Source: Dermatophagoides farinae
Taxonomy: Eukaryota; Arthropoda; Arachnida; Sarcoptiformes; Pyroglyphidae
DNA length: 64,000 bases
Direction of reading: 5' to 3'
Assembly: GCF_024713945.1 (NCBI RefSeq)
Contig: NC_134683.1
Span: 560,501 to 624,500 of the forward strand
The notes under the pieces are model-generated. The model searched no databases. It was not told the DNA's origin and was given only the letters and a program-made list of their open reading frames with translations. Shown piece by piece: positions 1 through 64,000 of the stretch; position 1 is the stretch's first letter, and the number at the start of each line of letters is the position of its first letter. A program made the position numbers and the translations under genes.

Positions 1-1
1 T

Positions 2-223
2 AAGGTGGAAAATATCGTTGAAAATGATATTGGTAATCATCATCAACAACAACAAAAGCAGCTGCCATCACAGAATGTCCAAACAGATGAACATTCCACC
101 GCCAAATTGATGAAAGACACCGCCACCACCACCACCATAACGAATGATGATACAATAAACCGATATGATTCAATAATCAATGAACCAATAATTTCAAATT
201 TTGATCGCTGGTATAATAGTTAG
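2..223 (+). CDS. 3' end of an unidentified gene (partial, runs off left edge)
   Basis: A reading frame is open from the left edge to a TAG stop at 221-223. It encodes about 73 residues with a His/Gln-rich stretch and Thr runs, ending in NFDRWYNS. There is no ATG near its start (the frame reads AAG GTG GAA), so it is probably the last exon or last part of a longer gene outside the window. It is tail-to-tail with the PRDM8-like gene, about 245 bp away. No domain is recognised. The composition resembles the low-complexity parts of other proteins here, so a chance ORF cannot be excluded. Confidence 0.4.
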   Translation, partial: KVENIVENDIGNHHQQQQKQLPSQNVQTDEHSTAKLMKDTATTTTITNDDTINRYDSIINEPIISNFDRWYNS

Positions 224-467
224 TTGGAACCAATGATTAATGATTGGATTTTTATTCCAATTTTTTGTGAATTTTAAAATCAATTTTTTCATTTAAACTT
301 CTCAAAATGACTAGAATCATTCATTTATTATATTATTCATTCTTATATTGAATCAAAATTTACTAAAAAGAAAAAACACTCAAAATAAATAAATATAAAT
401 AAGACAATTATTATTACATTTACAAATCTCTAAATCTTCTTGTTTGTTTGTGTTTGTTATACTAAAA
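224..467. terminator. Shared 3' flank between convergent genes, with poly(A) signals in both directions
   Basis: This short AT-rich stretch separates two stop codons facing each other. It holds AATAAA on the plus strand (384-389, in an AAATAAATAAATATAAATAAG run) for the left gene. It also holds TTTATT at 324-329, which reads AATAAA on the minus strand, for the PRDM8-like gene. The roles are inferred from position and consensus only. Confidence 0.4.
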
Positions 468-2802
468 TTATTGATGTGATGTCATATGACGAGTAAGATG
501 ATGTCGTTCACGAAATGTTTCATTACAAATATTACAACGTAATTGATCATCACGACGTTTTTTATTCACCAATTCATCGGCTATTTTAGTACGTTTATGA
601 TGTGAACGCATATGATATACAAGATCGGATGTCATACGAAATGCTTGATTACAATATGCACAAACATTGCTTGCTTGGTAGCTTAATGCTGTCAATGATG
701 GTGATAATAGATATAATGATGTAATCAATGGATTTGCTGCTGCTGCTGATGCCGATGTTGTTGGTGGCATAAAATATGGTGGTAAATTCATTAATGGATT
801 ATTTGCCATTGATGATTGTGGTAATAATTGTATCATTGATGATGATGATGATGATGATGGTGATGATGATCCATCCTTGGTTACAACCAGATGTTCATTC
901 GAATCCTGTTTTTGGTTTGTATCGCCATTATTGTGATAATCTTTTGATGATTGTTTGGGTGAATTTGATCCATCAGAATCCAAAGATAATGATGATGATG
1001 AAGAATCTGCAGATAAATCCAATGAACCAGATGATTCTAATGAATAATTTGTTGCCGTTGTTGTTGTTGTTGTATTGTTCGATTCGAATGTTGGCCGCAC
1101 AGAAATCGGTGATGATAACATTGCCATTTTCGTACCATTCATAGATGATGATGGTGGTGAACTTATATTCGATGATCCAAATGTATATGGCTGATGTTCA
1201 GGTGAATTTAATAGCATCGATGATGAGGGTGATGGTGATGATGACGATGGATTTATCGAAGTGGAACCATTTCGATTGTTAAATAGGTTAGCCAATGGAA
1301 ATTTCGAACCACCATTCGATTGTTCTGTTGAAATTTGATTGTAAAAATTTGTCAAATTCAAATTTGAAATAAATTGATTTGATGTAATGACTGATTGGTG
1401 ACCACTATTCGTCGATTTATTTGTAGTTTTAATTGTTTTTAGCTTTTTGAATGCACTTTTTGATTGATTATAATTCGAAGATGATGATGATGATGATGTA
1501 TTGATATTCAATTGAGAGATTTTATTACCACTTTTATTATTGTTTGATGATAATTTTCGGTTATATTTACGATTGATTGATGGATTAATCATCGTTGACG
1601 TTGATGATGATGGTGTTTGATATTGATTCGATACAATCGATGATGATGATGGCGGTGGTTGTGTTGGTATCGATGATGATCGTTTCGAACGTTTTTGTCC
1701 ATTCATATTGTTATTCATCATCATCATTGTAGGTATTTTATATGCAGCAATCATTGAACCAGAATTATTATTATCATCATCCAATGTTTCAACATCAATT
1801 TCAATATCAACATCTTGATTATTATTATAATCATCATCATGATCATGATCATGATGATCATCAATGGATGATTTTCGATCTTTTTGATTCAACAATGACA
1901 TAATATCAAAACTACGTATTTCGTGTTTTCGACTTGTATCAGGTTGATGATGATCGATTGGATGATAATTGATAGATTGTTTCGGCGTTTCATTGATTCG
2001 ACTATTATGACGATTTTTTTGACCATTATCGTTGGTAATGTTTGTTAAATTTTTCATACAATCCATTATTATATGTAAAATCATATGATTTGGATAGAAT
2101 GAAAAATGATTGCACCAAATACAGCCGAATAATTCTTTACCATTCAACCATGTTTGTATTGGCCGTATAGTAGCGGTTAAACGTTCTTCAATCAAATGAT
2201 TGAACCAAGCTTTCGGTTTTTCATCATTGGTAGATTCAATCGAAAAATTGTTGCTGTTGTGGTTGTTGACAAACACGAAATGTACGTATAACTTCGAAAT
2301 AATATTGTTCATTATAATAGAAAATTTCCAGATTTTGTTCCAATTTTGTCATGGCCATTTCAACAATCGTTGATGATGAACATGGAATTTTTGATGATCG
2401 TTCAAGACATTGTTCCACACGATCCAATTCACTACGTAGCCATTTAAATAGATTTGGTATTGGACCAAGCACATCGCCTAAATGAATTATTTGTCCATCT
2501 ATTAAATCGATTAATGGACGTATAATCGATGTCGATGATAATGATGACGACGATGATGATGAAGAGGGAATCGGAACCGGTAAGTGATTTCCGCTGCTAT
2601 TATTATTTGCTGTCAGCATCATATTACTATTATTATTTATTATAGCGGATGTGGTGATTAAATCAACATTCGATGAATTGATTGATGATGATGATGATGA
2701 TGGTGGTGGTGGCACAATTTTCAATTTTAAATTATTATTACTACTATTCGTTGTTGATAAACGTTGTTGTTGTTGTGACGTTGTAATCAAACTCATTATC
2801 AT
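468..2802 (-). CDS. PRDM8-like PR-domain zinc-finger transcription factor (frame change near 2245)
   Basis: This is probably a nuclear DNA-binding regulator. Its C-terminus is close to what I recall of vertebrate PRDM8: a finger with CAYCNQAFRMTSDLVYHMRS, a basic linker, then CNICNETFRERHHLTRHMTS just before the stop. Further upstream lies a C2HC finger (CIWCNHFSFYPNHMILH, ending IIMDC) like the first PRDM8 finger. The 5' frame (2236-2802) carries a weak PR/SET match: GDVLGP, then KLEQNLEIFYYNEQYYFEVIR, compared with PRDM8 EEQNLEAY. The middle is Ser/Asn/Asp-rich low complexity. The start at 2802 (or 2796) follows an in-frame TAA two codons upstream. The two frames overlap at 2236-2312 and differ by one base in a run of five A (2243-2247, plus strand), so a base-count error or a real frameshift separates the PR domain from the fingers. 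The gene is otherwise intronless. A duplicate of 1605-2164 lies at 57140-57714. Confidence 0.82.
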
Positions 2803-2972
2803 TATTTATCAATCTTAATGATGATGATTATGGTTTTTCAGTTTCTGAACGTGTGTATGTGAAAAAATCAAATTTTATTTTTTTCCGTTTGTTAAAATCT
2901 GTGAAAAAAAAAAATTAAAAGATTAAAATCAGTTAGTGAAAAGAAGAAATAAAAAAAATTATACAAGTTGAA

Positions 2973-3148
2973 CACGCGTATACGCGTGCCCTAGGGTTCG
3001 GGTTCGGGTTTGTTCGTTCATTCTTCAATACCACCATCGTCAAACCATCATCAATAAAGATAAAAATCTCAAATTTTTATTTTCTGTTGAAAAAAAAGAA
3101 ACATTAACATCATTTTTAGCTATAGTTAGTGAGTGAGTTGTGCACGCG
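2973..3148. promoter_or_regulatory. Palindromic CACGCG cluster upstream of the PRDM8-like gene
   Basis: A perfect 16-bp palindrome CACGCGTATACGCGTG (2973-2988) is followed at once by the 8-bp palindrome CCCTAGGG (2989-2996) and two TTCGGG units. A further CACGCG lies at 3143-3148. These CpG-rich motifs sit 170-350 bp upstream of the start codon in very AT-rich DNA. CACGCG is the known class C site of Hairy/E(spl)-type bHLH repressors. A role in this promoter is inference. Confidence 0.4.
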
Positions 3149-6100
3149 TTTTTTTCACAGTTTTTTTTAATTTTCAAAATCTTTTTTTTTCCACAGTAAA
3201 ATCATCATCATCACCAACATTTTTATATAATTGAGTTATACCATCATAATCCATCATCATTTATAAATCAGATGATTTTTTTTTTCGTTAAACACAATGT
3301 CGTCGTCGTCATGATGTAATGATCATCAATGGCCATTGGTCATTTTAAATCATCAATCAATAATGGAATTATATTATATCATATCATCAACATGGCTATA
3401 AACACACCGCCAGCAAATAAATTGTCAAAATAGATAATAATTAGCAACATAAACACAAACACAAACACATGATGATGATGATGGTAAGAAGCTTATGGCT
3501 GACATGGAGAGAAAAAAAATTACACATAAGCTACTTATGTAATCAAAATTTTTATGTTTGAATTTTTTGGTTTACAATTTACTTTGCTTTACTTTACTTT
3601 ATTCTTTCTGTTCTTTTTCACTGTGTCCAGGATTGACAAATCACGTGTTTCAACAACAACAACAACAACAATAATCGTAGTTGATGGATCGTTATTGGAT
3701 CAGATATTTTTTTTTCTTTGGTAAGTTATTACAAACATTTGTTATATGTAATAATAATAAATGTAACGATTTATTGTATAATCATAGTGAAAACATTCAT
3801 CGATTTTTTTTCTGGGAGAGGGGGAGGAGGTGGATTATTATTAACATGTGTATGTATTATTCATCGTCAATACAAATAATACAGAATCGGAATCATATGA
3901 AAATCCTATAGGATCAGCTGATGGCTTGAAAAACCAATGAATGAATTGGATACTATCAAACTACAACAGCAACAATAATTTTCAATCGATAATTATTATC
4001 AATTTCTGCTGATATACAATAATGTGGTGGTGTTGGTGGTGGTGTAAATCATCGAATTTCAATGATTTTTTTTTCTATTCTTTATTACTACTCATGGATT
4101 GTAAATAATAATAAAAATATGATGATTGGATTTTTTTTTTATTCTTTCATTGAAATGAACGAATAAATCTTGGATTATTATTATTTTTTTTTTGGAACAA
4201 GCGAAAAAAAAACATTCTGCATTCTAAATCACTACTGTTTAGTAGTTGTGTGTGTATGTATGTGTGTATTCAATGTTCAGTGGGATTATTATTCTGTTAT
4301 AGTATGATCATCATTCGTTGACGATGACGACAATCAATTCTGGATGACACACACACACACAGAGACACAGATGAGGTTCACTTTTTTTTCAATTTGAAAT
4401 TCTTTATTCTTTATATATAGGGCTTATTTTATCCACTGTTGAACACACACACAAAAAAAAAAGTTTTTTTTACACCAAGACACACGTCCGAAAAAAAGGA
4501 GAAGAAATCAAAGTTTTCGATTTTTTTTTTCTTTTTATTCTTTATTCTGCTATTTTCAAGAATTTAATCAAAGTTTTCTCGCCCAATCACCAGAATAAAA
4601 TTGGTTTTTCTTTCTACTGTTTCTGTAGTGAACTACTACACACTACACTGTAGTTATATTTCAATTCTAACCAAAAAAAAAACCCGAAACGATCCATGTG
4701 AACAACAACAACAAAACGACATGCTTTGAACATCATCATCATCAAACAACCATGACAAACCAATAATCCGTAACGAAACCAATGGATCTGGTAGACACAC
4801 ACACACAAATTGTATGTTTTTTTCTTTAGTTAACAAAAAAAAAATAATGGATTGTTCCCGTAACCGGAAAAAATTGTTATCTTGTCCTATAAAATAACAT
4901 CATCATCATCATCATCATTATAGACGGTGTTTCCATAAATATGTTACGGATTTCCGGGCTATTTCCACACACACACATACACACGCACACACACCAAAAT
5001 GTTTATTGATGATGATCGAAGAATTATTGAACAAAAAAAAAAACATTCGATTCCTGAGGAAATTTCTTTCTTTTGATTTTTTTTTTTTGAATAATATGAT
5101 GCTTGTGGTTTTGGTTGATTCATCATAATGGAAAATTTATTCAAATATTCTCATGCTATTTGTGAATTGAATATTAATCGAATCATTTGGATCATGGTAC
5201 AACCAAAATAAACCAAACCAAACTAAACAACAACAACAACAACAATAACGACCGTGACCATAAACCAGAATAATTTTTTTCTGTACCCAAAAAAAAAAAA
5301 AAAAGAAAAAACACCAACCATACAACAACGATCACATCATCATCAATGATGGGTGACTCATTATTATTCATATATATGAAAAAAAAATCAAGAATCGATT
5401 GACTGAAGTGAATTATGTGTTTTTTCAAGAACAAACCAGAACCAAAGAAATGAAGCAACGAAGTAAAAACACATGACATCATAATAGACAATATTTTCTT
5501 TTTTTTCTGATCATCATCATTGTGGAATTTTTTATTCTGAATTTTGATTTGAAGAAACCACATCCTTATGGTTTGATCATAAAATAATCTATAAATAAAA
5601 AATAAGTAGTGCTGTATATAAAAAAAAAAATCTTTTCAGAAAAAAAATCTGGACACTGGAAATTTTTTTTTTATTCAAGAAAAAACGAAAATTTGTCCCA
5701 TAGGAATATGGCTGAAATCAGAAAAAAATGGAAAAAAAATTCAAATCTGATTTTGTTTCGATGAAAATTCGTACGAATACAGCACAAGTGGCTAGATTCG
5801 CATCGGATTTTTTTTTTTCGTTTACCACCACTTCAACAATTCAAATCCGATTATCATCATCATCGTTGTTGTTGTTGTTGAGAAGAAAAATGTAAAACAA
5901 TCTCATTCGCAATGAAATTTTCAACAACTCATTATCATTGTCATAATCGCATCGATTTTGAAACATTTTTTTTTGAACCAAAAACAAAAAAAAAATACAC
6001 CAAATGTTCACAAGGATCTTAATATTATTGATGAAAATTCTGATGATTTTATTGTTGAAACCGAACAATACAATACAATCATCATCATCATCCATATTAA

Positions 6101-9100
6101 TAACGGTATATAATCCAATTTCACGAATGGATCACAGGATCCAGTGAGTGAGTTAGTGAACGAAACTGAAAAAAAAAATTTTTATTAAGTTTCGGGCAAA
6201 AAAAAAATTGATATTTTTCCAGTGACAAAATCAATTTTTTTTCACCATTTTCATTCGCCACTTGTATAAATTGTGTTAATTGTCGGAAGAAAAAGACTTT
6301 TGAATTTTGTCAGTGGTGGTGGTTTCCACAAACAAAACAAACAAACAAACAAAAAAAATCTCACGAGCCAAATAATTTATGTAAATTGTCAATTAGCCTG
6401 TTCATTCACATTCACTGACAAAAATACTGTTGTTGTTTATCTGTGGATCTTTATTGTTGTTGTTGTTGTTTCTTTAAATGGATTTTCGTTTATTCTTTTT
6501 TTTCACCATTTTGCCCTCAAGGTGCCAAGCAAACAAACGAAATAAACATAAACGAAAAAATAAAATAAACGAATGGAAAGTGTTCCAAAAAAACAAAACA
6601 AAAATGAATCGATTTACAAAGAAAAACATGAATAAAAAAAATATTCTCAAGTTCCAGGAACAAACACACACACACACACACTCACACCAGCAGCAGCTAC
6701 ACTTGGAAAATCTAAATATGAATTATCCATACACATACACAGAGAACAATAATGACAATGTCATCATCATAATCGACCGCGAATATATAAAAAAAAAACG
6801 AAACGAAAATGAAAATAATGAATAAATGCCCGAAATCGAATCACAAAAAAAAGCCAGAAACAAAGCCCATTTAGAAAATTAGCTTTTTTTCCATCTCATC
6901 ACAACACATTCTAGATTCATTTTCATTTTCGTTTTATTAAAATGAAAATAAAAACCACACAAAATGAAACAAAATTCTCATCATCATTGGAATAATAAAT
7001 ATTTGCACATCATCATCATCATCATCAACGATGACGACAACGATAATAATGGGTACACAATTGTCATCATCATAAACACATCATTTAATTTAATGACAAT
7101 TGTCTTTCCATTAACTGTTTGTCACTTTGTGTGTGTGTGTGCGTGTGTGTTTTTTTTTGAATGTCCTCCAGTGAATGAATGAATGAATAAATGAAATTTT
7201 CTCATTGATAACAACAACAACAACAACGAGAAAAAAAATTAGATTTATGAATCAAGTGTGTTTCAAACACACACAAAAAAAAGAATCGAACACTGAAAAA
7301 AAATATAAGAATCGCTAGATGGACAATGAATCTATCGCTATCGTTATCATTATGTTATATGGCCATAATTCAAATTAACCAGAATCAATTTATTGATCAA
7401 CATTTTGTACACACATTGTTGTTGTTGTTGTAGATACTGCCAAAAAAAAAACAAGATTGTCACTAACAAGTATCACACTGTATGATGATGATGATGATGA
7501 TAAAATCACGTAATATAAATCATTGTGTCTGTTAAAACATCTTTAAATGTCATCATCATCATCATCAAATGAGATAAATAAATGCATCACATCTCTCTCT
7601 CTCGCTCTCTATGGCTGGCTACAAGGTAATTATTAGCGTTCACGAACAAACGATGTTGATCAAGATGTTTTTTTTTTTAGATGATTGACGATGTGTAATA
7701 CATACCAAATAATGAAGAATAATTTTCAGACACAAGAAACAAGAATATGTCACTGAAAAAAAAGAAAAGAATGATAAAAACACAAAAAACAAGAGGCCAA
7801 GATATCGAAATCGATTTTTGTTGTTGTTGTTGTTATCATTACAAGAGTGGAAAGAATTTTAATAATTTTATATTATTCCAACCGATGAGAATCATCGATC
7901 ATAATCATCATATACACCCACGCACAGAAAGAGAGAGAAAAAAAACAGCTCGTTCATCATCTAAATTCAATTCAATTCGATTCGGAATAAAAATTCTACA
8001 TCAAAAAAAAAAAAAAAAATATGAAAAATTGAAAATTTCAGAAAAACAAAAAAAATTTTTTCAAATCAAGAAAAACAGAAATTTTTTTTTTCATTTTCTG
8101 AAAATCCAAAATCAAATTGAAAACCAAAAAAAAAAAAACGATTCATCATCATCATCATCATCAGACATTGAATCGTACCATTGATTGTTCCGAAAAAAAA
8201 CCGTCTCTTCTCTCAATGATGTTAATGATGAACACACACACACACACACAGCAAACAAACAAAAAAATGATTTATGAACTCTTCATGGCCATTTATATTG
8301 TTGATTTCACACTCACACACACACAATAGCTTTCATCATCATCATTTTTTTTTTTTTTGATGATAATGATGATGGCGATGAATGGCAAAGAAAAAAAAAT
8401 GTTTTTGTCTCTTTATCTCTCTGCCACTCGCTCTCTTGAAGAATATTCTTTTCTATGCTAGAAACACAGAATATAATAAACAAACAAACAAAAAAAAACA
8501 AATGGCTTGCAAGAATCCATTTCACAGAACAAAATAACAAAAAAAATGTGAAATCGATTCCAAAAACAAATCGAGCTCAAGAGAAAATATCAAATTTACT
8601 TTTTTCAGAAAAAAAACATTCAAAAACATTGGGTTTTAAATGTTTTTTTCTCTCTTCCTCTGCCATTCACTCCATTTTTCTCTGCGTTTAAAGTTTCAAC
8701 AACAAAAAACATTTTGGATCGATCGATTTCGTTTTTTTTATTGTTCACCCAAAGAACAAAAAAAAAGTTTACAGCGAACAATAGATGATGAGAGTGTAGA
8801 GAGAGAGAAATTTAAAACGTTGAAAAGCCCAAAACCAAAAAAAAAATGGGCATCGATTATTGTCCATGTTAAACACATTCATACATACACACTTGATACA
8901 CTCAGAGTAACCAAGGCAAACACTTGAAATTTAAAATTTTTTTTTCAAGCACCAAAAAAAAAAATTAAGTCATCAACCAGTGATGTTTTGATGGCAAACA
9001 AACCAAACAACAAAATGAATCCAGACTTAATTACTACTAATAATAACCAAATGTGAATTTTTCAACTTTTAGTATCAATTTTTTTTCATCGTCTGTCGAT

Positions 9101-9540
9101 GTTGTATCCATCACCATCATCATCATGTAATCAAATAAAAAAAAAATCCGAATCTCAACAGATGTTTTCAAGTGGTAATTGGTGGTTGATTTTGTTGTCG
9201 CTTTTTTTTGTGAAATGATGAAAAAAAATAAGTAGCGAATACTTTTTTGTTGTGGTAAACGAAATAATGAATATAAAATAACAATGGACGATTGATACTA
9301 CCCGGATTTTTTGAATGAAAGAGAAATCTTGAAAAAAAACAAGTCAATTGAATCTAGTGGTTATTTGGGTTTTGGTTATCAATCAACCAACCACATGTGT
9401 CTTTTGTGTAGTATTAAAAAACAAATCAAAAAAAAAAATCCAAATCGTAAAACCAGACAAACACACACAAAAAAAAGATATGACAATGCAAGTCAAACAT
9501 TTGACAATAGAGGAAAATCAGACAATCGAAAATGGACTTT

Positions 9541-9559
9541 TCTCTCTCTCTCTCTCTCT
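9541..9559. repeat. (TC)n microsatellite
   Basis: An uninterrupted TC dinucleotide run of 19 bases in the gene-poor region. Confidence 0.85.
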
Positions 9560-9807
9560 TTGGTTGCTTTGTTTGTCACGAGTACACCACTAAAACGCGT
9601 GCAAACAAATTTTCAACATCTTTTTTTTGTTCCACAAGTACACGGTATTCCAAAAGAAACTCTTTTTTTTATTTCACAATTGTCCATTATGTAGTTTATT
9701 AGATTAAATTGGATTGTTTTTTAATATTGTCTTGTCGTTTTTTTTTCGGGAGAAAAAAAAATATTCGACAACAACGGCGATGATGATTTTGGTAATTGAT
9801 GACCATG

Positions 9808-9825
9808 ATATATATATATATATAT
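9808..9825. repeat. (AT)n microsatellite
   Basis: A run of nine AT dinucleotides in the gene-poor region. Confidence 0.85.
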
Positions 9826-12800
9826 GGTTTTCATTATCGTGTTAATGTTCCACTTATACGTGTTTTTTTTCTCTTCTCATCAGAAATGGAAAATCGATTT
9901 GACATCAGCCACCACCATCATCACTATCACTGTTACTACCACCACTACAATGATGGAATAATAAATTAAATTAACACTTTGTGATATGATGAGTGAATAT
10001 TTTTTTTCCCGAGATGGAATCATTCAATGTTGGTGATGATGATGATGTCTCGAATTTTTTACATTACATTTCAATTCAATTCAATTCGATTTGATTTGAA
10101 AAAGAAAAGTGAATGTAAAACCACACAATGTCATCATCATCATCACATGCTGTTTTTTATCGGTCACAATAATAAAATCATGAAATGATAATGATGCGGA
10201 ATGATGACAAATGACAAAAAAAATTCGTTTTTTTACAAATTTTGATAATTTAATTTGCGATAACACGCAAAGAGCCAAAAAAAGAAATGAAAAAAAAAAT
10301 TCATCAGCAGGATGCCAAGTGAGATAATGGCAATGTTAGTGAAAATGTAACGATCAATGAATGTGAATCGTGTAAAAAAAAGTGTCGAAAATGTAATTTA
10401 AAAGTTATTAAAGCATAAAATACTTGAAAAGTGAAAAAAAAATTTTCATTTTTCTCAGAAATTTTTTTTTCAAAATTTCAACATCAAACTCGGTATGCGG
10501 TATTATCATCGAGGGCTAAGAAAAAAAAATATACATTCACGCCACTGGACATATTCAACATCAAACCAAAAAATGGGTTGATAAACGTGTACACGTGTAT
10601 GGTATGCGCGACACAGAGACACATCTGTATTCGTTGTGTGTGTGTGTCTGTTGATAATAAAACAAGATAAACAGATGTCAAAAAAAAAGGAAAAGAAAAT
10701 GTAGTTCAAAACTCGTGGAAAATAATAAAATTCTACTATATGGACCATCAACAACAACAACAACAACAACAACGACGACGACAAAATCACGTATTGAATC
10801 CTGTGTCTCTGTATTATTGGTCATTCAATTAAAACCAAATTAACACTATTCTTGACATGGTTATATATATATTTTTCCTCTGGTTTTTTTTCGATCAGAA
10901 TACAACTTTTACATTTGAAAGTATTAAGCTTCTGTTTTCTACACACACTGACACACCGGAATATATGACCGAAACAAAATATTATTAATCGGGTTATAAA
11001 TCCGGGATTTTTTTTTCATTGTTTGTAATGATTTCTATTGTTGTTGTTGAGTAAAAAAAACCCTCTAGGACCCTGACTCTTTTGTAGTAGACAGTGAACA
11101 GTGGACAACGGCCAAAGAAAAAAAAATCTGTTCCATTTTACAACAACAACAACCGAAAACGCTACATTACATGGACAACAAATGGTGGTCATTGAATGGA
11201 TGGGGATGGGGGTAACGCAACAACAAACAAACAATAATTTAATCCTTTTAAAGCGAAAAACCAATTAACACGTTAACCAACCGATGACGACGACAATAAA
11301 AACGATGAAAAACACAGCAGTGTCACAATCATATGACATTGGCTATTGTGATTTTTTTTCATTCATTCATTCATTCACTTCATTTCATTTCATTGTGTGT
11401 TCATAAGTTTCATTCGGATATCCTAAAAAAAATGAAATTACAAATATTGGATCATCGTTCAACAACAACAACAACAACTACAACAACAAAAAAATGATCC
11501 ACGATTAATCTAATTTCTTTTCAGTTTTGCAAATATAATGGATCGTTGTCAAAATCATCATCATCATCATCATAATTCTTTTTGGTCAAAACTACTTGGT
11601 CAATATAGGTTTCTACAACAAGAATGACTAGAGGATTTATCATATTAACTACTAGGGTGTGTGTGTGTGTTGACAACGATGAAATCTCATGTTTCGATGT
11701 TGAATGTTGTTGTCACTATTTGCACTCTTGTCATGTTGAATCAAAATCAATGTCTAAAAACTCGAAATCAACACAAACAAACAAACGACATTGATGATGT
11801 GTGTGAATATGATATCGAAAAAAAAACAACAACAAAAACAAGAATCGAATGAAAAATTTTGAAATTCTGTTTTTGTAATTACAATAGGAGTGTCGATTGA
11901 AACATCCACACACCCATCAATTGAAATTTAATTGATTGAAAATGATCATTTTGAATGACGGAATTTTTTTTTTATTCCACATGAATAAATATTGAAATCA
12001 AAATTCTGTATCTAAGTGCTGGAAATTTTCTCCAAACCAAACCAAAAAAAAAACCCTAAAGCATCAAAAACATTTAAAAATGGACCAAAAAGAAAAAATC
12101 CAAGAGAATGAATATTAACCATAATTTGTAACAACAGCGATATATTTTTTTATCAGAAAAAATGGCAAAGAAAAACATATTTACCTTTATTCCGTAAATA
12201 TTTTGTTGTTGTTGTTGATGAATCATTCACATTCACTGATGATGCTTGTTATCTATTTTTATTTTGTCCACCATTATTATAGTGTCCACAAATTTGATTC
12301 ACAAACACACACACACACACACAAACAAATCAATGATCAGGTTAAGTAAACGTTTACGTTTTCTGGATAAATAATTTCAAATTGAATTTGTTTGACAAAA
12401 AAAAAAAAAAATATAATCAAACACACGGTATTTCAATTCTTCATCATTAGCATTTAAAACTAAATAATGTGGCGATTTTAAATATTCTTGTTGACCAGAA
12501 TACAGAATCAATCATCGGTTGTTTGTGATTGGTGATTGGTTCAATGTCTTAATGTGGTAAAAATATAATGATGATGACATACACACACACAAACGTGAAG
12601 GTACATCCCATTTTTTTTTTCGGTCAAACCACAAACACAGCACACACACACTGACATATAGTAAATCACAGTGGTAGTTAAATTTTGAAATTAACCTATC
12701 ATCAACAGAATATATTGAACAGAATGTGTTTCATCATCATCATCAACATGATCATCATACGTCATTCGTCATTTCATTTTCGTTCTATTTTCAGTAGTAA

Positions 12801-15800
12801 ATCGACAAACGAAAACGTATGATGCGCAAAAAAAAAACCTATGACATGTGTTCAAATTGAATCCAATCCACTTTGATCATCATTACACAGGCGCGTTTTT
12901 TTTTATTATTATTACCAGAAAAAAATAAGCCAGAAAAATAATAAAACAATACCGCACACACTAGAATGTGGAGGACAACAAAAAAAAAAACCAAGAATCC
13001 AAAAGAATCCACAAAAAAACAGAAGAGAAAAGCACATATATAACGTATGTGTGTGTGTGCAAGAGTGGATCAAACAAAAAAAAAATGGAAAACCATCTTT
13101 TTTGTATCCAAAGATGCGCAAATCACAAAAAACACATATCCCAAATACCAGAAGAAAACATTTGGTTTTTTTTCTATTATTATTTCGTTCATTTATTTTG
13201 GTTCTCTATACCTTCCCCATTGAACATATAGACAACAGACACACATACGCACACAATGACATAACAAGCTTGTTTTGTGTATACTTGTTTAGTTTCATCT
13301 TTTCTTCATCTATTGAGATGAACGATATTGTTAAACTCAGCACACAAACCAAACACACACACACACACAGATTGTGTGTCATACAACAACAATATTTTTG
13401 AATGTAAGCAAATAAACCAGCAATAAGTATACAGAGTGTATATATATATTTATACCCCACCAGTGGGTTGGAACAAATCATTGAAATATTTCTTCAGTTT
13501 CTATCTCTATGTACATGGTATTGTTTTTTTTTCCACAAAAAAAACTGAATGAAATTGGAATTCAAATCAAATTCCGTTCAATTGAGTGTGCGCATAATTC
13601 TTGTAATGAATGCACCAGTGAATGCGAATAAGAATCCAACAGAAGAAGAAGAAGAATGAAAAAAATTGAAACCACAAATGTTTTTTTTTCATATATACAT
13701 TGTTCTGAAAATGAAAAGATAAAAAAAAACCGTATTCCATTTTGATATGATAATAAAGAATTTGTAGAATAATAAATGAGTCTATACTATGATGACAATG
13801 AGATTAGAATCTTTCAACAACAACAACAACAACATCACCCGACAAGCGAACCATCGTGTGTTTCAACTAATAAAAAAAAACCGCACATACCAGAGAAAAA
13901 TTCATTGAAATTTGGAACCAAAATGGATCCAAACAGACAATCAAAATGAAACCTGATAATCGATTGAATCGATTTTTTTTTATTGTCATTTCATAATCAT
14001 TATTTTTCTTCTTGAAAAAGGGTGAGAAAGAAACTCACAACAATAAAGATATCATCATTTGATTAATCAGTCAGTCAGTTAGTCAGTTTTTTTTTGTTGA
14101 TTAGAACAGAGAAGAAACAGAATCTGTAAATGAAAATTTTTTTACACTCAATATTGTTGATGTGATGTGATATATCCCGGGATTTTTTTTTGTTGTTGTA
14201 AATAATCAATATCCGACCCGATATGGAACCAGTGGATATATATTTTTTTTTGTCGTAACATTTGCGTATAATGCAAAAAAAAATCCCAAGAGTTATCCAA
14301 AATTGTGCAAAAGCAGAACGACCGCAATACGATCAGGGAAATTACCATTGAATTAATTGTGTGTGTGTGTATACGTGTGTGTTTACGCGTGTTGTTGTTG
14401 TTGTTTTCGATTATCCAGTTATCGATTGTGTGTGTGTGTGTTTGTACATATGTATCATATGCAAACATATCAAACAAACACAAAGACACACGGATTTTAT
14501 TATTTTCTGCGGTTTCTAACTAATCGGACTTTTCTGATTACCAAAAAAAAAAAGTCAAAAATCTATCCATGTACTTCCCTATGGGACCATGGATGATTTT
14601 TGGCTTTTTGTTGTTGTTGTTGTTGTTGGCAGATTTAATTGAGCCAAACGATCATGTGTTCCACATGACAGACGTTTCACATATGGATCACACATCATAT
14701 GAACCATATGCAAAACTATAAATTTGAAATTTTTAAACATATCACAACACATTCAACGATATATTCTATCCAATGTCCAATCAAAAAAAAAAAAAAAAAA
14801 TTCTTGACCACAATGAAAAAAAACCAGAAACAGAATCATTTCATATTCATTCATGCCTTGGGCATTGACTTGAAATATGAAATTCAACCAAAAAAAACAC
14901 AAGACAAGAATCATTCATGAATGCCCAAGAGAATGATGAGAATCAAGATTTGTTCGCAAAAATCATCTGAAATCGAACGACAAACAAAATATAAACATCT
15001 GCTTTTTCAACCAAATAGGAAATTTGATCCAAGAAATTCTATATTTTTTTTTAACACACAACGGAATCAAATACTTGTTTCATTTTCAATGGAAACGATA
15101 TTCTTTTGATTCAAAAACCAAACAAAAAAAAAACTTTGATTCATTTTGTTTCTGGTTCCCATAAAATCAACATTTTTAAAAACCGAAACCACGAAACCAG
15201 ATCAAACAACAACAACAACGAAAAAAATTTGTTCCACATAGTTAAGATGCGGAACAAAACAAAAAACGAGACGAAACGAAACGCAAAAAAAACGAAAATG
15301 AAAATCACAGTCTCACCAACAACATAGAGAGAGAGAAAGAGAAAAAAAAACTGACAGATTCATACAATGAATCCGGTGTCTGGTACACACACACACACAA
15401 TGTCAACAAATGTATTAACAACCGGAACAAATTCTTTCTTTTCATTGAATTCATTTTTTTTTGTTTTCATTCTAAATTCACAGTGTGGATATCAATAATG
15501 TCATCACATAATGTAGAAAAAAAAAATTTTGTTCCAAGATGAAAAAAACAAAACAACCAACCAGAATAATTTAGACACAAAACAAAAAAGGATATTCATC
15601 ATCAAAGAATTTCTACAAGATTCATTGGCCATTGAATATAAAACAGAATTTTTTTTTAGCCTCTGTTCAATATTTTCAATCAAAAAAAGAGAGAAAGAAA
15701 GAAAGATGGAACATAATCAGTGAAAACTTTTAAAAAAATCATCATCAAAAACAGGGTGATGAAAAAAAAAGAAATGTTTTCAATGGAAAAAAATTCAATT

Positions 15801-15830
15801 CAATTCAATTTCAAAAACGTGTCCTCTTTT

Positions 15831-15919
15831 TCATCATCATCATCATCATCATTTCACATGAAATTATCGTTTAGCCTAATGAGCCGTAAGTGACAACACA
15901 AAGTTTTTTTACAAAATGT

Positions 15920-15950
<31 letters not shown>
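15831..15950. repeat. Two (CAT)n tracts
   Basis: CAT trinucleotide runs at 15831-15853 and 15924-15950, separated by about 70 bases of AT-rich DNA. Shorter CAT/ATG and CAA/TTG runs occur throughout 2803-17500 and also inside the coding sequence of the PRDM8-like gene, where they give Ser, Asp and Asn runs. Confidence 0.8.
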
Positions 15951-16111
15951 ACGTCGTAGTCGTCGTCATCGTTTTTTTAAAGCATCATTTTTATTGTGAA
16001 AAAAAACACGAATGAATGGATGATGATCTGGAAAAAAATGAAAAATTCGTTCGATAACCATTTTTATGTGTTTAGAGATGTAATAATGTTTTTAAGGTGA
16101 TAGAGAGACGT

Positions 16112-16135
16112 ACACACACACACACACACACACAC
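16112..16135. repeat. (AC)n microsatellite
   Basis: Twelve AC units. A second run of similar length lies at 16600-16626. Confidence 0.9.
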
Positions 16136-16591
16136 TTGCTTGGTTGGTTGGTTGGTTTATCTCGTCGTTTGAAAATTGTTTTTTTTTGTTGTTCAAATTT
16201 TTTTCCACTGTCTCATCATCACTTTTCAATTCAGTAGTAGCAGTAGTAGGGATTTACGCTTCAAGAAGTTTTTTTTTATCATTCTCGTGTGCGACAAAAA
16301 TAAAAGTTTCCGGGAATGAAAAACTTTTTTTCCCCCCGATTGGCGAGAAATTTTCTTTTCTTTTTTTTCTGGTTTCAATCGCAAAGCAAGTGTTGGCCAG
16401 TTGATTTTACGAATTGAAATTGATCATCATCATCATCAAAATGACCATAGTGTGAGCGAAAATGTTAATCAAAACAAAAACAAAACAATCAGCCAGATAA
16501 ACAAAAAAAGAATCACTCAGATTGAATGAACAAATGAATGGATATAGTAAATTGAATTTCAAATTGATTCGATTTACAATTAATCGATATC

Positions 16592-16599
<8 letters not shown>

Positions 16600-16626
<27 letters not shown>
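16600..16626. repeat. (CA)n microsatellite
   Basis: About 13 CA units, preceded by a short TATA stretch. Confidence 0.9.
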
Positions 16627-17639
16627 AATTGAATCAATTTCGAGTATTGAATTTCGAGATTTTCATTCATAAACCACACAGGCACACACAATGGGCAAAC
16701 TAATGATTATTGGATCACAATCAATTTCATCGTTTACAGTTCAATAGATTTTAATTAAAAACAAAACAAAAAAAAAAAACAAAACACATACCATTCAATG
16801 ATGTGTTCGAAAAGAAGTAGTGGCCACAAAACAATATCCATATTAACCCCCCCCACTTCGAATAGTCGTCGATGTTTTATTTTATTCGAAATACAATCTT
16901 GTATGGAATGGATGCAAATTTGTTCAAGATTGTCCGTCTTTTTCTCGTTTCTTGATTCAATTCATGTCATTCAATCTGTCTTTTTTTTTGGTTGATTCAT
17001 TGTTGATTCATTCATTAATTCAATTCATAATGTCAAATTCAATGTTGTCAATTTTGTCTTGCTTTGCTCGAAAAAAAAAATGAAATGAAATGCAGAATAA
17101 TTCATGCTTCGTTGAATAACTAATGAAAAAAAAATGTATGACTTGCATATGATCTTCATGATCATCATCATCAACCAGTGAACGAATAGACGAGCAAACA
17201 AGAAACCTAAAAGCTTGGAATAAGTGGAATCGAATGTATATAAATGGTAAAGAAAAAACTTATGGAATTCTTATTATTCACTCACTTGTCAATGAATCAA
17301 ACATACACACACACATGTCAACCATGAGTGTAAATGAATAAAGAGAATAGAATCTCATTAGAATAATTGAATGAATCAAATAATCAATTCAAATACCATT
17401 GTGATGATGAATGAAAATAAGAATAGAGAATCAATCAGAAACCAGATATAGACACGAAAAAAACAAAGAATCAAATCAAAATAATAATAATGTGATGAAC
17501 GTATATATGATCACATGATGTCCGAATCGATTATTAATCGTCCATCATTATTATTAATGAAAACATTCGAAAATGCATAGGCTATAAATGTATACATTCA
17601 TTATAAATTTCTCATTTTGACATGATGTCGATGATGATG

Positions 17640-17916
17640 ACCATTTTATATTTTGTTCATTAAGTTGATGATCATTATCGATGGTCAATTGATGATGGAT
17701 TTAATTATGAAAATTGATTGTTTTTTTCATTATTATCCATATGGATGGCAATGGTAAAGCGAAAAAAATAAGCTAAGCAAGTCATATGAATTGTTTTGAT
17801 TTATTGATAAAAAATTGGAAAAGAAAAATGATAAAGTAAATTTTTGATTAAAATTTTTTTCAAACAATGGAATTATTATCGAATGAATGATTGTTGGTGG
17901 TAAAAGTCATGAAAGT
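17640..17916. repeat. Spacer type 4, first copy (3' flank of an RCC1-BTB gene)
   Basis: Sequence from the GTTCATTAAGTTGATGATCA stretch through AAGCTAAGCAAGTCAT to the stop codon of the next gene recurs with small differences at about 48975-49200 and 50435-50692. Its right half recurs at 20190-20326, 35375-35765 and 40155-40472. It always lies 3' of, or at the border between, RCC1-BTB units, so it moves with the duplicated gene. Confidence 0.7.
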
Positions 17917-19434
17917 TTAAAAAAATTTTGTTCGTTTTGATGAAGATTGTTGGCGATTTTTGTCCAGATGAGCAATCTTGTTATACAATTCCTTCATTTC
18001 GTATTTGATAATTAATGTACGATATGTGGGCATAGTTTGTTCATCCAAATCATTCCGTATGAATATTTCACAATATTCCATCAACCTTTCATCACCATAA
18101 CAATTGGCCAGATCAACAATTTCGACTATGTTTTGATGATTAATATGAATTTTTCCTTTATGTAACAGACGTAGATATGCATAGTATGTTTCATAGGAAT
18201 AATTTTCGATGGGTACTTGGTCATTTTCACTCCAATTACCGGAAAACATTCGTTGATAATATTCCGATGCAGATTTGAGATAACATTTGCATGCCTTAAT
18301 ACGTTTTTTGCCAATTATAAATTCCACATCATAATTATCTTGATTATCAAACAATTGGAGGATTGATTTGTACATAAATGAATCATGTGATCTGAATACA
18401 TGGATAGTTGATGCGAGACCAAATGTGAGTGGTGATGATAAAATCATTGTCGACGCAGAAGCAAATGATGAATGTGGATTATTCAATTTTTTAGGTGATG
18501 ACCATTTGCCATATTTGGTTTTTCCCCATGCATAATACCATGATCCATCATGTGCCAATGAAAATGAATGGTCTCTTGAACATGCAATTTGTTGCACATT
18601 TTTAATCGGTATTTTTGTCAACTTTGATCGTTTAATATCATCACCAAGACCAAGTTCACCATTATAATTAGAACCACATCCCCAAAGCTGACCATTTTCG
18701 AATAAAAATAATGAATGTTTGCCAGCCAAAATATTATTGATTTGGGTTGAATCAGAATTAGGAAATGAAACAAGACATGGGGTGTTTTTGTTTTTTTCAT
18801 TACCAAGCCCTAATTGACCACAACTATTAAGGCCCCAGGAATAAATTTTTTCTTCATTAGTTATTGATAAACTATGATACTCTCCACAAGCTATGAGCTT
18901 TACATTTTCTGGGTTATCAATTTTGATAATACTTTGATATGATGATTCTTCATTACCCGTTATTTGGCCATAACTATTATCACCAACAGCGAAAACATGA
19001 CCATCTTGTCGTAACATTAATAAATGCAAACATCCACAAGCAATCATCTTAAAACGATCATTATTGTTTGAAATCAATCGTAATGTTCTCTTTGTTTTCC
19101 ATTTAGATTTAACATCGCTGGCTATGAATACATGTCCATCATCAGTTAGAATGGCAACGAAATTATAGCCAGAATCTACTTGAACAATTTTTACATCATT
19201 CAAAACTGATATCCGCTGCGGTTTGGTCATATCATATTCCAACGATAACGATGAGCATATTTGTTCACCATATGCAAATGTTGCTTTTTTGGTCATCAAT
19301 AAAAATTGTTTATATTTTTTGAAAGTAAAAAAACCAAAAATTGAAACAACTGATTGAAGAAATTTTTGATCAATGTTTTTGAAATCATCTTGAAATAAAT
19401 AAATATCAATATTATCAATCGCTGATCTTGCCAT
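17917..19434 (-). CDS. RCC1-BTB protein, array gene 1 (505 aa)
   Basis: The protein has a helical leader (NIDIYLFQDDFKNIDQKFLQ), RCC1-type propeller repeats at about residues 50-315 (repeated GHVFAVGDNSYGQ, IYSWGLNSCGQLGLG, LWGCGSNYNGELGLG), a BTB domain at about 365-465 (NYDVEFIIGKKRIKACKC) and a short BACK-like tail ending SSKRTKFF. Families of this layout (RCBTB type) are known or proposed Cullin-3 adaptors; substrates here are unknown. I start at ATG 19434 because MARS-type starts are shared by nearly all copies. The in-frame ATG at 19491 would add 19 hydrophobic residues from leader DNA. The His of the usual BTB motif 'AHK' is Cys here. It shares the KRTKFF tail with gene 2 and with the third module of the three-module gene. 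Confidence 0.88.
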   Translation of the reverse strand: MARSAIDNIDIYLFQDDFKNIDQKFLQSVVSIFGFFTFKKYKQFLLMTKKATFAYGEQICSSLSLEYDMTKPQRISVLNDVKIVQVDSGYNFVAILTDDGHVFIASDVKSKWKTKRTLRLISNNNDRFKMIACGCLHLLMLRQDGHVFAVGDNSYGQITGNEESSYQSIIKIDNPENVKLIACGEYHSLSITNEEKIYSWGLNSCGQLGLGNEKNKNTPCLVSFPNSDSTQINNILAGKHSLFLFENGQLWGCGSNYNGELGLGDDIKRSKLTKIPIKNVQQIACSRDHSFSLAHDGSWYYAWGKTKYGKWSSPKKLNNPHSSFASASTMILSSPLTFGLASTIHVFRSHDSFMYKSILQLFDNQDNYDVEFIIGKKRIKACKCYLKSASEYYQRMFSGNWSENDQVPIENYSYETYYAYLRLLHKGKIHINHQNIVEIVDLANCYGDERLMEYCEIFIRNDLDEQTMPTYRTLIIKYEMKELYNKIAHLDKNRQQSSSKRTKFF

Positions 19435-20326
19435 TGTCGATAATGAAAAACACACGAAAAATTGTAATATAGACAAAATGATGATTGACAAACGAAAATT
19501 AGTATAGTATATAGTGAACTCGTTAACTATTCATTTATTCGAATGAATTCAAAACACATTTTTTCACTAAACTCCTCTGCTCGAATTGGGGTTCATCATC
19601 AATGACGTTAACAAACCATCACATTTAAATTTCTCTCCCCAATCTAAACATCATAAAAAACAAAAAAATAAAATAAAATAAATGAATTTGAACAATAACC
19701 AAAACAAACAAAAGAAAAAAAAATTACAATTCTTGAAAAATTAATAATTATCAAGCAACAAATTTAAATCAACAACAAACTGATCTATAGATGATCAAGT
19801 TAGTCAAGAATTTGGTGAAGATATTTTCACACAAGAAAATCACAAACTGGCAATGAACAAAGTCTTAATGGTGATTCAAATGAAATGACTTCACAACAAG
19901 CTGGTCTATCCAAAGATCATGACGATCATGGTTTTCAATATCAAATATCTTTATGGAAGAATAATACATCTGAAGATGAAGATCAATACGATTCGGATTC
20001 GTATTTGGTTGTATGTTTGACGCCAATTTTTTTAATCTAAAGATTATGTTAATAATCAGATTTTTTTTGTTTTAATTTTTTTCTATCACCACCATTCTCG
20101 GTCGAAATAGGAAATGAAAATTTTATCACTTTTCATTCGATAATTGGCGAAAAATTTTCCATCCATTCATAAATCAATAAAAAAAAATTGAAATAAAATT
20201 TACATTGAATACATTTCGATTTATTGATAAGAAAAATTGAAAAGAAAAATGAAAACGTAAATTTTTAATTTTTTTTGAGACAATGTGGAATGAATGATTG
20301 TTGATGGTGAAACTAGTGAAGAAAGA
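19435..20326. other. Spacer between RCC1-BTB genes 1 and 2
   Basis: The left part is AT-rich with A-tracts. 19819-20040 holds a coding-like plus-strand frame, annotated separately. 20190-20326 is spacer type 4, ending at the 3' end of gene 2. The shared leader upstream of the start of gene 1 is only partly preserved (TCGATAATGAAAAACAC). Confidence 0.6.
19819..20040 (+). pseudogene. Exon-like plus-strand fragment, unrecognised
   Basis: A 73-codon open frame follows a TGA at 19816. It encodes a hydrophilic, acidic peptide with NEQSLNGDSNEMTSQQ and KNNTSEDEDQYDSDS. Its codon content looks more coding-like than its surroundings, and it runs opposite to every array gene. A possible acceptor AG lies at 19834-19835 and a good donor GTATGT at 20011-20016, which would bound an exon of about 175 bp. 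No family is recognised. It could be a stranded exon of a gene caught up in the array, or chance. Confidence 0.3.
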
Positions 20327-21844
20327 TTAGAAAAATTTGGTTCGTTTTGTTGATGATTGTTGTCGATTTATGTCAAGATGATCAAGTTTATGGTACAATT
20401 CCTTGATTTCGTATTTTCTAATTAATGGGTGATAGATGCTTATCGTATGCTTATTCAGATCATTCCATATGAATGTTTTACAATATTCCATCAATCTTTC
20501 ATCACCATAACAATTGGCCAGATCAACAAGTTCGGTTATGATTTGATGATTAAAACGAATTTCACCCGTATGTAACATACGTAGATATGCATGATATGTT
20601 TCATATGAATAATCGTTGATTATTACTTGATCATTTTCACTCCAATTTCCGGAAAACATTCGACAATAATATTCAGATAAAGATTTTAGATAACATTTAC
20701 AGGCCAATATACATTTATCGCCGATTACGAATTTGACATCATAATTATCAGGATTATTAAATAGCCGAATGATCGATTTATATATTGAATCATGTGATCC
20801 GAATACATAGATGGTTGATGTGAGACCAAATGTGATTGGTGAATCCAATACCTGAACTGATGCAGAAGCAAATGAAGAATGTGAATCATCCAATTTTACA
20901 GGTGATGACCATATGCCATATTTGGTTCTGCCCCATGCATAGTACGATGATCCATCATGTGCCAATGACAAGAAATTGAATTTTAAACATGCAATTTGTT
21001 GCACATTTTTAATCGGTATTTTTGCCAACTTTGATCGTTCAATATCATCACCAAGACCAAGTTCACCATTTTCATTAGAACCACATCCCCAAAGCTGACC
21101 ATTTTCGAATAAAAATAATGAATGATACATGCCAGCCACAATATCTTTGATTCGTGTTGAATCATCATTTGGAAATGGAACAAGACATGGAGTGTTTCGA
21201 TTGTTTTCATCATCATAACCTAATTGACCCCAATGATTAAGGCCCCAGGAATAAATTTTGCCTTTATTAGTTGTTGATAAACTATGATACTCTCCACAAG
21301 CTATGAGCTTAACATTTTCTGGGTTATCAATTTTGATAATACTTTGATATGATGATTCTTCATTACCAGTTATTTGGCCATAACTATTATCACCAACAGC
21401 GAAAACATGACCATCTTGTCGTAACAATAATAAATGATGCCATCCACAAGCAATCATCTTGAAACGATCATTACCGGTATTGATTAATCGGAAAGTATTA
21501 TTCGTCTTCCAATTAGAATCATTGCTTGCCAGATACACTCGACCATCATCAGTTAGAATGGCAACAAAATCAGCGCCAGAATCTACTTGAACAATTGTCA
21601 TATCATCAAGACAAGATATCCGTCGTGGACTGATCATATCATGTTCCAACGATAACGATGAGCATATTACTTCACCATATGCAAACGTAGCTTCTTTGGT
21701 CATCAATAAAAATTCTTTTTCAATGTCTATGAAAGGAAACAATCTGAAAATCGAAACTACTGATGGGAGAAATTCTTGATCAATGTTTTTGAATTCATCT
21801 TTGAATAACTCAAGATCAATATTTTCATTCGGTAATCTTGCCAT
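20327..21844 (-). CDS. RCC1-BTB protein, array gene 2 (505 aa)
   Basis: The layout is typical: leader to residue 45, RCC1 repeats about 50-310 (GRVYLASNDSNWKT, GHVFAVGDNSYGQITG, LWGCGSNENGELGLG, SYYAWGRTKYG), BTB about 365-465 (NYDVKFVIGDKCILACKC) and tail ending SSTKRTKFF. It starts at MARLPNEN, directly downstream of a well-preserved shared leader with an in-frame stop. The block GDNSYGQITGNEESSYQ onward is almost the same as in gene 1, while the first repeats (NDSNWKTNNTFRL) match gene 9 better, so the gene is a mosaic of its neighbours. The likely role is a BTB ubiquitin-ligase adaptor with a propeller for partner binding, inferred from family architecture. Confidence 0.88.
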   Translation of the reverse strand: MARLPNENIDLELFKDEFKNIDQEFLPSVVSIFRLFPFIDIEKEFLLMTKEATFAYGEVICSSLSLEHDMISPRRISCLDDMTIVQVDSGADFVAILTDDGRVYLASNDSNWKTNNTFRLINTGNDRFKMIACGWHHLLLLRQDGHVFAVGDNSYGQITGNEESSYQSIIKIDNPENVKLIACGEYHSLSTTNKGKIYSWGLNHWGQLGYDDENNRNTPCLVPFPNDDSTRIKDIVAGMYHSLFLFENGQLWGCGSNENGELGLGDDIERSKLAKIPIKNVQQIACLKFNFLSLAHDGSSYYAWGRTKYGIWSSPVKLDDSHSSFASASVQVLDSPITFGLTSTIYVFGSHDSIYKSIIRLFNNPDNYDVKFVIGDKCILACKCYLKSLSEYYCRMFSGNWSENDQVIINDYSYETYHAYLRMLHTGEIRFNHQIITELVDLANCYGDERLMEYCKTFIWNDLNKHTISIYHPLIRKYEIKELYHKLDHLDINRQQSSTKRTKFF

Positions 21845-21905
21845 TATCGATGATGAAAAACACTCGAATCATAGACAAAATAATGACAAACTATATTAGA
21901 GAATT
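21845..21905 (-). promoter_or_regulatory. Shared leader/promoter element of the RCC1-BTB array (best-preserved type)
   Basis: On the minus strand the start codon is preceded by a conserved stretch of about 60 bp containing TCACTAATTCTC, ATAGTTTGTCA, CAATATTGTGTC (partial here), TCGAGTGTTTTTCATCATCG and ATAATGGCA. Matches lie upstream of most copies: 24065, 30294, 32430, 34557, 39445, 44013, 46340, 55154, 58334, 61565 and 63712. In the usual form, TAA lies in frame seven codons before the ATG, which supports the MA-type start. It probably holds the core promoter and 5' UTR; the function is inferred from conservation and position. Confidence 0.55.
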
Positions 21906-22296
21906 AGTGACGGTGGAAAAGAAATGATCAACAAAAAAAATGACAAAACTATTTGATAGATTGACAATTTGTGAAAATTATCTGGGAGTGAGCAAAAATT
22001 AATTTCGAAGGTGTGTGCATAACGTCATTCGCTACAGATTGTTTTTCACTTTTTTCTCGAATAAATCAACGGCCAGTTTTAATACCTTCAAACAGTGCTT
22101 TTAGCGACATCTGGCTGCAGCGGAAAAAATCAATTATAGTGTTGAAATGAAATCTGTTTGTGCAGCTATGTGCACCATAATCCAAGGCGCTTTAATCATC
22201 ATTATACACATAAAATGAAGAAGAAATGGAAAAAAAATTATTTATTGATGATCCAAGGAATCAATGATGATGATAAAACACATTAGATTTGAGTTG
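21845..22296. other. Leader of gene 2 and unique spacer
   Basis: 21845-21905 carries the shared RCC1-BTB leader (minus strand). The remainder, to about 22296, is mostly not seen elsewhere in the window. It contains a slightly GC-richer stretch (22000-22200) with no open frame or transposon ends that I can recognise. Confidence 0.5.
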
Positions 22297-24064
22297 ACAT
22301 TTATTCGCTTTAATACATTTTTTTTGTCTATTATAAATGTCAGGGAATTGTTATGGTTTTAATAAAATCATAACAATCCCACAAATCGAAGCCGAAATGA
22401 TCGAGCATCAAAGGATGCGACAAACATCGTTAAACATCCAAAAAAATAAAAATAATATTGTTATGAGAAAATTATAATAAATGTAAAACACAAACAAAAG
22501 ATACATTTTAGGGAATTGTTTTGTCTATTACGAAATAGACAAAACTATCATAACCGACATCAAAGGATGCGAAGAACATCCGAAAACTTTGAACATTCGA
22601 ATGATAAAACAAAACAAATTGTAATTCTGAAATTACTATATAAACGAATCTAAAAAGAATAATAAATTACGATAATTATTATTGGTGAATTTGAGTGAGA
22701 ACGTTTAATCATTGATTTATTTCTGATATAAATTCCACCTCTTAATTTAATCATCTGGATATCTGAATTATCGAATAATTGGATCAGATCGATTCAGATT
22801 TGTACTACATTTGTATGCATGGATTATTGATGTGAGGTGTGATGATAATATGATGACCATGAGGTGTGATCATCACCATTGAGAATAAACAAAAGGAAAA
22901 ATAACAAGAATTTCAACTTGGATTTTATTTAATTTTTTTTTTTTTTTTTTTTGAAATTAAACACCAGACGACAAACAAGAATACAGGAAACAAAAAAAAA
23001 GATAAATTTGAATATTTTTAAAAATTAATTTCAGCCATTTTTGATATTAACCCTTCGAGCTTATCTTTAACATTACATAGGCCAAATGTGATTGGTGAAT
23101 TGCATAACAGAGCTGATGCAGAAGCAAAAGACGAATGTGGATAATCCAATTTTCTAGGTGTTAACCATTCGTAATATTTGGTTTTTCCCCATGCATAATA
23201 CGATGATCCATCATATGCCAATGAAAAGTTCTGGAATTTTGAACACGCAATTTGTTGTACATTTTCAATTGGTATTTTTGTCAAATTTCGATTATTTTTA
23301 TCACCAAGACCAAGTTCACCATTGTAATTAGAACCACATCCCCAAAGCTGACCATTTTCGAATAAAAATAATGAATGATTGCTGCCAGCCACAATATCTT
23401 TGATTCGTGCTGAACAATTATTTGGAAATGAAACAAGAGATGGATCCCTTTTGTTGTAAAGAGTATTGAACCAGGAATAAATTTCTCCTTTATTAGTTAT
23501 TGATAAACTATGATTTAATCCACAGACTATGAGCTTGATATTTTTTAGGTTAGCAATCTGGATCATTCTTTCATATGATGATGTTTCATTACCAGTTATT
23601 TGACCAAAATCGAAAACATAACCATCTCGTTCTAGCATTAATGAATGATGCTTTCCACAAGCAATCATCTTGAAACGGCAATAATGGGGATTGATTAATT
23701 TGAAAGTATTATTAGTTTTCCATTTAGATTTAACATCGCTAGCTATGAATACATGTCCATTATTAGTTAGAATGGCAACAAAATCATAGCCAGAATCTAC
23801 TTGAACGATTTTCATATCATTTAAAATTGATATCTGTTGTGGTTTGTATATCATGTTTCAACGATAACCATGAGCATATTTTTTCACCATATATACATAT
23901 GTAGCTTCTTTGGTCATCAATAAAAATTGTTTTTTATGGAAATTTTCTTTGGAAATAAAAAAGCTGCATATCGAAACAACTGATTGGAGAAATTCTTGAT
24001 CAATGTTTTTGAAATCATCTTGAAATAACTTAATATCAATATATTCAGTCGGTGATCTTGCCAT
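22297..24064 (-). pseudogene. Broken RCC1-BTB gene 3: propeller only, BTB degraded and split
   Basis: The start region (MARSPTEYIDIKLFQDDF) is fine for about 60 codons. Then one extra TA in TATATA at about 23898-23906 shifts the frame, so EATYVYGEKICSW becomes EATYVYMVKKYAHGYR and stops. The rest of the RCC1 part is open from 23854 to 23018 but has lost blade material (DFGQITG follows the first repeats directly). It ends after PITFGL in unrelated residues, without a BTB domain. Degenerate BTB relics remain at about 22690-22805 (matching the GATTATCGAATAATTGG stretch) and 22297-22340 (TTATTCGCTTTAATAC), with about 350 bp of foreign-looking DNA between them. This is a host-gene relic and probably makes no working protein. 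Confidence 0.75.
22343..22577. repeat. Two related stem-loop units inside the relic of gene 3
   Basis: Unit 1 (22343-22420) starts GGGAATTGTTATGG and folds on itself (TTGTTATGGTTTTA with TAAAATCATAACAA, closed by GGG/CCC). It then has GCATCAAAGGATGC, itself a 5-bp hairpin. Unit 2 (22511-22582) starts GGGAATTGTTTTGTCTATT and pairs with AATAGACAAAAC, then has GACATCAAAGGATGCGA. The first ten bases and the downstream motif are shared, but the stems differ while still pairing. The units interrupt the BTB relic, so they probably belong to an inserted element of about 350 bp. The family is unknown. Confidence 0.45.
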
Positions 24065-24648
24065 TATCGATGATGAAAAACACAATAGACACAATATTGA
24101 CAAACTATATGCGAGAAATTAGTGATGGCACAAAAGAAATGATCAACAAAAAATGTCAAATCATTCGATACATTGAAAATTTGTGATAATCACTTAAGAC
24201 ATTATCATCATCATCAAACTTATTGATCAGCAATCAATCAATCAAATAATTTTCAAAAATTGGGTGGAGATGGAATTTGTTATATGCATCATTTCAATGT
24301 AAAAACCATAACGACGACAGTAATCTCAAAAAAAAAAAAAAATTCTCGGAATCAAATCATGATTGTCGCAATTGAAATGATAATTAAACTCATTGAAAAT
24401 CATTATCAATTTGATGGGGAAAAAAATCTTTTAATAGAACAAACAGGATTTTTGCATTAGATCATGGCCAATGTATTTTTTTCCAGGAACTGGGTTATTC
24501 CGTTAAAAACAATTGTTGTTGATCGTTGAACCAATTGAGAAATTCAATAGATTTTTATTTAATTTTATTAAAATTTTTGTGTAAATAAAAAAATCAAATC
24601 AATAAATCAATCGAATGATTTGTGATTAAATTCTCGGAAAAGAATAAA
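24065..24648. repeat. Spacer type 3 (first copy), with shared leader and C-terminal relic
   Basis: It begins with the RCC1-BTB leader (24065-24120), then a CAT tract, a run of 15 A, and a short relic of an RCC1-BTB 3' end (about 24520-24560, matching codons for FLNWF). The first 289 bp are identical, by eye, to 63712-64000. More diverged copies are 49540-49992 and 58334-58907. Confidence 0.8.
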
Positions 24649-26244
24649 TCATTTTTCAATGAATGATTGTTGATCATAAAACCAAACAAGAAATTTTAAA
24701 GAATTTTCATTGTCACGCAAAAGACTGTCGGTGATTTTGGGCAACATTTTTTCAATGCAAAGATGAGCAAGTTTGTCATACAATTCTTTAATTTGATATT
24801 TTCTAATTAATGAATGATATTTGTTCATTGTTTGTTCATTCAGATCATTTCGTATGAATGTTTTACAATATTGCAACAATCGTTGATCACGATAACAATT
24901 GGCTAGATCGATTAGTTCGTCAATGTTTTGTGGATTGATTCGAATGGTACCATTGTGCAACATACGTAAATATGCATAGTATGTATCATAGCTATACTCA
25001 TTGATCATTATCTGATTTTTTTCCTTCCAATTATTGGAAAACATTAACAGATAATATTCGGAAACCATTTTCAGATAACATTTCCATGCCTTTATGCTTT
25101 TCTTACGAACGATAAATTCTATATCATAATTATCTGTGTTATTGAATACATTACCGATTGAATGAATGGCCAATTTTGAATCATAAAATTTGAATACATT
25201 CGAAATTGATGTTTGGCCAAATGTGATGGGTGATAATAGAATCATTTCTGATGCTGCTGCAAATGATTCCGGTTGACCATTCAATTTTCTAGGTGAAAGA
25301 CAATGGCTATTTTTGGTATTATAACCCCATGAATAATATGATGAACCATCATAAACCCATGTGGGTGTATTAAATTTCGAACAAACTGCTTTTTGTATTT
25401 TTTTTTCAATCATTATTTTCATCGGTTTTGGTCGATTCTTCTGATCACCAAGACCAAGTTGGCCATCACCATTATGACCACAAGACCAGAGCTGTCCATT
25501 TTCGAATAAAAACAATGAATGTTTGTAGCCAGCCACAATATCTTTGATTCGGTTATCGATTGAATTGTCAAATTTAACAAGAAATGGCATTTTTCTTTTC
25601 TTATAATCACCAACACCTAATTGACCACAATCATTTTGGCCCCAGGAATAAACTTTTTCCGTATCTGTCACAGCAAGACTATGATGTTTTCCACAAGCAA
25701 TGAGTTTGATATTTTTTAAACCAATGTTGACCATAGTTTTATATGATGATTGATATTTACCAGTAAGTTGACCACAGTGATTTCTGCCCATTGCAAAAAC
25801 AGTACCATCTTGTCGTAACAATAATAAATGTTTGTATCCACAAGCAATCATTTTAAATCGATCATTACCGATATTGATCAATCGACACGTATTGTTCGTT
25901 TGCCAATTAGAATCATTACTGGCCAGATACACATGACCATCATCAGTTAAAATGGTGACAAAATCCAATCCAGAATTGACTTGAATAATTTTCATATCAT
26001 TTAGAATGGAAATCTTTTGTGGTCTGGTCAAATCATGTTTCATTGATAGCCATGAACATATATGTTTGCCATATGCATACGTAGCATCATTGGTCATCAA
26101 TATAAATTCAATTTTGTTACCTGTTGGTTTGTAAACAATATGGGAGAAAATTGAACGAATAGTTTGAAGAAATTCACGATCAATATATTTCAAATTATCT
26201 TGAAATAAATCAATATCAATCACATCATTGGATGATTTAGCCAT
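24649..26244 (-). CDS. RCC1-BTB protein, array gene 4 (531 aa)
   Basis: The start is MAKSSNDVIDIDLFQDN; an ATG two codons earlier is also possible. RCC1 repeats span about 55-320, with GTVFAMGRNHCGQLTG, VYSWGQNDCGQLGVG and LWSCGHNGDGQLGLG. BTB spans about 370-470 (NYDIEFIVRKKSIKAWKC, with Trp in place of the usual His of AHK). The tail is the longer type (CIEKMLPKITDSLLRDNENSLKF, ending SFIEK). It is more diverged from the main group than genes 7-12. Partial copies of its 3' end occur at 49993-50116 and 58908-59294, so this subtype was duplicated at least twice and then damaged. Confidence 0.88.
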   Translation of the reverse strand: MAKSSNDVIDIDLFQDNLKYIDREFLQTIRSIFSHIVYKPTGNKIEFILMTNDATYAYGKHICSWLSMKHDLTRPQKISILNDMKIIQVNSGLDFVTILTDDGHVYLASNDSNWQTNNTCRLINIGNDRFKMIACGYKHLLLLRQDGTVFAMGRNHCGQLTGKYQSSYKTMVNIGLKNIKLIACGKHHSLAVTDTEKVYSWGQNDCGQLGVGDYKKRKMPFLVKFDNSIDNRIKDIVAGYKHSLFLFENGQLWSCGHNGDGQLGLGDQKNRPKPMKIMIEKKIQKAVCSKFNTPTWVYDGSSYYSWGYNTKNSHCLSPRKLNGQPESFAAASEMILLSPITFGQTSISNVFKFYDSKLAIHSIGNVFNNTDNYDIEFIVRKKSIKAWKCYLKMVSEYYLLMFSNNWKEKNQIMINEYSYDTYYAYLRMLHNGTIRINPQNIDELIDLANCYRDQRLLQYCKTFIRNDLNEQTMNKYHSLIRKYQIKELYDKLAHLCIEKMLPKITDSLLRDNENSLKFLVWFYDQQSFIEK

Positions 26245-26686
26245 TATCAATCAATGACATAGACAAATGGACACAAAAAAAACTGATCAGAAACAATTTT
26301 TTTGATCAATACAAATCATCATTTAAATATGAAACAAAAACTTACGAGAAATTATTCGAAATCTGGAAAACAATCATTATCGTTTTTGGAATGTTAATGT
26401 GGTCATATACATTATCTAATGTAACCAATGTTTTTTGCCGATTGAATATCACCATCATGTTTTGATGACGTCAAGAAAAAAAAAACATTCCTCATCTATG
26501 AACATCATTCATTGTTTTGTTGATTTTAAAGTTATTTGATGACAACATTCCATTTGATTCAATGCTGAAATTGAATTAAATCAAAAAAAAAAATTGAATT
26601 TCTGGCTAAATGGGATTTAAAAAGATCAAATATATTGATGACGATGACTGACTGATACATTTGCATTTGCATTTCACAAAATTTAT
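26245..26686. other. Spacer between RCC1-BTB genes 4 and 5
   Basis: AT-rich, with no repeat shared with other spacers that I could recognise and no coding frame. It contains a short run of A (26576-26590) just 3' of gene 5. The standard leader is absent upstream of gene 4. Confidence 0.5.
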
Positions 26687-28285
26687 TCATTTTTCCAGAA
26701 AAGATTGTTCGAAATAAAACCATTGCAAAAATTTTTCCATACAATTTTCATTATCATCTGCTAGTAGATTATCGATAATTTTTGGCATTACATTTTCCAT
26801 TGTAAGATGGCTAATTTTGTTTTGTAAACCACCGGTACCGATTTCATATCGTTTTATTAATGGCAAATAATCTATTAATGTTTGTTCATTAAGATCAATG
26901 CCAATGAATTTTTTACATTGTTTCTGCAATCGTTCATCACAATAACAATTTGCTATATCGAATAATTCATCGATATTTGTATGATCGATACGAATGTAGC
27001 CATCGTGTAACCAACGTAGGTAAGCATAGTAAATATCATAACTATAATCTTTGATGATTACTCGGTTATTTTCACCCCAATCACCAGAAAACATTCGACA
27101 AAAATATACTGATGCCATTTTCAGATAACATTTCCATGCACGTATACATTGTTCACCAATAATGAATTCAACATCGAAATCATCTGGATTATTGAATAAT
27201 CGGCTAATTGATTGAATGGCTAATAATGGATCATTATATTCAAATACATAGATTGTTGATGTAAGGCCAAATGTGATTGGTGATGATAGAATCATTGCCG
27301 CTGCAGATGCAAATGATGTCGGTTGACCGTCCAATTTTCTCGGTGATAACCAATCGCCATTTATGGTTTTACCCCATGCATAATATGACAATCCATCATG
27401 TGCCAATGAAAAATTGTGAAATTTTGAACATGCAATTTTTTGTACATTGTCAATTGGTATTTTTGTCAACTTTGATCGATTCTTTTTATCACCAAGACCA
27501 AGTTCACCAACACTATTAGAGCCACATCCCCAAAGCTGACCATTTTCAAGCAAGAATAATGAATAATTTGAGCCGGCCACAATATTTTTGATTCTTGTAT
27601 CGATCGAATCATCATCATCATCATAGTCCGGAAATTTGACAAGTGCCGCCTTGTTTCGATCTCGATTATCACCTAGACCCAATTGACCACAATCATTACG
27701 ACCCCAAGAATAAATTTCACCGGAATTAGTCACAGCAATATTATGAAATTGACCGCAAGCAATAAGTTCAACATTCTCAATACCAGTATTGATCATAGTT
27801 CTATATGATGATGGAAAATGGCAAGTTATTTGACCAAAATGATTATCACCCATAGCGAAAATGGTTCCATCTTGTCGTAGCAATAATAAATGCTCGCGTC
27901 CACAACGAATCATTTTAAAACGATCACAATTGATCACGTTATCAATTTTCCAATTATTCGAATCACTTGCCAGATAAACTTGGCCATCATCGGTCAGAAT
28001 GGCAACGAAATTTTTTCCCGAATCTATTTGTGCAATTTTCATATCATCAAGGCATGATATCCGTTGTGGTTGATTTGGATCATGTTTGAATGATAAATAC
28101 GAACAAATTCGTTCACCATAAGCATATGTAGCCAAATTGGTGGCGATAAGAAAATTGTCATTTTCTTCGAACAATGTGACCAATGCAATGATTGATTTTT
28201 CAACAAATTTTTTATCAATTGATTGGAAAAATAAATTTTGAAATAATTCAATTTCAATAATGTTATCTGGTGATATTGTCGTCAT
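26687..28285 (-). CDS. RCC1-BTB protein, array gene 5, divergent member (532 aa)
   Basis: The chosen start is MTTISPDNIIEIELFQNLFF at 28285, aligned to the family start; an upstream in-frame ATG at 28333 adds a CA-repeat-encoded Cys/Val stretch and is unlikely. RCC1 repeats span about 60-325, with GTIFAMGDNHFGQITC, IYSWGRNDCGQLGLG and LWGCGSNSVGELGLG. One loop contains an Asp run (DYDDDDDSIDTR) from CAT repeats. BTB spans about 375-475 (DFDVEFIIGEQCIRAWKC) and the tail ends QSFLEK. It is the most diverged full-length copy in wording, which suggests it is older or under different constraint. Its upstream DNA lacks the shared leader. Confidence 0.87.
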   Translation of the reverse strand: MTTISPDNIIEIELFQNLFFQSIDKKFVEKSIIALVTLFEENDNFLIATNLATYAYGERICSYLSFKHDPNQPQRISCLDDMKIAQIDSGKNFVAILTDDGQVYLASDSNNWKIDNVINCDRFKMIRCGREHLLLLRQDGTIFAMGDNHFGQITCHFPSSYRTMINTGIENVELIACGQFHNIAVTNSGEIYSWGRNDCGQLGLGDNRDRNKAALVKFPDYDDDDDSIDTRIKNIVAGSNYSLFLLENGQLWGCGSNSVGELGLGDKKNRSKLTKIPIDNVQKIACSKFHNFSLAHDGLSYYAWGKTINGDWLSPRKLDGQPTSFASAAAMILSSPITFGLTSTIYVFEYNDPLLAIQSISRLFNNPDDFDVEFIIGEQCIRAWKCYLKMASVYFCRMFSGDWGENNRVIIKDYSYDIYYAYLRWLHDGYIRIDHTNIDELFDIANCYCDERLQKQCKKFIGIDLNEQTLIDYLPLIKRYEIGTGGLQNKISHLTMENVMPKIIDNLLADDNENCMEKFLQWFYFEQSFLEK

Positions 28286-28730
28286 ATTTAGATTGGCGAA
28301 AGCAGACACACACACACACACGCACAAATACATAATATTCCAGGATTAGTGAAAAATAAATCTGATATGCTGCAAAAAAAAAAACAGAAACACCCAAGCA
28401 TTTGATTTACTATTAGATAATCGCCTTGTAAATTATCGGCATTTATTTTAACACTAAAACAATGTAATAACAATCAATTTGGTGGTAAATAAAGAAAAAA
28501 GAAAAATTTTTTGAAATCAAACATCCAATTTGGATCTGCTTCTTGCTAGTTAATTATTGATAACGATAACGATAATGTATGCGATGACGGAACAGACGCT
28601 TTGGCCACAAATATATTGATTGATTACCAATGGATAAAATTTGAAATTCTAATTATGGTAAAAATAAAAAAAAAATTTAATTATACAATGATATTATTGG
28701 ATCCCGTGATTAGTAATACATACCGAATCA
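28286..28730. repeat. Spacer type 5 (first copy)
   Basis: A CA microsatellite lies at 28305-28326. About 28550-28730, with TTATTGATAACGATAACGAT and GCGATGACGGAACAGACGC, recurs at 59300-59980, where a LINE has landed inside it. It forms the 3' flank of gene 6, and the copy at 59.3-60.0 kb is the 3' flank of gene 16. Confidence 0.75.
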
Positions 28731-30293
28731 TTACTCAATAAAGGATTGTTGATCAAAGAACCAATCAAGAAATTTTAAAGAATTTTCATTGTTTTGCAGG
28801 AGATTGTCGGTGATTTTGGGCAACATTTTTTTGATGCAAAGATGAACAAGTTGGCCGTACAATTCTTTGGTTTGATATTGTTTAATTAATGGATGATATT
28901 TGTTTATTGTATTCTCATTTAGATCATCACTTATGAATGTTTGACATTGTTTGATGAATTTTTCATCGCCATGAGAATAAGCCAGAGAAATAAATTCAGT
29001 TATGTTTTGATGATTAATACGAATTTCACCCATATGTAACATATGTAGATATTCATAGTATGCATCATAGCTATAATCACTGATCGTTACCTGATTCTTT
29101 TCTTTCCAATCACCCGAAAACTTATCATCATAAAATTTGGATACAGATTTCAAATAACATTTGGACACTTTTATGCGTTTTTCCTCGATAATGAATTCAA
29201 CATCATAATTGTTTGGATTATCGAATAATCGGCGAATTGATTGAACGGTTGATGTATAATTAGATTCAAATAGATTATTGACGGATGTTAGACCAAATGT
29301 GGTTTGTGATTCCAATAGCAGAGTTGATGCAGAAGCAAATGATGAATGTTGATCATACAATTTTCTAGGTGATGACCAAGTGCCATTCATGGTTTTACCC
29401 CATGCATAATAATTTAATCCATCATGTGCCAATGACAAGTTTTGGTCTTTTGAACATGCGATTTGTTGCACATTTTCAAACGGTAGTTTGGTCAAAGTTG
29501 ATTGTCCAATATCATAACCAAGACCAAGTTCACCATTTTCGTTGGAACCACATCCCCAAAGTTGACCATTTTCAAATAAAAATAAAGAATGATAGTTGCC
29601 AGCTACAATATCTTTGATTCGGGTTGAATCAGCATTATGAAATGGAACAAGACATGGTGCGTTTCGGTTTTTTTCATCACCAAGACCTAATTGACCAAAA
29701 ACATTATAACCCCAGGAATAAATTTCACTGGAATTAGTCACAACAATACTATGAAAATGACCGCAAGCAATAAGTTTAACATTTTCAATACCAGTATTGA
29801 TCATACTTTCACATGATGATTTAATACAAGTTATTTGATCACAACCCATAGCGAAAACATGACCATCTTGTCGCAACATTAATAAATGATAACTTCCACA
29901 AGCAATCATCTTGAAATGGTCGTTATCGGTGTTGATTAATCGTAATGTTTTATTCGTTTCCCATTTAGTTTCAACATGGCTGGCGAGAAATACTTGTCCT
30001 TCATCAGTAAGAATGGCAACAAAATCAGAGCCAGAATCTACTTGAACAATTTTTATATCATTCAAAAGTGATATCCATTGTGGTTTGGTCAATTTATTTT
30101 CCAACGATAACCATGAACATATTACCTCACCATATGCATATGTAGCTTTTTTGGTCATCAATAAAAATTGTTTCTCGTCTTCATAAATAAAGCTGAAAAT
30201 CTGAATAATTGATTGAAGAAATTTTTGATCAATGTATTTGAGATCATCTTTGAATAACTCAATATCAATATTATCAGTTGATGAGTTTGCCAT
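28731..30293 (-). CDS. RCC1-BTB protein, array gene 6 (520 aa)
   Basis: It starts MANSSTDNIDIELFKDDL below the shared leader. RCC1 repeats span about 48-310, but one blade is shortened: HVFAMGCDQITC replaces the usual HVFAMGDNSYGQITG. BTB spans about 360-460 (NYDVEFIIEEKRIKVSKC; the AHK position reads VSK) with KFYDDKFSGDW where most copies have EYYRRMFSGNW. The tail is the long type ending QQSFIE. It is nearly a twin of gene 16, including both flanks, and so belongs to the collinear duplication. Confidence 0.88.
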   Translation of the reverse strand: MANSSTDNIDIELFKDDLKYIDQKFLQSIIQIFSFIYEDEKQFLLMTKKATYAYGEVICSWLSLENKLTKPQWISLLNDIKIVQVDSGSDFVAILTDEGQVFLASHVETKWETNKTLRLINTDNDHFKMIACGSYHLLMLRQDGHVFAMGCDQITCIKSSCESMINTGIENVKLIACGHFHSIVVTNSSEIYSWGYNVFGQLGLGDEKNRNAPCLVPFHNADSTRIKDIVAGNYHSLFLFENGQLWGCGSNENGELGLGYDIGQSTLTKLPFENVQQIACSKDQNLSLAHDGLNYYAWGKTMNGTWSSPRKLYDQHSSFASASTLLLESQTTFGLTSVNNLFESNYTSTVQSIRRLFDNPNNYDVEFIIEEKRIKVSKCYLKSVSKFYDDKFSGDWKEKNQVTISDYSYDAYYEYLHMLHMGEIRINHQNITEFISLAYSHGDEKFIKQCQTFISDDLNENTINKYHPLIKQYQTKELYGQLVHLCIKKMLPKITDNLLQNNENSLKFLDWFFDQQSFIE

Positions 30294-30836
30294 TATCGAT
30301 GATCGAAAACACTCGAATTATAGAGACACAATATTGACAAAAATACGATAAAGTTGCGATAGAAAGAGAATAGCAAATGACTTAAAAAGCAAAAATAGCC
30401 AACCACATTGAATTGAACCAAAAAAAAAAAAAAAAAAAAAAAAAGATTACTAATGTTCTATGAAAAGAAACATTCACAAACGAAAAACATGTCACAAATG
30501 AGTTTTTCTCAATTTATATACATGTATAATAATTGTATTTGTGAATAATCCCAAATGATTTTATTTTGAACACAGATATTTTTTAAATAAACGATCGATG
30601 TTGCTTTAACAACTAAATAAATATATATGCGCAATAAAAAATATGAAAAGCCATAACACACAACACAAATATGAACGTTTTTTTTTTGAAAATAAAAGTG
30701 AAAAGATCAGATTTAGGCAATCAAAAATCTTTTTTTTTTTTTTGTTTGCGATTGATTTATTATTGGTCAATCAAGAATAGAGTAAAAAAAGTAAATTTTC
30801 TTTTTTAGTTTTATGGAATGAAAAAAAAACAATGAA
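30294..30836. repeat. Spacer type 1 (first copy), with leader of gene 6 and a long A-tract
   Basis: Contains the gene 6 leader, an uninterrupted A run at about 30420-30444, a TATA-rich stretch, and the markers GATATTTTTTAAATAAACGA, AAGCCATAACACACAACAC and AGGCAATCAAAAATC before the 3' end of gene 7. Close copies: 32430-32960, 61565-62133 and, partly, 37560-37905. Confidence 0.8.
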
Positions 30837-32429
30837 TTATTTTGAATGAGTAGTTGAATGATTGTACCAATTGAGAAATTCAATAGAATTTTCATTGTTT
30901 TGCCGAATATTGTCGGTAACTTTCGGTAACACTTGTTCGATAGCAATTTGGCTTAGTTTATCGTACAATTCCTTCATTTCGTATTTGATAATTAATGGAA
31001 GATATGTGGTCATAGTTTGTTCATCCAAATCATTCCATATGAATGTTTTACAATGTTTCATCAATTTTATATCACCATAACAGTTGGCCAGATCAACAAG
31101 CTCGGTTATGTTTTGATGATTAATATGAATTTCACCAGTATGTAACATAAGCAAGTAGGCATAATATGTTTCATACGAATAATCATCGATGGTTACTTGG
31201 TCATTTTCACTCCAATTACCGGAAAACATTCGACGATAATGTTCCGATGCAGATTTGAGACAGCATTTACTCGCCTTAATACATTTTTTGTCAATTAAAA
31301 ATTCCACATCATAATTTTCTTGATTATCGAATAATTGAGTGATTAATTTGAATTGATACGATTTGGAATCATGTGATCCGAATACATGGATCGTTGATGT
31401 GAGACCAAATGTTATTGGTGATGATAGAATCCTTGTCGACGCAGAAGCAAATGATGTCGGATGATAATCCAATTTTTTAGGTGATGACCAGTCGTCAATT
31501 TCGCCCCATGCATAATACGATGATCCATCATATGCCAATGAAAAATTGTGAAATGTTGAACATGCAATTTGTTGTACATTTTCAATCGGTATTTTCGTCA
31601 ACTTTGATCGATTTTTACCACCAAAACCAAGTTCACCATGATAATTACGACCACATCCACAAAGCTGACCATTTTCGAATAAAAATAAAGAATGATACTG
31701 GCCAGCCGCAATATCTTTGATTCGTATTGAATTATCATTTAGAAATGTAACAAGACATGGGGTGTTTCGACTGTTTTCATCACCAAGACCTAATTCACCA
31801 TGATGATTAGTGCCCCAGGAATAAATTTCTCCATTATTAGTTAATGATAAATTATGAAACAATCCACAAGCTATGAGCTTGACATTTTTTAGGTTATCAA
31901 TGTGGATCATAATTTCATATGACGATTTTTCATTGCCAGTTATTTGACCAAGTCTATTAGAACCCATAGCGAAAACGTGACCATCTTCTCGTAGCAATAA
32001 TAAATGCTCACCTCCACAAGCAATCATCTTGAAACGGTCATTATAGTTGGAAATCAATCGTAATGTTTTATTCGTTTTCCATTCAGATGTTTCATTCGCT
32101 TTCCATCCAACATTGTTAGCTACGAATACTTGACCTTCATGAGTTAGAATGGCAACAAAATCGAAGCCAGAATCTACTTGAACAATTTTCTTATAATTTA
32201 AACGTGATATCCGTTGTGGTTTGTTATAATCATGTCTCAACGATAAACATGAGCATATTTCTTCAACATATGCATATGTAGCGTCTTTGGTCATCAATAA
32301 AAATTGTTTTAGTTCACCGAAGTAAAAGCTGAAAATCGAAACAACTGATTGGAGGAATTCTTGATCGATGTATTGGAAATCATTTTGAAATAACTCAATA
32401 TCGATATTTTCAGTCTGTGATCTTGCCAT
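30837..32429 (-). CDS. RCC1-BTB protein, array gene 7 (530 aa)
   Basis: It starts MARSQTENIDIELFQNDF below the shared leader. RCC1 repeats span about 48-320 (GHVFAMGSNRLGQITG, IYSWGTNHHGELGLG, LCGCGRNYHGELGFG). The first repeat carries a short internal duplication (VGWKANETSEWKTNKT) that other copies lack. BTB spans about 370-470 (NYDVEFLIDKKCIKASKC); the tail is the long type with VLPKVTDNIRQNNENSIEF. The last residues (NWYNHSTTHSK) differ from the NWFYNQRRPFISK of its relatives, consistent with a small local change near the stop. Confidence 0.88.
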   Translation of the reverse strand: MARSQTENIDIELFQNDFQYIDQEFLQSVVSIFSFYFGELKQFLLMTKDATYAYVEEICSCLSLRHDYNKPQRISRLNYKKIVQVDSGFDFVAILTHEGQVFVANNVGWKANETSEWKTNKTLRLISNYNDRFKMIACGGEHLLLLREDGHVFAMGSNRLGQITGNEKSSYEIMIHIDNLKNVKLIACGLFHNLSLTNNGEIYSWGTNHHGELGLGDENSRNTPCLVTFLNDNSIRIKDIAAGQYHSLFLFENGQLCGCGRNYHGELGFGGKNRSKLTKIPIENVQQIACSTFHNFSLAYDGSSYYAWGEIDDWSSPKKLDYHPTSFASASTRILSSPITFGLTSTIHVFGSHDSKSYQFKLITQLFDNQENYDVEFLIDKKCIKASKCCLKSASEHYRRMFSGNWSENDQVTIDDYSYETYYAYLLMLHTGEIHINHQNITELVDLANCYGDIKLMKHCKTFIWNDLDEQTMTTYLPLIIKYEMKELYDKLSQIAIEQVLPKVTDNIRQNNENSIEFLNWYNHSTTHSK

Positions 32430-32960
32430 TGTTGATGATCGAAAACACTCGAATTACACAACATTGACAAATAGAGAGAGAATAGCAAATGACTGAAAAT
32501 ATAGCCAACAACATTGAATTGAGCCAAAAAAAAAAAAAAAAAATAAAAGATTACTAATGTTGGATGAGAAACATTATTAGTGCTATCTTTTGTTATATTA
32601 TCGAACTTCTGAGTGTATTGTATTGTTTATTCAAGTTTTTCTCAATTTATACATATAATAATTGTATTTGTGAATGATCCCTAATGATTTGATTTTGAAC
32701 ACAGATATTTTTTAAATAAACGATCGTTGTTGCTTTAACAACTAAATAAATATATATGCGCAATAAAAAATATGAAAAGCCATAACACACAACACAAATA
32801 TGAACGTTTTTTTTTGAAAATAAAAGTGAAAAGATCAGATTTAGGCAATCAAAAATCATTTTTTTTATTTGTTTGCGATTGATTTATTATTGGTCAATCA
32901 AGAATAGAGTAAAAAAAGTAAATTTTCTTTTTTAGTTTTATGGAATCAAAAAATAATGAA
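32430..32960. repeat. Spacer type 1 (second copy), with leader of gene 7
   Basis: Nearly the same as 30294-30836 from the leader through the markers AAATAAACGATCG and GCCATAACACACAACAC, ending at the stop of gene 8. It also carries an A run at about 32525-32542. No gene. Confidence 0.8.
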
Positions 32961-34556
32961 TTATTTTGGAATGAATGGTCGTCGTTGATTGTAAAACCAA
33001 TTGAGAAATTCAATAGAATTTTCATTGTTTTGCCGAATATTGTCGGTAACTTTCGGTAACACTTGTTCGATAATAAGATAATTGAGTTTATCGTACAATT
33101 TTTTCATTTCGTATTTTTCAATTAATGAAAAATACGTGGACATAGTTTGTTCATTTAGATCATTTTGTATGAATGTTTGACAATATTTCATCAACCTTTC
33201 ATCACCATAACAATTGGCCAGATCAACAAGTTCGGTTATGTTTTGACGATTAATATGAATTTTTCCAGTATGTAACATCCATAGATATGCATAGTATGTT
33301 TCATAGGAATAATCGGTAATGATCACTTGGTCATTTTCACTCCAATTTCCGGAAAACATTCGATCATAATATTCCGATGCAGATTTTAGATTACATTTGC
33401 ATGCCTTAATATGTTTTTTGTCAATTATGAATTTCACATCATAATTATCTTGATTATCAAATAATTGAGTGATTAATTTTAATTGGTACGATATTGAATC
33501 ATGTGATCCGAATTCATGGATTGTTGATGTGAGACCAAATGTGATTGGTGTGGATAGAATCATTGTCGATGCAGAAGCAAATGATGTCGGATGATAATCC
33601 AATTTTTTAGGTGATGACCAGCTGCCATTTTTGCCCCATGCATAGTACGATGATCCATCATATGCCAATGAAAATGAATGGAATTTTGAACATTTAATTT
33701 GTTGTACATTTTCAATCGGTATTTTTGTCAACGTCGATCGTTTAAAATAATCACCAAGACCAAGTTCACCATATTTATTAGAACCACATCCCCAAAGCTG
33801 ACCATTTTCGAATAAAAATAATGAATGTTGGTCGCCAGCCGCAATATCTTTGATTCGTGTTGAATTATCATTTGGAAATGGAACAAGACATGGGGTGTTT
33901 CGGTTTTTTCCATCACCAAGACCTAGTTGACCAAAATCATTACATTTCCAGGAATAAATTTCGCCTTTATTAGTTATTGAAAAACTATGAACCGCTCCAC
34001 AAGCTATGAGCTCGACATTTTTTAGTCTATCAATGTGGATCATACTTTCAAATGATGATTTTTCATTACTAGTTATTTGACCATAACTATTATAACCCAT
34101 TGCGAAAACATGACCATCTTGTCGTAGCATTAATAAATGCCCCCTTCCACAAGCAATCATCTTGAAACAATCATTATCAGTGGAGATCAATCGTAATGTT
34201 TCATTCGTTTCCCATTTAGATTTAACATCGCTGGCTATAAATACTTGTCCATTATCAGTTAGAATGGCAACAAAATTACGTCCATAATCTACTTGAACAA
34301 TTTTCATATCATCAAGACAAGATATCCGTTGTGGTTTGCTCCTATCATGTTTCAACGATAACCATGAGCATATTTTTTCACCATATACATATGTAGCTTT
34401 TTCGGTCATCAATAAAAATTGTTTTTCAAAGTAAATTTCTTTGAAAGTAAAAAAACTGAAAATCGAAACAACTGATTGGAGAAATTCTTGATCGATGTTT
34501 TCAAGATCATCTTGAAATAACTCAAAATAGATACTTTCAATCGGTAATCTTGCCAT
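32961..34556 (-). CDS. RCC1-BTB protein, array gene 8 (531 aa)
   Basis: It starts MARLPIESIYFELFQDDL below the shared leader. RCC1 repeats span about 52-315 (GHVFAMGYNSYGQITS, IYSWKCNDFGQLGLG, LWGCGSNKYGELGLG). BTB spans about 370-470 (NYDVKFIIDKKHIKACKC). The tail is the long type with VLPKVTDNIRQNNENSIEF and RRPFIPK. From the BTB domain to the tail it is almost the same as gene 10 at DNA level (33080-33460 against 37955-38340), while the propeller halves differ more. That points to gene conversion or recombination between the two. Confidence 0.9.
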   Translation of the reverse strand: MARLPIESIYFELFQDDLENIDQEFLQSVVSIFSFFTFKEIYFEKQFLLMTEKATYVYGEKICSWLSLKHDRSKPQRISCLDDMKIVQVDYGRNFVAILTDNGQVFIASDVKSKWETNETLRLISTDNDCFKMIACGRGHLLMLRQDGHVFAMGYNSYGQITSNEKSSFESMIHIDRLKNVELIACGAVHSFSITNKGEIYSWKCNDFGQLGLGDGKNRNTPCLVPFPNDNSTRIKDIAAGDQHSLFLFENGQLWGCGSNKYGELGLGDYFKRSTLTKIPIENVQQIKCSKFHSFSLAYDGSSYYAWGKNGSWSSPKKLDYHPTSFASASTMILSTPITFGLTSTIHEFGSHDSISYQLKLITQLFDNQDNYDVKFIIDKKHIKACKCNLKSASEYYDRMFSGNWSENDQVIITDYSYETYYAYLWMLHTGKIHINRQNITELVDLANCYGDERLMKYCQTFIQNDLNEQTMSTYFSLIEKYEMKKLYDKLNYLIIEQVLPKVTDNIRQNNENSIEFLNWFYNQRRPFIPK

Positions 34557-35765
34557 TGTCGATGATCAAAAACACTCGAATTATAGACAGAAAATTGACC
34601 AACTATATGCGAGAATTAGTGACGACAGAAAAAAAATGATCAACAATTGCGTGACGTCATCTATTGTATATGTATGTCATGTATAGCGTTCTAGGTGGAC
34701 GAAGTTAACATACACAAATGCGTATTCACACACAACACAGATTTAAAAATATGAGAAAATTTATTATTGTAAAAATTAAAATACAGGTGTTGGAAAAATA
34801 AACAAAATGTTTGTGGTGATGATGGTGGTAAATTAAAACGGCCAGCCAACAAAAATGATTCGAGGTGATGATTTGATGATTGCTTGTGTGGCATGGACTT
34901 TTATATGATTTTTCCAACCGTCCAACTGCCAATCAGTTTGACCACGCCACTTGTCACGTAGACCATGTGTTTGGATGATTGTTTTGCTACTCATATGCCA
35001 GTCCCAGAAGGTGCATAGTAGCGAAAGTCACCTTACCATTGTACATGATCGAAAGAAGTGGTAAACAAATGGAAAGTTTTTCTCGGGCCCAAAAATAAGT
35101 TTGTAACACAGGGATACGTTTTTTCCACTCTGGTTTTTGCCAGTCCAATTCTTCGTTTTCTGGCCAATTCAAAAAGAATAAAATCGATGTCCATTTTAGG
35201 ACATCAAATGTTTATTTCTTACATAGAAATTCATAATGTTAACCCTAGAAAGGTAACCTACGTAAAATTTATGCGAATATACGACTGTTAAGGAAACCGA
35301 ACAGCCATTTTGGTCGATTTTTTGGTGGTTTTTATGTTGGAAAACCATTTTGAACTCCTTTTTATCAAAACTTAAGAAAAAGCGAAAAAAAATAAACTAA
35401 GCAGGTCATTTGAATTATTTTTGTAGATTTTTAATAAAATCACAATTTATTCAAATGAAAAAATACTTATATACAACCAAAAAATACACAAATATGAACA
35501 AAACAGTGAATGACCGTGACACAAACAAATCACTCTCAGTGTCGTAGTAAAACTGACATAACAATTTTGAATTTGAAATCGATTTATTGATCAAAATTGA
35601 AAAGAAAAATGATAAAGTAAATTTTTAATTTAATTTTTTTAAAACAATGGAATTATTGTCGAATAAATGATTGTTGGTGGTAAAACCTATCAAATCAAGA
35701 AAATTTAAAGAATTTTTACTGTTTTGTTCAAGATTGTGGCGATTTTGGGAAATACTTTTTATATG
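34557..35765. repeat. Spacer types 2 and 4 with leader of gene 8
   Basis: Leader at 34557-34625; the exon-like type 2 segment at 34833-35159, annotated separately; then DNA shared with 39960-40472, through the markers CATTTTAGGACATC and ACTGTTAAGGAAACCGAACA, into the 3' flank of gene 9 (35375-35765). In 35640-35765 a residue of the ancestral gene 9 3' end can still be read (CAAGAAAATTTAAAGAATTT), now outside the frame. Confidence 0.7.
34833..35159 (-). pseudogene. Exon-like segment, copy A (unrecognised gene fragment)
   Basis: Minus-strand DNA after a possible acceptor (TTTTTGAATTGGCCAG) encodes WQKPEWKKR, QTYFWAREKL and, after a disrupted middle, GLRDKWRGQTDWQLDGWKNH and IIKSSPRIIFVGWPF before a TAA. 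Three other copies (39679-39961, 44287-44466, 46421-46685) keep the same wording, so it descends from one coding segment. Copy A is disrupted in the middle. No family is recognised. Confidence 0.4.
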
Positions 35766-37253
35766 CTAATATGGCATATAATATGGTATGGTATATGATC
35801 CCTTCAATTCGTATTTGTTAATTAATGGGAGATATTTGGGCATAGTTTGTTCATCCAAATCATTCCGTATGAATGTTTCACAATATTCCATCAACCTTTC
35901 ATCACCATAACAATTGGCCAGATCGACAAGTTCGGTTATGTTTTGACGATTAATATGAATTTTTCCAGTATGTAACATGCGTAGATATGCATAGTATGTT
36001 TCATACGAATAATCGTCGATGGTTACTTGATCATTTTCAATCCAATTACCGGAAAACATTCGACGATAATATTCCGATACAGATTTTAGATAAAATTTGC
36101 ATGCCTTGATATAATTTTCGTCAATTATGAATTTCACATCATAATTATCTTGATTATCGAATAATGGCAGGATTGATTTGTATGATATTGAATCATGTGA
36201 TCCGAATTCATATATTGTTGATGTGAGGCCAAATGTGAGTGGTGAATCCAATACCTGAACTGATGCAGAAGCAAATGATGAATGCGAATCATCCAATTTT
36301 CTAGGTGACGACCAATTCGTGCCATTTTTGGTTTCGCCCCATGCATAATACGATGATCCATCATGTGCCAATGAAAATGAATGGAATGATGAACATGCGA
36401 TTTGTTGCACATTTTCAATCGGTATTTTTGTCAAAATTGATCGATTATTTTCATCACCAAGACCAAGTTCACCAGCATAATTAGAACCACATCCCCAAAC
36501 CTCACCATTTTTGAATAAAAATAATGAATAATCTTCGCCAGCCACAATATCTTTGATTCGTGTTGAATTAGCATTAGGAAATGCAACAAGACATGGGGTG
36601 ATTCGGTTTTCTTCATCACCAAGACCTAATTGACCAAAATCATTAAGGCCCCAGGAAAAAATTTCTCCATTCTTAGTTATTGAAAAACTATGATATCCTC
36701 CACAAGCTATGAGCTTGACATTTTTCAGGTTATCAATCTGGATCATACTTTCATATGACGATTTTTCATTACCAGTTATTTGACCAAAACTATTATGACC
36801 TATAGCGAAAACATGACCATCATGTCGTAGCATTAATAAATGATGCCATCCACAAGCAATCATCTTGAAACGATCATTACCGGTGTTGATTAATCGGAAA
36901 GTATTATTCGTCTTCCAATTAGAATCATTGCTTGCCAGATACACTCGACCATCATCAGTTAGAATGGCAACAAAACCATGGCCAGAATCTACTTGAACAA
37001 TTATCACATCATTAAAAAGTGATATTCGTTGTGGTTTAGTCATATCATGTTCCAACGAAAACCATGAGCATATTTCATCACCATATGCATATGTAGCATT
37101 TTCGGTTATCAATAAAAATTGTTTTTCAAAGTACCATTTGAAAGTAAAAAAGCTAAAAATTGAAACAACTGATTGAAGAAATTTTTGATCGATGTTTTTG
37201 AAATCATCTTGAAATAACTTAAAATCGATACTTTCAATCAGTGATCTTGCCAT
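35766..37253 (-). CDS. RCC1-BTB protein, array gene 9, altered C-terminus (495 aa)
   Basis: It starts MARSLIESIDFKLFQDDF at 37253; the frame is open a further 93 codons upstream, but that is leader and spacer DNA. RCC1 repeats span about 50-315 (GHVFAIGHNSFGQITG, IFSWGLNDFGQLGLG, VWGCGSNYAGELGLG). BTB spans about 365-465 (NYDVKFIIDENYIKACKF). After NKYELKG the protein ends SYTIPYYMPY, where relatives continue with about 35-45 more residues. The DNA there (35766-35800) has a short expansion of TATGG-type sequence, and the ancestral tail can still be seen downstream out of frame. The propeller and BTB are intact, so it may still function. Confidence 0.82.
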   Translation of the reverse strand: MARSLIESIDFKLFQDDFKNIDQKFLQSVVSIFSFFTFKWYFEKQFLLITENATYAYGDEICSWFSLEHDMTKPQRISLFNDVIIVQVDSGHGFVAILTDDGRVYLASNDSNWKTNNTFRLINTGNDRFKMIACGWHHLLMLRHDGHVFAIGHNSFGQITGNEKSSYESMIQIDNLKNVKLIACGGYHSFSITKNGEIFSWGLNDFGQLGLGDEENRITPCLVAFPNANSTRIKDIVAGEDYSLFLFKNGEVWGCGSNYAGELGLGDENNRSILTKIPIENVQQIACSSFHSFSLAHDGSSYYAWGETKNGTNWSSPRKLDDSHSSFASASVQVLDSPLTFGLTSTIYEFGSHDSISYKSILPLFDNQDNYDVKFIIDENYIKACKFYLKSVSEYYRRMFSGNWIENDQVTIDDYSYETYYAYLRMLHTGKIHINRQNITELVDLANCYGDERLMEYCETFIRNDLDEQTMPKYLPLINKYELKGSYTIPYYMPY

Positions 37254-37905
37254 TGTAGATGATGAAAAACAATTTAAAAACTGAAATTTAAGACACAATA
37301 TATTGATAAAATATATATGCAAGAAATCGGTGACAACAGAAAAAAAATGATTAGCAAAATTGAAAATAACAAATGACTGAAAATAAAGCCAACCACATTG
37401 AATTGAACCAAAAACAATGAAAGATTGCTGTGCCATCACTGCAGATGAATAGTAACGGTCATTAGTTACATTCGACGATGAAGTAGTTTGACAATGAATA
37501 TATTTAGTCGATTGATTTGTATATGAGAACAAGAAACGAAAATAAAGATCATCATCATCATCATTGTTGTTGTTATTGTGTTAATCGGTGTCGAATGTTA
37601 TACTTTACTAAATTAATAAGCGCAATAAAAAACAGCGAAAAATTATTAAAATTATTATTATATGAAATGCCATAACACACAACACATACGTACGCTTTTT
37701 TGGAAAAAAAGTGAAAAGATTAGATTTTGGCAATCAAAAATCATTTTTTTTATTATTTGTTTGCAATTGATTTATTATTGGTTCATCAAGAATAAAGTAA
37801 AAAAAATTAAATTTTCTTTTTTAGTTTCATGGAATGAAAAAAAACAATGAATTATTTTGAAATGAATGGTCGTCATAAAATCAATTGAGAAATTCAATAG
37901 AATTT
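37254..37905. repeat. Leader of gene 9 and spacer type 1 (partial copy)
   Basis: The leader is recognisable but changed (CATTGTAGATGATGAAAAAC). 37440-37560 has DNA not seen elsewhere and a CAT tract. 37620-37905 repeats the end of spacer type 1 (GCGCAATAAAAAACA, GCCATAACACACAACAC, GGCAATCAAAAATC). Confidence 0.7.
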
Positions 37906-39444
37906 TCATTGTTTTTCAGTAATAGTGTCGGTAACTTTCGGTAACACTTGTTCGATAATAAGATAATTGAGTTTATCGTACAATTTTTTCATTTCGTATT
38001 TTTCAATTAATGAAAAATACGTGGACATAGTTTGTTCATTTAGATCACTCCGTATGAATGTTTGACAATATTTCATCAACCTTTCATCACCATAACAATT
38101 GGCCAGATCAACAAGTTCGGTTATGTTTTGACGATTAATATGAATTTTTCCAGTATGTAACATCCATAGATATGCATAGTATGTTTCATAGGAATAATCG
38201 GTAATGATCACTTGGTCATTTTCACTCCAATTTCCGGAAAACATTCGATCATAATATTCCGATGCAGATTTTAGATTACATTTGCATGCCTTAATATGTT
38301 TTTTGTCAATTATGAATTTCACATCATAATTATCTTGATTATCAAATAATTGGATGATTGATTTGCATTGGTACGATATTGAATCCTGTGATCCGAATTC
38401 ATAGATTATTGATGTTATTCCAAATGTTAGTGGGGATGATAGAATCATTGCCGATGAAGAAGCAAATGATGTCGGATGATAATCTAATTTTTTAGGTGAT
38501 GACCAGCTGTTATTTCTGCCCCATGCATAATACGATGATCCATCATATGCCAATGAAAATGAATGGAATTTTGAACATTTAATTTGTTGTACATTTTCAA
38601 TCGGTATTTTTGTCAACGTTGATCGTTTAATATAATCACCAAGACCAAGTTGACCATATTTATTAGAACCACATCCCCAAAGCTGACCATTTTCGAATAA
38701 AAATAATGAATGATTGCTGCCAGCCACAATATCTTTAATTCGGATATCGATTAAATCATCATTTGGAAATGGAATAAGACATGGGGTGTTTCGGTTTTTT
38801 TCATCCCCAAGACCTAATTGACCAAATTCATTAAAGCCCCAGGAATAAATCTCTCCATTATTGGTTATTGATAAACTATGAAGCCCTCCACAAACTATGA
38901 GCTCGACATTTTCTAGGTTATCAATGTGGATCATACTTTCATATGGGGATTTTTCATTAATAATTAGACCACAATAACTAATATCACCTATAGCGAAAAC
39001 ATGACCATCTTGTCGTAGCAATAATAAATGCTCCTCTTCACAAGCAATCATCTTGAAACAGTCATTACCGGTGTTGATTAATCGTAATGTTTTATTCGTT
39101 TTCCATCTAGAATCATTGCTTGCAAGATACACTCGACCATCATCAGTTAGAATGGCAACAAAACGATGGCCAGAATCTACTTGAACAATTTTTACATCAT
39201 TTAAAAGTGATATTCGTTGTGGTTTGCTCATATCATGGTCCAACGATAACCATGAGCATATTTCTTCACTATATGCATATGTAGCTTCTTTGGTCATCAA
39301 TAAAAATTGTTTTTCAGAGTAAATTTCTTCGAAAGTAAAAAAACTGAAAATAGAAACAACTGATTGGAGAAATTTTTGATCAATGTTTTCGAGATCATCT
39401 TGAAATAACTCAAAATCGATACTTTCAATCGGTGATCTTGCCAT
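37906..39444 (-). CDS. RCC1-BTB protein, array gene 10, shortened tail (512 aa)
   Basis: It starts MARSPIESIDFELFQDDL below the shared leader. RCC1 repeats span about 52-318 (GRVYLASNDSRWKTN, IYSWGFNEFGQLGLG, LWGCGSNKYGQLGLG). One blade reads GHVFAIGDISYCGLIIN, where copies usually have NSYGQITGN. BTB spans about 370-470 (NYDVKFIIDKKHIKACKC), nearly identical in DNA to gene 8. The tail stops at VTDTITEKQ. The RQNNENSIEF stretch of relatives is out of frame just downstream (37870-37905), so about 20 residues are lost by a small indel. The core domains are intact. Confidence 0.85.
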   Translation of the reverse strand: MARSPIESIDFELFQDDLENIDQKFLQSVVSIFSFFTFEEIYSEKQFLLMTKEATYAYSEEICSWLSLDHDMSKPQRISLLNDVKIVQVDSGHRFVAILTDDGRVYLASNDSRWKTNKTLRLINTGNDCFKMIACEEEHLLLLRQDGHVFAIGDISYCGLIINEKSPYESMIHIDNLENVELIVCGGLHSLSITNNGEIYSWGFNEFGQLGLGDEKNRNTPCLIPFPNDDLIDIRIKDIVAGSNHSLFLFENGQLWGCGSNKYGQLGLGDYIKRSTLTKIPIENVQQIKCSKFHSFSLAYDGSSYYAWGRNNSWSSPKKLDYHPTSFASSSAMILSSPLTFGITSIIYEFGSQDSISYQCKSIIQLFDNQDNYDVKFIIDKKHIKACKCNLKSASEYYDRMFSGNWSENDQVIITDYSYETYYAYLWMLHTGKIHINRQNITELVDLANCYGDERLMKYCQTFIRSDLNEQTMSTYFSLIEKYEMKKLYDKLNYLIIEQVLPKVTDTITEKQ

Positions 39445-40472
39445 TGTAGATGATAAAAAACACTCGAATTATAGACACAATATTGACATACTATATGCGA
39501 GAATTAGTGACGACAGAAAAAAAATGATCAACAATTGCGTGACGGTTTGGACGAAGTTAACATACACAAATGCGTATTCACAAAACACAGATTTAAAAAT
39601 ATGAGAAAATTTAAAAATGAAAATACAGGTGTTGGAAAAATTTAAAAACAAAATGTTTGTGGTGATGATGGTGTTAAATTAAAACGGCCAGCCAGCAAAA
39701 ATGATTCGAGGTGATGATTTGATGATTGCTTGTGTGACATGGACTTTTATATGATTTTTCCAACCGTCCAACTGCCAATCGGTTTGACCACGCCACTTGT
39801 CACGTAGACCATGTGTTCGGGTGATTGTTTTGCTACTCATATTTACCACCGTCCTTGATCGAAAGTGGTGGACGAGTCCATGTTTTTATCGGGCCCTGAA
39901 AATAAGTCTGTGACACATGGTTTTTTCCACGCTGGTTTTTGCCAGTCCGATTCTTCGTTTCCTGGCCAATTCAAAAAGAATAAAATCGATGTCCATTTTA
40001 GGACATCACATGTTTATCGCATAGATATTTCTTACATAGAAATTCATAATGTTAATATACGACTGTTAAGGAAACCGAACAGCCATTTTGGTCGATTTTT
40101 TGGTGGTTTTTATGTTGGAAAACCATTTTGCACCCCTTTTTATCAAAACTTCAGAAAAAGCGAAAAAAAATAAACTAAGCAGGTCATTTGAATTATTTTT
40201 GTAGATTTTTAATAAAAACACAATTTATTCAAATGAAAAAATACTTATATACAACCAAAAAATACACAAACATTAACAAAACAGTGAATGACCGTGACAC
40301 AAACAAATCATTCACAGTGTCGTAGTAAAACTGACACAATTTTGAATTTGAAATCGATTTATTGATCAAAATTGAAAAGAAAAATTAAAAAGTAAATTTT
40401 TGATTTAATTTTTTTTGAAACAATGGAATTATTATCGAATGAATGATTGTTGGTGGTAAAAGTCATGAAAGT
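39445..40472. repeat. Spacer types 2 and 4 (second copy) with leader of gene 10
   Basis: The same order as 34557-35765: leader, exon-like segment (39679-39961), CATTTTAGGACATC and CTGTTAAGGAAACCGAACAG, then the type 4 3' flank. It is more compact than the first copy, so this spacer and the neighbouring gene duplicated as one unit. Confidence 0.75.
39679..39961 (-). pseudogene. Exon-like segment, copy B
   Basis: After the acceptor-like TTGAATTGGCCAG, the minus strand reads fragments matching copy D: a QKPAW-type start, CHRLIF in a shifted frame, then GLRDKWRGQTDWQLDGWKNH and IIKSSPRIIFAGWPF to a TAA at 39679. The frame is interrupted, so it is a relic. See copy D (46421-46685) for the most intact version. 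Confidence 0.4.
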
Positions 40473-41250
40473 TTAAAAAAATTTTGATGAAGATTGTTGG
40501 CGATTTTTGTCCAGATGACCAATCTTGTCATACAATTCCATGATTTCGTATTTGATAATGAATGTACGATATGTGGGCGTAGTTTGTTCATCCAAATCCT
40601 TCCGTATGAATGTTGCACAATATTTCATCAAACTTTCATCACCATAACAATTGGCCAGATCAACAAATTCGGTTATGTTTTGACGATTAATATGAATTTT
40701 TCCAGTATGTAACATCCATAGATATGCATAGTATGTTTCATACGAATAATCGGTAATGATCACTTGGTCATTTTCAATCCAATTGCCGGAAAACATTAGA
40801 CGATAATATTCTGATACAGATTTGAGATAACATTTACTCGCCTTAATATGTTTTTCGTCAATTAAAAATTCCACATCATAACTATCTTGATTATCGAATA
40901 ATTGGATGATTGATTTGCATTGATACGATATTGAATCAAGTGATCCGAATTCATGGATTATTGATGTGAGGCCAAATGTAAGTGGTGATGATAGAATCAT
41001 TGTCAACGCAGAAGCAAATGATGAATGCGAATCATCCAATTTTCTAGGTGATGACCATATGTCAGTGATTCTCAACCTTTTTTTTGTTGCGGCACACATT
41101 TTACGATTTCAAAATTTGGCGGCACACAAAGAAAAAGCACTGTGTAAAATAGATTATGATAATGATTTTAAATGTGCTAAATAAAATAATATATAATATG
41201 TACTACAAAAATAACAGTATGTAGCGTATTTGTTGTTAATTCGTTTATTC

Positions 41251-41732
41251 CAGTTCAGAATCGAGAAAATGACAAATCCAAACTAACACGACCAGTTCAG
41301 AATTCAAAATTCACAATCGAGAAAAAGGCAAATCCGACCTAACACGACCAGTTCACAATCGAGAAAATGACAAGTCAAACTTAAAACGACCAGTTCAGAA
41401 TTCAAAATCAAAAAAATGGCAAATCCAAACTAACACGACTAGTTCAGAATCGAGAAAATAACAAATCCAACCTAACACAAGCAGTTCAGAATTCAAAATA
41501 CAGAATCGAGAAAATAACAAATCCAACCTAACACGATCAGTTCAGAATCGAGAAAATAAATCCAACCTAAGACGACCAGTTAAGAATTCAAAATTCAAAA
41601 TAAAAAAAATAACAAGTCAAACTTAACACGACCAGTTCAGAATTCAAAATCAAAAAAATGGCAAATCCAAACTAACACGACTAGTTCAGAATCGAGAAAA
41701 TAACAAATCCATCCTAACACGAGCAGTTCAGA
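41251..41732 (-). repeat. Left satellite arm of the hAT-type element
   Basis: Tandem copies of a unit containing CAGTTCAGAATCGAGAAAA and AAATCCAACCTAACACGA, about 42 bp in the short form and about 57 bp when a second AATTCAAAATTC stretch is present. It is the reverse complement of the right arm. Confidence 0.85.
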
Positions 41733-41900
41733 TGGTTAGTTATTGGAATTAGTTACCAGAATTGGTTGGTTTCTATACCGTTTTTTAGATTCATTAAAAA
41801 TTATTTTCAATGATGAATTGTGTTTTCCAAGATTCAGAGTTAAATAATGTTTGTTACATTTAATTAATTCGATATGTATCGGATGTTCTGCCATTGAAGA

Positions 41901-42765
41901 TGAACTGGTCGTTTTAGTTTGGACTTGTTATTTTTTCGATTCTGAACTGGTTGTGTTAGGTCGGATTTGCCTTTTTCTCGATTGTGAATTTTGAATTCTG
42001 AACTGGTTGTGTTAGTTTGGATTTGCCATTTTCTCGATTGTGAATTTTGAATTCTGAACTGATCGTGTTAGTTTGGATTTGTTATTATCTCGATTCTGAA
42101 CTGGTCGTGTTAGGTTGGATTTGTTATTTTCTTGATTTTGTACTGATCGTGTTAGGTCGGATTTGCCTTTTTCTCGATTGTGAATTTTGAATTCTGAACT
42201 GGTCGTGTTAGTTTGGATTTGCCATTTTCTCGATTGTGAATTTTGAATTCTGAACTGATCGTGTTAGTTTGGATTTGTTATTATCTCGATTCTGAACTGG
42301 TCGTGTTAGGTTGGATTTGTTATTTTCTTGATTTTGTACTGATCGTGTTAGGTCAGATTTGCCTTTTTCTCGATTGTGAATTTTGAATTCTGAACTGGTC
42401 GTGTTAGTTTGGACTTACCATTTTTTCCATTTTGAATTTTGAATTCTGAACTGGTTGTGTTAGTTTGGATTTGCCATTTTCTCGATTGTGAATTTTGAAT
42501 TCTGAACTGATCGTGTTAGTTTGGATTTGTTATTTTCTCGATTCTGAACTGGTCGTGTTAGGTTGGATTTGTTATTTTTTTGATTTTGTACTGATCGTGT
42601 TAGGTTGGATTTGTTATTTTTTTGATTTTGTACTGATCGTGTTAGGTCGGATTTGCCTTTGTCTCGATTGTGAATTTTGAATTCTGAACTGATCGTGTTA
42701 GTTTGGATTTGTTATTTTCTCGATTTTGAATTCTGAACTGGTCGTGTTAGTTTGGACTTGCCATT
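41901..42765 (+). repeat. Right satellite arm of the hAT-type element
   Basis: Tandem copies of a unit with CTGAACTGGTCGTGTTAG, TTTGGATTTGTTATTTTC and TCGATT, in 42- and 57-bp forms. Two longer higher-order blocks of about 180 bp (about 42057-42237 and 42238-42420) are nearly the same, showing local amplification. The repeat yields a spurious plus-strand frame at 42495-42680. Confidence 0.85.
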
Positions 42766-44012
42766 TCTAGAATCTAGCACTTTTTGTAAAACATTGATTA
42801 ATAAAAAATTGTTTAAAGAAGAATTGCTTTTATTTGTTTGTTTAATTATACTTATTTTTCCTATGTTGGTTCCACTACAAACAATTCGCACAACTATTAA
42901 TAGATATTTGACTAATCGAAGTACATGTTTTTGATTCAGGATTACCATAATATTCAATGTATCAAAACAAAAAATATTTTCATTTTATTAAATCTAAAAT
43001 TTGGCGGCACAATCTTAGAATTTCGCGGCACACAAAAGTGCCGCGGCACAGTGGTTGAGAATGACTGCCATATGTCATATTTGATTTTGCCCCATGCATA
43101 ATACGATGATCCATCATATGCCAATGAAAATGAATAAAATTTTGAACATGCGATTTGTTGCACATTTTCAATCGGTATTTTTGTCAAAATTAATCGATTA
43201 TTTTTATCACCAAGACCAAGTTCACCATGGTTATTAGAACCACATCCCCAAAGCTGACCATTTTCGAATAAAAATAATGAATGTTGATAACCAGCAACAA
43301 TATCTTTGATTCGGATATTGATCAAGTCAGCATTAGGATATGCAACAAGACATGGGGTGTTTCTGTTTTTTTGATCACCAAGACCTAATTGGCCACAATT
43401 ATTAATGTCCCAGGAATAAATTTCTCCTTTATTAGTTATTGAAAAACTATGTCGCATTCCACAAACTATGAGCTTGACATTTTCTAGTTTATCAATGTGT
43501 TTCATACTTTCATATGATTTTTTGTAACCAGTTATTTGACCATAACTATTATCGCCCATAGCGAAAACATGACCATCTTGTCGTAGTAATAATAAATAAT
43601 GCTGTCCACAAGCAATCATCTTGAAACGGTTATTACCGGTGTTGATTAATCGTAAATTATTATTCGTTTTCCAGTAATATTCAACATTGCTGGCTAGGAA
43701 TACTTGTCCATTATCAGTTAGAATCACTACAAAATTAGAGCCGTAATCTACTTGAACAATTTTCATGTCATTTAAAAGCGGTATCTGTTGTGGTTTAGTC
43801 ATTTTACGTTTCAACGATAACCATGAACATATTACTTTGCCATAAGCATATGTAGCTTCTTTGGTCATCAAGAAAAATTCCTTTTTAGAGCTTAGGGGAG
43901 TAGTAGTAAAGCTGAAAATCGAAATGACTGATTGGAGAAATTCTTGATCAATGTTTTCGAGATCATCTTGAAATAATTCAATATCGATATTATCAATCGG
44001 TGATCTTGCCAT

Positions 44013-44761
44013 TATCGATGATGAAAAACACTCGAATTTTAAACACAAAATATTGAAAAACGAGAATATGCGAGAATTAATGAGTGATCAACAAATGCGT
44101 GACATCATGTACTGTATATGTATGTCATGTATAGCGTTCTTGGTGGACAAAGTTAACATACACAAATGCATATTCACACACAACACAGATTTAAAAATAT
44201 AAGAAAATTTAATATTGTAAAAATGAAAATACAGGTGTTGGAAAAATAAAAAACAAAATGTTTGTGGTGATGATGATGGTGGTAAATTAAAACGGCCAGC
44301 CAACAAAAATGATCCGAAGTGATGACTTGATGATTGCTTGTGTGGCATGGACCTTGATCGAAAGTGGTGGACGAGTCCAAAGTTTTTTTCGGGTCCAAAA
44401 ATAAGTCTGTGACACATGGCCACGTATTTTCCATGCTGGTTTTTGCCATTCCATTTTTTCGCTTTCCTGCCAATTCAGGAGAGGAAAAAGAATTAAATAG
44501 CATATAAGAACCAAATTTTTGTGACATTCGTTCGAAAATGTTATACACAAAAACGACAGTACTTTTCTTACCTTCTAATAATTCGAGAAATTAGTGATAA
44601 CAGAAAAGAAATGAAAATAGCAAATGACTGAAAATAGCTAATCAAAGATCATTTTTAAACATTTTTTCATTTGTTTGCGATTAATTTATTATTGGTTCAT
44701 CAAAAATAATGTAAAAATGTAAATTTTCATTTTTAGTTTCATGGAATCAAAAAACAATGAA
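44013..44761. repeat. Leader of gene 11, exon-like segment copy C and flank of gene 12
   Basis: Leader at 44013-44080; the exon-like segment at 44287-44466 with an intron-like stretch (44467-44571) upstream of it; then the end of spacer type 1 (AATCAAAGATCATTTTTAAAC) before the stop of gene 12. Confidence 0.7.
44287..44466 (-). pseudogene. Exon-like segment, copy C (internally deleted)
   Basis: After an acceptor-like CCTGAATTGGCAG, the frame reads MEWQKPAWKIRGHVSQTYFW, TRKKLWTRPPLSIK, then jumps to VHATQAIIKSSLRIIFVGWPF and a TAA. Compared with copy D, 108 bp (36 codons) are missing in frame. A donor-like GGTAAG lies at 44567-44572, which would bound a 105-bp intron, present also in copy D. 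The product family is unknown. Confidence 0.45.
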
Positions 44762-46339
44762 TTATTTTGAAATGAGTGGTCGTCGTTGATTGTAAAACCA
44801 ATTGAGAAATTCAATAGAATTTTCATTGTTTTGCCTAATACTGTCGGCGATTTCGGGTAACACTTGTTCGATAGTAATATGACTTAGCTTATCGTACAAT
44901 TCCTTCATTTCGTGTTTGTTAATTAATGAAAGATATGTGGTCATAGTTTTTGCATTCAGATCATTCCGCATGAATGTTTGACAATGTTCCATCAATTTTA
45001 TATCTCCATAACAATTGGCCAGATCAACAAGTTCGGTTATGTTTTGACGGTTAATATGAATTTTACCCGTATGTAACATAAGCAAGTAGGCATAATATGT
45101 TTCATACGAATAATCGTCGATGGTTACTTGATTATTTTCACTCCAATTACCGGAAAACATTCGTCGATAATATTCCGATACAGATTTGAGATAACATTTG
45201 CATGCCTTAATACGTTTTTTGCCAATTAAAAATTCCACATCATAACTATCTTGATTATCGAATAATTGGAGGATTGATTTGTACAATATTGAATCATGTG
45301 ATCCGAATTCATGAATTGTTGATGTCAAACCGAATGTGAGTGATGATGATAGAATCATTGTCGACGCAGAAGCAAATGATGTCGGATGATAATCCAATTT
45401 TTTAGGTGATGACCAGTTGCCATTTTTGCCCCATGCATAATACGATAATCCATCATATGCCAATGAAAAGTTGTGAAATTTTGAACATGCAATTTGTTTT
45501 ACATTTTCAATCGGTATTTTTGTCAAGTTTGATCGTTTAAAATGATAACCAAGACCAATTTCACCATTGTTATTAGAACCACATCCCCAAAGCTGACCAT
45601 TTTCGAATAAAAATAATGAATGATTCATGCCAGCAACAATATCTTTGATTCGTGTTGAATCATCATTTGGAAATGGAACAAGACATGGTGTGTTTCGGTT
45701 TTTTTCATCACCAAGACCTAATTGACCAAAATCATTAAAGCCCCAGGAATAAATCTCTCCATTATTGGTTATTGAAAAACTATGAAACCGTCCACAAACT
45801 ATGAGCTCGACATTTTCTAGGTTATCAATGTGGATCATACTTTCATATGATGATTTTTCATTACCAGTTATTTGACCATAACTATTATAACCCATAGCGA
45901 AAACATGACCATCTTGTCGTAGCAATAATAAATGCACCCCTCCACAAGCAATCATCTTGAAACAATTATTACCCTTGTTGATTAATCGTAATGTTTCATA
46001 CGTTTTCCATTCAGATTTAACATCGCTGGCCAGGAATACTTGTCCTTCATCAGTTAGAATGGCAACAAAATGACGTCCATAATCTACTTGAACAATTTTC
46101 TTATAATTTAAACGTGATATCCGTTGTGGTTTGCTATAATTATGTTGCAACGATAACCATGAGCATATTAGTTTACCATATGCATATGTTGCATCTTTGG
46201 TCATCAATAAAAATTGTTTTTGCTCATCGAAGGTAAAGCTGAAAATCGAAACAACTGATTGGAGAAATTCTTGACCAATTTTTTTAAAATCATCTTGAAA
46301 TAAATCAATATTGATGTTTTCAGTCGATGATCTTGCCAT
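44762..46339 (-). CDS. RCC1-BTB protein, array gene 12 (525 aa)
   Basis: It starts MARSSTENINIDLFQDDF below the shared leader. RCC1 repeats span about 48-312 (GHVFAMGYNSYGQITG, IYSWGFNDFGQLGLG, LWGCGSNNNGEIGLG, YYAWGKNGNWSSP). BTB spans about 368-468 (SYDVEFLIGKKRIKACKC, EYYRRMFSGNWSEN). The tail is the long type: VLPEIADSIRQNNENSIEF then NWFYNQRRPLISK. From the BTB domain to the stop it is very close to gene 17 (62134-63711), although the two lie about 17 kb apart. That is consistent with duplication of a gene block or conversion at a distance. Confidence 0.9.
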   Translation of the reverse strand: MARSSTENINIDLFQDDFKKIGQEFLQSVVSIFSFTFDEQKQFLLMTKDATYAYGKLICSWLSLQHNYSKPQRISRLNYKKIVQVDYGRHFVAILTDEGQVFLASDVKSEWKTYETLRLINKGNNCFKMIACGGVHLLLLRQDGHVFAMGYNSYGQITGNEKSSYESMIHIDNLENVELIVCGRFHSFSITNNGEIYSWGFNDFGQLGLGDEKNRNTPCLVPFPNDDSTRIKDIVAGMNHSLFLFENGQLWGCGSNNNGEIGLGYHFKRSNLTKIPIENVKQIACSKFHNFSLAYDGLSYYAWGKNGNWSSPKKLDYHPTSFASASTMILSSSLTFGLTSTIHEFGSHDSILYKSILQLFDNQDSYDVEFLIGKKRIKACKCYLKSVSEYYRRMFSGNWSENNQVTIDDYSYETYYAYLLMLHTGKIHINRQNITELVDLANCYGDIKLMEHCQTFMRNDLNAKTMTTYLSLINKHEMKELYDKLSHITIEQVLPEIADSIRQNNENSIEFLNWFYNQRRPLISK

Positions 46340-46991
46340 TATCGATAATCAATACACACGAATTACAGAGACACAATATTGACAAACTATATGAGAGAAT
46401 TAGTGAAGATGGAAAAGAAATGATTCGAGGGGATGATTTGATGATTGCTTGTGTGGCATGGACTTTTATATGATTTTTCCAACTGTCCAACTGCCAATCG
46501 GTTTGACCACGCCACTTGTCACATAGACCATGTGTTCGGGTCATCTTTCGATACTCATATTTACCACCATCCTTGATCGAAAGTGGTGGACGAGTCCAAA
46601 GTTTTTTTCGGGTCCAAAAATAAGTCTGTGACACATGGCCTCGTTTTTTCCACGCTGGTTTTTGCCATTCCAATTCTTCGCATTCCTGACAATTCAGGAA
46701 AGAAAAAAAGAATTAAATAGCATAGAAACCAAATTTTTGTGACATTCGTTCGAAAATGTTATACACAAAAACGACAGTACTTTTCTTACCTCCTAATATA
46801 TTCTAGAAATTAGTGACAACAGAAAAGAAATGAATAGCCAAATTGAAAATAGCAAATGACTGAAAATAGCTAATCAAAGATCATTTTTAAACATTTTTTT
46901 TTATTTGTTTGCGATTGATTTATTATTGATTCATCAAGAATAAAGTAAAAAAAGTAAATTTTTAGTTTCATGGAATAAAAAAAAAGATGAA
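46340..46991. repeat. Leader of gene 12, exon-like segment copy D and flank of gene 13
   Basis: The gene 12 leader (46340-46420) runs straight into the exon-like segment (46421-46685), followed by the intron-like stretch (46686-46789) and the end of a type 1 spacer. The abrupt border at about 46420, where relatives continue with FVGWPF, marks a deletion or recombination junction. Confidence 0.7.
46421..46685 (-). pseudogene. Exon-like segment, copy D (longest open copy)
   Basis: After an acceptor-like CCTGAATTGTCAG, an open frame reads ECEELEWQKPAWKKRGHVSQ, TYFWTRKKLWTRPPLSIKDG, GKYEYRKMTRTHGLCDKWRG, QTDWQLDSWKNHIKVHATQA and IIKSSPRIIS, then runs into the leader of gene 12. A donor-like GGTAAG lies 104 bp upstream of the acceptor. 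The peptide is rich in Trp, Lys and Arg, with no signal peptide or membrane segment. I do not recognise it. It may be one exon of a second gene captured in the duplicated unit, or a relic of one. Confidence 0.5.
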
Positions 46992-48644
46992 TTATTTTGA
47001 TATGAATGGTCGTCGTTGATTGTAAAACCAATTGAGAAATTCAATAGAATTTTCATTGTTTTGCAGAATACTGTCGGTAACTTTCGGTAACACTTGTTCG
47101 ATTGTAATATGACTTAGTTTATCGTACAATTCCTTAATTTCGTATTTGCTAATTAATTGAAGATATGTTGGCATAGTTTGTTCATTAAGATCATCCCGTA
47201 TGAATGTTTTACAATGTTTCATCAACCTTTTATCAATATAACAAGTGGCCAAATCGATGAGTTGAGAGATCATATTTTGATTGATTCCAATGCAGTCATA
47301 GTGTAACATACGTAGATATGCATAATATGTTTCATAGGAATAATCACGAATTTCTACTTCAACTTTTTCTTTCCAAGCACCAGAAAACATTAAACAATAA
47401 TAATCGGATACTGATTTAAGATAACATTTACATGCCAATATACGTCTATCACCGATTACGAATTTGACATCATAATTATCAGGATTATTAAATAGTCGAA
47501 TGATCGATTTGGTTGATATTGATTCATGAAATTCGAATATTTTTATTCTTGATGTCAGTCCAAATGTTATTGGCGATTCTAGTATCATTGCTGATGCTGC
47601 TGAAAATGATTTTGGTCGACCATCCAATTCTCTAGGTGATGACCATATGCCAGATTTGGTTTCGCCCCATGCATAATACGATGATCCATCATGTGCCAAT
47701 GAAAAGAAATGAAATTTTGAACATGCAATTTTTTGTACATTTTTGTACAGTATTTCTGTCGGCTTTAATGGAATTGATAAATTAAAACCAGTTAGCCCAT
47801 TAAGGCCGAAACTAGGTTGTTGATTATTGTTTGCTATAATAATTGGTCGCTTTTCATAATTATTACCACAGGACAAAAGCTGACCATTTTTCAATAAGAA
47901 TAAGGAATGAGACGGGCCTGCCGCAATATCAATGATTTGGCTATAGATCGAATCATGGGGAAATACAATTGGAGAAGGATTGTTTCGGTTGTTTTTGTCA
48001 CTAAGACCTAGTTGACCATGATCATTTTTTCCCCATGAATAAACTTTTCCTTCATCGGTCAATACAAGACTATGATTTCTTCCACAAATTATGAGTTTAA
48101 CATTTTTAAAATCAATTTTGACCATGGATTCGAATGAAGACAAAAACGAACCAGTTATTTGGCCATATGCATTATCGCCCATAGCAAAAAGTACCCCATC
48201 TTGTCGTAACAATAACAAATGTTTGTATCCACAAGCAATCATTTTAAATCGATCATTACCAATATTGATCAATCGACACGTATTGTTCGTCTGCCAATTA
48301 GAATCATTACTGGCCAGATACACATTACCATCCTCAGTTAAAAAGGCAACAAAATTCAAGCCCGAATCAATTTGAACAATTTTCATATCATCAAGAATGG
48401 AAATCTTTTGTGGTCTGGTCATATCATGTTTCAACGATAGCCATGAACATATATGTTCGCCATATGCATACGTAGTAGTATCATTGGTCATCAATAGAAA
48501 TTCTCTTTGAAATGTTTTGCTTGTTTCCTGGTGGATCAATAGACTGTAAATCCATTCAATAATTTGAACAAATTCTTGATCGATCGGTTCAAAAATATTT
48601 TGAAATAATTCATTATCTATGAAATTATCTGTTAATCTTGCCAT
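46992..48644 (-). CDS. RCC1-BTB protein, array gene 13, with extra loop (550 aa)
   Basis: It starts MARLTDNFIDNELFQNIF at 48644; an in-frame ATG 30 codons upstream adds unshared residues. The propeller resembles gene 4 (NDSNWQTNNTCRLINIGNDR). One blade is enlarged by about 30 residues: after LLSCGNNYEKRP comes a unique loop with NNNQQPSFGLNGLTGFNLS before the repeats resume at NVQKIACSKFHFFSLAHDG. BTB spans about 390-490 (NYDVKFVIGDRRILACKC), similar to gene 2. The tail is the long type with VLPKVTDSILQNNENSIEF, as in genes 7, 8, 12 and 17. Three subgroups thus meet in one gene, a clear mosaic. Confidence 0.88.
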   Translation of the reverse strand: MARLTDNFIDNELFQNIFEPIDQEFVQIIEWIYSLLIHQETSKTFQREFLLMTNDTTTYAYGEHICSWLSLKHDMTRPQKISILDDMKIVQIDSGLNFVAFLTEDGNVYLASNDSNWQTNNTCRLINIGNDRFKMIACGYKHLLLLRQDGVLFAMGDNAYGQITGSFLSSFESMVKIDFKNVKLIICGRNHSLVLTDEGKVYSWGKNDHGQLGLSDKNNRNNPSPIVFPHDSIYSQIIDIAAGPSHSLFLLKNGQLLSCGNNYEKRPIIIANNNQQPSFGLNGLTGFNLSIPLKPTEILYKNVQKIACSKFHFFSLAHDGSSYYAWGETKSGIWSSPRELDGRPKSFSAASAMILESPITFGLTSRIKIFEFHESISTKSIIRLFNNPDNYDVKFVIGDRRILACKCYLKSVSDYYCLMFSGAWKEKVEVEIRDYSYETYYAYLRMLHYDCIGINQNMISQLIDLATCYIDKRLMKHCKTFIRDDLNEQTMPTYLQLISKYEIKELYDKLSHITIEQVLPKVTDSILQNNENSIEFLNWFYNQRRPFISK

Positions 48645-49992
48645 GATAAATGATTCGAAACCATCAATATAAACAAAAATCAAAAGACAATATTTTTCAG
48701 AATTATTGAGTAAATAACGACTAGAAATAATCACTCATAAAATATATGCACAACATATGTGTTAATAAAAAACGACGGTTTTTTTTATCAAACTTAATAA
48801 ATAAAATAAAATGATGATTACACACATCACACAAAAAAATCATTCAAAAAAAAAAAAAAAAAATGAAAGCAGTGGTACAGCATACACTAATCGGATCAAA
48901 AATCAGAAAGCTTATTGCTCATCGACAAGTGTTGACAATATTTTCTTTGTATAATTACTGTGGTCGTTGTTGACTAATAAAAATTTTATTTTGTCCATTA
49001 AGTTGATTATTATCCAATTGATGGCCAATTGATGATGAATTTAATTATGAAAAATTGATTGTGTTGTTTTTCATTGTTATCCATATGGATGGCACTGGTA
49101 AAACAAAAAAGAAAAATAAGCTAAGCAATTCATATGAATTGTTTTGATTTATTGATCAAAATCGGAAAAGAAAAGACGAAAATTATAACTTTATGGTGAC
49201 TTTATTTGAATAAAAAAAAATTATCAGGAATACGTTTTTTTATATAGGAATATTATTACAAGAATCAGAATCAAATTAACAGTTTTTTTTAGTTAATAAA
49301 GTTATCCATGTGTATTGAGGAATATAATTATTTCATCATTAAAAGTGGATTCAATCAAAGTTGAAAGAGTTGATTTTCAAATAAAAAAAACGATAATGAT
49401 GCTGTTGATGATGATGCATTTTTAGACAGTAATCGGATCAATGTTATTTGAAAAATAGCTTTCTCTTTAATTGTCACCATGCATTTTTTCACATTATTAG
49501 CAATGCCGTGAAGCTTACATTTTTTCTCTATGTGTGAATGTTTTACAATATTTCAGATCAGCAATCAATCATCAATCAAATAATTTTAAAAATGGGTGGA
49601 GATCGAAATTGTTATATGAATTATTTCAACGTAAAAACCATAACGACGATAATAATCTCAACAACAAAAAAATTCTCGGAATTGAATCATGATTGTCGCA
49701 ATTGAAATGATGATTAAACTCATCGGTAATCATTATCAATTTGATGGGGAAAAAAAATTTTTAATGGAACAAAGTGGATTTTTGCTTTGGATCATGGCCA
49801 ATGTACTTTTTTTTGCGAGAACAAAACATATCCGTTAAAAACAATCGTTGTTGATGATGTAAAACCAATTGAGAAATTCAATAGATTTTTCATTGATAAT
49901 TAATTTTATTAAAATTCTGATTTGATTCTGATTAAAAATCAAATCAATAAATCAATAGAATGATTTGTGATTAATTCTCGGAAAAGAATAAA
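48645..49992. repeat. Mixed spacer: types 4 and 3 copies, no gene
   Basis: 48645-48970: AT-rich DNA with a run of 18 A (about 48849-48866) and no shared leader. 48975-49200: spacer type 4. 49200-49540: AT-rich DNA not matched elsewhere. 49540-49992: spacer type 3 (GCAATCAATCATCAATCAAA, GGGTGGAGATCGAA, AACCATAACGACGA), including a small relic of an RCC1-BTB 3' end at about 49855-49890. Confidence 0.65.
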
Positions 49993-50116
49993 TCATTTTT
50001 CAATGAATGATTGTTGATCATGAAACCAATCAAGAAATTTTAAAGAATTTTCATTATCACGCAAAAGACTGTCGGTGATTTTGGGCAACATTTTTTCGAT
50101 GCAAAGATGAGCAAGT
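49993..50116 (-). pseudogene. 3' end fragment of a gene 4-type RCC1-BTB gene
   Basis: About 41 codons match the last residues of gene 4 (LAHLCIEKMLPKITDSLLRD, NENSLKF, then SFIEK and TGA). The fragment stops where the hAT-like MITE (50138) and its flank begin; the rest of the gene is absent. Together with spacer type 3 on its left, it marks a third copy of the spacer-3/gene-4 unit. Confidence 0.7.
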
Positions 50117-50137
50117 CATCGACTCTAGAGTCTAGAG

Positions 50138-50299
50138 CAGTAATTCTCAACCACTGTGCCGCGGCGCTTTTGTGTGCCACCAAATTCTGAAATTGTGCCG
50201 CCAAATTTTAGATTGACCATTGATGCCGTGATGCAGTGTGCCGCCAAATTTTGAAATCGTTAAAAGTGTGCCGCAACAAAAAAAGGTTGAGAATCACTG
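50138..50299. mobile_element. 162-bp hAT-type MITE, internally deleted relative of the 2-kb element
   Basis: Ends CAGTAATTCTCAACC and GGTTGAGAATCACTG are inverted, with the 8-bp duplication GTCTAGAG on both sides (50130-50137, 50300-50307). Its left half matches the right terminus of the 2005-bp element (CACTGTGCCGCGGC, then TTTTGTGTGCC) and its right half the left terminus (GTGTGCCGCAACAAAAAAAG). It is therefore the same family in the opposite orientation, with the satellite arms missing. GC content is higher than the surroundings. Confidence 0.88.
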
Positions 50300-50692
50300 G
50301 TCTAGAGACTCGAGGTGTCAAGCTCATATGACATTATTCTTGTACCTTGTGGTGCGACAGATAATTGTTCGAAGTTTTACAAAAATATTTCAAATGACGA
50401 CTGTTTAGGAGCGATTTGAAGAAAAGCGGCGAATACTAAGTTGATAATCATTATCGATGACCAATTGATGATGAATTTAATTATGAAAATTGATTGTTTT
50501 TTTCATTGTTATCCATATGGATGGTTCTGGTAAAGCGAAAAGAAAAATAAGCCAAGCAAGTCATTTGAATTGATTCGATTTATTGGTCAAAATTGAAAAG
50601 AAAAATAAAAAAGTAAATTTTTAATTTAATTTTTTTTAAACAATGGAATTATTATCGAATGAATGATTTTTGATGGTAAAAGTCATGAAAGT
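50300..50692. repeat. Spacer between the MITE and the three-module gene
   Basis: 50308-50430 is not matched elsewhere (GGTGTCAAGCTCATATGACA). 50435-50692 is spacer type 4 and forms the 3' flank of the three-module gene. No coding frame. Confidence 0.65.
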
Positions 50693-53600
50693 TTAAAAAA
50701 ATTTTGTTCGTTTTGATGAAGATTGTTGGCGATTTTTGTCCAGATGAGCAATCTTGTCATACAATTCCTTGATTTCGTATTTGATAATTAATGTACGATA
50801 TGTGGGCATAGTTTGTTCATCCAAATCATTCCGTATGAATGTTGCACAATATTTCATCAACCTTTCATCACCATAACAATTGGCCAGATCGACAAGTTCG
50901 GTTATGTTTTGACGATTAATATGAATTTTACCAGTATGTAACATCCGTAGATATGCATAGTATGTTTCATACGAATAATCGTTGATGATTACTTGATCAT
51001 TTTCACTCCAATTACCGGAAAACCTTCGACGATAATATTCCGATACAGATTGGAGATAACATTTACTCGCCTTAATATGTTTTTCGTCAATTAAAAATTC
51101 CACATCATAACTATCTTGATTATCGAATAATTGGATGATTAATTTGCATTGGTACGATATCGAATCATGTGATCCGAATACATAGATTGTTGATGTGAGG
51201 TCAAATGTTATTGGCGATTCTAGTATAATTGCCGATGCAGCTACAAATGATGTCGGATAACCATTCAATCTTCTAGGTGATGACCATTTGCCATATTTGG
51301 TGTTTCCACATGCATAATACGATGATCCATCATGTGTCAATGAAAAGTTGTGGAATTTTGAACATGCAATTTGCTGTACATTTTCAATCGGTATTTTTGT
51401 CAACTTTGATCGTTTTTTTTTATCACCAAGACCAAGTTCACCATTTTTATTAGAACCACATCCCCAAAGCTGACCATTTTCGAATAAAAATAATGAATGT
51501 TGGTAGCCAGCCACAATATCTTTGATGCGGGTTGAATCATCATTTGGAAATGCAACAAGACATGGGACGTCTTGGTCTTCTTTATCCGCGAGACCTAATT
51601 GACCACAATCATTAAGCCCCCAAGAATAAAATTCTCCTTTATTAGTTATTGATAAACTATGACCCGCTCCACAAGCTATCAGCTCGACATTTTCTAGGTT
51701 ATCAATGTGGATCATACTTACAAATGATGATTCTTTGTAACCAGTTAATTGACCACAACTATTATCACCTATAGCGAAAACATGACAATCTTGTCGTAGT
51801 AATAATAAATGATACTGTCCACAAGCAATCATCTTGAAACGATCATTATCGTTGGAAATCAATCGTAATGTTCTATACGTTTCCCATTTAGAATAAACAT
51901 CGCTGGCTAAGAATACTTGTCCATCATCAGTTAGAATTGCGACAAAATCATGGCCAGAATCTACTTGAACGATTTTCACATCATTTAAACGTGATATCCG
52001 TTGTGGTTTGCTCCTATCATGTCCCAACGATAACCATGAGCATATTTCTTCGCCATATGCAAATGTATATTCTTCGGTCATTAATAAAAATTCATTTTTG
52101 TCTTCCAATGTAAAGCTGAAAATCGAAACGATTGATTGGAGAAATTCTTGACCAATTTTTTTGAAATCATCTTGAAATAACCCAATATCGATATTTTCAG
52201 TCGGTGATCTTGCCATTATCTTGTTTCTGAGTTTATCGTGCAATTCGTTTATTTCGTATTTGTTAATCAATGGAAGATATGCGGGCGTAGTTTGTTCATT
52301 CCGTATGAATATTTTACAATATTCCATCAATCTTTTATCACCATAACAATTGGCCAGATCAACAAGTTCGGTTATGTTTTGATGATTAATATGAATTTTA
52401 CCAGTATGTAACATAAGCAAGTAGGCATAATATGTTTCATACGAATAATCGTTGATGATTACTTGGTCATTTTCACTCCAATTACCGGAAAACATTAGAC
52501 GATAATATTCCGATACAGATTTGAGATAACATTTATTCGCTTTAATACGTTTTTTGTCAATTATGAATTTCACATCATAACTATCTTGATTATTGAATAA
52601 ATGGAGGATTGGTTTGCATTGGTACGATATTGTATCATGTGATCCGAATACATAGATTGTGGATGTGAGACAAAATGTGAGTGCTGATGATAGAATCATT
52701 GCCGATGCAGCTACAAATGATGTTGGATGATCATCCAATTTTCTAGGTGATGACCATTTGCCATATTTAGTTTCGCCCCATACATAATACGATGATCCAT
52801 CATGTGCCAATGACAACTTATATTCTTTTGAACATTCCATTTGTTGTACATTTTCAATCAGTATTTTTGTCGGTGTTATTGATCGTTTAATATCATCACC
52901 AAGACCAAGTTCACCATCACTATTAGAACCAGATCCCCAAAGCTGACCATTTTCGAATAAAAATAATGAATGATACCTCCCAGCCACAATATCTTTGATT
53001 TGGGTTGAATTAGCATAAGGAAATGCAACAAGACATGGGGTGTTTCGGTTTTTTTCATCACCAAGACCTAATTGACCACAGTTATTATAGCCCCAGGAAT
53101 AAATTTCTCCTTTATTATTTATTGAAAAACTATGAACCACTCCACAAGCTATGAGCTCGACATTTTCAAGGTTATCAATGTGGATCATACTTTCATATGA
53201 TGATTCTTCATTACCAGTTATTTGACCACAACTATTATCACCCACAGCGAAAACATGACCATCTTCTCGTAGCATTAATAAATGCGACCATCCACAAGCA
53301 ATCATCTTGAAAAGATCATTACCGGTGTTGATTAATCGTAATGCTTTATTCGTCTTCCAATAATCAACGCTGACAAGGAATACTTGTCCTTCATCAGTTA
53401 GAATGGCAACAAAACGATAGCCAGAATCTACTTGAACAATTTTCTTATAATTTAAACGTGATATCCGTTGTGGTTTGGTCCTTTCATGTTCCAACGATAA
53501 CCATGAGCATATTTCTTCACCATATGCATATGTAGCTTCCTTCGTCATCAATAAAAATTGCATTTCAAAACATTGGGAAGGAAAAAAACTGAAAATCGAA

Positions 53601-55153
53601 ACGACTGATTGGAGAAATTTTTGATCGATGTTTTTGAAATCATTTTGAAATAACTTAATATCGATATTTTCATTCCGTGATCTTGTCATATTTCTGAGTT
53701 TATTGTGTAATACCTTAATTTCGTATTTGTTAATTAATGGAAGATATGTGGGCATAGTTTGTTCATTTAGATCATTTCGTATGAATGTTTCACAATATTT
53801 TATCAACCTATCATCACCATAACGATTGGCCAGATCAACAAGTTCGGTTATGTTTTGACGATTAATATGAATTTTAGCCGTATGTAACATACGTAGATAT
53901 GAATAGTATGCTTCATACGAATAATTCTCGATGGGTACTTGGTCATCTTCACTCCAAACACCGGAAAACATTCGACGATAATATTCCGATACAGATTTGA
54001 GATAACATTTACTCGCCTTAATACGTTTTTCGTCAATTATAAATTGCAAATCATAACTATCTTGATTATCGAATAATTGAGTAATTGATTTGCATTGGTA
54101 CGATATTGAATCATGTGATCCGAATATATAGATTGTTGATGTGAGGTCAAATGTGAGTGGTGAATTCAATACCTGAACTGATGCAAAAGAAAATGATGTC
54201 GGATGATCATCCAATTTTTTAGGAGATGATATATTGGTTTTGTCCCATGCATAATACGATGATCCATCGTACGCCAATGAAAGGTCTTTTGAACATGCAA
54301 TCTGTTGTACATTTTCAATCGGTATTTTTGTCGGTGTTATTGATCGTTTAATATCATCACCAATACCAAGTTGACCAAGTTCATTATAACCACATCCCCA
54401 AAGCTGACCATTTTCGAATAAAAATAATGAATGTCGGTCGCCAGCCACAATATCTTTGATTTGGGTTGAATTAGCATAAGGAAATGCAACAAGACATGGG
54501 GTGTTTCGGTTTTTTTCATCACCAAGACCTAATTGACCAAAAACATTATTGCCCCAGGAATAAATTTCTCCTTTTTTAGTTATTGAAAAACTATTATCAA
54601 ATCCACAAGATATTATCTCGACATTTTCTAGGTTATCAATGTGGATCATACTTTCATATGATGATTCTTCATTACCAGTTATTTGACCACGATTATTATC
54701 ACCCATAGCGAAAACATGACCATCTCGTCGTAACAATAATAAATGCGACCATCCACCAGCAATCATCTTGAAACGGTTATTACCGGTGTTGATTAATCGG
54801 AAAGTTTTATTCGTCTTCCATCTAGAATAATTGCTTGCTAGATAAACTCGACTATCATCAGTTAGAATGACAACAAAATTCCAGCCATAATCTACTTGAA
54901 CAATTTTCATATCATCTAGACAAGATATCCGTTGTGGTTTGCTTATATCATGTTCCAACGATAACGATGAGCATATTCCTTCACCATATGCATATGTAGC
55001 TTCTTTGGTCATCAATAAAAATTCTTTTTTAGAGCTTAGGGCAGTAATAAAACTGAAAATCGAAACGACTGATTGGAGAAAATCTTGGCCGATGTTTTCG
55101 AAATAATTTTGATATAAATCAACATAAATATTTTCATTCGGTAATCTTGCCAT
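50693..55153 (-). CDS. Three-module RCC1-BTB protein in one uninterrupted ORF (1486 aa)
   Basis: A single open frame of 4461 bp contains three complete leader-RCC1-BTB modules in tandem. Module 1, residues 1-488, starts MARLPNENIYVDLYQNYF. Module 2, residues 489-979, starts MTRSRNENIDIKLFQNDF after LHNKLRN. Module 3, residues 980-1486, starts MARSPTENIDIGLFQDDF after LHDKLRNKI and ends SSSKRTKFF. Each module has LWGCG- or LWGSG-type blades and a BTB (SYDLQFIIDEKRIKASKC, SYDVKFIIDKKRIKANKC, SYDVEFLIDEKHIKASKC). At both junctions the tail, stop codon, spacer and leader are gone and the next former start Met is in frame. Modules 1 and 2 share the block RNTPCLVAFPYANSTQIKD. The shared leader is present upstream of 55153. 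It would give a product with three propellers and three BTB domains, or could be cut later; the function is unknown. Confidence 0.85.
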   Translation of the reverse strand: MARLPNENIYVDLYQNYFENIGQDFLQSVVSIFSFITALSSKKEFLLMTKEATYAYGEGICSSLSLEHDISKPQRISCLDDMKIVQVDYGWNFVVILTDDSRVYLASNYSRWKTNKTFRLINTGNNRFKMIAGGWSHLLLLRRDGHVFAMGDNNRGQITGNEESSYESMIHIDNLENVEIISCGFDNSFSITKKGEIYSWGNNVFGQLGLGDEKNRNTPCLVAFPYANSTQIKDIVAGDRHSLFLFENGQLWGCGYNELGQLGIGDDIKRSITPTKIPIENVQQIACSKDLSLAYDGSSYYAWDKTNISSPKKLDDHPTSFSFASVQVLNSPLTFDLTSTIYIFGSHDSISYQCKSITQLFDNQDSYDLQFIIDEKRIKASKCYLKSVSEYYRRMFSGVWSEDDQVPIENYSYEAYYSYLRMLHTAKIHINRQNITELVDLANRYGDDRLIKYCETFIRNDLNEQTMPTYLPLINKYEIKVLHNKLRNMTRSRNENIDIKLFQNDFKNIDQKFLQSVVSIFSFFPSQCFEMQFLLMTKEATYAYGEEICSWLSLEHERTKPQRISRLNYKKIVQVDSGYRFVAILTDEGQVFLVSVDYWKTNKALRLINTGNDLFKMIACGWSHLLMLREDGHVFAVGDNSCGQITGNEESSYESMIHIDNLENVELIACGVVHSFSINNKGEIYSWGYNNCGQLGLGDEKNRNTPCLVAFPYANSTQIKDIVAGRYHSLFLFENGQLWGSGSNSDGELGLGDDIKRSITPTKILIENVQQMECSKEYKLSLAHDGSSYYVWGETKYGKWSSPRKLDDHPTSFVAASAMILSSALTFCLTSTIYVFGSHDTISYQCKPILHLFNNQDSYDVKFIIDKKRIKANKCYLKSVSEYYRLMFSGNWSENDQVIINDYSYETYYAYLLMLHTGKIHINHQNITELVDLANCYGDKRLMEYCKIFIRNEQTTPAYLPLINKYEINELHDKLRNKIMARSPTENIDIGLFQDDFKKIGQEFLQSIVSIFSFTLEDKNEFLLMTEEYTFAYGEEICSWLSLGHDRSKPQRISRLNDVKIVQVDSGHDFVAILTDDGQVFLASDVYSKWETYRTLRLISNDNDRFKMIACGQYHLLLLRQDCHVFAIGDNSCGQLTGYKESSFVSMIHIDNLENVELIACGAGHSLSITNKGEFYSWGLNDCGQLGLADKEDQDVPCLVAFPNDDSTRIKDIVAGYQHSLFLFENGQLWGCGSNKNGELGLGDKKKRSKLTKIPIENVQQIACSKFHNFSLTHDGSSYYACGNTKYGKWSSPRRLNGYPTSFVAASAIILESPITFDLTSTIYVFGSHDSISYQCKLIIQLFDNQDSYDVEFLIDEKHIKASKCYLQSVSEYYRRRFSGNWSENDQVIINDYSYETYYAYLRMLHTGKIHINRQNITELVDLANCYGDERLMKYCATFIRNDLDEQTMPTYRTLIIKYEIKELYDKIAHLDKNRQQSSSKRTKFF

Positions 55154-55323
55154 TATCGACGATCAAAAACACACGAATTATAATATTGACAAACTATATG
55201 AGAGAATTAATGACGGTGGAAAAGAAATAATCATTAAAAAATGACAAAACTATTTGACACTTAGACAATTTGTGATAATTACCTGTGATATTATCATCAT
55301 CATTTTCATTAAAAATTTATTGG

Positions 55324-55345
55324 TTCTATCTATCTATCTATCTAT
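55324..55345. repeat. (TCTA)n microsatellite
   Basis: About five TCTA units in the spacer between the three-module gene and the CD36-like ORF. Confidence 0.85.
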
Positions 55346-55524
55346 GCAGTTTATCACCATCACTAATGTATTGCGTTTGTGTTTGTTGCCTGTTTATGAT
55401 TAATCACAATTATCATTCACAATGAAAACATTCCTGATAAATAACCGTAGGCTAAAAGTAATACGCCGTGCATAAGAAAAAAAACATCGGAAGGCACAAA
55501 GCGTTAAGGTTTACAGCTTTGATT

Positions 55525-55569
55525 GGATACCAAGTGGGGGCCGACCAGCCACCTCTCTTGCGGGTATCC
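55525..55569 (+). other. GC-rich hairpin of unknown nature
   Basis: GGATACC (55525-55531) pairs perfectly with GGTATCC (55563-55569), with an inner GTGG/CCAC pairing around GGGCCGACCAG. It is too short for a tRNA, and no RNA family is recognised. It stands out by base composition. Confidence 0.25.
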
Positions 55570-55765
55570 ATTTATATTGACTGTCAACGTCTGAGAAAAT
55601 GTTTGAGCTGTGTTTATAATTGTTGCCATGTTCTGTATATGATAATGATAAAATAATTCCAAAGATCAATCATTTTATTTATTGGGTTAATCACAAATTT
55701 AAAAAAAGTCACAAGATTATCTATTGTTTGTCATTGATAAAAAATCGATCATCGAATCAATTTGA

Positions 55766-57760
55766 TTATGAAACGGTTCCATAATTAGAATTTGTAGCCG
55801 TTGTATCATCATCGTGATCAGTACTTGTCATTATTTCATTCGATTGTGGTTGTTGTTGTCGCTGCTCATTATTATTATTGTTATTAGTAATCAACGGATC
55901 AGATGTTTGATCATTATCATCATTAATGAATTCATTATAATCATCATCCAAATGATGACGATGCCAATAATATAACACACAAACGAAAATTGAATAAATC
56001 AACATTATTGATCCAATAATCAGGATTAATGCTGCAACGGTGTAAGCAATAATACGTGGTTGTTTTGTTTGCTGTTCAATTGTATTGGCTATTTCTTGTG
56101 TTATATGAATCGTTAAACTTTGCCACATTGTAGGCATTATTAATGATGCCATTTTTGGTTGTGATGTACCAGCGGTTTGTAAATCAACATTAACCTGTAT
56201 ACGAGCAATGAAATCGACTGGTGTGCCGGTTTGTGGTTCAATATCAATATATGATTCATGTTTAGTACGATTCGGATGTAATCCATTCAATTGTTTACGA
56301 TAATAATCAGAGGCATCTAAAAAATGTGGCAACGATATAAATATTGGTGCTCCTTGTTGACATGCTGAAATATCGAAAACACCTGATGGTTTTATAACTG
56401 GTTGCTTCATGATCATCGTCGCTTTGTTGTCATCAATCGATTCGGTGGCTAGAAAGAAAAGAAAAAAATTAATTATCAGGAAATATGGAATAGCTAGCTT
56501 ACAATTTTGATTATGTAAAAGATGATTTATTTCTTTCGAATCCAATTTAAAAGTTTTCAATAATTGATCAATCGTTCTTTTCCATCGTTGTTTTTCATCA
56601 TTATCCATAGCAGTGGCAGCAGTAGAAGCATTGGTAGTAGTAGTAGTAGTAGTAGCAGCCATTTTAATTGATGATAATTTAGATTGATAACAACTATTTG
56701 GTGGATAATCAATCGAATTCATAAATGAATGTCGATCTATATGAAAACGATCTGTACGTAATGAACCAACATCACTTTGAATGTTTGTTTCGTTCAATGT
56801 TAAATTGAATGTACGACAAAAATCTGGACGAAAAAATTGATAAATTTTACGTTGACCAAATTGACCAGCCGGTGGAAATAGTTCACCATTTTGTGTACCA
56901 TTAATCTGATTACATTTATCAGTACGCCAATAATTTAATTTGGATGATCCATTAAATGATATTATCGTCGTTAAACGATCAATTTGATCATGACCAGTAT
57001 ATTGGACATATGGTCCAGACCATGTATCATTTTGATTTGACATTAATGAAAAATAACATGATGGCACTTGTTTTGGTAGTATTCGTTTCAATTCACATAA
57101 TAATTCACTTTTATAGCCACTAAATAATAATTCATCAACTGATGATGGTGTTTGATATTGATTCGATACAATCGATGATGATGATAGCGGTGGTCGTGTT
57201 GGTATCGATGATGATCGTTTCGAACGTTTTTGTCCATTCATATTGTTATTCATCATCATCATTGTAGGTATTTTATATGCAGCAATCATTGAACCAGAAT
57301 CATCATTATTATTATTATTATTATTATCATCATCCAATGTTTCAACATCAATTTCAATATCAACATCTTGATTATTATTATAATCATCATCATGATCATG
57401 ATCCTCAATGGATGATTTTCGATCTTTTTGATTCAACAATGACATAATATCAAAACTACGTATTTCATGTTTTCGACTTGTATCAGGTTGATGATCGATT
57501 GGATGACAATGATGATAATCGATAGATTGTTTCGGCGTTTCATTGATTCGACTATTATGACGATTTTTATGACCATTATCATTGGTAATGTTTGTTAACT
57601 TTTTCATACAATCCATTATTATATGTAAAATCATATGATTTGGATAGAATGAAAAATGATTGCACCAAATACAGCCGAATAATTCTTTACCATTCAACCA
57701 TGTTTGTATTGGCCTGGACATTAAAAAATAACTACCATCATAATCGCGACTAATGTTCAT
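55766..57760 (-). CDS. Chimeric ORF: PRDM8-like fragment joined to a 5'-truncated CD36/SCARB-family receptor
   Basis: Residues about 16-207 copy the PRDM8-like protein (finger CIWCNHFSFYPNHMILH and the Asp/Asn/Ser-rich part). From VDELLFSGYK onward it is a class B scavenger receptor: QFFRPDFCRTFNLTLN, SGVFDISACQQGAPIFISLP, LDIEP-type SYIDIEPQTGTP, one C-terminal membrane segment (AYTVAALILIIGSIMLIYSI) and a cytosolic tail rich in Asp and Asn. In CD36 VDELL lies mid-ectodomain, so the N-terminal membrane segment and roughly the first 140 residues are missing. A GT-AG intron of 54 bp (56502-56449, GTAAGC to TTTCTAG) sits before TESIDDNK; its length is a multiple of three and it has no stop, so it reads through in the raw frame. 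A Thr run interrupts the receptor. It is either a new fusion gene or a decaying truncated receptor gene. Confidence 0.75.
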   Translation of the reverse strand: MNISRDYDGSYFLMSRPIQTWLNGKELFGCIWCNHFSFYPNHMILHIIMDCMKKLTNITNDNGHKNRHNSRINETPKQSIDYHHCHPIDHQPDTSRKHEIRSFDIMSLLNQKDRKSSIEDHDHDDDYNNNQDVDIEIDVETLDDDNNNNNNNDDSGSMIAAYKIPTMMMMNNNMNGQKRSKRSSSIPTRPPLSSSSIVSNQYQTPSSVDELLFSGYKSELLCELKRILPKQVPSCYFSLMSNQNDTWSGPYVQYTGHDQIDRLTTIISFNGSSKLNYWRTDKCNQINGTQNGELFPPAGQFGQRKIYQFFRPDFCRTFNLTLNETNIQSDVGSLRTDRFHIDRHSFMNSIDYPPNSCYQSKLSSIKMAATTTTTTTNASTAATAMDNDEKQRWKRTIDQLLKTFKLDSKEINHLLHNQNCKLAIPYFLIINFFLFFLATESIDDNKATMIMKQPVIKPSGVFDISACQQGAPIFISLPHFLDASDYYRKQLNGLHPNRTKHESYIDIEPQTGTPVDFIARIQVNVDLQTAGTSQPKMASLIMPTMWQSLTIHITQEIANTIEQQTKQPRIIAYTVAALILIIGSIMLIYSIFVCVLYYWHRHHLDDDYNEFINDDNDQTSDPLITNNNNNNEQRQQQPQSNEIMTSTDHDDDTTATNSNYGTVS
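57140..57714 (-). repeat. Duplicated piece of the PRDM8-like gene (copy of 1605-2164)
   Basis: 575 bp align with 1605-2164 (560 bp) in the same orientation and very high identity by eye. Differences are mainly in CAT/ATT microsatellite length plus a few substitutions. The edges are sharp: left after GATGATGGTG (then CD36-like sequence), right after TTTGTATTGGCC. The copied frame is kept. Its junction with the receptor part (ATCATCAG then TTGATGAATT) looks like a possible former acceptor site of the receptor gene. Confidence 0.9.
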
Positions 57761-58019
57761 TCGTCAACGTTAAAATCATCATCATGCATATTGTAATCGA
57801 TGAGTGTGCGCCTTTGCGCCTGTCTTTTAGAGTTGTGTTTGAGTGATATACATCATTATCATTTATTATTGTCATCATTGTTACAATCATCATCAAATCA
57901 TGCGGCTCACATCTTTTAATTATTGTTTATCATGTATTATCATCATATTTTAATAAAGATCATAAATTATTCTAAAAACCGACCATTCGTTAATTATTTT
58001 CTGTCTAATACGTTATCAG
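57761..58019. other. Spacer upstream of the chimeric ORF
   Basis: CAT-rich and AT-rich DNA with no match to array spacers or to the PRDM8 upstream region that I can see. It ends abruptly at the GC-rich MITE. Confidence 0.5.
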
Positions 58020-58168
58020 CAGGGCCGGCCCAGAAAATCGCGAGACCTTGTGCAAAAATAGCGTGAAAAGTTGGAGCTGCGAGGCCCTTGCCAATACAGC
58101 GGAAAGGGGGAAGGCAGCGCGAGGCCTTGTGCTGTGCACAGTTTGCACAGGCACCTCGGCCGGCCCTG
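58020..58168. mobile_element. GC-rich hAT-like MITE at a rearrangement junction (149 bp)
   Basis: Ends CAGGGCCGGCCCAG and its inverted counterpart CTCGGCCGGCCCTG, about 11 bp perfect. The body is strikingly GC-rich (GCGCGAGGCCTTGTGCTGTG). CAG...CTG ends suggest the hAT superfamily, but the two 8-bp flanks (GTTATCAG and ACCATATG) differ. The right flank is RCC1-BTB coding DNA cut at codon about 55, while the left flank is unrelated. It probably marks a deletion or recombination between two element copies. Confidence 0.7.
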
Positions 58169-58333
58169 ACCATATGCATATGTAGCTTCTTTGGTCAATA
58201 AAAATTCTTTTTCAAGATCCTGAGTAAAAAAACTGAAAATCGAAACAACTGATTTTAGAAATTCTTGACCAATGTTTTCGAAATCATCTTGAAATAAATT
58301 AATATCAATACTTTCAGTCGGTGGTCTTTCCAT
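58169..58333 (-). pseudogene. 5' fragment of an RCC1-BTB gene (about 55 codons)
   Basis: It starts MERPPTESIDINLFQDDF below the shared leader and continues FENIGQEFLKSVVSIFSFF to EATYAYG, then is cut by the GC-rich MITE. One Met of the usual LLMTKEATYAYG is missing (LLTKEATYAYG). The propeller and BTB are absent. In the collinear block comparison it stands where the relic of gene 3 stands at 24064. Confidence 0.8.
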
Positions 58334-58907
58334 TATCGATGATGAAAAACACGAATTATAGACACAATATTGACAAACGAGAATATGCGAGAATAAGTGA
58401 AGGCATAAAGAAATAATCAGCAAAAAATGCCAAATCATTTGATACATTGACAATTTGTGATAATCACCTAGGACATTATTATTATCATCATCATCATCAA
58501 ACTTATTGATCAAAAATCAATTAATCAAATAATTTGGAAAATTAAGTGGGGATCGAATTTGTTATATGCATCATTTCAATGTAAAAACCATAACGACGAC
58601 AATAATGTCAACCAAAAAAAAAAAAAAAAAAAATTCTCGGAATCAAATCATGAGTGTCGCAATTGAAATGATAATTACAATTAATCAAACTCATTGAAAA
58701 TCATTATCAATTTGATGGAAAAAAAATCTTTTAATAGAACAAACAGGATTTTTGCATTAGATCATGGCCAATGTATTTTTTTCCAAGAACTGGATCAACA
58801 ACAATCATTGTTGATCGTTGAACCAATTGAGAAATTCAATAGATTTTGCATTGATAATTAATTTTATTAAAATTTTGGTGTAAGTAAAAAAATCAAATTA
58901 ATGAAAA
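58334..58907. repeat. Spacer type 3 (third copy), with shared leader
   Basis: Leader (58334-58395), CAT tract, run of about 20 A (58612-58632), then the same order of markers as 24065-24648 (AACCATAACGACGA, TCTCGGAATCAAATCATGA, ATCATGGCCAATGTA), including a small relic of an RCC1-BTB 3' end at about 58805-58850. Confidence 0.8.
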
Positions 58908-59294
58908 TCAATAGGATGATTTTTCAATGAATGATCGTTGATCATAAAACCAATCAAGAAATTTTAAAGAATTTTCATTGTCACGCAAAAGACTGTCGGT
59001 GATTTTGGGCAACATTTTTTCGATGCAAAGATGAGCAAGTTTGCCATACAATTCTTTAATTTGATATTTTCTAATTAATGAATGATATTTGTTCATTGTT
59101 TGTTCATTCAGATCATTCCGTATGAATGTTTTACAATATTGCAACAATCATTGATCACGATAACAATTGGCTAGATCGATTAGTTCGGCAATGTTTTGTG
59201 GATTGATTCGAATGGTGCCATCGTGCAACATACGTAGATATGCATAGTATGTATCATAGCTATACTCATTGATCATTATCTGATTTTTTTCCTT
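58908..59294 (-). pseudogene. 3' fragment of a gene 4-type RCC1-BTB gene
   Basis: About 128 codons match the last part of gene 4: KEKNQIMINEYSYDTYYAYL, RMLHDGTIRINPQNI, then after an in-frame TGA (the CGA/CGT Arg of RDQRL is lost at about 59148) LLQYCKTFIRNDLNEQTMNK to SFIEK, plus four extra codons. The fragment breaks at about 59294, where spacer type 5 begins. So everything from the gene 4 propeller to the gene 5 equivalent is missing from this block. Confidence 0.8.
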
Positions 59295-59324
59295 ATAGTT
59301 ATTGATAACGATAATGAGATGTAT

Positions 59325-59837
59325 AATAATAATTAATAATAATAATTTTTATTTTTAATTTGTCCCCTAGAACTAGTCAGGTACGACTAGGGGAGAGTGG
59401 ATAGAAAAGTTTACAAAGAGAGAAAATAGGCAAAATGTAGAAAAGGAAAATATAAAAAGAAGAAAAGAGAAAAAAATAAAAATAAAACGCAGGTGTTATA
59501 ATAATGTTTCAGAGCCTTTTGTAGATAGCTTCCATGAACTCTAGCCAGTGGGGTAATTCTTTTGGTGATATACTGAGGGATGTTAGTTCCTTGCAGCATC
59601 CTTCCTTCCATGTGTTGTTTTGAGGATTGTAGAATCTTACGTATTTTAATGGCTAGAGCATTTGATGAATCACGACACTCAATGGCTTTGATCGCAGATT
59701 GTGAATCGCTGGCTATGGTTGCACTATGCCTTTGGCTAACGACCCATTCAGCAGCAGAGAATATAGCCAGTAATTCAGCTTGGAATACGGAACAGTCATC
59801 TGCCAGTCTTAATTGAGAAGTGTGCATTACTAGGCCA
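59325..59837 (-). mobile_element. 5'-truncated LINE with RNase H domain (513 bp)
   Basis: The minus-strand frame encodes an RNase H part: LADDCSVFQAELLAIFSAAE, SATIASDSQSAIKAIE and ALAIKIRKIL; the Glu of AELLAI and Asp of ASDSQSA are family catalytic residues. Then comes a 3' UTR with a CCCCTAG/CTAGGGG hairpin (59364-59393) and a TAA/TTA-rich tail. It is flanked by the 14-bp duplication ATAATGAGATGTAT (59311-59324, 59838-59851). The RNase H-bearing LINE groups are of the I/R1 kind; finer placement is not possible. It is dead on arrival by 5' truncation, and it landed in spacer type 5 after that spacer was duplicated, since the copy at 28.55 kb lacks it. Confidence 0.85.
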
Positions 59838-59980
59838 ATAATGAGATGTATGCGATGACGGAACAGACGCTTTGGCCACAAATATATTGATTGATTACCA
59901 GTGGATAAAATTTGAAATTAAAAAATTTAATTATACAATGATATTATTGGATCCAATGATTTGTAATACATACCGAATCA
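59838..59980. repeat. Spacer type 5 (second copy), right part
   Basis: Continues GCGATGACGGAACAGACGC and CCACAAATATATTGATTGAT as at 28580-28730, up to the stop codon of gene 16. The left part of the same spacer is at 59295-59310. Confidence 0.8.
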
Positions 59981-61564
59981 TTATTCAATAAAGAATTGTT
60001 GATCAAAGAACAAATCAAGAAATTTTAAAGAATTTGCATTGTTTCGCCGAAGATTGTCGGAGGTTTTGGGCAACATTTTTTCGATGCAAAGATGAGCAAG
60101 TTTGCCGTACAATTTTTTAATTTTATATTTTTTAATTAATGGATGATATTTGTTTATTGTATTCTCATTTAGATCATTTTGTATGAATGTTTGACATTGT
60201 TTGATGAATTTTTCATCGCCATGAGAATAGGCCAGAGAAATAAATTCGGTTATGTTTTGATGATTAATACGAATTTGACCCATATGTAACATATGTAGAT
60301 ATTCATAGTATGCATCATAGCTATAATCACTGATCGTTACCTCTTTCTTTTCATTCCAATCACCCAAAAACTTATCATCATAAAATTTGGATACGGATTT
60401 CAAATAACATTTGGACACTTTGATACGTCTCTTCTTAATAATGAATTCTACATCATAATTGTTTGGATTATCGAATAATCGGCGAATTGATTGAATGGCT
60501 GATGTATAATTAGATTCACATAGATTAGTGACGGATGTTAGACCAAATGTGGTTTGTGATTCCAATAGCAGAGCTGATGCAGAAGCAAATGATGAATGTT
60601 GATCATACAATTTTCTAGGTGATGTCCAAGTGTCATTCATGATTTTACCCCATGCATAATAATAAATTAATCCATCATGTGCCAATGACAAGTTATGGTC
60701 TTTTGAACATGCGATTTGTTGCAAATTTTTTTCAAACGGTAGTTTTGTCAACTTTGTTGGGCCAATATCATAACCAAGACCAAGTTCACCATCATAATTA
60801 GAGCCACATCCCCAAAGCTGACCATTTTCAAGCAAGAATAATGAATGCTTCGAGCCGGCCACAATATCTTTGATTCTTGTATCGACCGAATCATCATTTG
60901 GAAAAGTAACAAGACATGGTGTGTTTCGGTCATTTTGATCACCAAGGCCTAATTGGCCAAAAAAATTATCGCCCCAGGAATAAATTTCACTGGAATTAGT
61001 CACAACAATACTATGAAATTGACCGCAAGCAATAAGTTTAACATTTTCAATACCAGTATTGATCATACTTTCACATGATGATGTTTCATTACCAGTTATT
61101 TTATCACAACAATTATCACCCATAGCGAAAACATGATCATCTTGTCGCAACATTAATAAATGATTCTTTCCACAAGCAATCATCTTGAAAAAGTCATTAC
61201 CGGTGTTGATTGATCGTAATTTTTTATTCGTCTTCCAATGAGAATCATTGCTTGAGAGATACACTCGACCATCATCAGTAAGAATGGCAACAAAATCACA
61301 GCCAGAATCTACTTGAACAATTTTTATATCATTCAAAAGTGATATCCGTTGTGGTTTGGTCAATTTATTTTTCAACGATAACCATGAACATATTACCTCA
61401 CCATATGCATATGTAGCTTTTTCGGTCATCAATAAAAATTGTTTTTCGTCTTCGTAAGTAAAGCTGAAAATCTGAATAATTGATTGAAGAAAATCTTGAT
61501 CAATGTATTCGAGATCATCTTTGAATAACTCAATATCGATATTTTCTGTATGTGAGTTTGCCAT
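59981..61564 (-). CDS. RCC1-BTB protein, array gene 16 (527 aa)
   Basis: It starts MANSHTENIDIELFKDDL below the shared leader; 15 upstream in-frame codons are leader DNA. RCC1 repeats span about 48-315 (HVFAMGDNCCDKITG, IYSWGDNFFGQLGLG, LWGCGSNYDGELGLG). BTB spans about 368-468 (NYDVEFIIKKRRIKVSKC, with VSK at the usual AHK site and KFYDDKFLGDW). The tail is the long type ending FDQQFFIE. It is the twin of gene 6 (28731-30293), with matching spacers on both sides. Unlike gene 6 its second blade is complete, so gene 6 lost those residues after the duplication, or gene 16 regained them by conversion. Confidence 0.88.
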   Translation of the reverse strand: MANSHTENIDIELFKDDLEYIDQDFLQSIIQIFSFTYEDEKQFLLMTEKATYAYGEVICSWLSLKNKLTKPQRISLLNDIKIVQVDSGCDFVAILTDDGRVYLSSNDSHWKTNKKLRSINTGNDFFKMIACGKNHLLMLRQDDHVFAMGDNCCDKITGNETSSCESMINTGIENVKLIACGQFHSIVVTNSSEIYSWGDNFFGQLGLGDQNDRNTPCLVTFPNDDSVDTRIKDIVAGSKHSLFLLENGQLWGCGSNYDGELGLGYDIGPTKLTKLPFEKNLQQIACSKDHNLSLAHDGLIYYYAWGKIMNDTWTSPRKLYDQHSSFASASALLLESQTTFGLTSVTNLCESNYTSAIQSIRRLFDNPNNYDVEFIIKKRRIKVSKCYLKSVSKFYDDKFLGDWNEKKEVTISDYSYDAYYEYLHMLHMGQIRINHQNITEFISLAYSHGDEKFIKQCQTFIQNDLNENTINKYHPLIKKYKIKKLYGKLAHLCIEKMLPKTSDNLRRNNANSLKFLDLFFDQQFFIE

Positions 61565-62133
61565 TATCGATGAACGAAAACACTCGAATTGAAGACACAA
61601 TATTGACAAATGCGATATAGTTGCGATAGAGAGAGAATATCAAATGACTGAAAGCAAATAGCCAACAACATTGAATTGAGCCAAAAAAAAAATAAAATAA
61701 AAGATTACTAATGTTGGATGAGAAAACATTATTAGTGCTGTCTTTTGTTATATTTTTGAACTTCTGAGTATTGTATGTATGTTTATTCAAGTTTTTCTCA
61801 ATTTATACATATATAATAATTGTATTTGTGAATAATCCCTAATGATTTGATTTTGAACACAGATATTTTTTAAATAAACGATCGATCGTTGTCGCTTTTG
61901 CTTTTAATAACTAATAAAATAAATAAATATGCGCAATAAAAAATAACTGAAAAGCCATAACACACAACACATACGTAAGCTTTTTTTTTCTTGAAAATAA
62001 AACTGAAAAGATTAGATTTTGGCAATCAAAAATCATTTTTTTTTTATTTGTTTACGATTGATTTATTATTGGTTCCTCAAGAATAGAACAACAAAGTGAA
62101 TTTTTAATTTCATGGAATGAAAAAAACAATGAA
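61565..62133. repeat. Spacer type 1 (further copy), with leader of gene 16
   Basis: Same order as 30294-30836: leader, GCCAACAACATTGAATTGAG, A-tract, GATATTTTTTAAATAAACGA, GCCATAACACACAACAC, GGCAATCAAAAATC, then the 3' end of gene 17. Confidence 0.8.
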
Positions 62134-63711
62134 TTATTTTGAAATGAATGGTCGTCGTTGATTGTAAAACCAATTGAGAAATTCAATAGAATTTTCATTG
62201 TTTTGCCGAATACTGTCGGTGATTTCGGGTAACACTTGTTCGATAGTAAGGTGAGCGAGTTTATCGTACAATTTCTTCATTTCGTATTTGTTAATTAATG
62301 AAAGATATGTGGTTATAGTTTTTGTATTCAGATCATTCCGGATGAATGTTTTACAATGTTCCATCAATTTTATATCTCCATAACACTTAGCCAGATCAAC
62401 AAGTTCGGTTATGTTTAGACGATTAATATGAATTTTACCCGTATGTAACATAAGCAAGTAGGCATAATATGTTTCATACGAATAATCGTCGATGATTACT
62501 TGATCATTTTCACTCCAATTACCGGAAAACATTCGTCGATAATATTCCGATACAGATTTGAGATAACATTTACTCGCCTTAATACGTTTTTTGTCAATCA
62601 AAAATTCCACATCATAACTATCTTGATTATTGAATAATTGGAGGATTGATTTGGATTGGTACGATATCGAATCATGTGATCCGAATACATGGATTGTTGA
62701 TGTGAGACCAAATGTTATTGGTGATGATAGAATCATTGTCGACGCAGAGGCAAATGATGTCGGATGATAATCCAATTTTTTAGGTGATGACCAGTGGCCA
62801 TTTTTGCCCCATGCATAATACGATGATCCATCATATACCAATGAAAAGTTGTGAAATTTTGAACATACAATTTGTTGTACATTTTCAATCGGTACTTTTG
62901 TCAACTTTGATCGTTCAGAATGATAACCAAGACCAATTTGACCATTGTTACTAGAACCACACCCCCAAAGCTGACGATTTTCGAATAAAAATAATGAATG
63001 ATACATGCCAGCCACAATATCTTTGATTCGTGTTGAATTATCATTTGGAAATGGAACAAGACATGGAGTGTTTCGGTTTTTTCCATCACCAAGTCCTAAT
63101 TGACCATAATTATTAAGGCCCCAGGAATAAATCTCTCCATTATTTGTTATTGAAAAACTATGAAACCGTCCACAAACTATGAGCTGGACATTTTCTAGGT
63201 TATCAATATGGATCATACTTTCCAATGATGATTTTTCATTACCAGTTTTTTGACCATAACTATTATCACCCATAGCGAAAACATGACCATCTTGTCGTAG
63301 CAATAATAAATGGAACTGTCCACAAGCAATCATCTTGAAACAATCATTACCCGTGTTGATTAATTGTAATGTTTTATTCGTTTTCCATTCGCTGGCCAGG
63401 AATACTTGTCCTTGATCAGTTAGAATGGCAACAAATGTGATACCATAATCTACTTGAACAATTTTCACACCATTTAAAACTGATATCCGTTGTGGTTTGC
63501 TCATATCATGTTCCAACGATAACAATGAGCATATTTGTTTACCATATGCCCATGTAGCATCTATGGTCATCAATATAAATTCTTTTTTGTCATCGCAAAT
63601 ATAAAGACTGCAAATTGAAACAATTGATGGGAGATATTCTTGATCAATGTATTTAAAATCATCTTGAAATAAATCAATAATATCGATATATTCAGTCGGT
63701 GATCTTGCCAT
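62134..63711 (-). CDS. RCC1-BTB protein, array gene 17 (525 aa)
   Basis: It starts MARSPTEYIDIIDLFQDD; 13 upstream in-frame codons are leader DNA shared exactly with the relic of gene 3. RCC1 repeats span about 50-315 (GHVFAMGDNSYGQKTG, IYSWGLNNYGQLGLG, LWGCGSSNNGQIGLG, YYAWGKNGHWSSP). BTB spans about 368-468 (SYDVEFLIDKKRIKASKC, EYYRRMFSGNWSEN). The tail is the long type with VLPEITDSIRQNNENSIEF and NWFYNQRRPFISK, closest to gene 12. All domains are complete. It holds the position of gene 7 in the second collinear block but is closer to gene 12 in its 3' half. Confidence 0.9.
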   Translation of the reverse strand: MARSPTEYIDIIDLFQDDFKYIDQEYLPSIVSICSLYICDDKKEFILMTIDATWAYGKQICSLLSLEHDMSKPQRISVLNGVKIVQVDYGITFVAILTDQGQVFLASEWKTNKTLQLINTGNDCFKMIACGQFHLLLLRQDGHVFAMGDNSYGQKTGNEKSSLESMIHIDNLENVQLIVCGRFHSFSITNNGEIYSWGLNNYGQLGLGDGKNRNTPCLVPFPNDNSTRIKDIVAGMYHSLFLFENRQLWGCGSSNNGQIGLGYHSERSKLTKVPIENVQQIVCSKFHNFSLVYDGSSYYAWGKNGHWSSPKKLDYHPTSFASASTMILSSPITFGLTSTIHVFGSHDSISYQSKSILQLFNNQDSYDVEFLIDKKRIKASKCYLKSVSEYYRRMFSGNWSENDQVIIDDYSYETYYAYLLMLHTGKIHINRLNITELVDLAKCYGDIKLMEHCKTFIRNDLNTKTITTYLSLINKYEMKKLYDKLAHLTIEQVLPEITDSIRQNNENSIEFLNWFYNQRRPFISK

Positions 63712-64000
63712 TATCGATGATGAAAAACACAATAGACACAATATTGACAAACTATATGCGAGAAATTAGTGATGGCACAAAAGAAATGATCAACAAAAAA
63801 TGTCAAATCATTCGATACATTGAAAATTTGTGATAATCACTTAAGACATTATCATCATCATCAAACTTATTGATCAGCAATCAATCAATCAAATAATTTT
63901 CAAAAATTGGGTGGAGATGGAATTTGTTATATGCATCATTTCAATGTAAAAACCATAACGACGACAGTAATCTCAAAAAAAAAAAAAAATTCTCGGAATC
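63712..64000. repeat. Spacer type 3 (fourth copy), running off the right edge
   Basis: Identical by eye over all 289 bp to 24065-24353, including a run of 15 A. It begins with the shared leader of gene 17. The match suggests that the array continues to the right, perhaps with another gene 4-type copy. Confidence 0.9.

Follow-up and report, generated by a model that had tools for sequence, protein, structure and literature searches.

A tandem array of RCC1-BTB genes in Dermatophagoides farinae contains one open reading frame with three RCC1-BTB modules

Known RCBTB proteins have one RCC1-like propeller and one BTB domain, and IBTK carries ankyrin repeats together with RCC1 repeats in a single region. 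The open reading frame (ORF) described here from the mite Dermatophagoides farinae resembles RCBTB1 and RCBTB2 in that a propeller is followed by a BTB domain in each of its modules, but it has three of each rather than one. With IBTK it shares RCC1 repeats and more than one BTB domain in the same chain, whereas it consists of three whole modules and gave no Pfam match to ankyrin repeats. RCBTB1 is reported to associate and co-precipitate with CUL3 (PMC10216830), and IBTK is described as a single chain that carries two BTB domains and assembles a CUL3 ligase (PMC11090508). The large HERC proteins (HERC1, HERC2) are described as having more than one RCC1-like domain per chain (PMC6692442), as is also the case for the triple ORF, and PDB titles mention the third RLD of HERC2; however, these are HECT ligases, whereas the triple ORF has three BTB domains instead and no HECT domain among the eight Pfam families listed for it (E 0.01). 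RhoBTB proteins likewise place multiple BTB domains in one chain, namely two in tandem that, in the wording of PMC1257465, 'may form an intramolecular dimer', the first of them binding CUL3. There the BTB domains are adjacent and accompanied by a Rho GTPase domain, whereas here they are separated by propellers, and no Rho/Ras domain was matched in Pfam. The original prediction had called this a new architecture. As multiple RCC1-like domains (large HERCs) and two BTB domains (RhoBTB, IBTK) per chain are known, the novelty is confined to the combination: no chain with three whole RCC1-BTB modules was found in the literature searched. The matches listed included neither a multi-module RCC1-BTB protein nor a mite RCC1-BTB array (protein databases lay outside the search), and in the main text of a dust-mite transcriptome study (PMC12105342) a term search for BTB, RCC1 and RCBTB found none of them.

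The window, the whole 64,000-nucleotide stretch that was analysed, contains no N. An ORF scan of this sequence gave a 1486-codon frame on the minus strand with only one stop, at its end (Table 1). The matches of the whole frame to Pfam (RLD, 1.4e-148; BTB, 4.7e-44) are not due to chance. When the modules T1, T2 and T3 were scanned separately, each exceeded the Pfam cut-offs by itself, with 164.7, 168.6 and 183.7 bits, respectively, for the RCC1-like domain (PF25390, cut-off 150 bits) and 55.0, 56.0 and 55.3 bits for BTB (PF00651, cut-off 20.5 bits). Single units of the array (7 of 13 entered in the same scan) gave 160.3-175.3 and 40.1-59.9 bits. The BTB domain lies C-terminal to the propeller in T1, T2 and T3, and with three of each in total every module fits the RCBTB definition (one of each) while the whole chain does not. 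An AF2 model of T2 matched the propellers of UVR8, RCC1, RPGR and HERC, and the BTB domain of T3 matched KLHL22 chains (4.9e-10). Rfam and tRNA scans gave no matches. The prediction of one frame with three full RCC1-BTB modules was thus borne out to the base. As it had also proposed, the modules meet at former start methionines: that of T2 is residue 489 (window position 53689, context HNKLRN/MTRSRN) and that of T3 is residue 980 (52216, context NKI/MARSPT).

Table 1 Features of the triple ORF and its flanks, by position in the window.
Feature	Position	Strand	Evidence
Triple RCC1-BTB ORF, 1486 codons, three modules	50693..55153	-	ORF scan, Pfam
Module T1, 488 aa: leader helix, RCC1-like propeller, BTB; tail truncated	53690..55153	-	
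Module T2, 491 aa; tail truncated	52217..53689	-	
Module T3, 507 aa + stop; short type-B tail DKNRQQSSSKRTKFF retained	50693..52216	-	
T1/T2 joint: AATAAACTCAGAAAT, then T2 ATG	53687..53704	-	
T2/T3 joint: GATAAACTCAGAAACAAGATA, then T3 ATG	52214..52237	-	
5' leader/promoter-proximal stretch, ~150 bp, 79-83% identity, common to single units and two broken units	55154..55303	-	
CAATAAATC, poly(A)-signal-like; present in 4/4 type-B 3' ends compared	50577..50585	-	
Hypervariable turn, T2: G-Y-R-F, residues 90-93	53408..53419	-	
Hypervariable turn, T2: G-W-S-H, residues 133-136, aligned with UVR8 GWRH	53279..53290	-	
Hypervariable turn, T2: G-V-V-H, residues 183-186, aligned with UVR8 G(W285)RH	53129..53140	-	
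Hypervariable turn, T2: G-R-Y-H, residues 237-240, aligned with UVR8 GWRH	52967..52978	-	

The triple ORF sits in an array of tandemly arranged single RCC1-BTB genes, where neighbouring open units are separated by spacers of 442-652 nt in 7 of 13 intervals and by longer ones in the other six. Broken units or unit fragments number at least five, so loss is common in the array. The triple ORF has a single leader and a single 3' end, both resembling those of the single units, and the 256 nt downstream of it are 89% like the equivalent stretch of unit 17917. Sequence relatives at three loci in viral contigs and two in genome contigs (all at 26-33% identity, in the RCC1 repeats), together with 67 plasmid records below 60% identity, are general RCC1-repeat relatives and uninformative on the fusion.

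Comparison of the two internal joints with the single units showed that the end of the tail, the stop, the spacer and the leader are all missing, in agreement with the in-frame removal originally described. Both joints have an identical tail breakpoint and the same five new bases, and the joints contain bases that occur at neither end of the single units. With one mismatch allowed, the 11-base joint string was found 3 times against 3.5 expected, which is chance level, and it carries weight only in its exact form and its position at both joints. A joint-like spacer string, ACTCAGAA (near 32614 and also near 61769), was not used as a source because in 64 kb a match of 8 bases is close to what chance would give.

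The proposal that the fusion was made twice by unequal exchange did not hold up: in-register exchange would not have removed tail, stop, spacer or leader, and the joints share both breakpoint and new bases. Since such exchange cannot bring a start codon up against a tail, the fusion requires an illegitimate deletion; the features common to both joints indicate that the joint was probably formed a single time and then copied. Judged from the sequence, a single illegitimate deletion whose joint was later duplicated probably fits better than two unequal exchanges. The module heads give no confirmation, as the closest relatives of the T2 and T3 heads are not each other, whereas simple joint duplication predicts otherwise. 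The deletion would have extended between a BTB tail and the start codon that follows it, homologous exchange would then have duplicated the joint, and gene conversion may have acted afterwards. Informative sites and segment trees showed that T1-T3 are mixed by gene conversion, and their base differences amount to 15-20% over most of the windows compared. A clean recombinant origin of T2, with a T3 head and a T1 tail, was rejected, since the informative sites switch back and forth along its length and the position of the modules varies among segment trees.

The open frame had been taken as a sign that the fusion is tolerated or used, and dN/dS of the three modules was proposed as a check. The ML omega among T1-T3 was 0.586 (lnL -3389.28 versus -3396.94 at omega 1, with kappa and tree held fixed in the omega = 1 model; P about 9e-5). 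In a neutral simulation, 45, 3, 0, 0, 0 and 0 of 400 frames were still open at d of 0.01, 0.02, 0.03, 0.05, 0.07 and 0.09, respectively; the tails of T1 and T2 show 9 differences over 78 nt. By omega and simulation, the triple reading frame seems to be maintained. The changes private to single modules of T1-T3 comprised 12 synonymous, 33 nonsynonymous and no stops, a test that was not significant either for a nonsynonymous deficit against neutral (P 0.058) or for the absence of stops (P 0.07), and much of the constraint measured on T1-T3 may be older than the fusion.

Across seven pairs, 19 propeller turn/loop codons of the array family, a set initially found by site ranking and later redefined by motif so that the P values are post hoc, had 125 nonsynonymous and 10 synonymous differences (pN/pS 2.88; excess over neutral, P 1.5e-4), versus 545:231 in the remaining propeller (pN/pS 0.68; Fisher 2e-9) and 144:72 in the BTB domain (pN/pS 0.54; Fisher 4e-9). 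These 19 codons are under diversifying selection. The ML omega of whole domains was 0.455 for the propeller and 0.423 for BTB in 16 units, and 0.615 and 0.567, respectively, in 10 units; with these values nearly equal, the contrast lies entirely in the turns and loops. In pairwise comparisons of T1-T3, turn residues differed at 7, 9 and 9 of 10 positions, and other propeller residues at 60/284, 81/281 and 73/286. Six of the 19 codons, in three turn pairs, line up with the W and R positions of the three interface GWRH motifs of UVR8; these motifs are described as the site of Trp residues of the interface and of Arg residues that form salt bridges (PMC9546227, PMC5091643). In nematode MATH-BTB adaptors, positive selection is said to act on the substrate-binding and not the cullin-binding domains (PMC4334554). 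The array is like the nematode MATH-BTB and F-box families in its many diverging copies and in selection focused on the binding part rather than the cullin-recruiting part: the nonsynonymous excess falls in the binding part and not in BTB for the turn/loop codons, although whole-domain omega hardly differs. The families differ in that MATH or F-box is found there and an RCC1 propeller here, with no Pfam match to MATH in the triple ORF; the array would work like these families without being a member.

Our preferred reading, which we consider evenly balanced, is that the triple ORF is one gene for one protein, a poly-specific CUL3-type receptor with three tethered propellers and BTB domains in a fast-evolving adaptor family. 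Such a gene would be transcribed as one mRNA, starting at the leader of T1 and ending at the 3' end of T3, and its single protein product would contain three RCC1 propellers and as many BTB domains. The single RCC1-BTB genes of the array may act like a fast-evolving family of substrate receptors, with a putative role in defence. By analogy with RCBTB1/2, the conserved BTB would recruit CUL3, while turns on one propeller face would diversify for binding of changing targets. The fusion would tether three different binding faces, which could engage multiple targets or contact the same target at more than one point, and the BTB domains might pair within or between molecules. We put forward more tentatively, as possible, that separately diversified propellers, each with its own BTB, were fused in a defence-like array and kept by selection as a single-chain poly-specific CUL3 receptor.

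It is also conceivable, if rather doubtful, that the fusion is young and tolerated, its product perhaps made but adding nothing over the single units and heading for loss. The frequency of broken and partial units in the array agrees with this, as do the non-significant private-change test and a constraint that may predate the fusion; the simulation speaks against it, with no frame open from d 0.03 upwards compared with the divergence of the T1 and T2 tails, if that divergence postdates the shared joint. An unlikely explanation is a gain in avidity with no new targets, the BTB domains pairing within the chain and the extra propellers strengthening the binding of a single target. The intramolecular dimer suggested for RhoBTB (PMC1257465) offers a parallel, but the faces of T1-T3 differ at most turn residues, and an AF2 model of BTB1-propeller2-BTB2 (pLDDT 60.4, pTM 0.50; BTB parts mostly below 50 or little above) yielded no usable arrangement.

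Tandem repeats are prone to misassembly and the case is judged on the assembled sequence, yet we regard wrongly joined modules as very unlikely. Repeat misassembly joins in register and keeps tail, stop and spacer, whereas the joints of the triple ORF are out of register, in frame and contain bases foreign to both ends of the single units; the differences between modules over most of their length also mean that no copy was collapsed or repeated. Least probable of all is that one transcript region gives separate products through internal promoters, initiation at the former start methionines or protein cleavage. The former start codons are indeed retained at both joints, but the single-unit 5' leader is missing there and no stop lies ahead of the internal starts, which could only add products and not replace the long one.

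If expressed, the triple gene would show how a tandem ubiquitin-ligase receptor family can fuse adjacent copies into a receptor with several heads; its protein would also allow BTB pairing and CUL3 recruitment within one chain to be tested in a natural molecule. The turn analysis names residues for testing, which in T2 are the turn positions 91/92, 134/135, 184/185, 238/239 and 288/289 and the loops 151-154, 201-204 and 255-258. Even without the fusion, the array has the look of an arthropod equivalent to the nematode families of diversifying adaptors, one in which the RCC1 propeller is the part that varies.

The minus-strand open reading frame at 55153-50693 (the triple ORF) comprises 1486 codons with its sole stop at the end, and Pfam matches to the RCC1-like propeller and to BTB occur all along it. 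Scanned singly, its modules T1, T2 and T3 (N- to C-terminal) scored 164.7, 168.6 and 183.7 for the RCC1-like domain (RLD) and 55.0, 56.0 and 55.3 for BTB, each exceeding both curated cut-offs (150 and 20.5, respectively). These scores are comparable to those of the seven of 13 single units scanned alongside (RLD 160.3-175.3, BTB 40.1-59.9). The original prediction of three full modules in one frame, joined at former start methionines, is thus confirmed.

Module starts of the triple ORF and disrupted units of the surrounding array
Feature	Position	Strand	Remark
Module start (former Met)	55153	-	T1
Module start (former Met)	53689	-	T2
Module start (former Met)	52216	-	T3
Broken unit	23018-24064	-	in-frame stop, without BTB
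Broken unit	40473-41099	-	without propeller
Broken unit	42954-44012	-	without BTB
Interrupted unit	58166-58333 + 58920-59300	-	broken unit in array
Tail fragment	49996-50115	-	fragment in array

The triple ORF sits within a one-strand array (17.9-63.7 kb of the window) with 13 single units, named here by position, that are open across propeller and BTB; at least five others are broken or survive as fragments. No introns were seen in the coding part of the open units. Across units 17917-63711 (minus strand), two interchangeable tail types, A (EQVLPKVTDN...) and B (DKNRQQSSSKRTKFF), occur alongside shortened forms, as if unit ends had been swapped among copies; unit 37906 has a shortened tail and unit 35766 one of another kind. 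The unit at 58166-59300 (minus strand) is split by foreign-looking sequence, and an ORF inside or beside it (59827->59411) appeared RNase-H-like by eye, with no Pfam match at E 0.01. A 41-base string with TATAAAA (CATATAAAAGTCCATGCC...) occurs three times on the minus strand (34867-34907, 39713-39753 and 46432-46472, with 0, 1 and 0 mismatches, where chance predicts no occurrence). Every copy lies just upstream of the leader of a single unit (units 34556, 39444 and 46339, respectively), and the string is perhaps a mobile element or a common promoter. The window also holds a second in-frame chimera, ORF 57760->55766 (minus strand), in which a zinc-finger-ORF copy runs in frame into a CD36-family region; its nt 47-621 are a 92.5% copy of 2164-1605 (minus strand), part of a C2H2 zinc-finger ORF (468-2312).

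At the joints, T1 ends in NKLRN and T2 in DKLRNKI, the next Met follows immediately and the single-unit tail is lost in both. Upstream of T1, about 150 bp are 77-83% identical to the leaders of units 20327 and 62134 and of the broken units at 24064 and 58333, and three further units show shorter matches. The 256 nt downstream of T3 are 89% like the stretch downstream of unit 17917; all four type-B 3' ends compared retain CAATAAATC. Neither leader nor 3'-end sequence is present at the two internal joints, in line with the predicted loss of tail, stop, spacer and leader. We infer that T1-T3 probably form one transcription unit.

The joint DNA reads AATAAACTCAGAAAT (T1/T2) and GATAAACTCAGAAACAAGATA (T2/T3), each followed by ATG. 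Its AAACTC is part of the conserved tail in several units, and the AGAAA that follows was absent from that position in the single units compared. Exact AAACTCAGAAA was found at the two joints only when both strands of the window were searched; with one mismatch allowed it was found at 3 places against 3.5 expected by chance, so the weight rests on the same five new bases at the same breakpoint in both joints, a coincidence of about 1 in 400 by our own arithmetic from base composition. Over their final 26 codons T1 and T2 show 9 differences in 78 bases, and each lies nearer the other than any of the eight further units compared. In their opening windows, by contrast, T2 and T3 are not mutually closest, which counts against clean joint copying. 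Unequal exchange between neighbours, twice over, had been proposed as the origin, but homologous exchange in register preserves tail, stop and spacer. The first joint therefore requires an illegitimate deletion, and a copy of that joint best accounts for the second. T1, T2 and T3 are placed differently from segment to segment in segment trees, which suggests gene conversion within the array.

Pairwise omega (Nei-Gojobori) was below 1 throughout (T1/T2 0.79, T2/T3 0.72, T1/T3 0.71; median 0.59 and range 0.37-0.97 for all pairs of 16 open modules). Maximum likelihood (ML) put omega at 0.586 among T1-T3 and 0.435 among the full 16. With kappa and tree kept fixed, a value of 1 was rejected in T1-T3 (P = 9e-5), as it was in their propeller (P = 0.0036) and BTB parts (P = 0.03). 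In neutral simulations of the triple ORF at 0.01, 0.02, 0.03, 0.05, 0.07 and 0.09 changes per site, 45, 3, 0, 0, 0 and 0 of 400 frames were still open, respectively. Dating is where these tests are weak, since some divergence is older than the fusion; changes private to T1-T3, the cleaner test (12 synonymous, 33 nonsynonymous, no stop), pointed in the same direction but were not significant (P = 0.058 and 0.07). The suggestion that the frame is tolerated or used has support: constraint is likely, though not proven.

The claim of a new architecture needs narrowing. Large HERCs carry several RCC1-like domains per chain, as the triple ORF does, and RhoBTB, some ankyrin-BTB proteins and IBTK have two BTB domains against its three. 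Among the papers listed by our literature searches, none reported a chain with three complete RCC1-BTB modules.

Ranking by nonsynonymous diversity across 14 units picked out two residues between G and H/F at the same turn of successive blades. Turn pairs were set by motif after ranking (T2 residues 91/92, 134/135, 184/185, 238/239 and 288/289), and loop codons 151/153/154, 201/203/204 and 255/257/258 completed the set. In seven close unit pairs, two of which (T1/T2 and T3/17917) are not proven sisters, nonsynonymous differences in these 19 codons numbered 125 and synonymous ones 10, a pN/pS of 2.88 (P = 1.5e-4 for an excess over neutrality), the set being post hoc and the tested pairs overlapping partly with those ranked. 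The remaining 289 propeller codons gave 545:231 (0.68) and the 95 BTB codons 144:72 (0.54). With an earlier, slightly different codon set, the ratio was 1.69 for the single units (T1-T3 excluded) and 2.44 for T1-T3 alone, but no more than 1.07 and 1.62 once blade-6 positions 289-291 were included. Whole-domain ML omega did not separate propeller (0.455) from BTB (0.423). The 19 turn and loop codons are under diversifying selection array-wide, fusion aside. T1/T2, T1/T3 and T2/T3 differ at 7, 9 and 9 of 10 turn residues and at 8, 8 and 4 of 9 loop residues, respectively; over the rest of the propeller, T1-T3 differ at 21-29% of residues.

In an AF2 model of T2 (pLDDT 70.7, pTM 0.60), each of five blades has its turn pair placed between strands, and the nearest solved folds are the UVR8, RCC1, RPGR and HERC propellers. 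By sequence alignment, CGWSH, CGVVH and AGRYH of T2 fall on the three GWRH motifs that follow one another in UVR8 (the chain aligned is W285A, so its middle motif reads GARH). According to PMC9546227 and PMC5091643, these motifs contain Trp 233, 285 and 337 together with the adjacent Arg residues of the dimer salt bridges; the variable pairs therefore sit at a relative's protein-contact positions.

An association of RCBTB1 with CUL3 is known, and the protein has been proposed to be a CUL3 substrate adaptor (PMC10216830). The F-box and MATH-BTB adaptors of C. elegans are described as showing strong positive selection in substrate-binding but not cullin-binding domains, a pattern suggesting breakdown of foreign proteins (PMC4334554, citing Thomas 2006). 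The array is consistent with this pattern, RCC1 propellers being its variable part; its units would act as diversifying adaptors, and the fusion would place three differing faces and three BTBs on a single chain. The BTBs might pair within that chain, for which a model of BTB1-propeller2-BTB2 gave low confidence (pLDDT 60.4, pTM 0.50), pLDDT being below 50 at residues 1-83, 153-204 and 495-575. Array-wide diversification of the turns, rather than the fusion, may be the more general finding.
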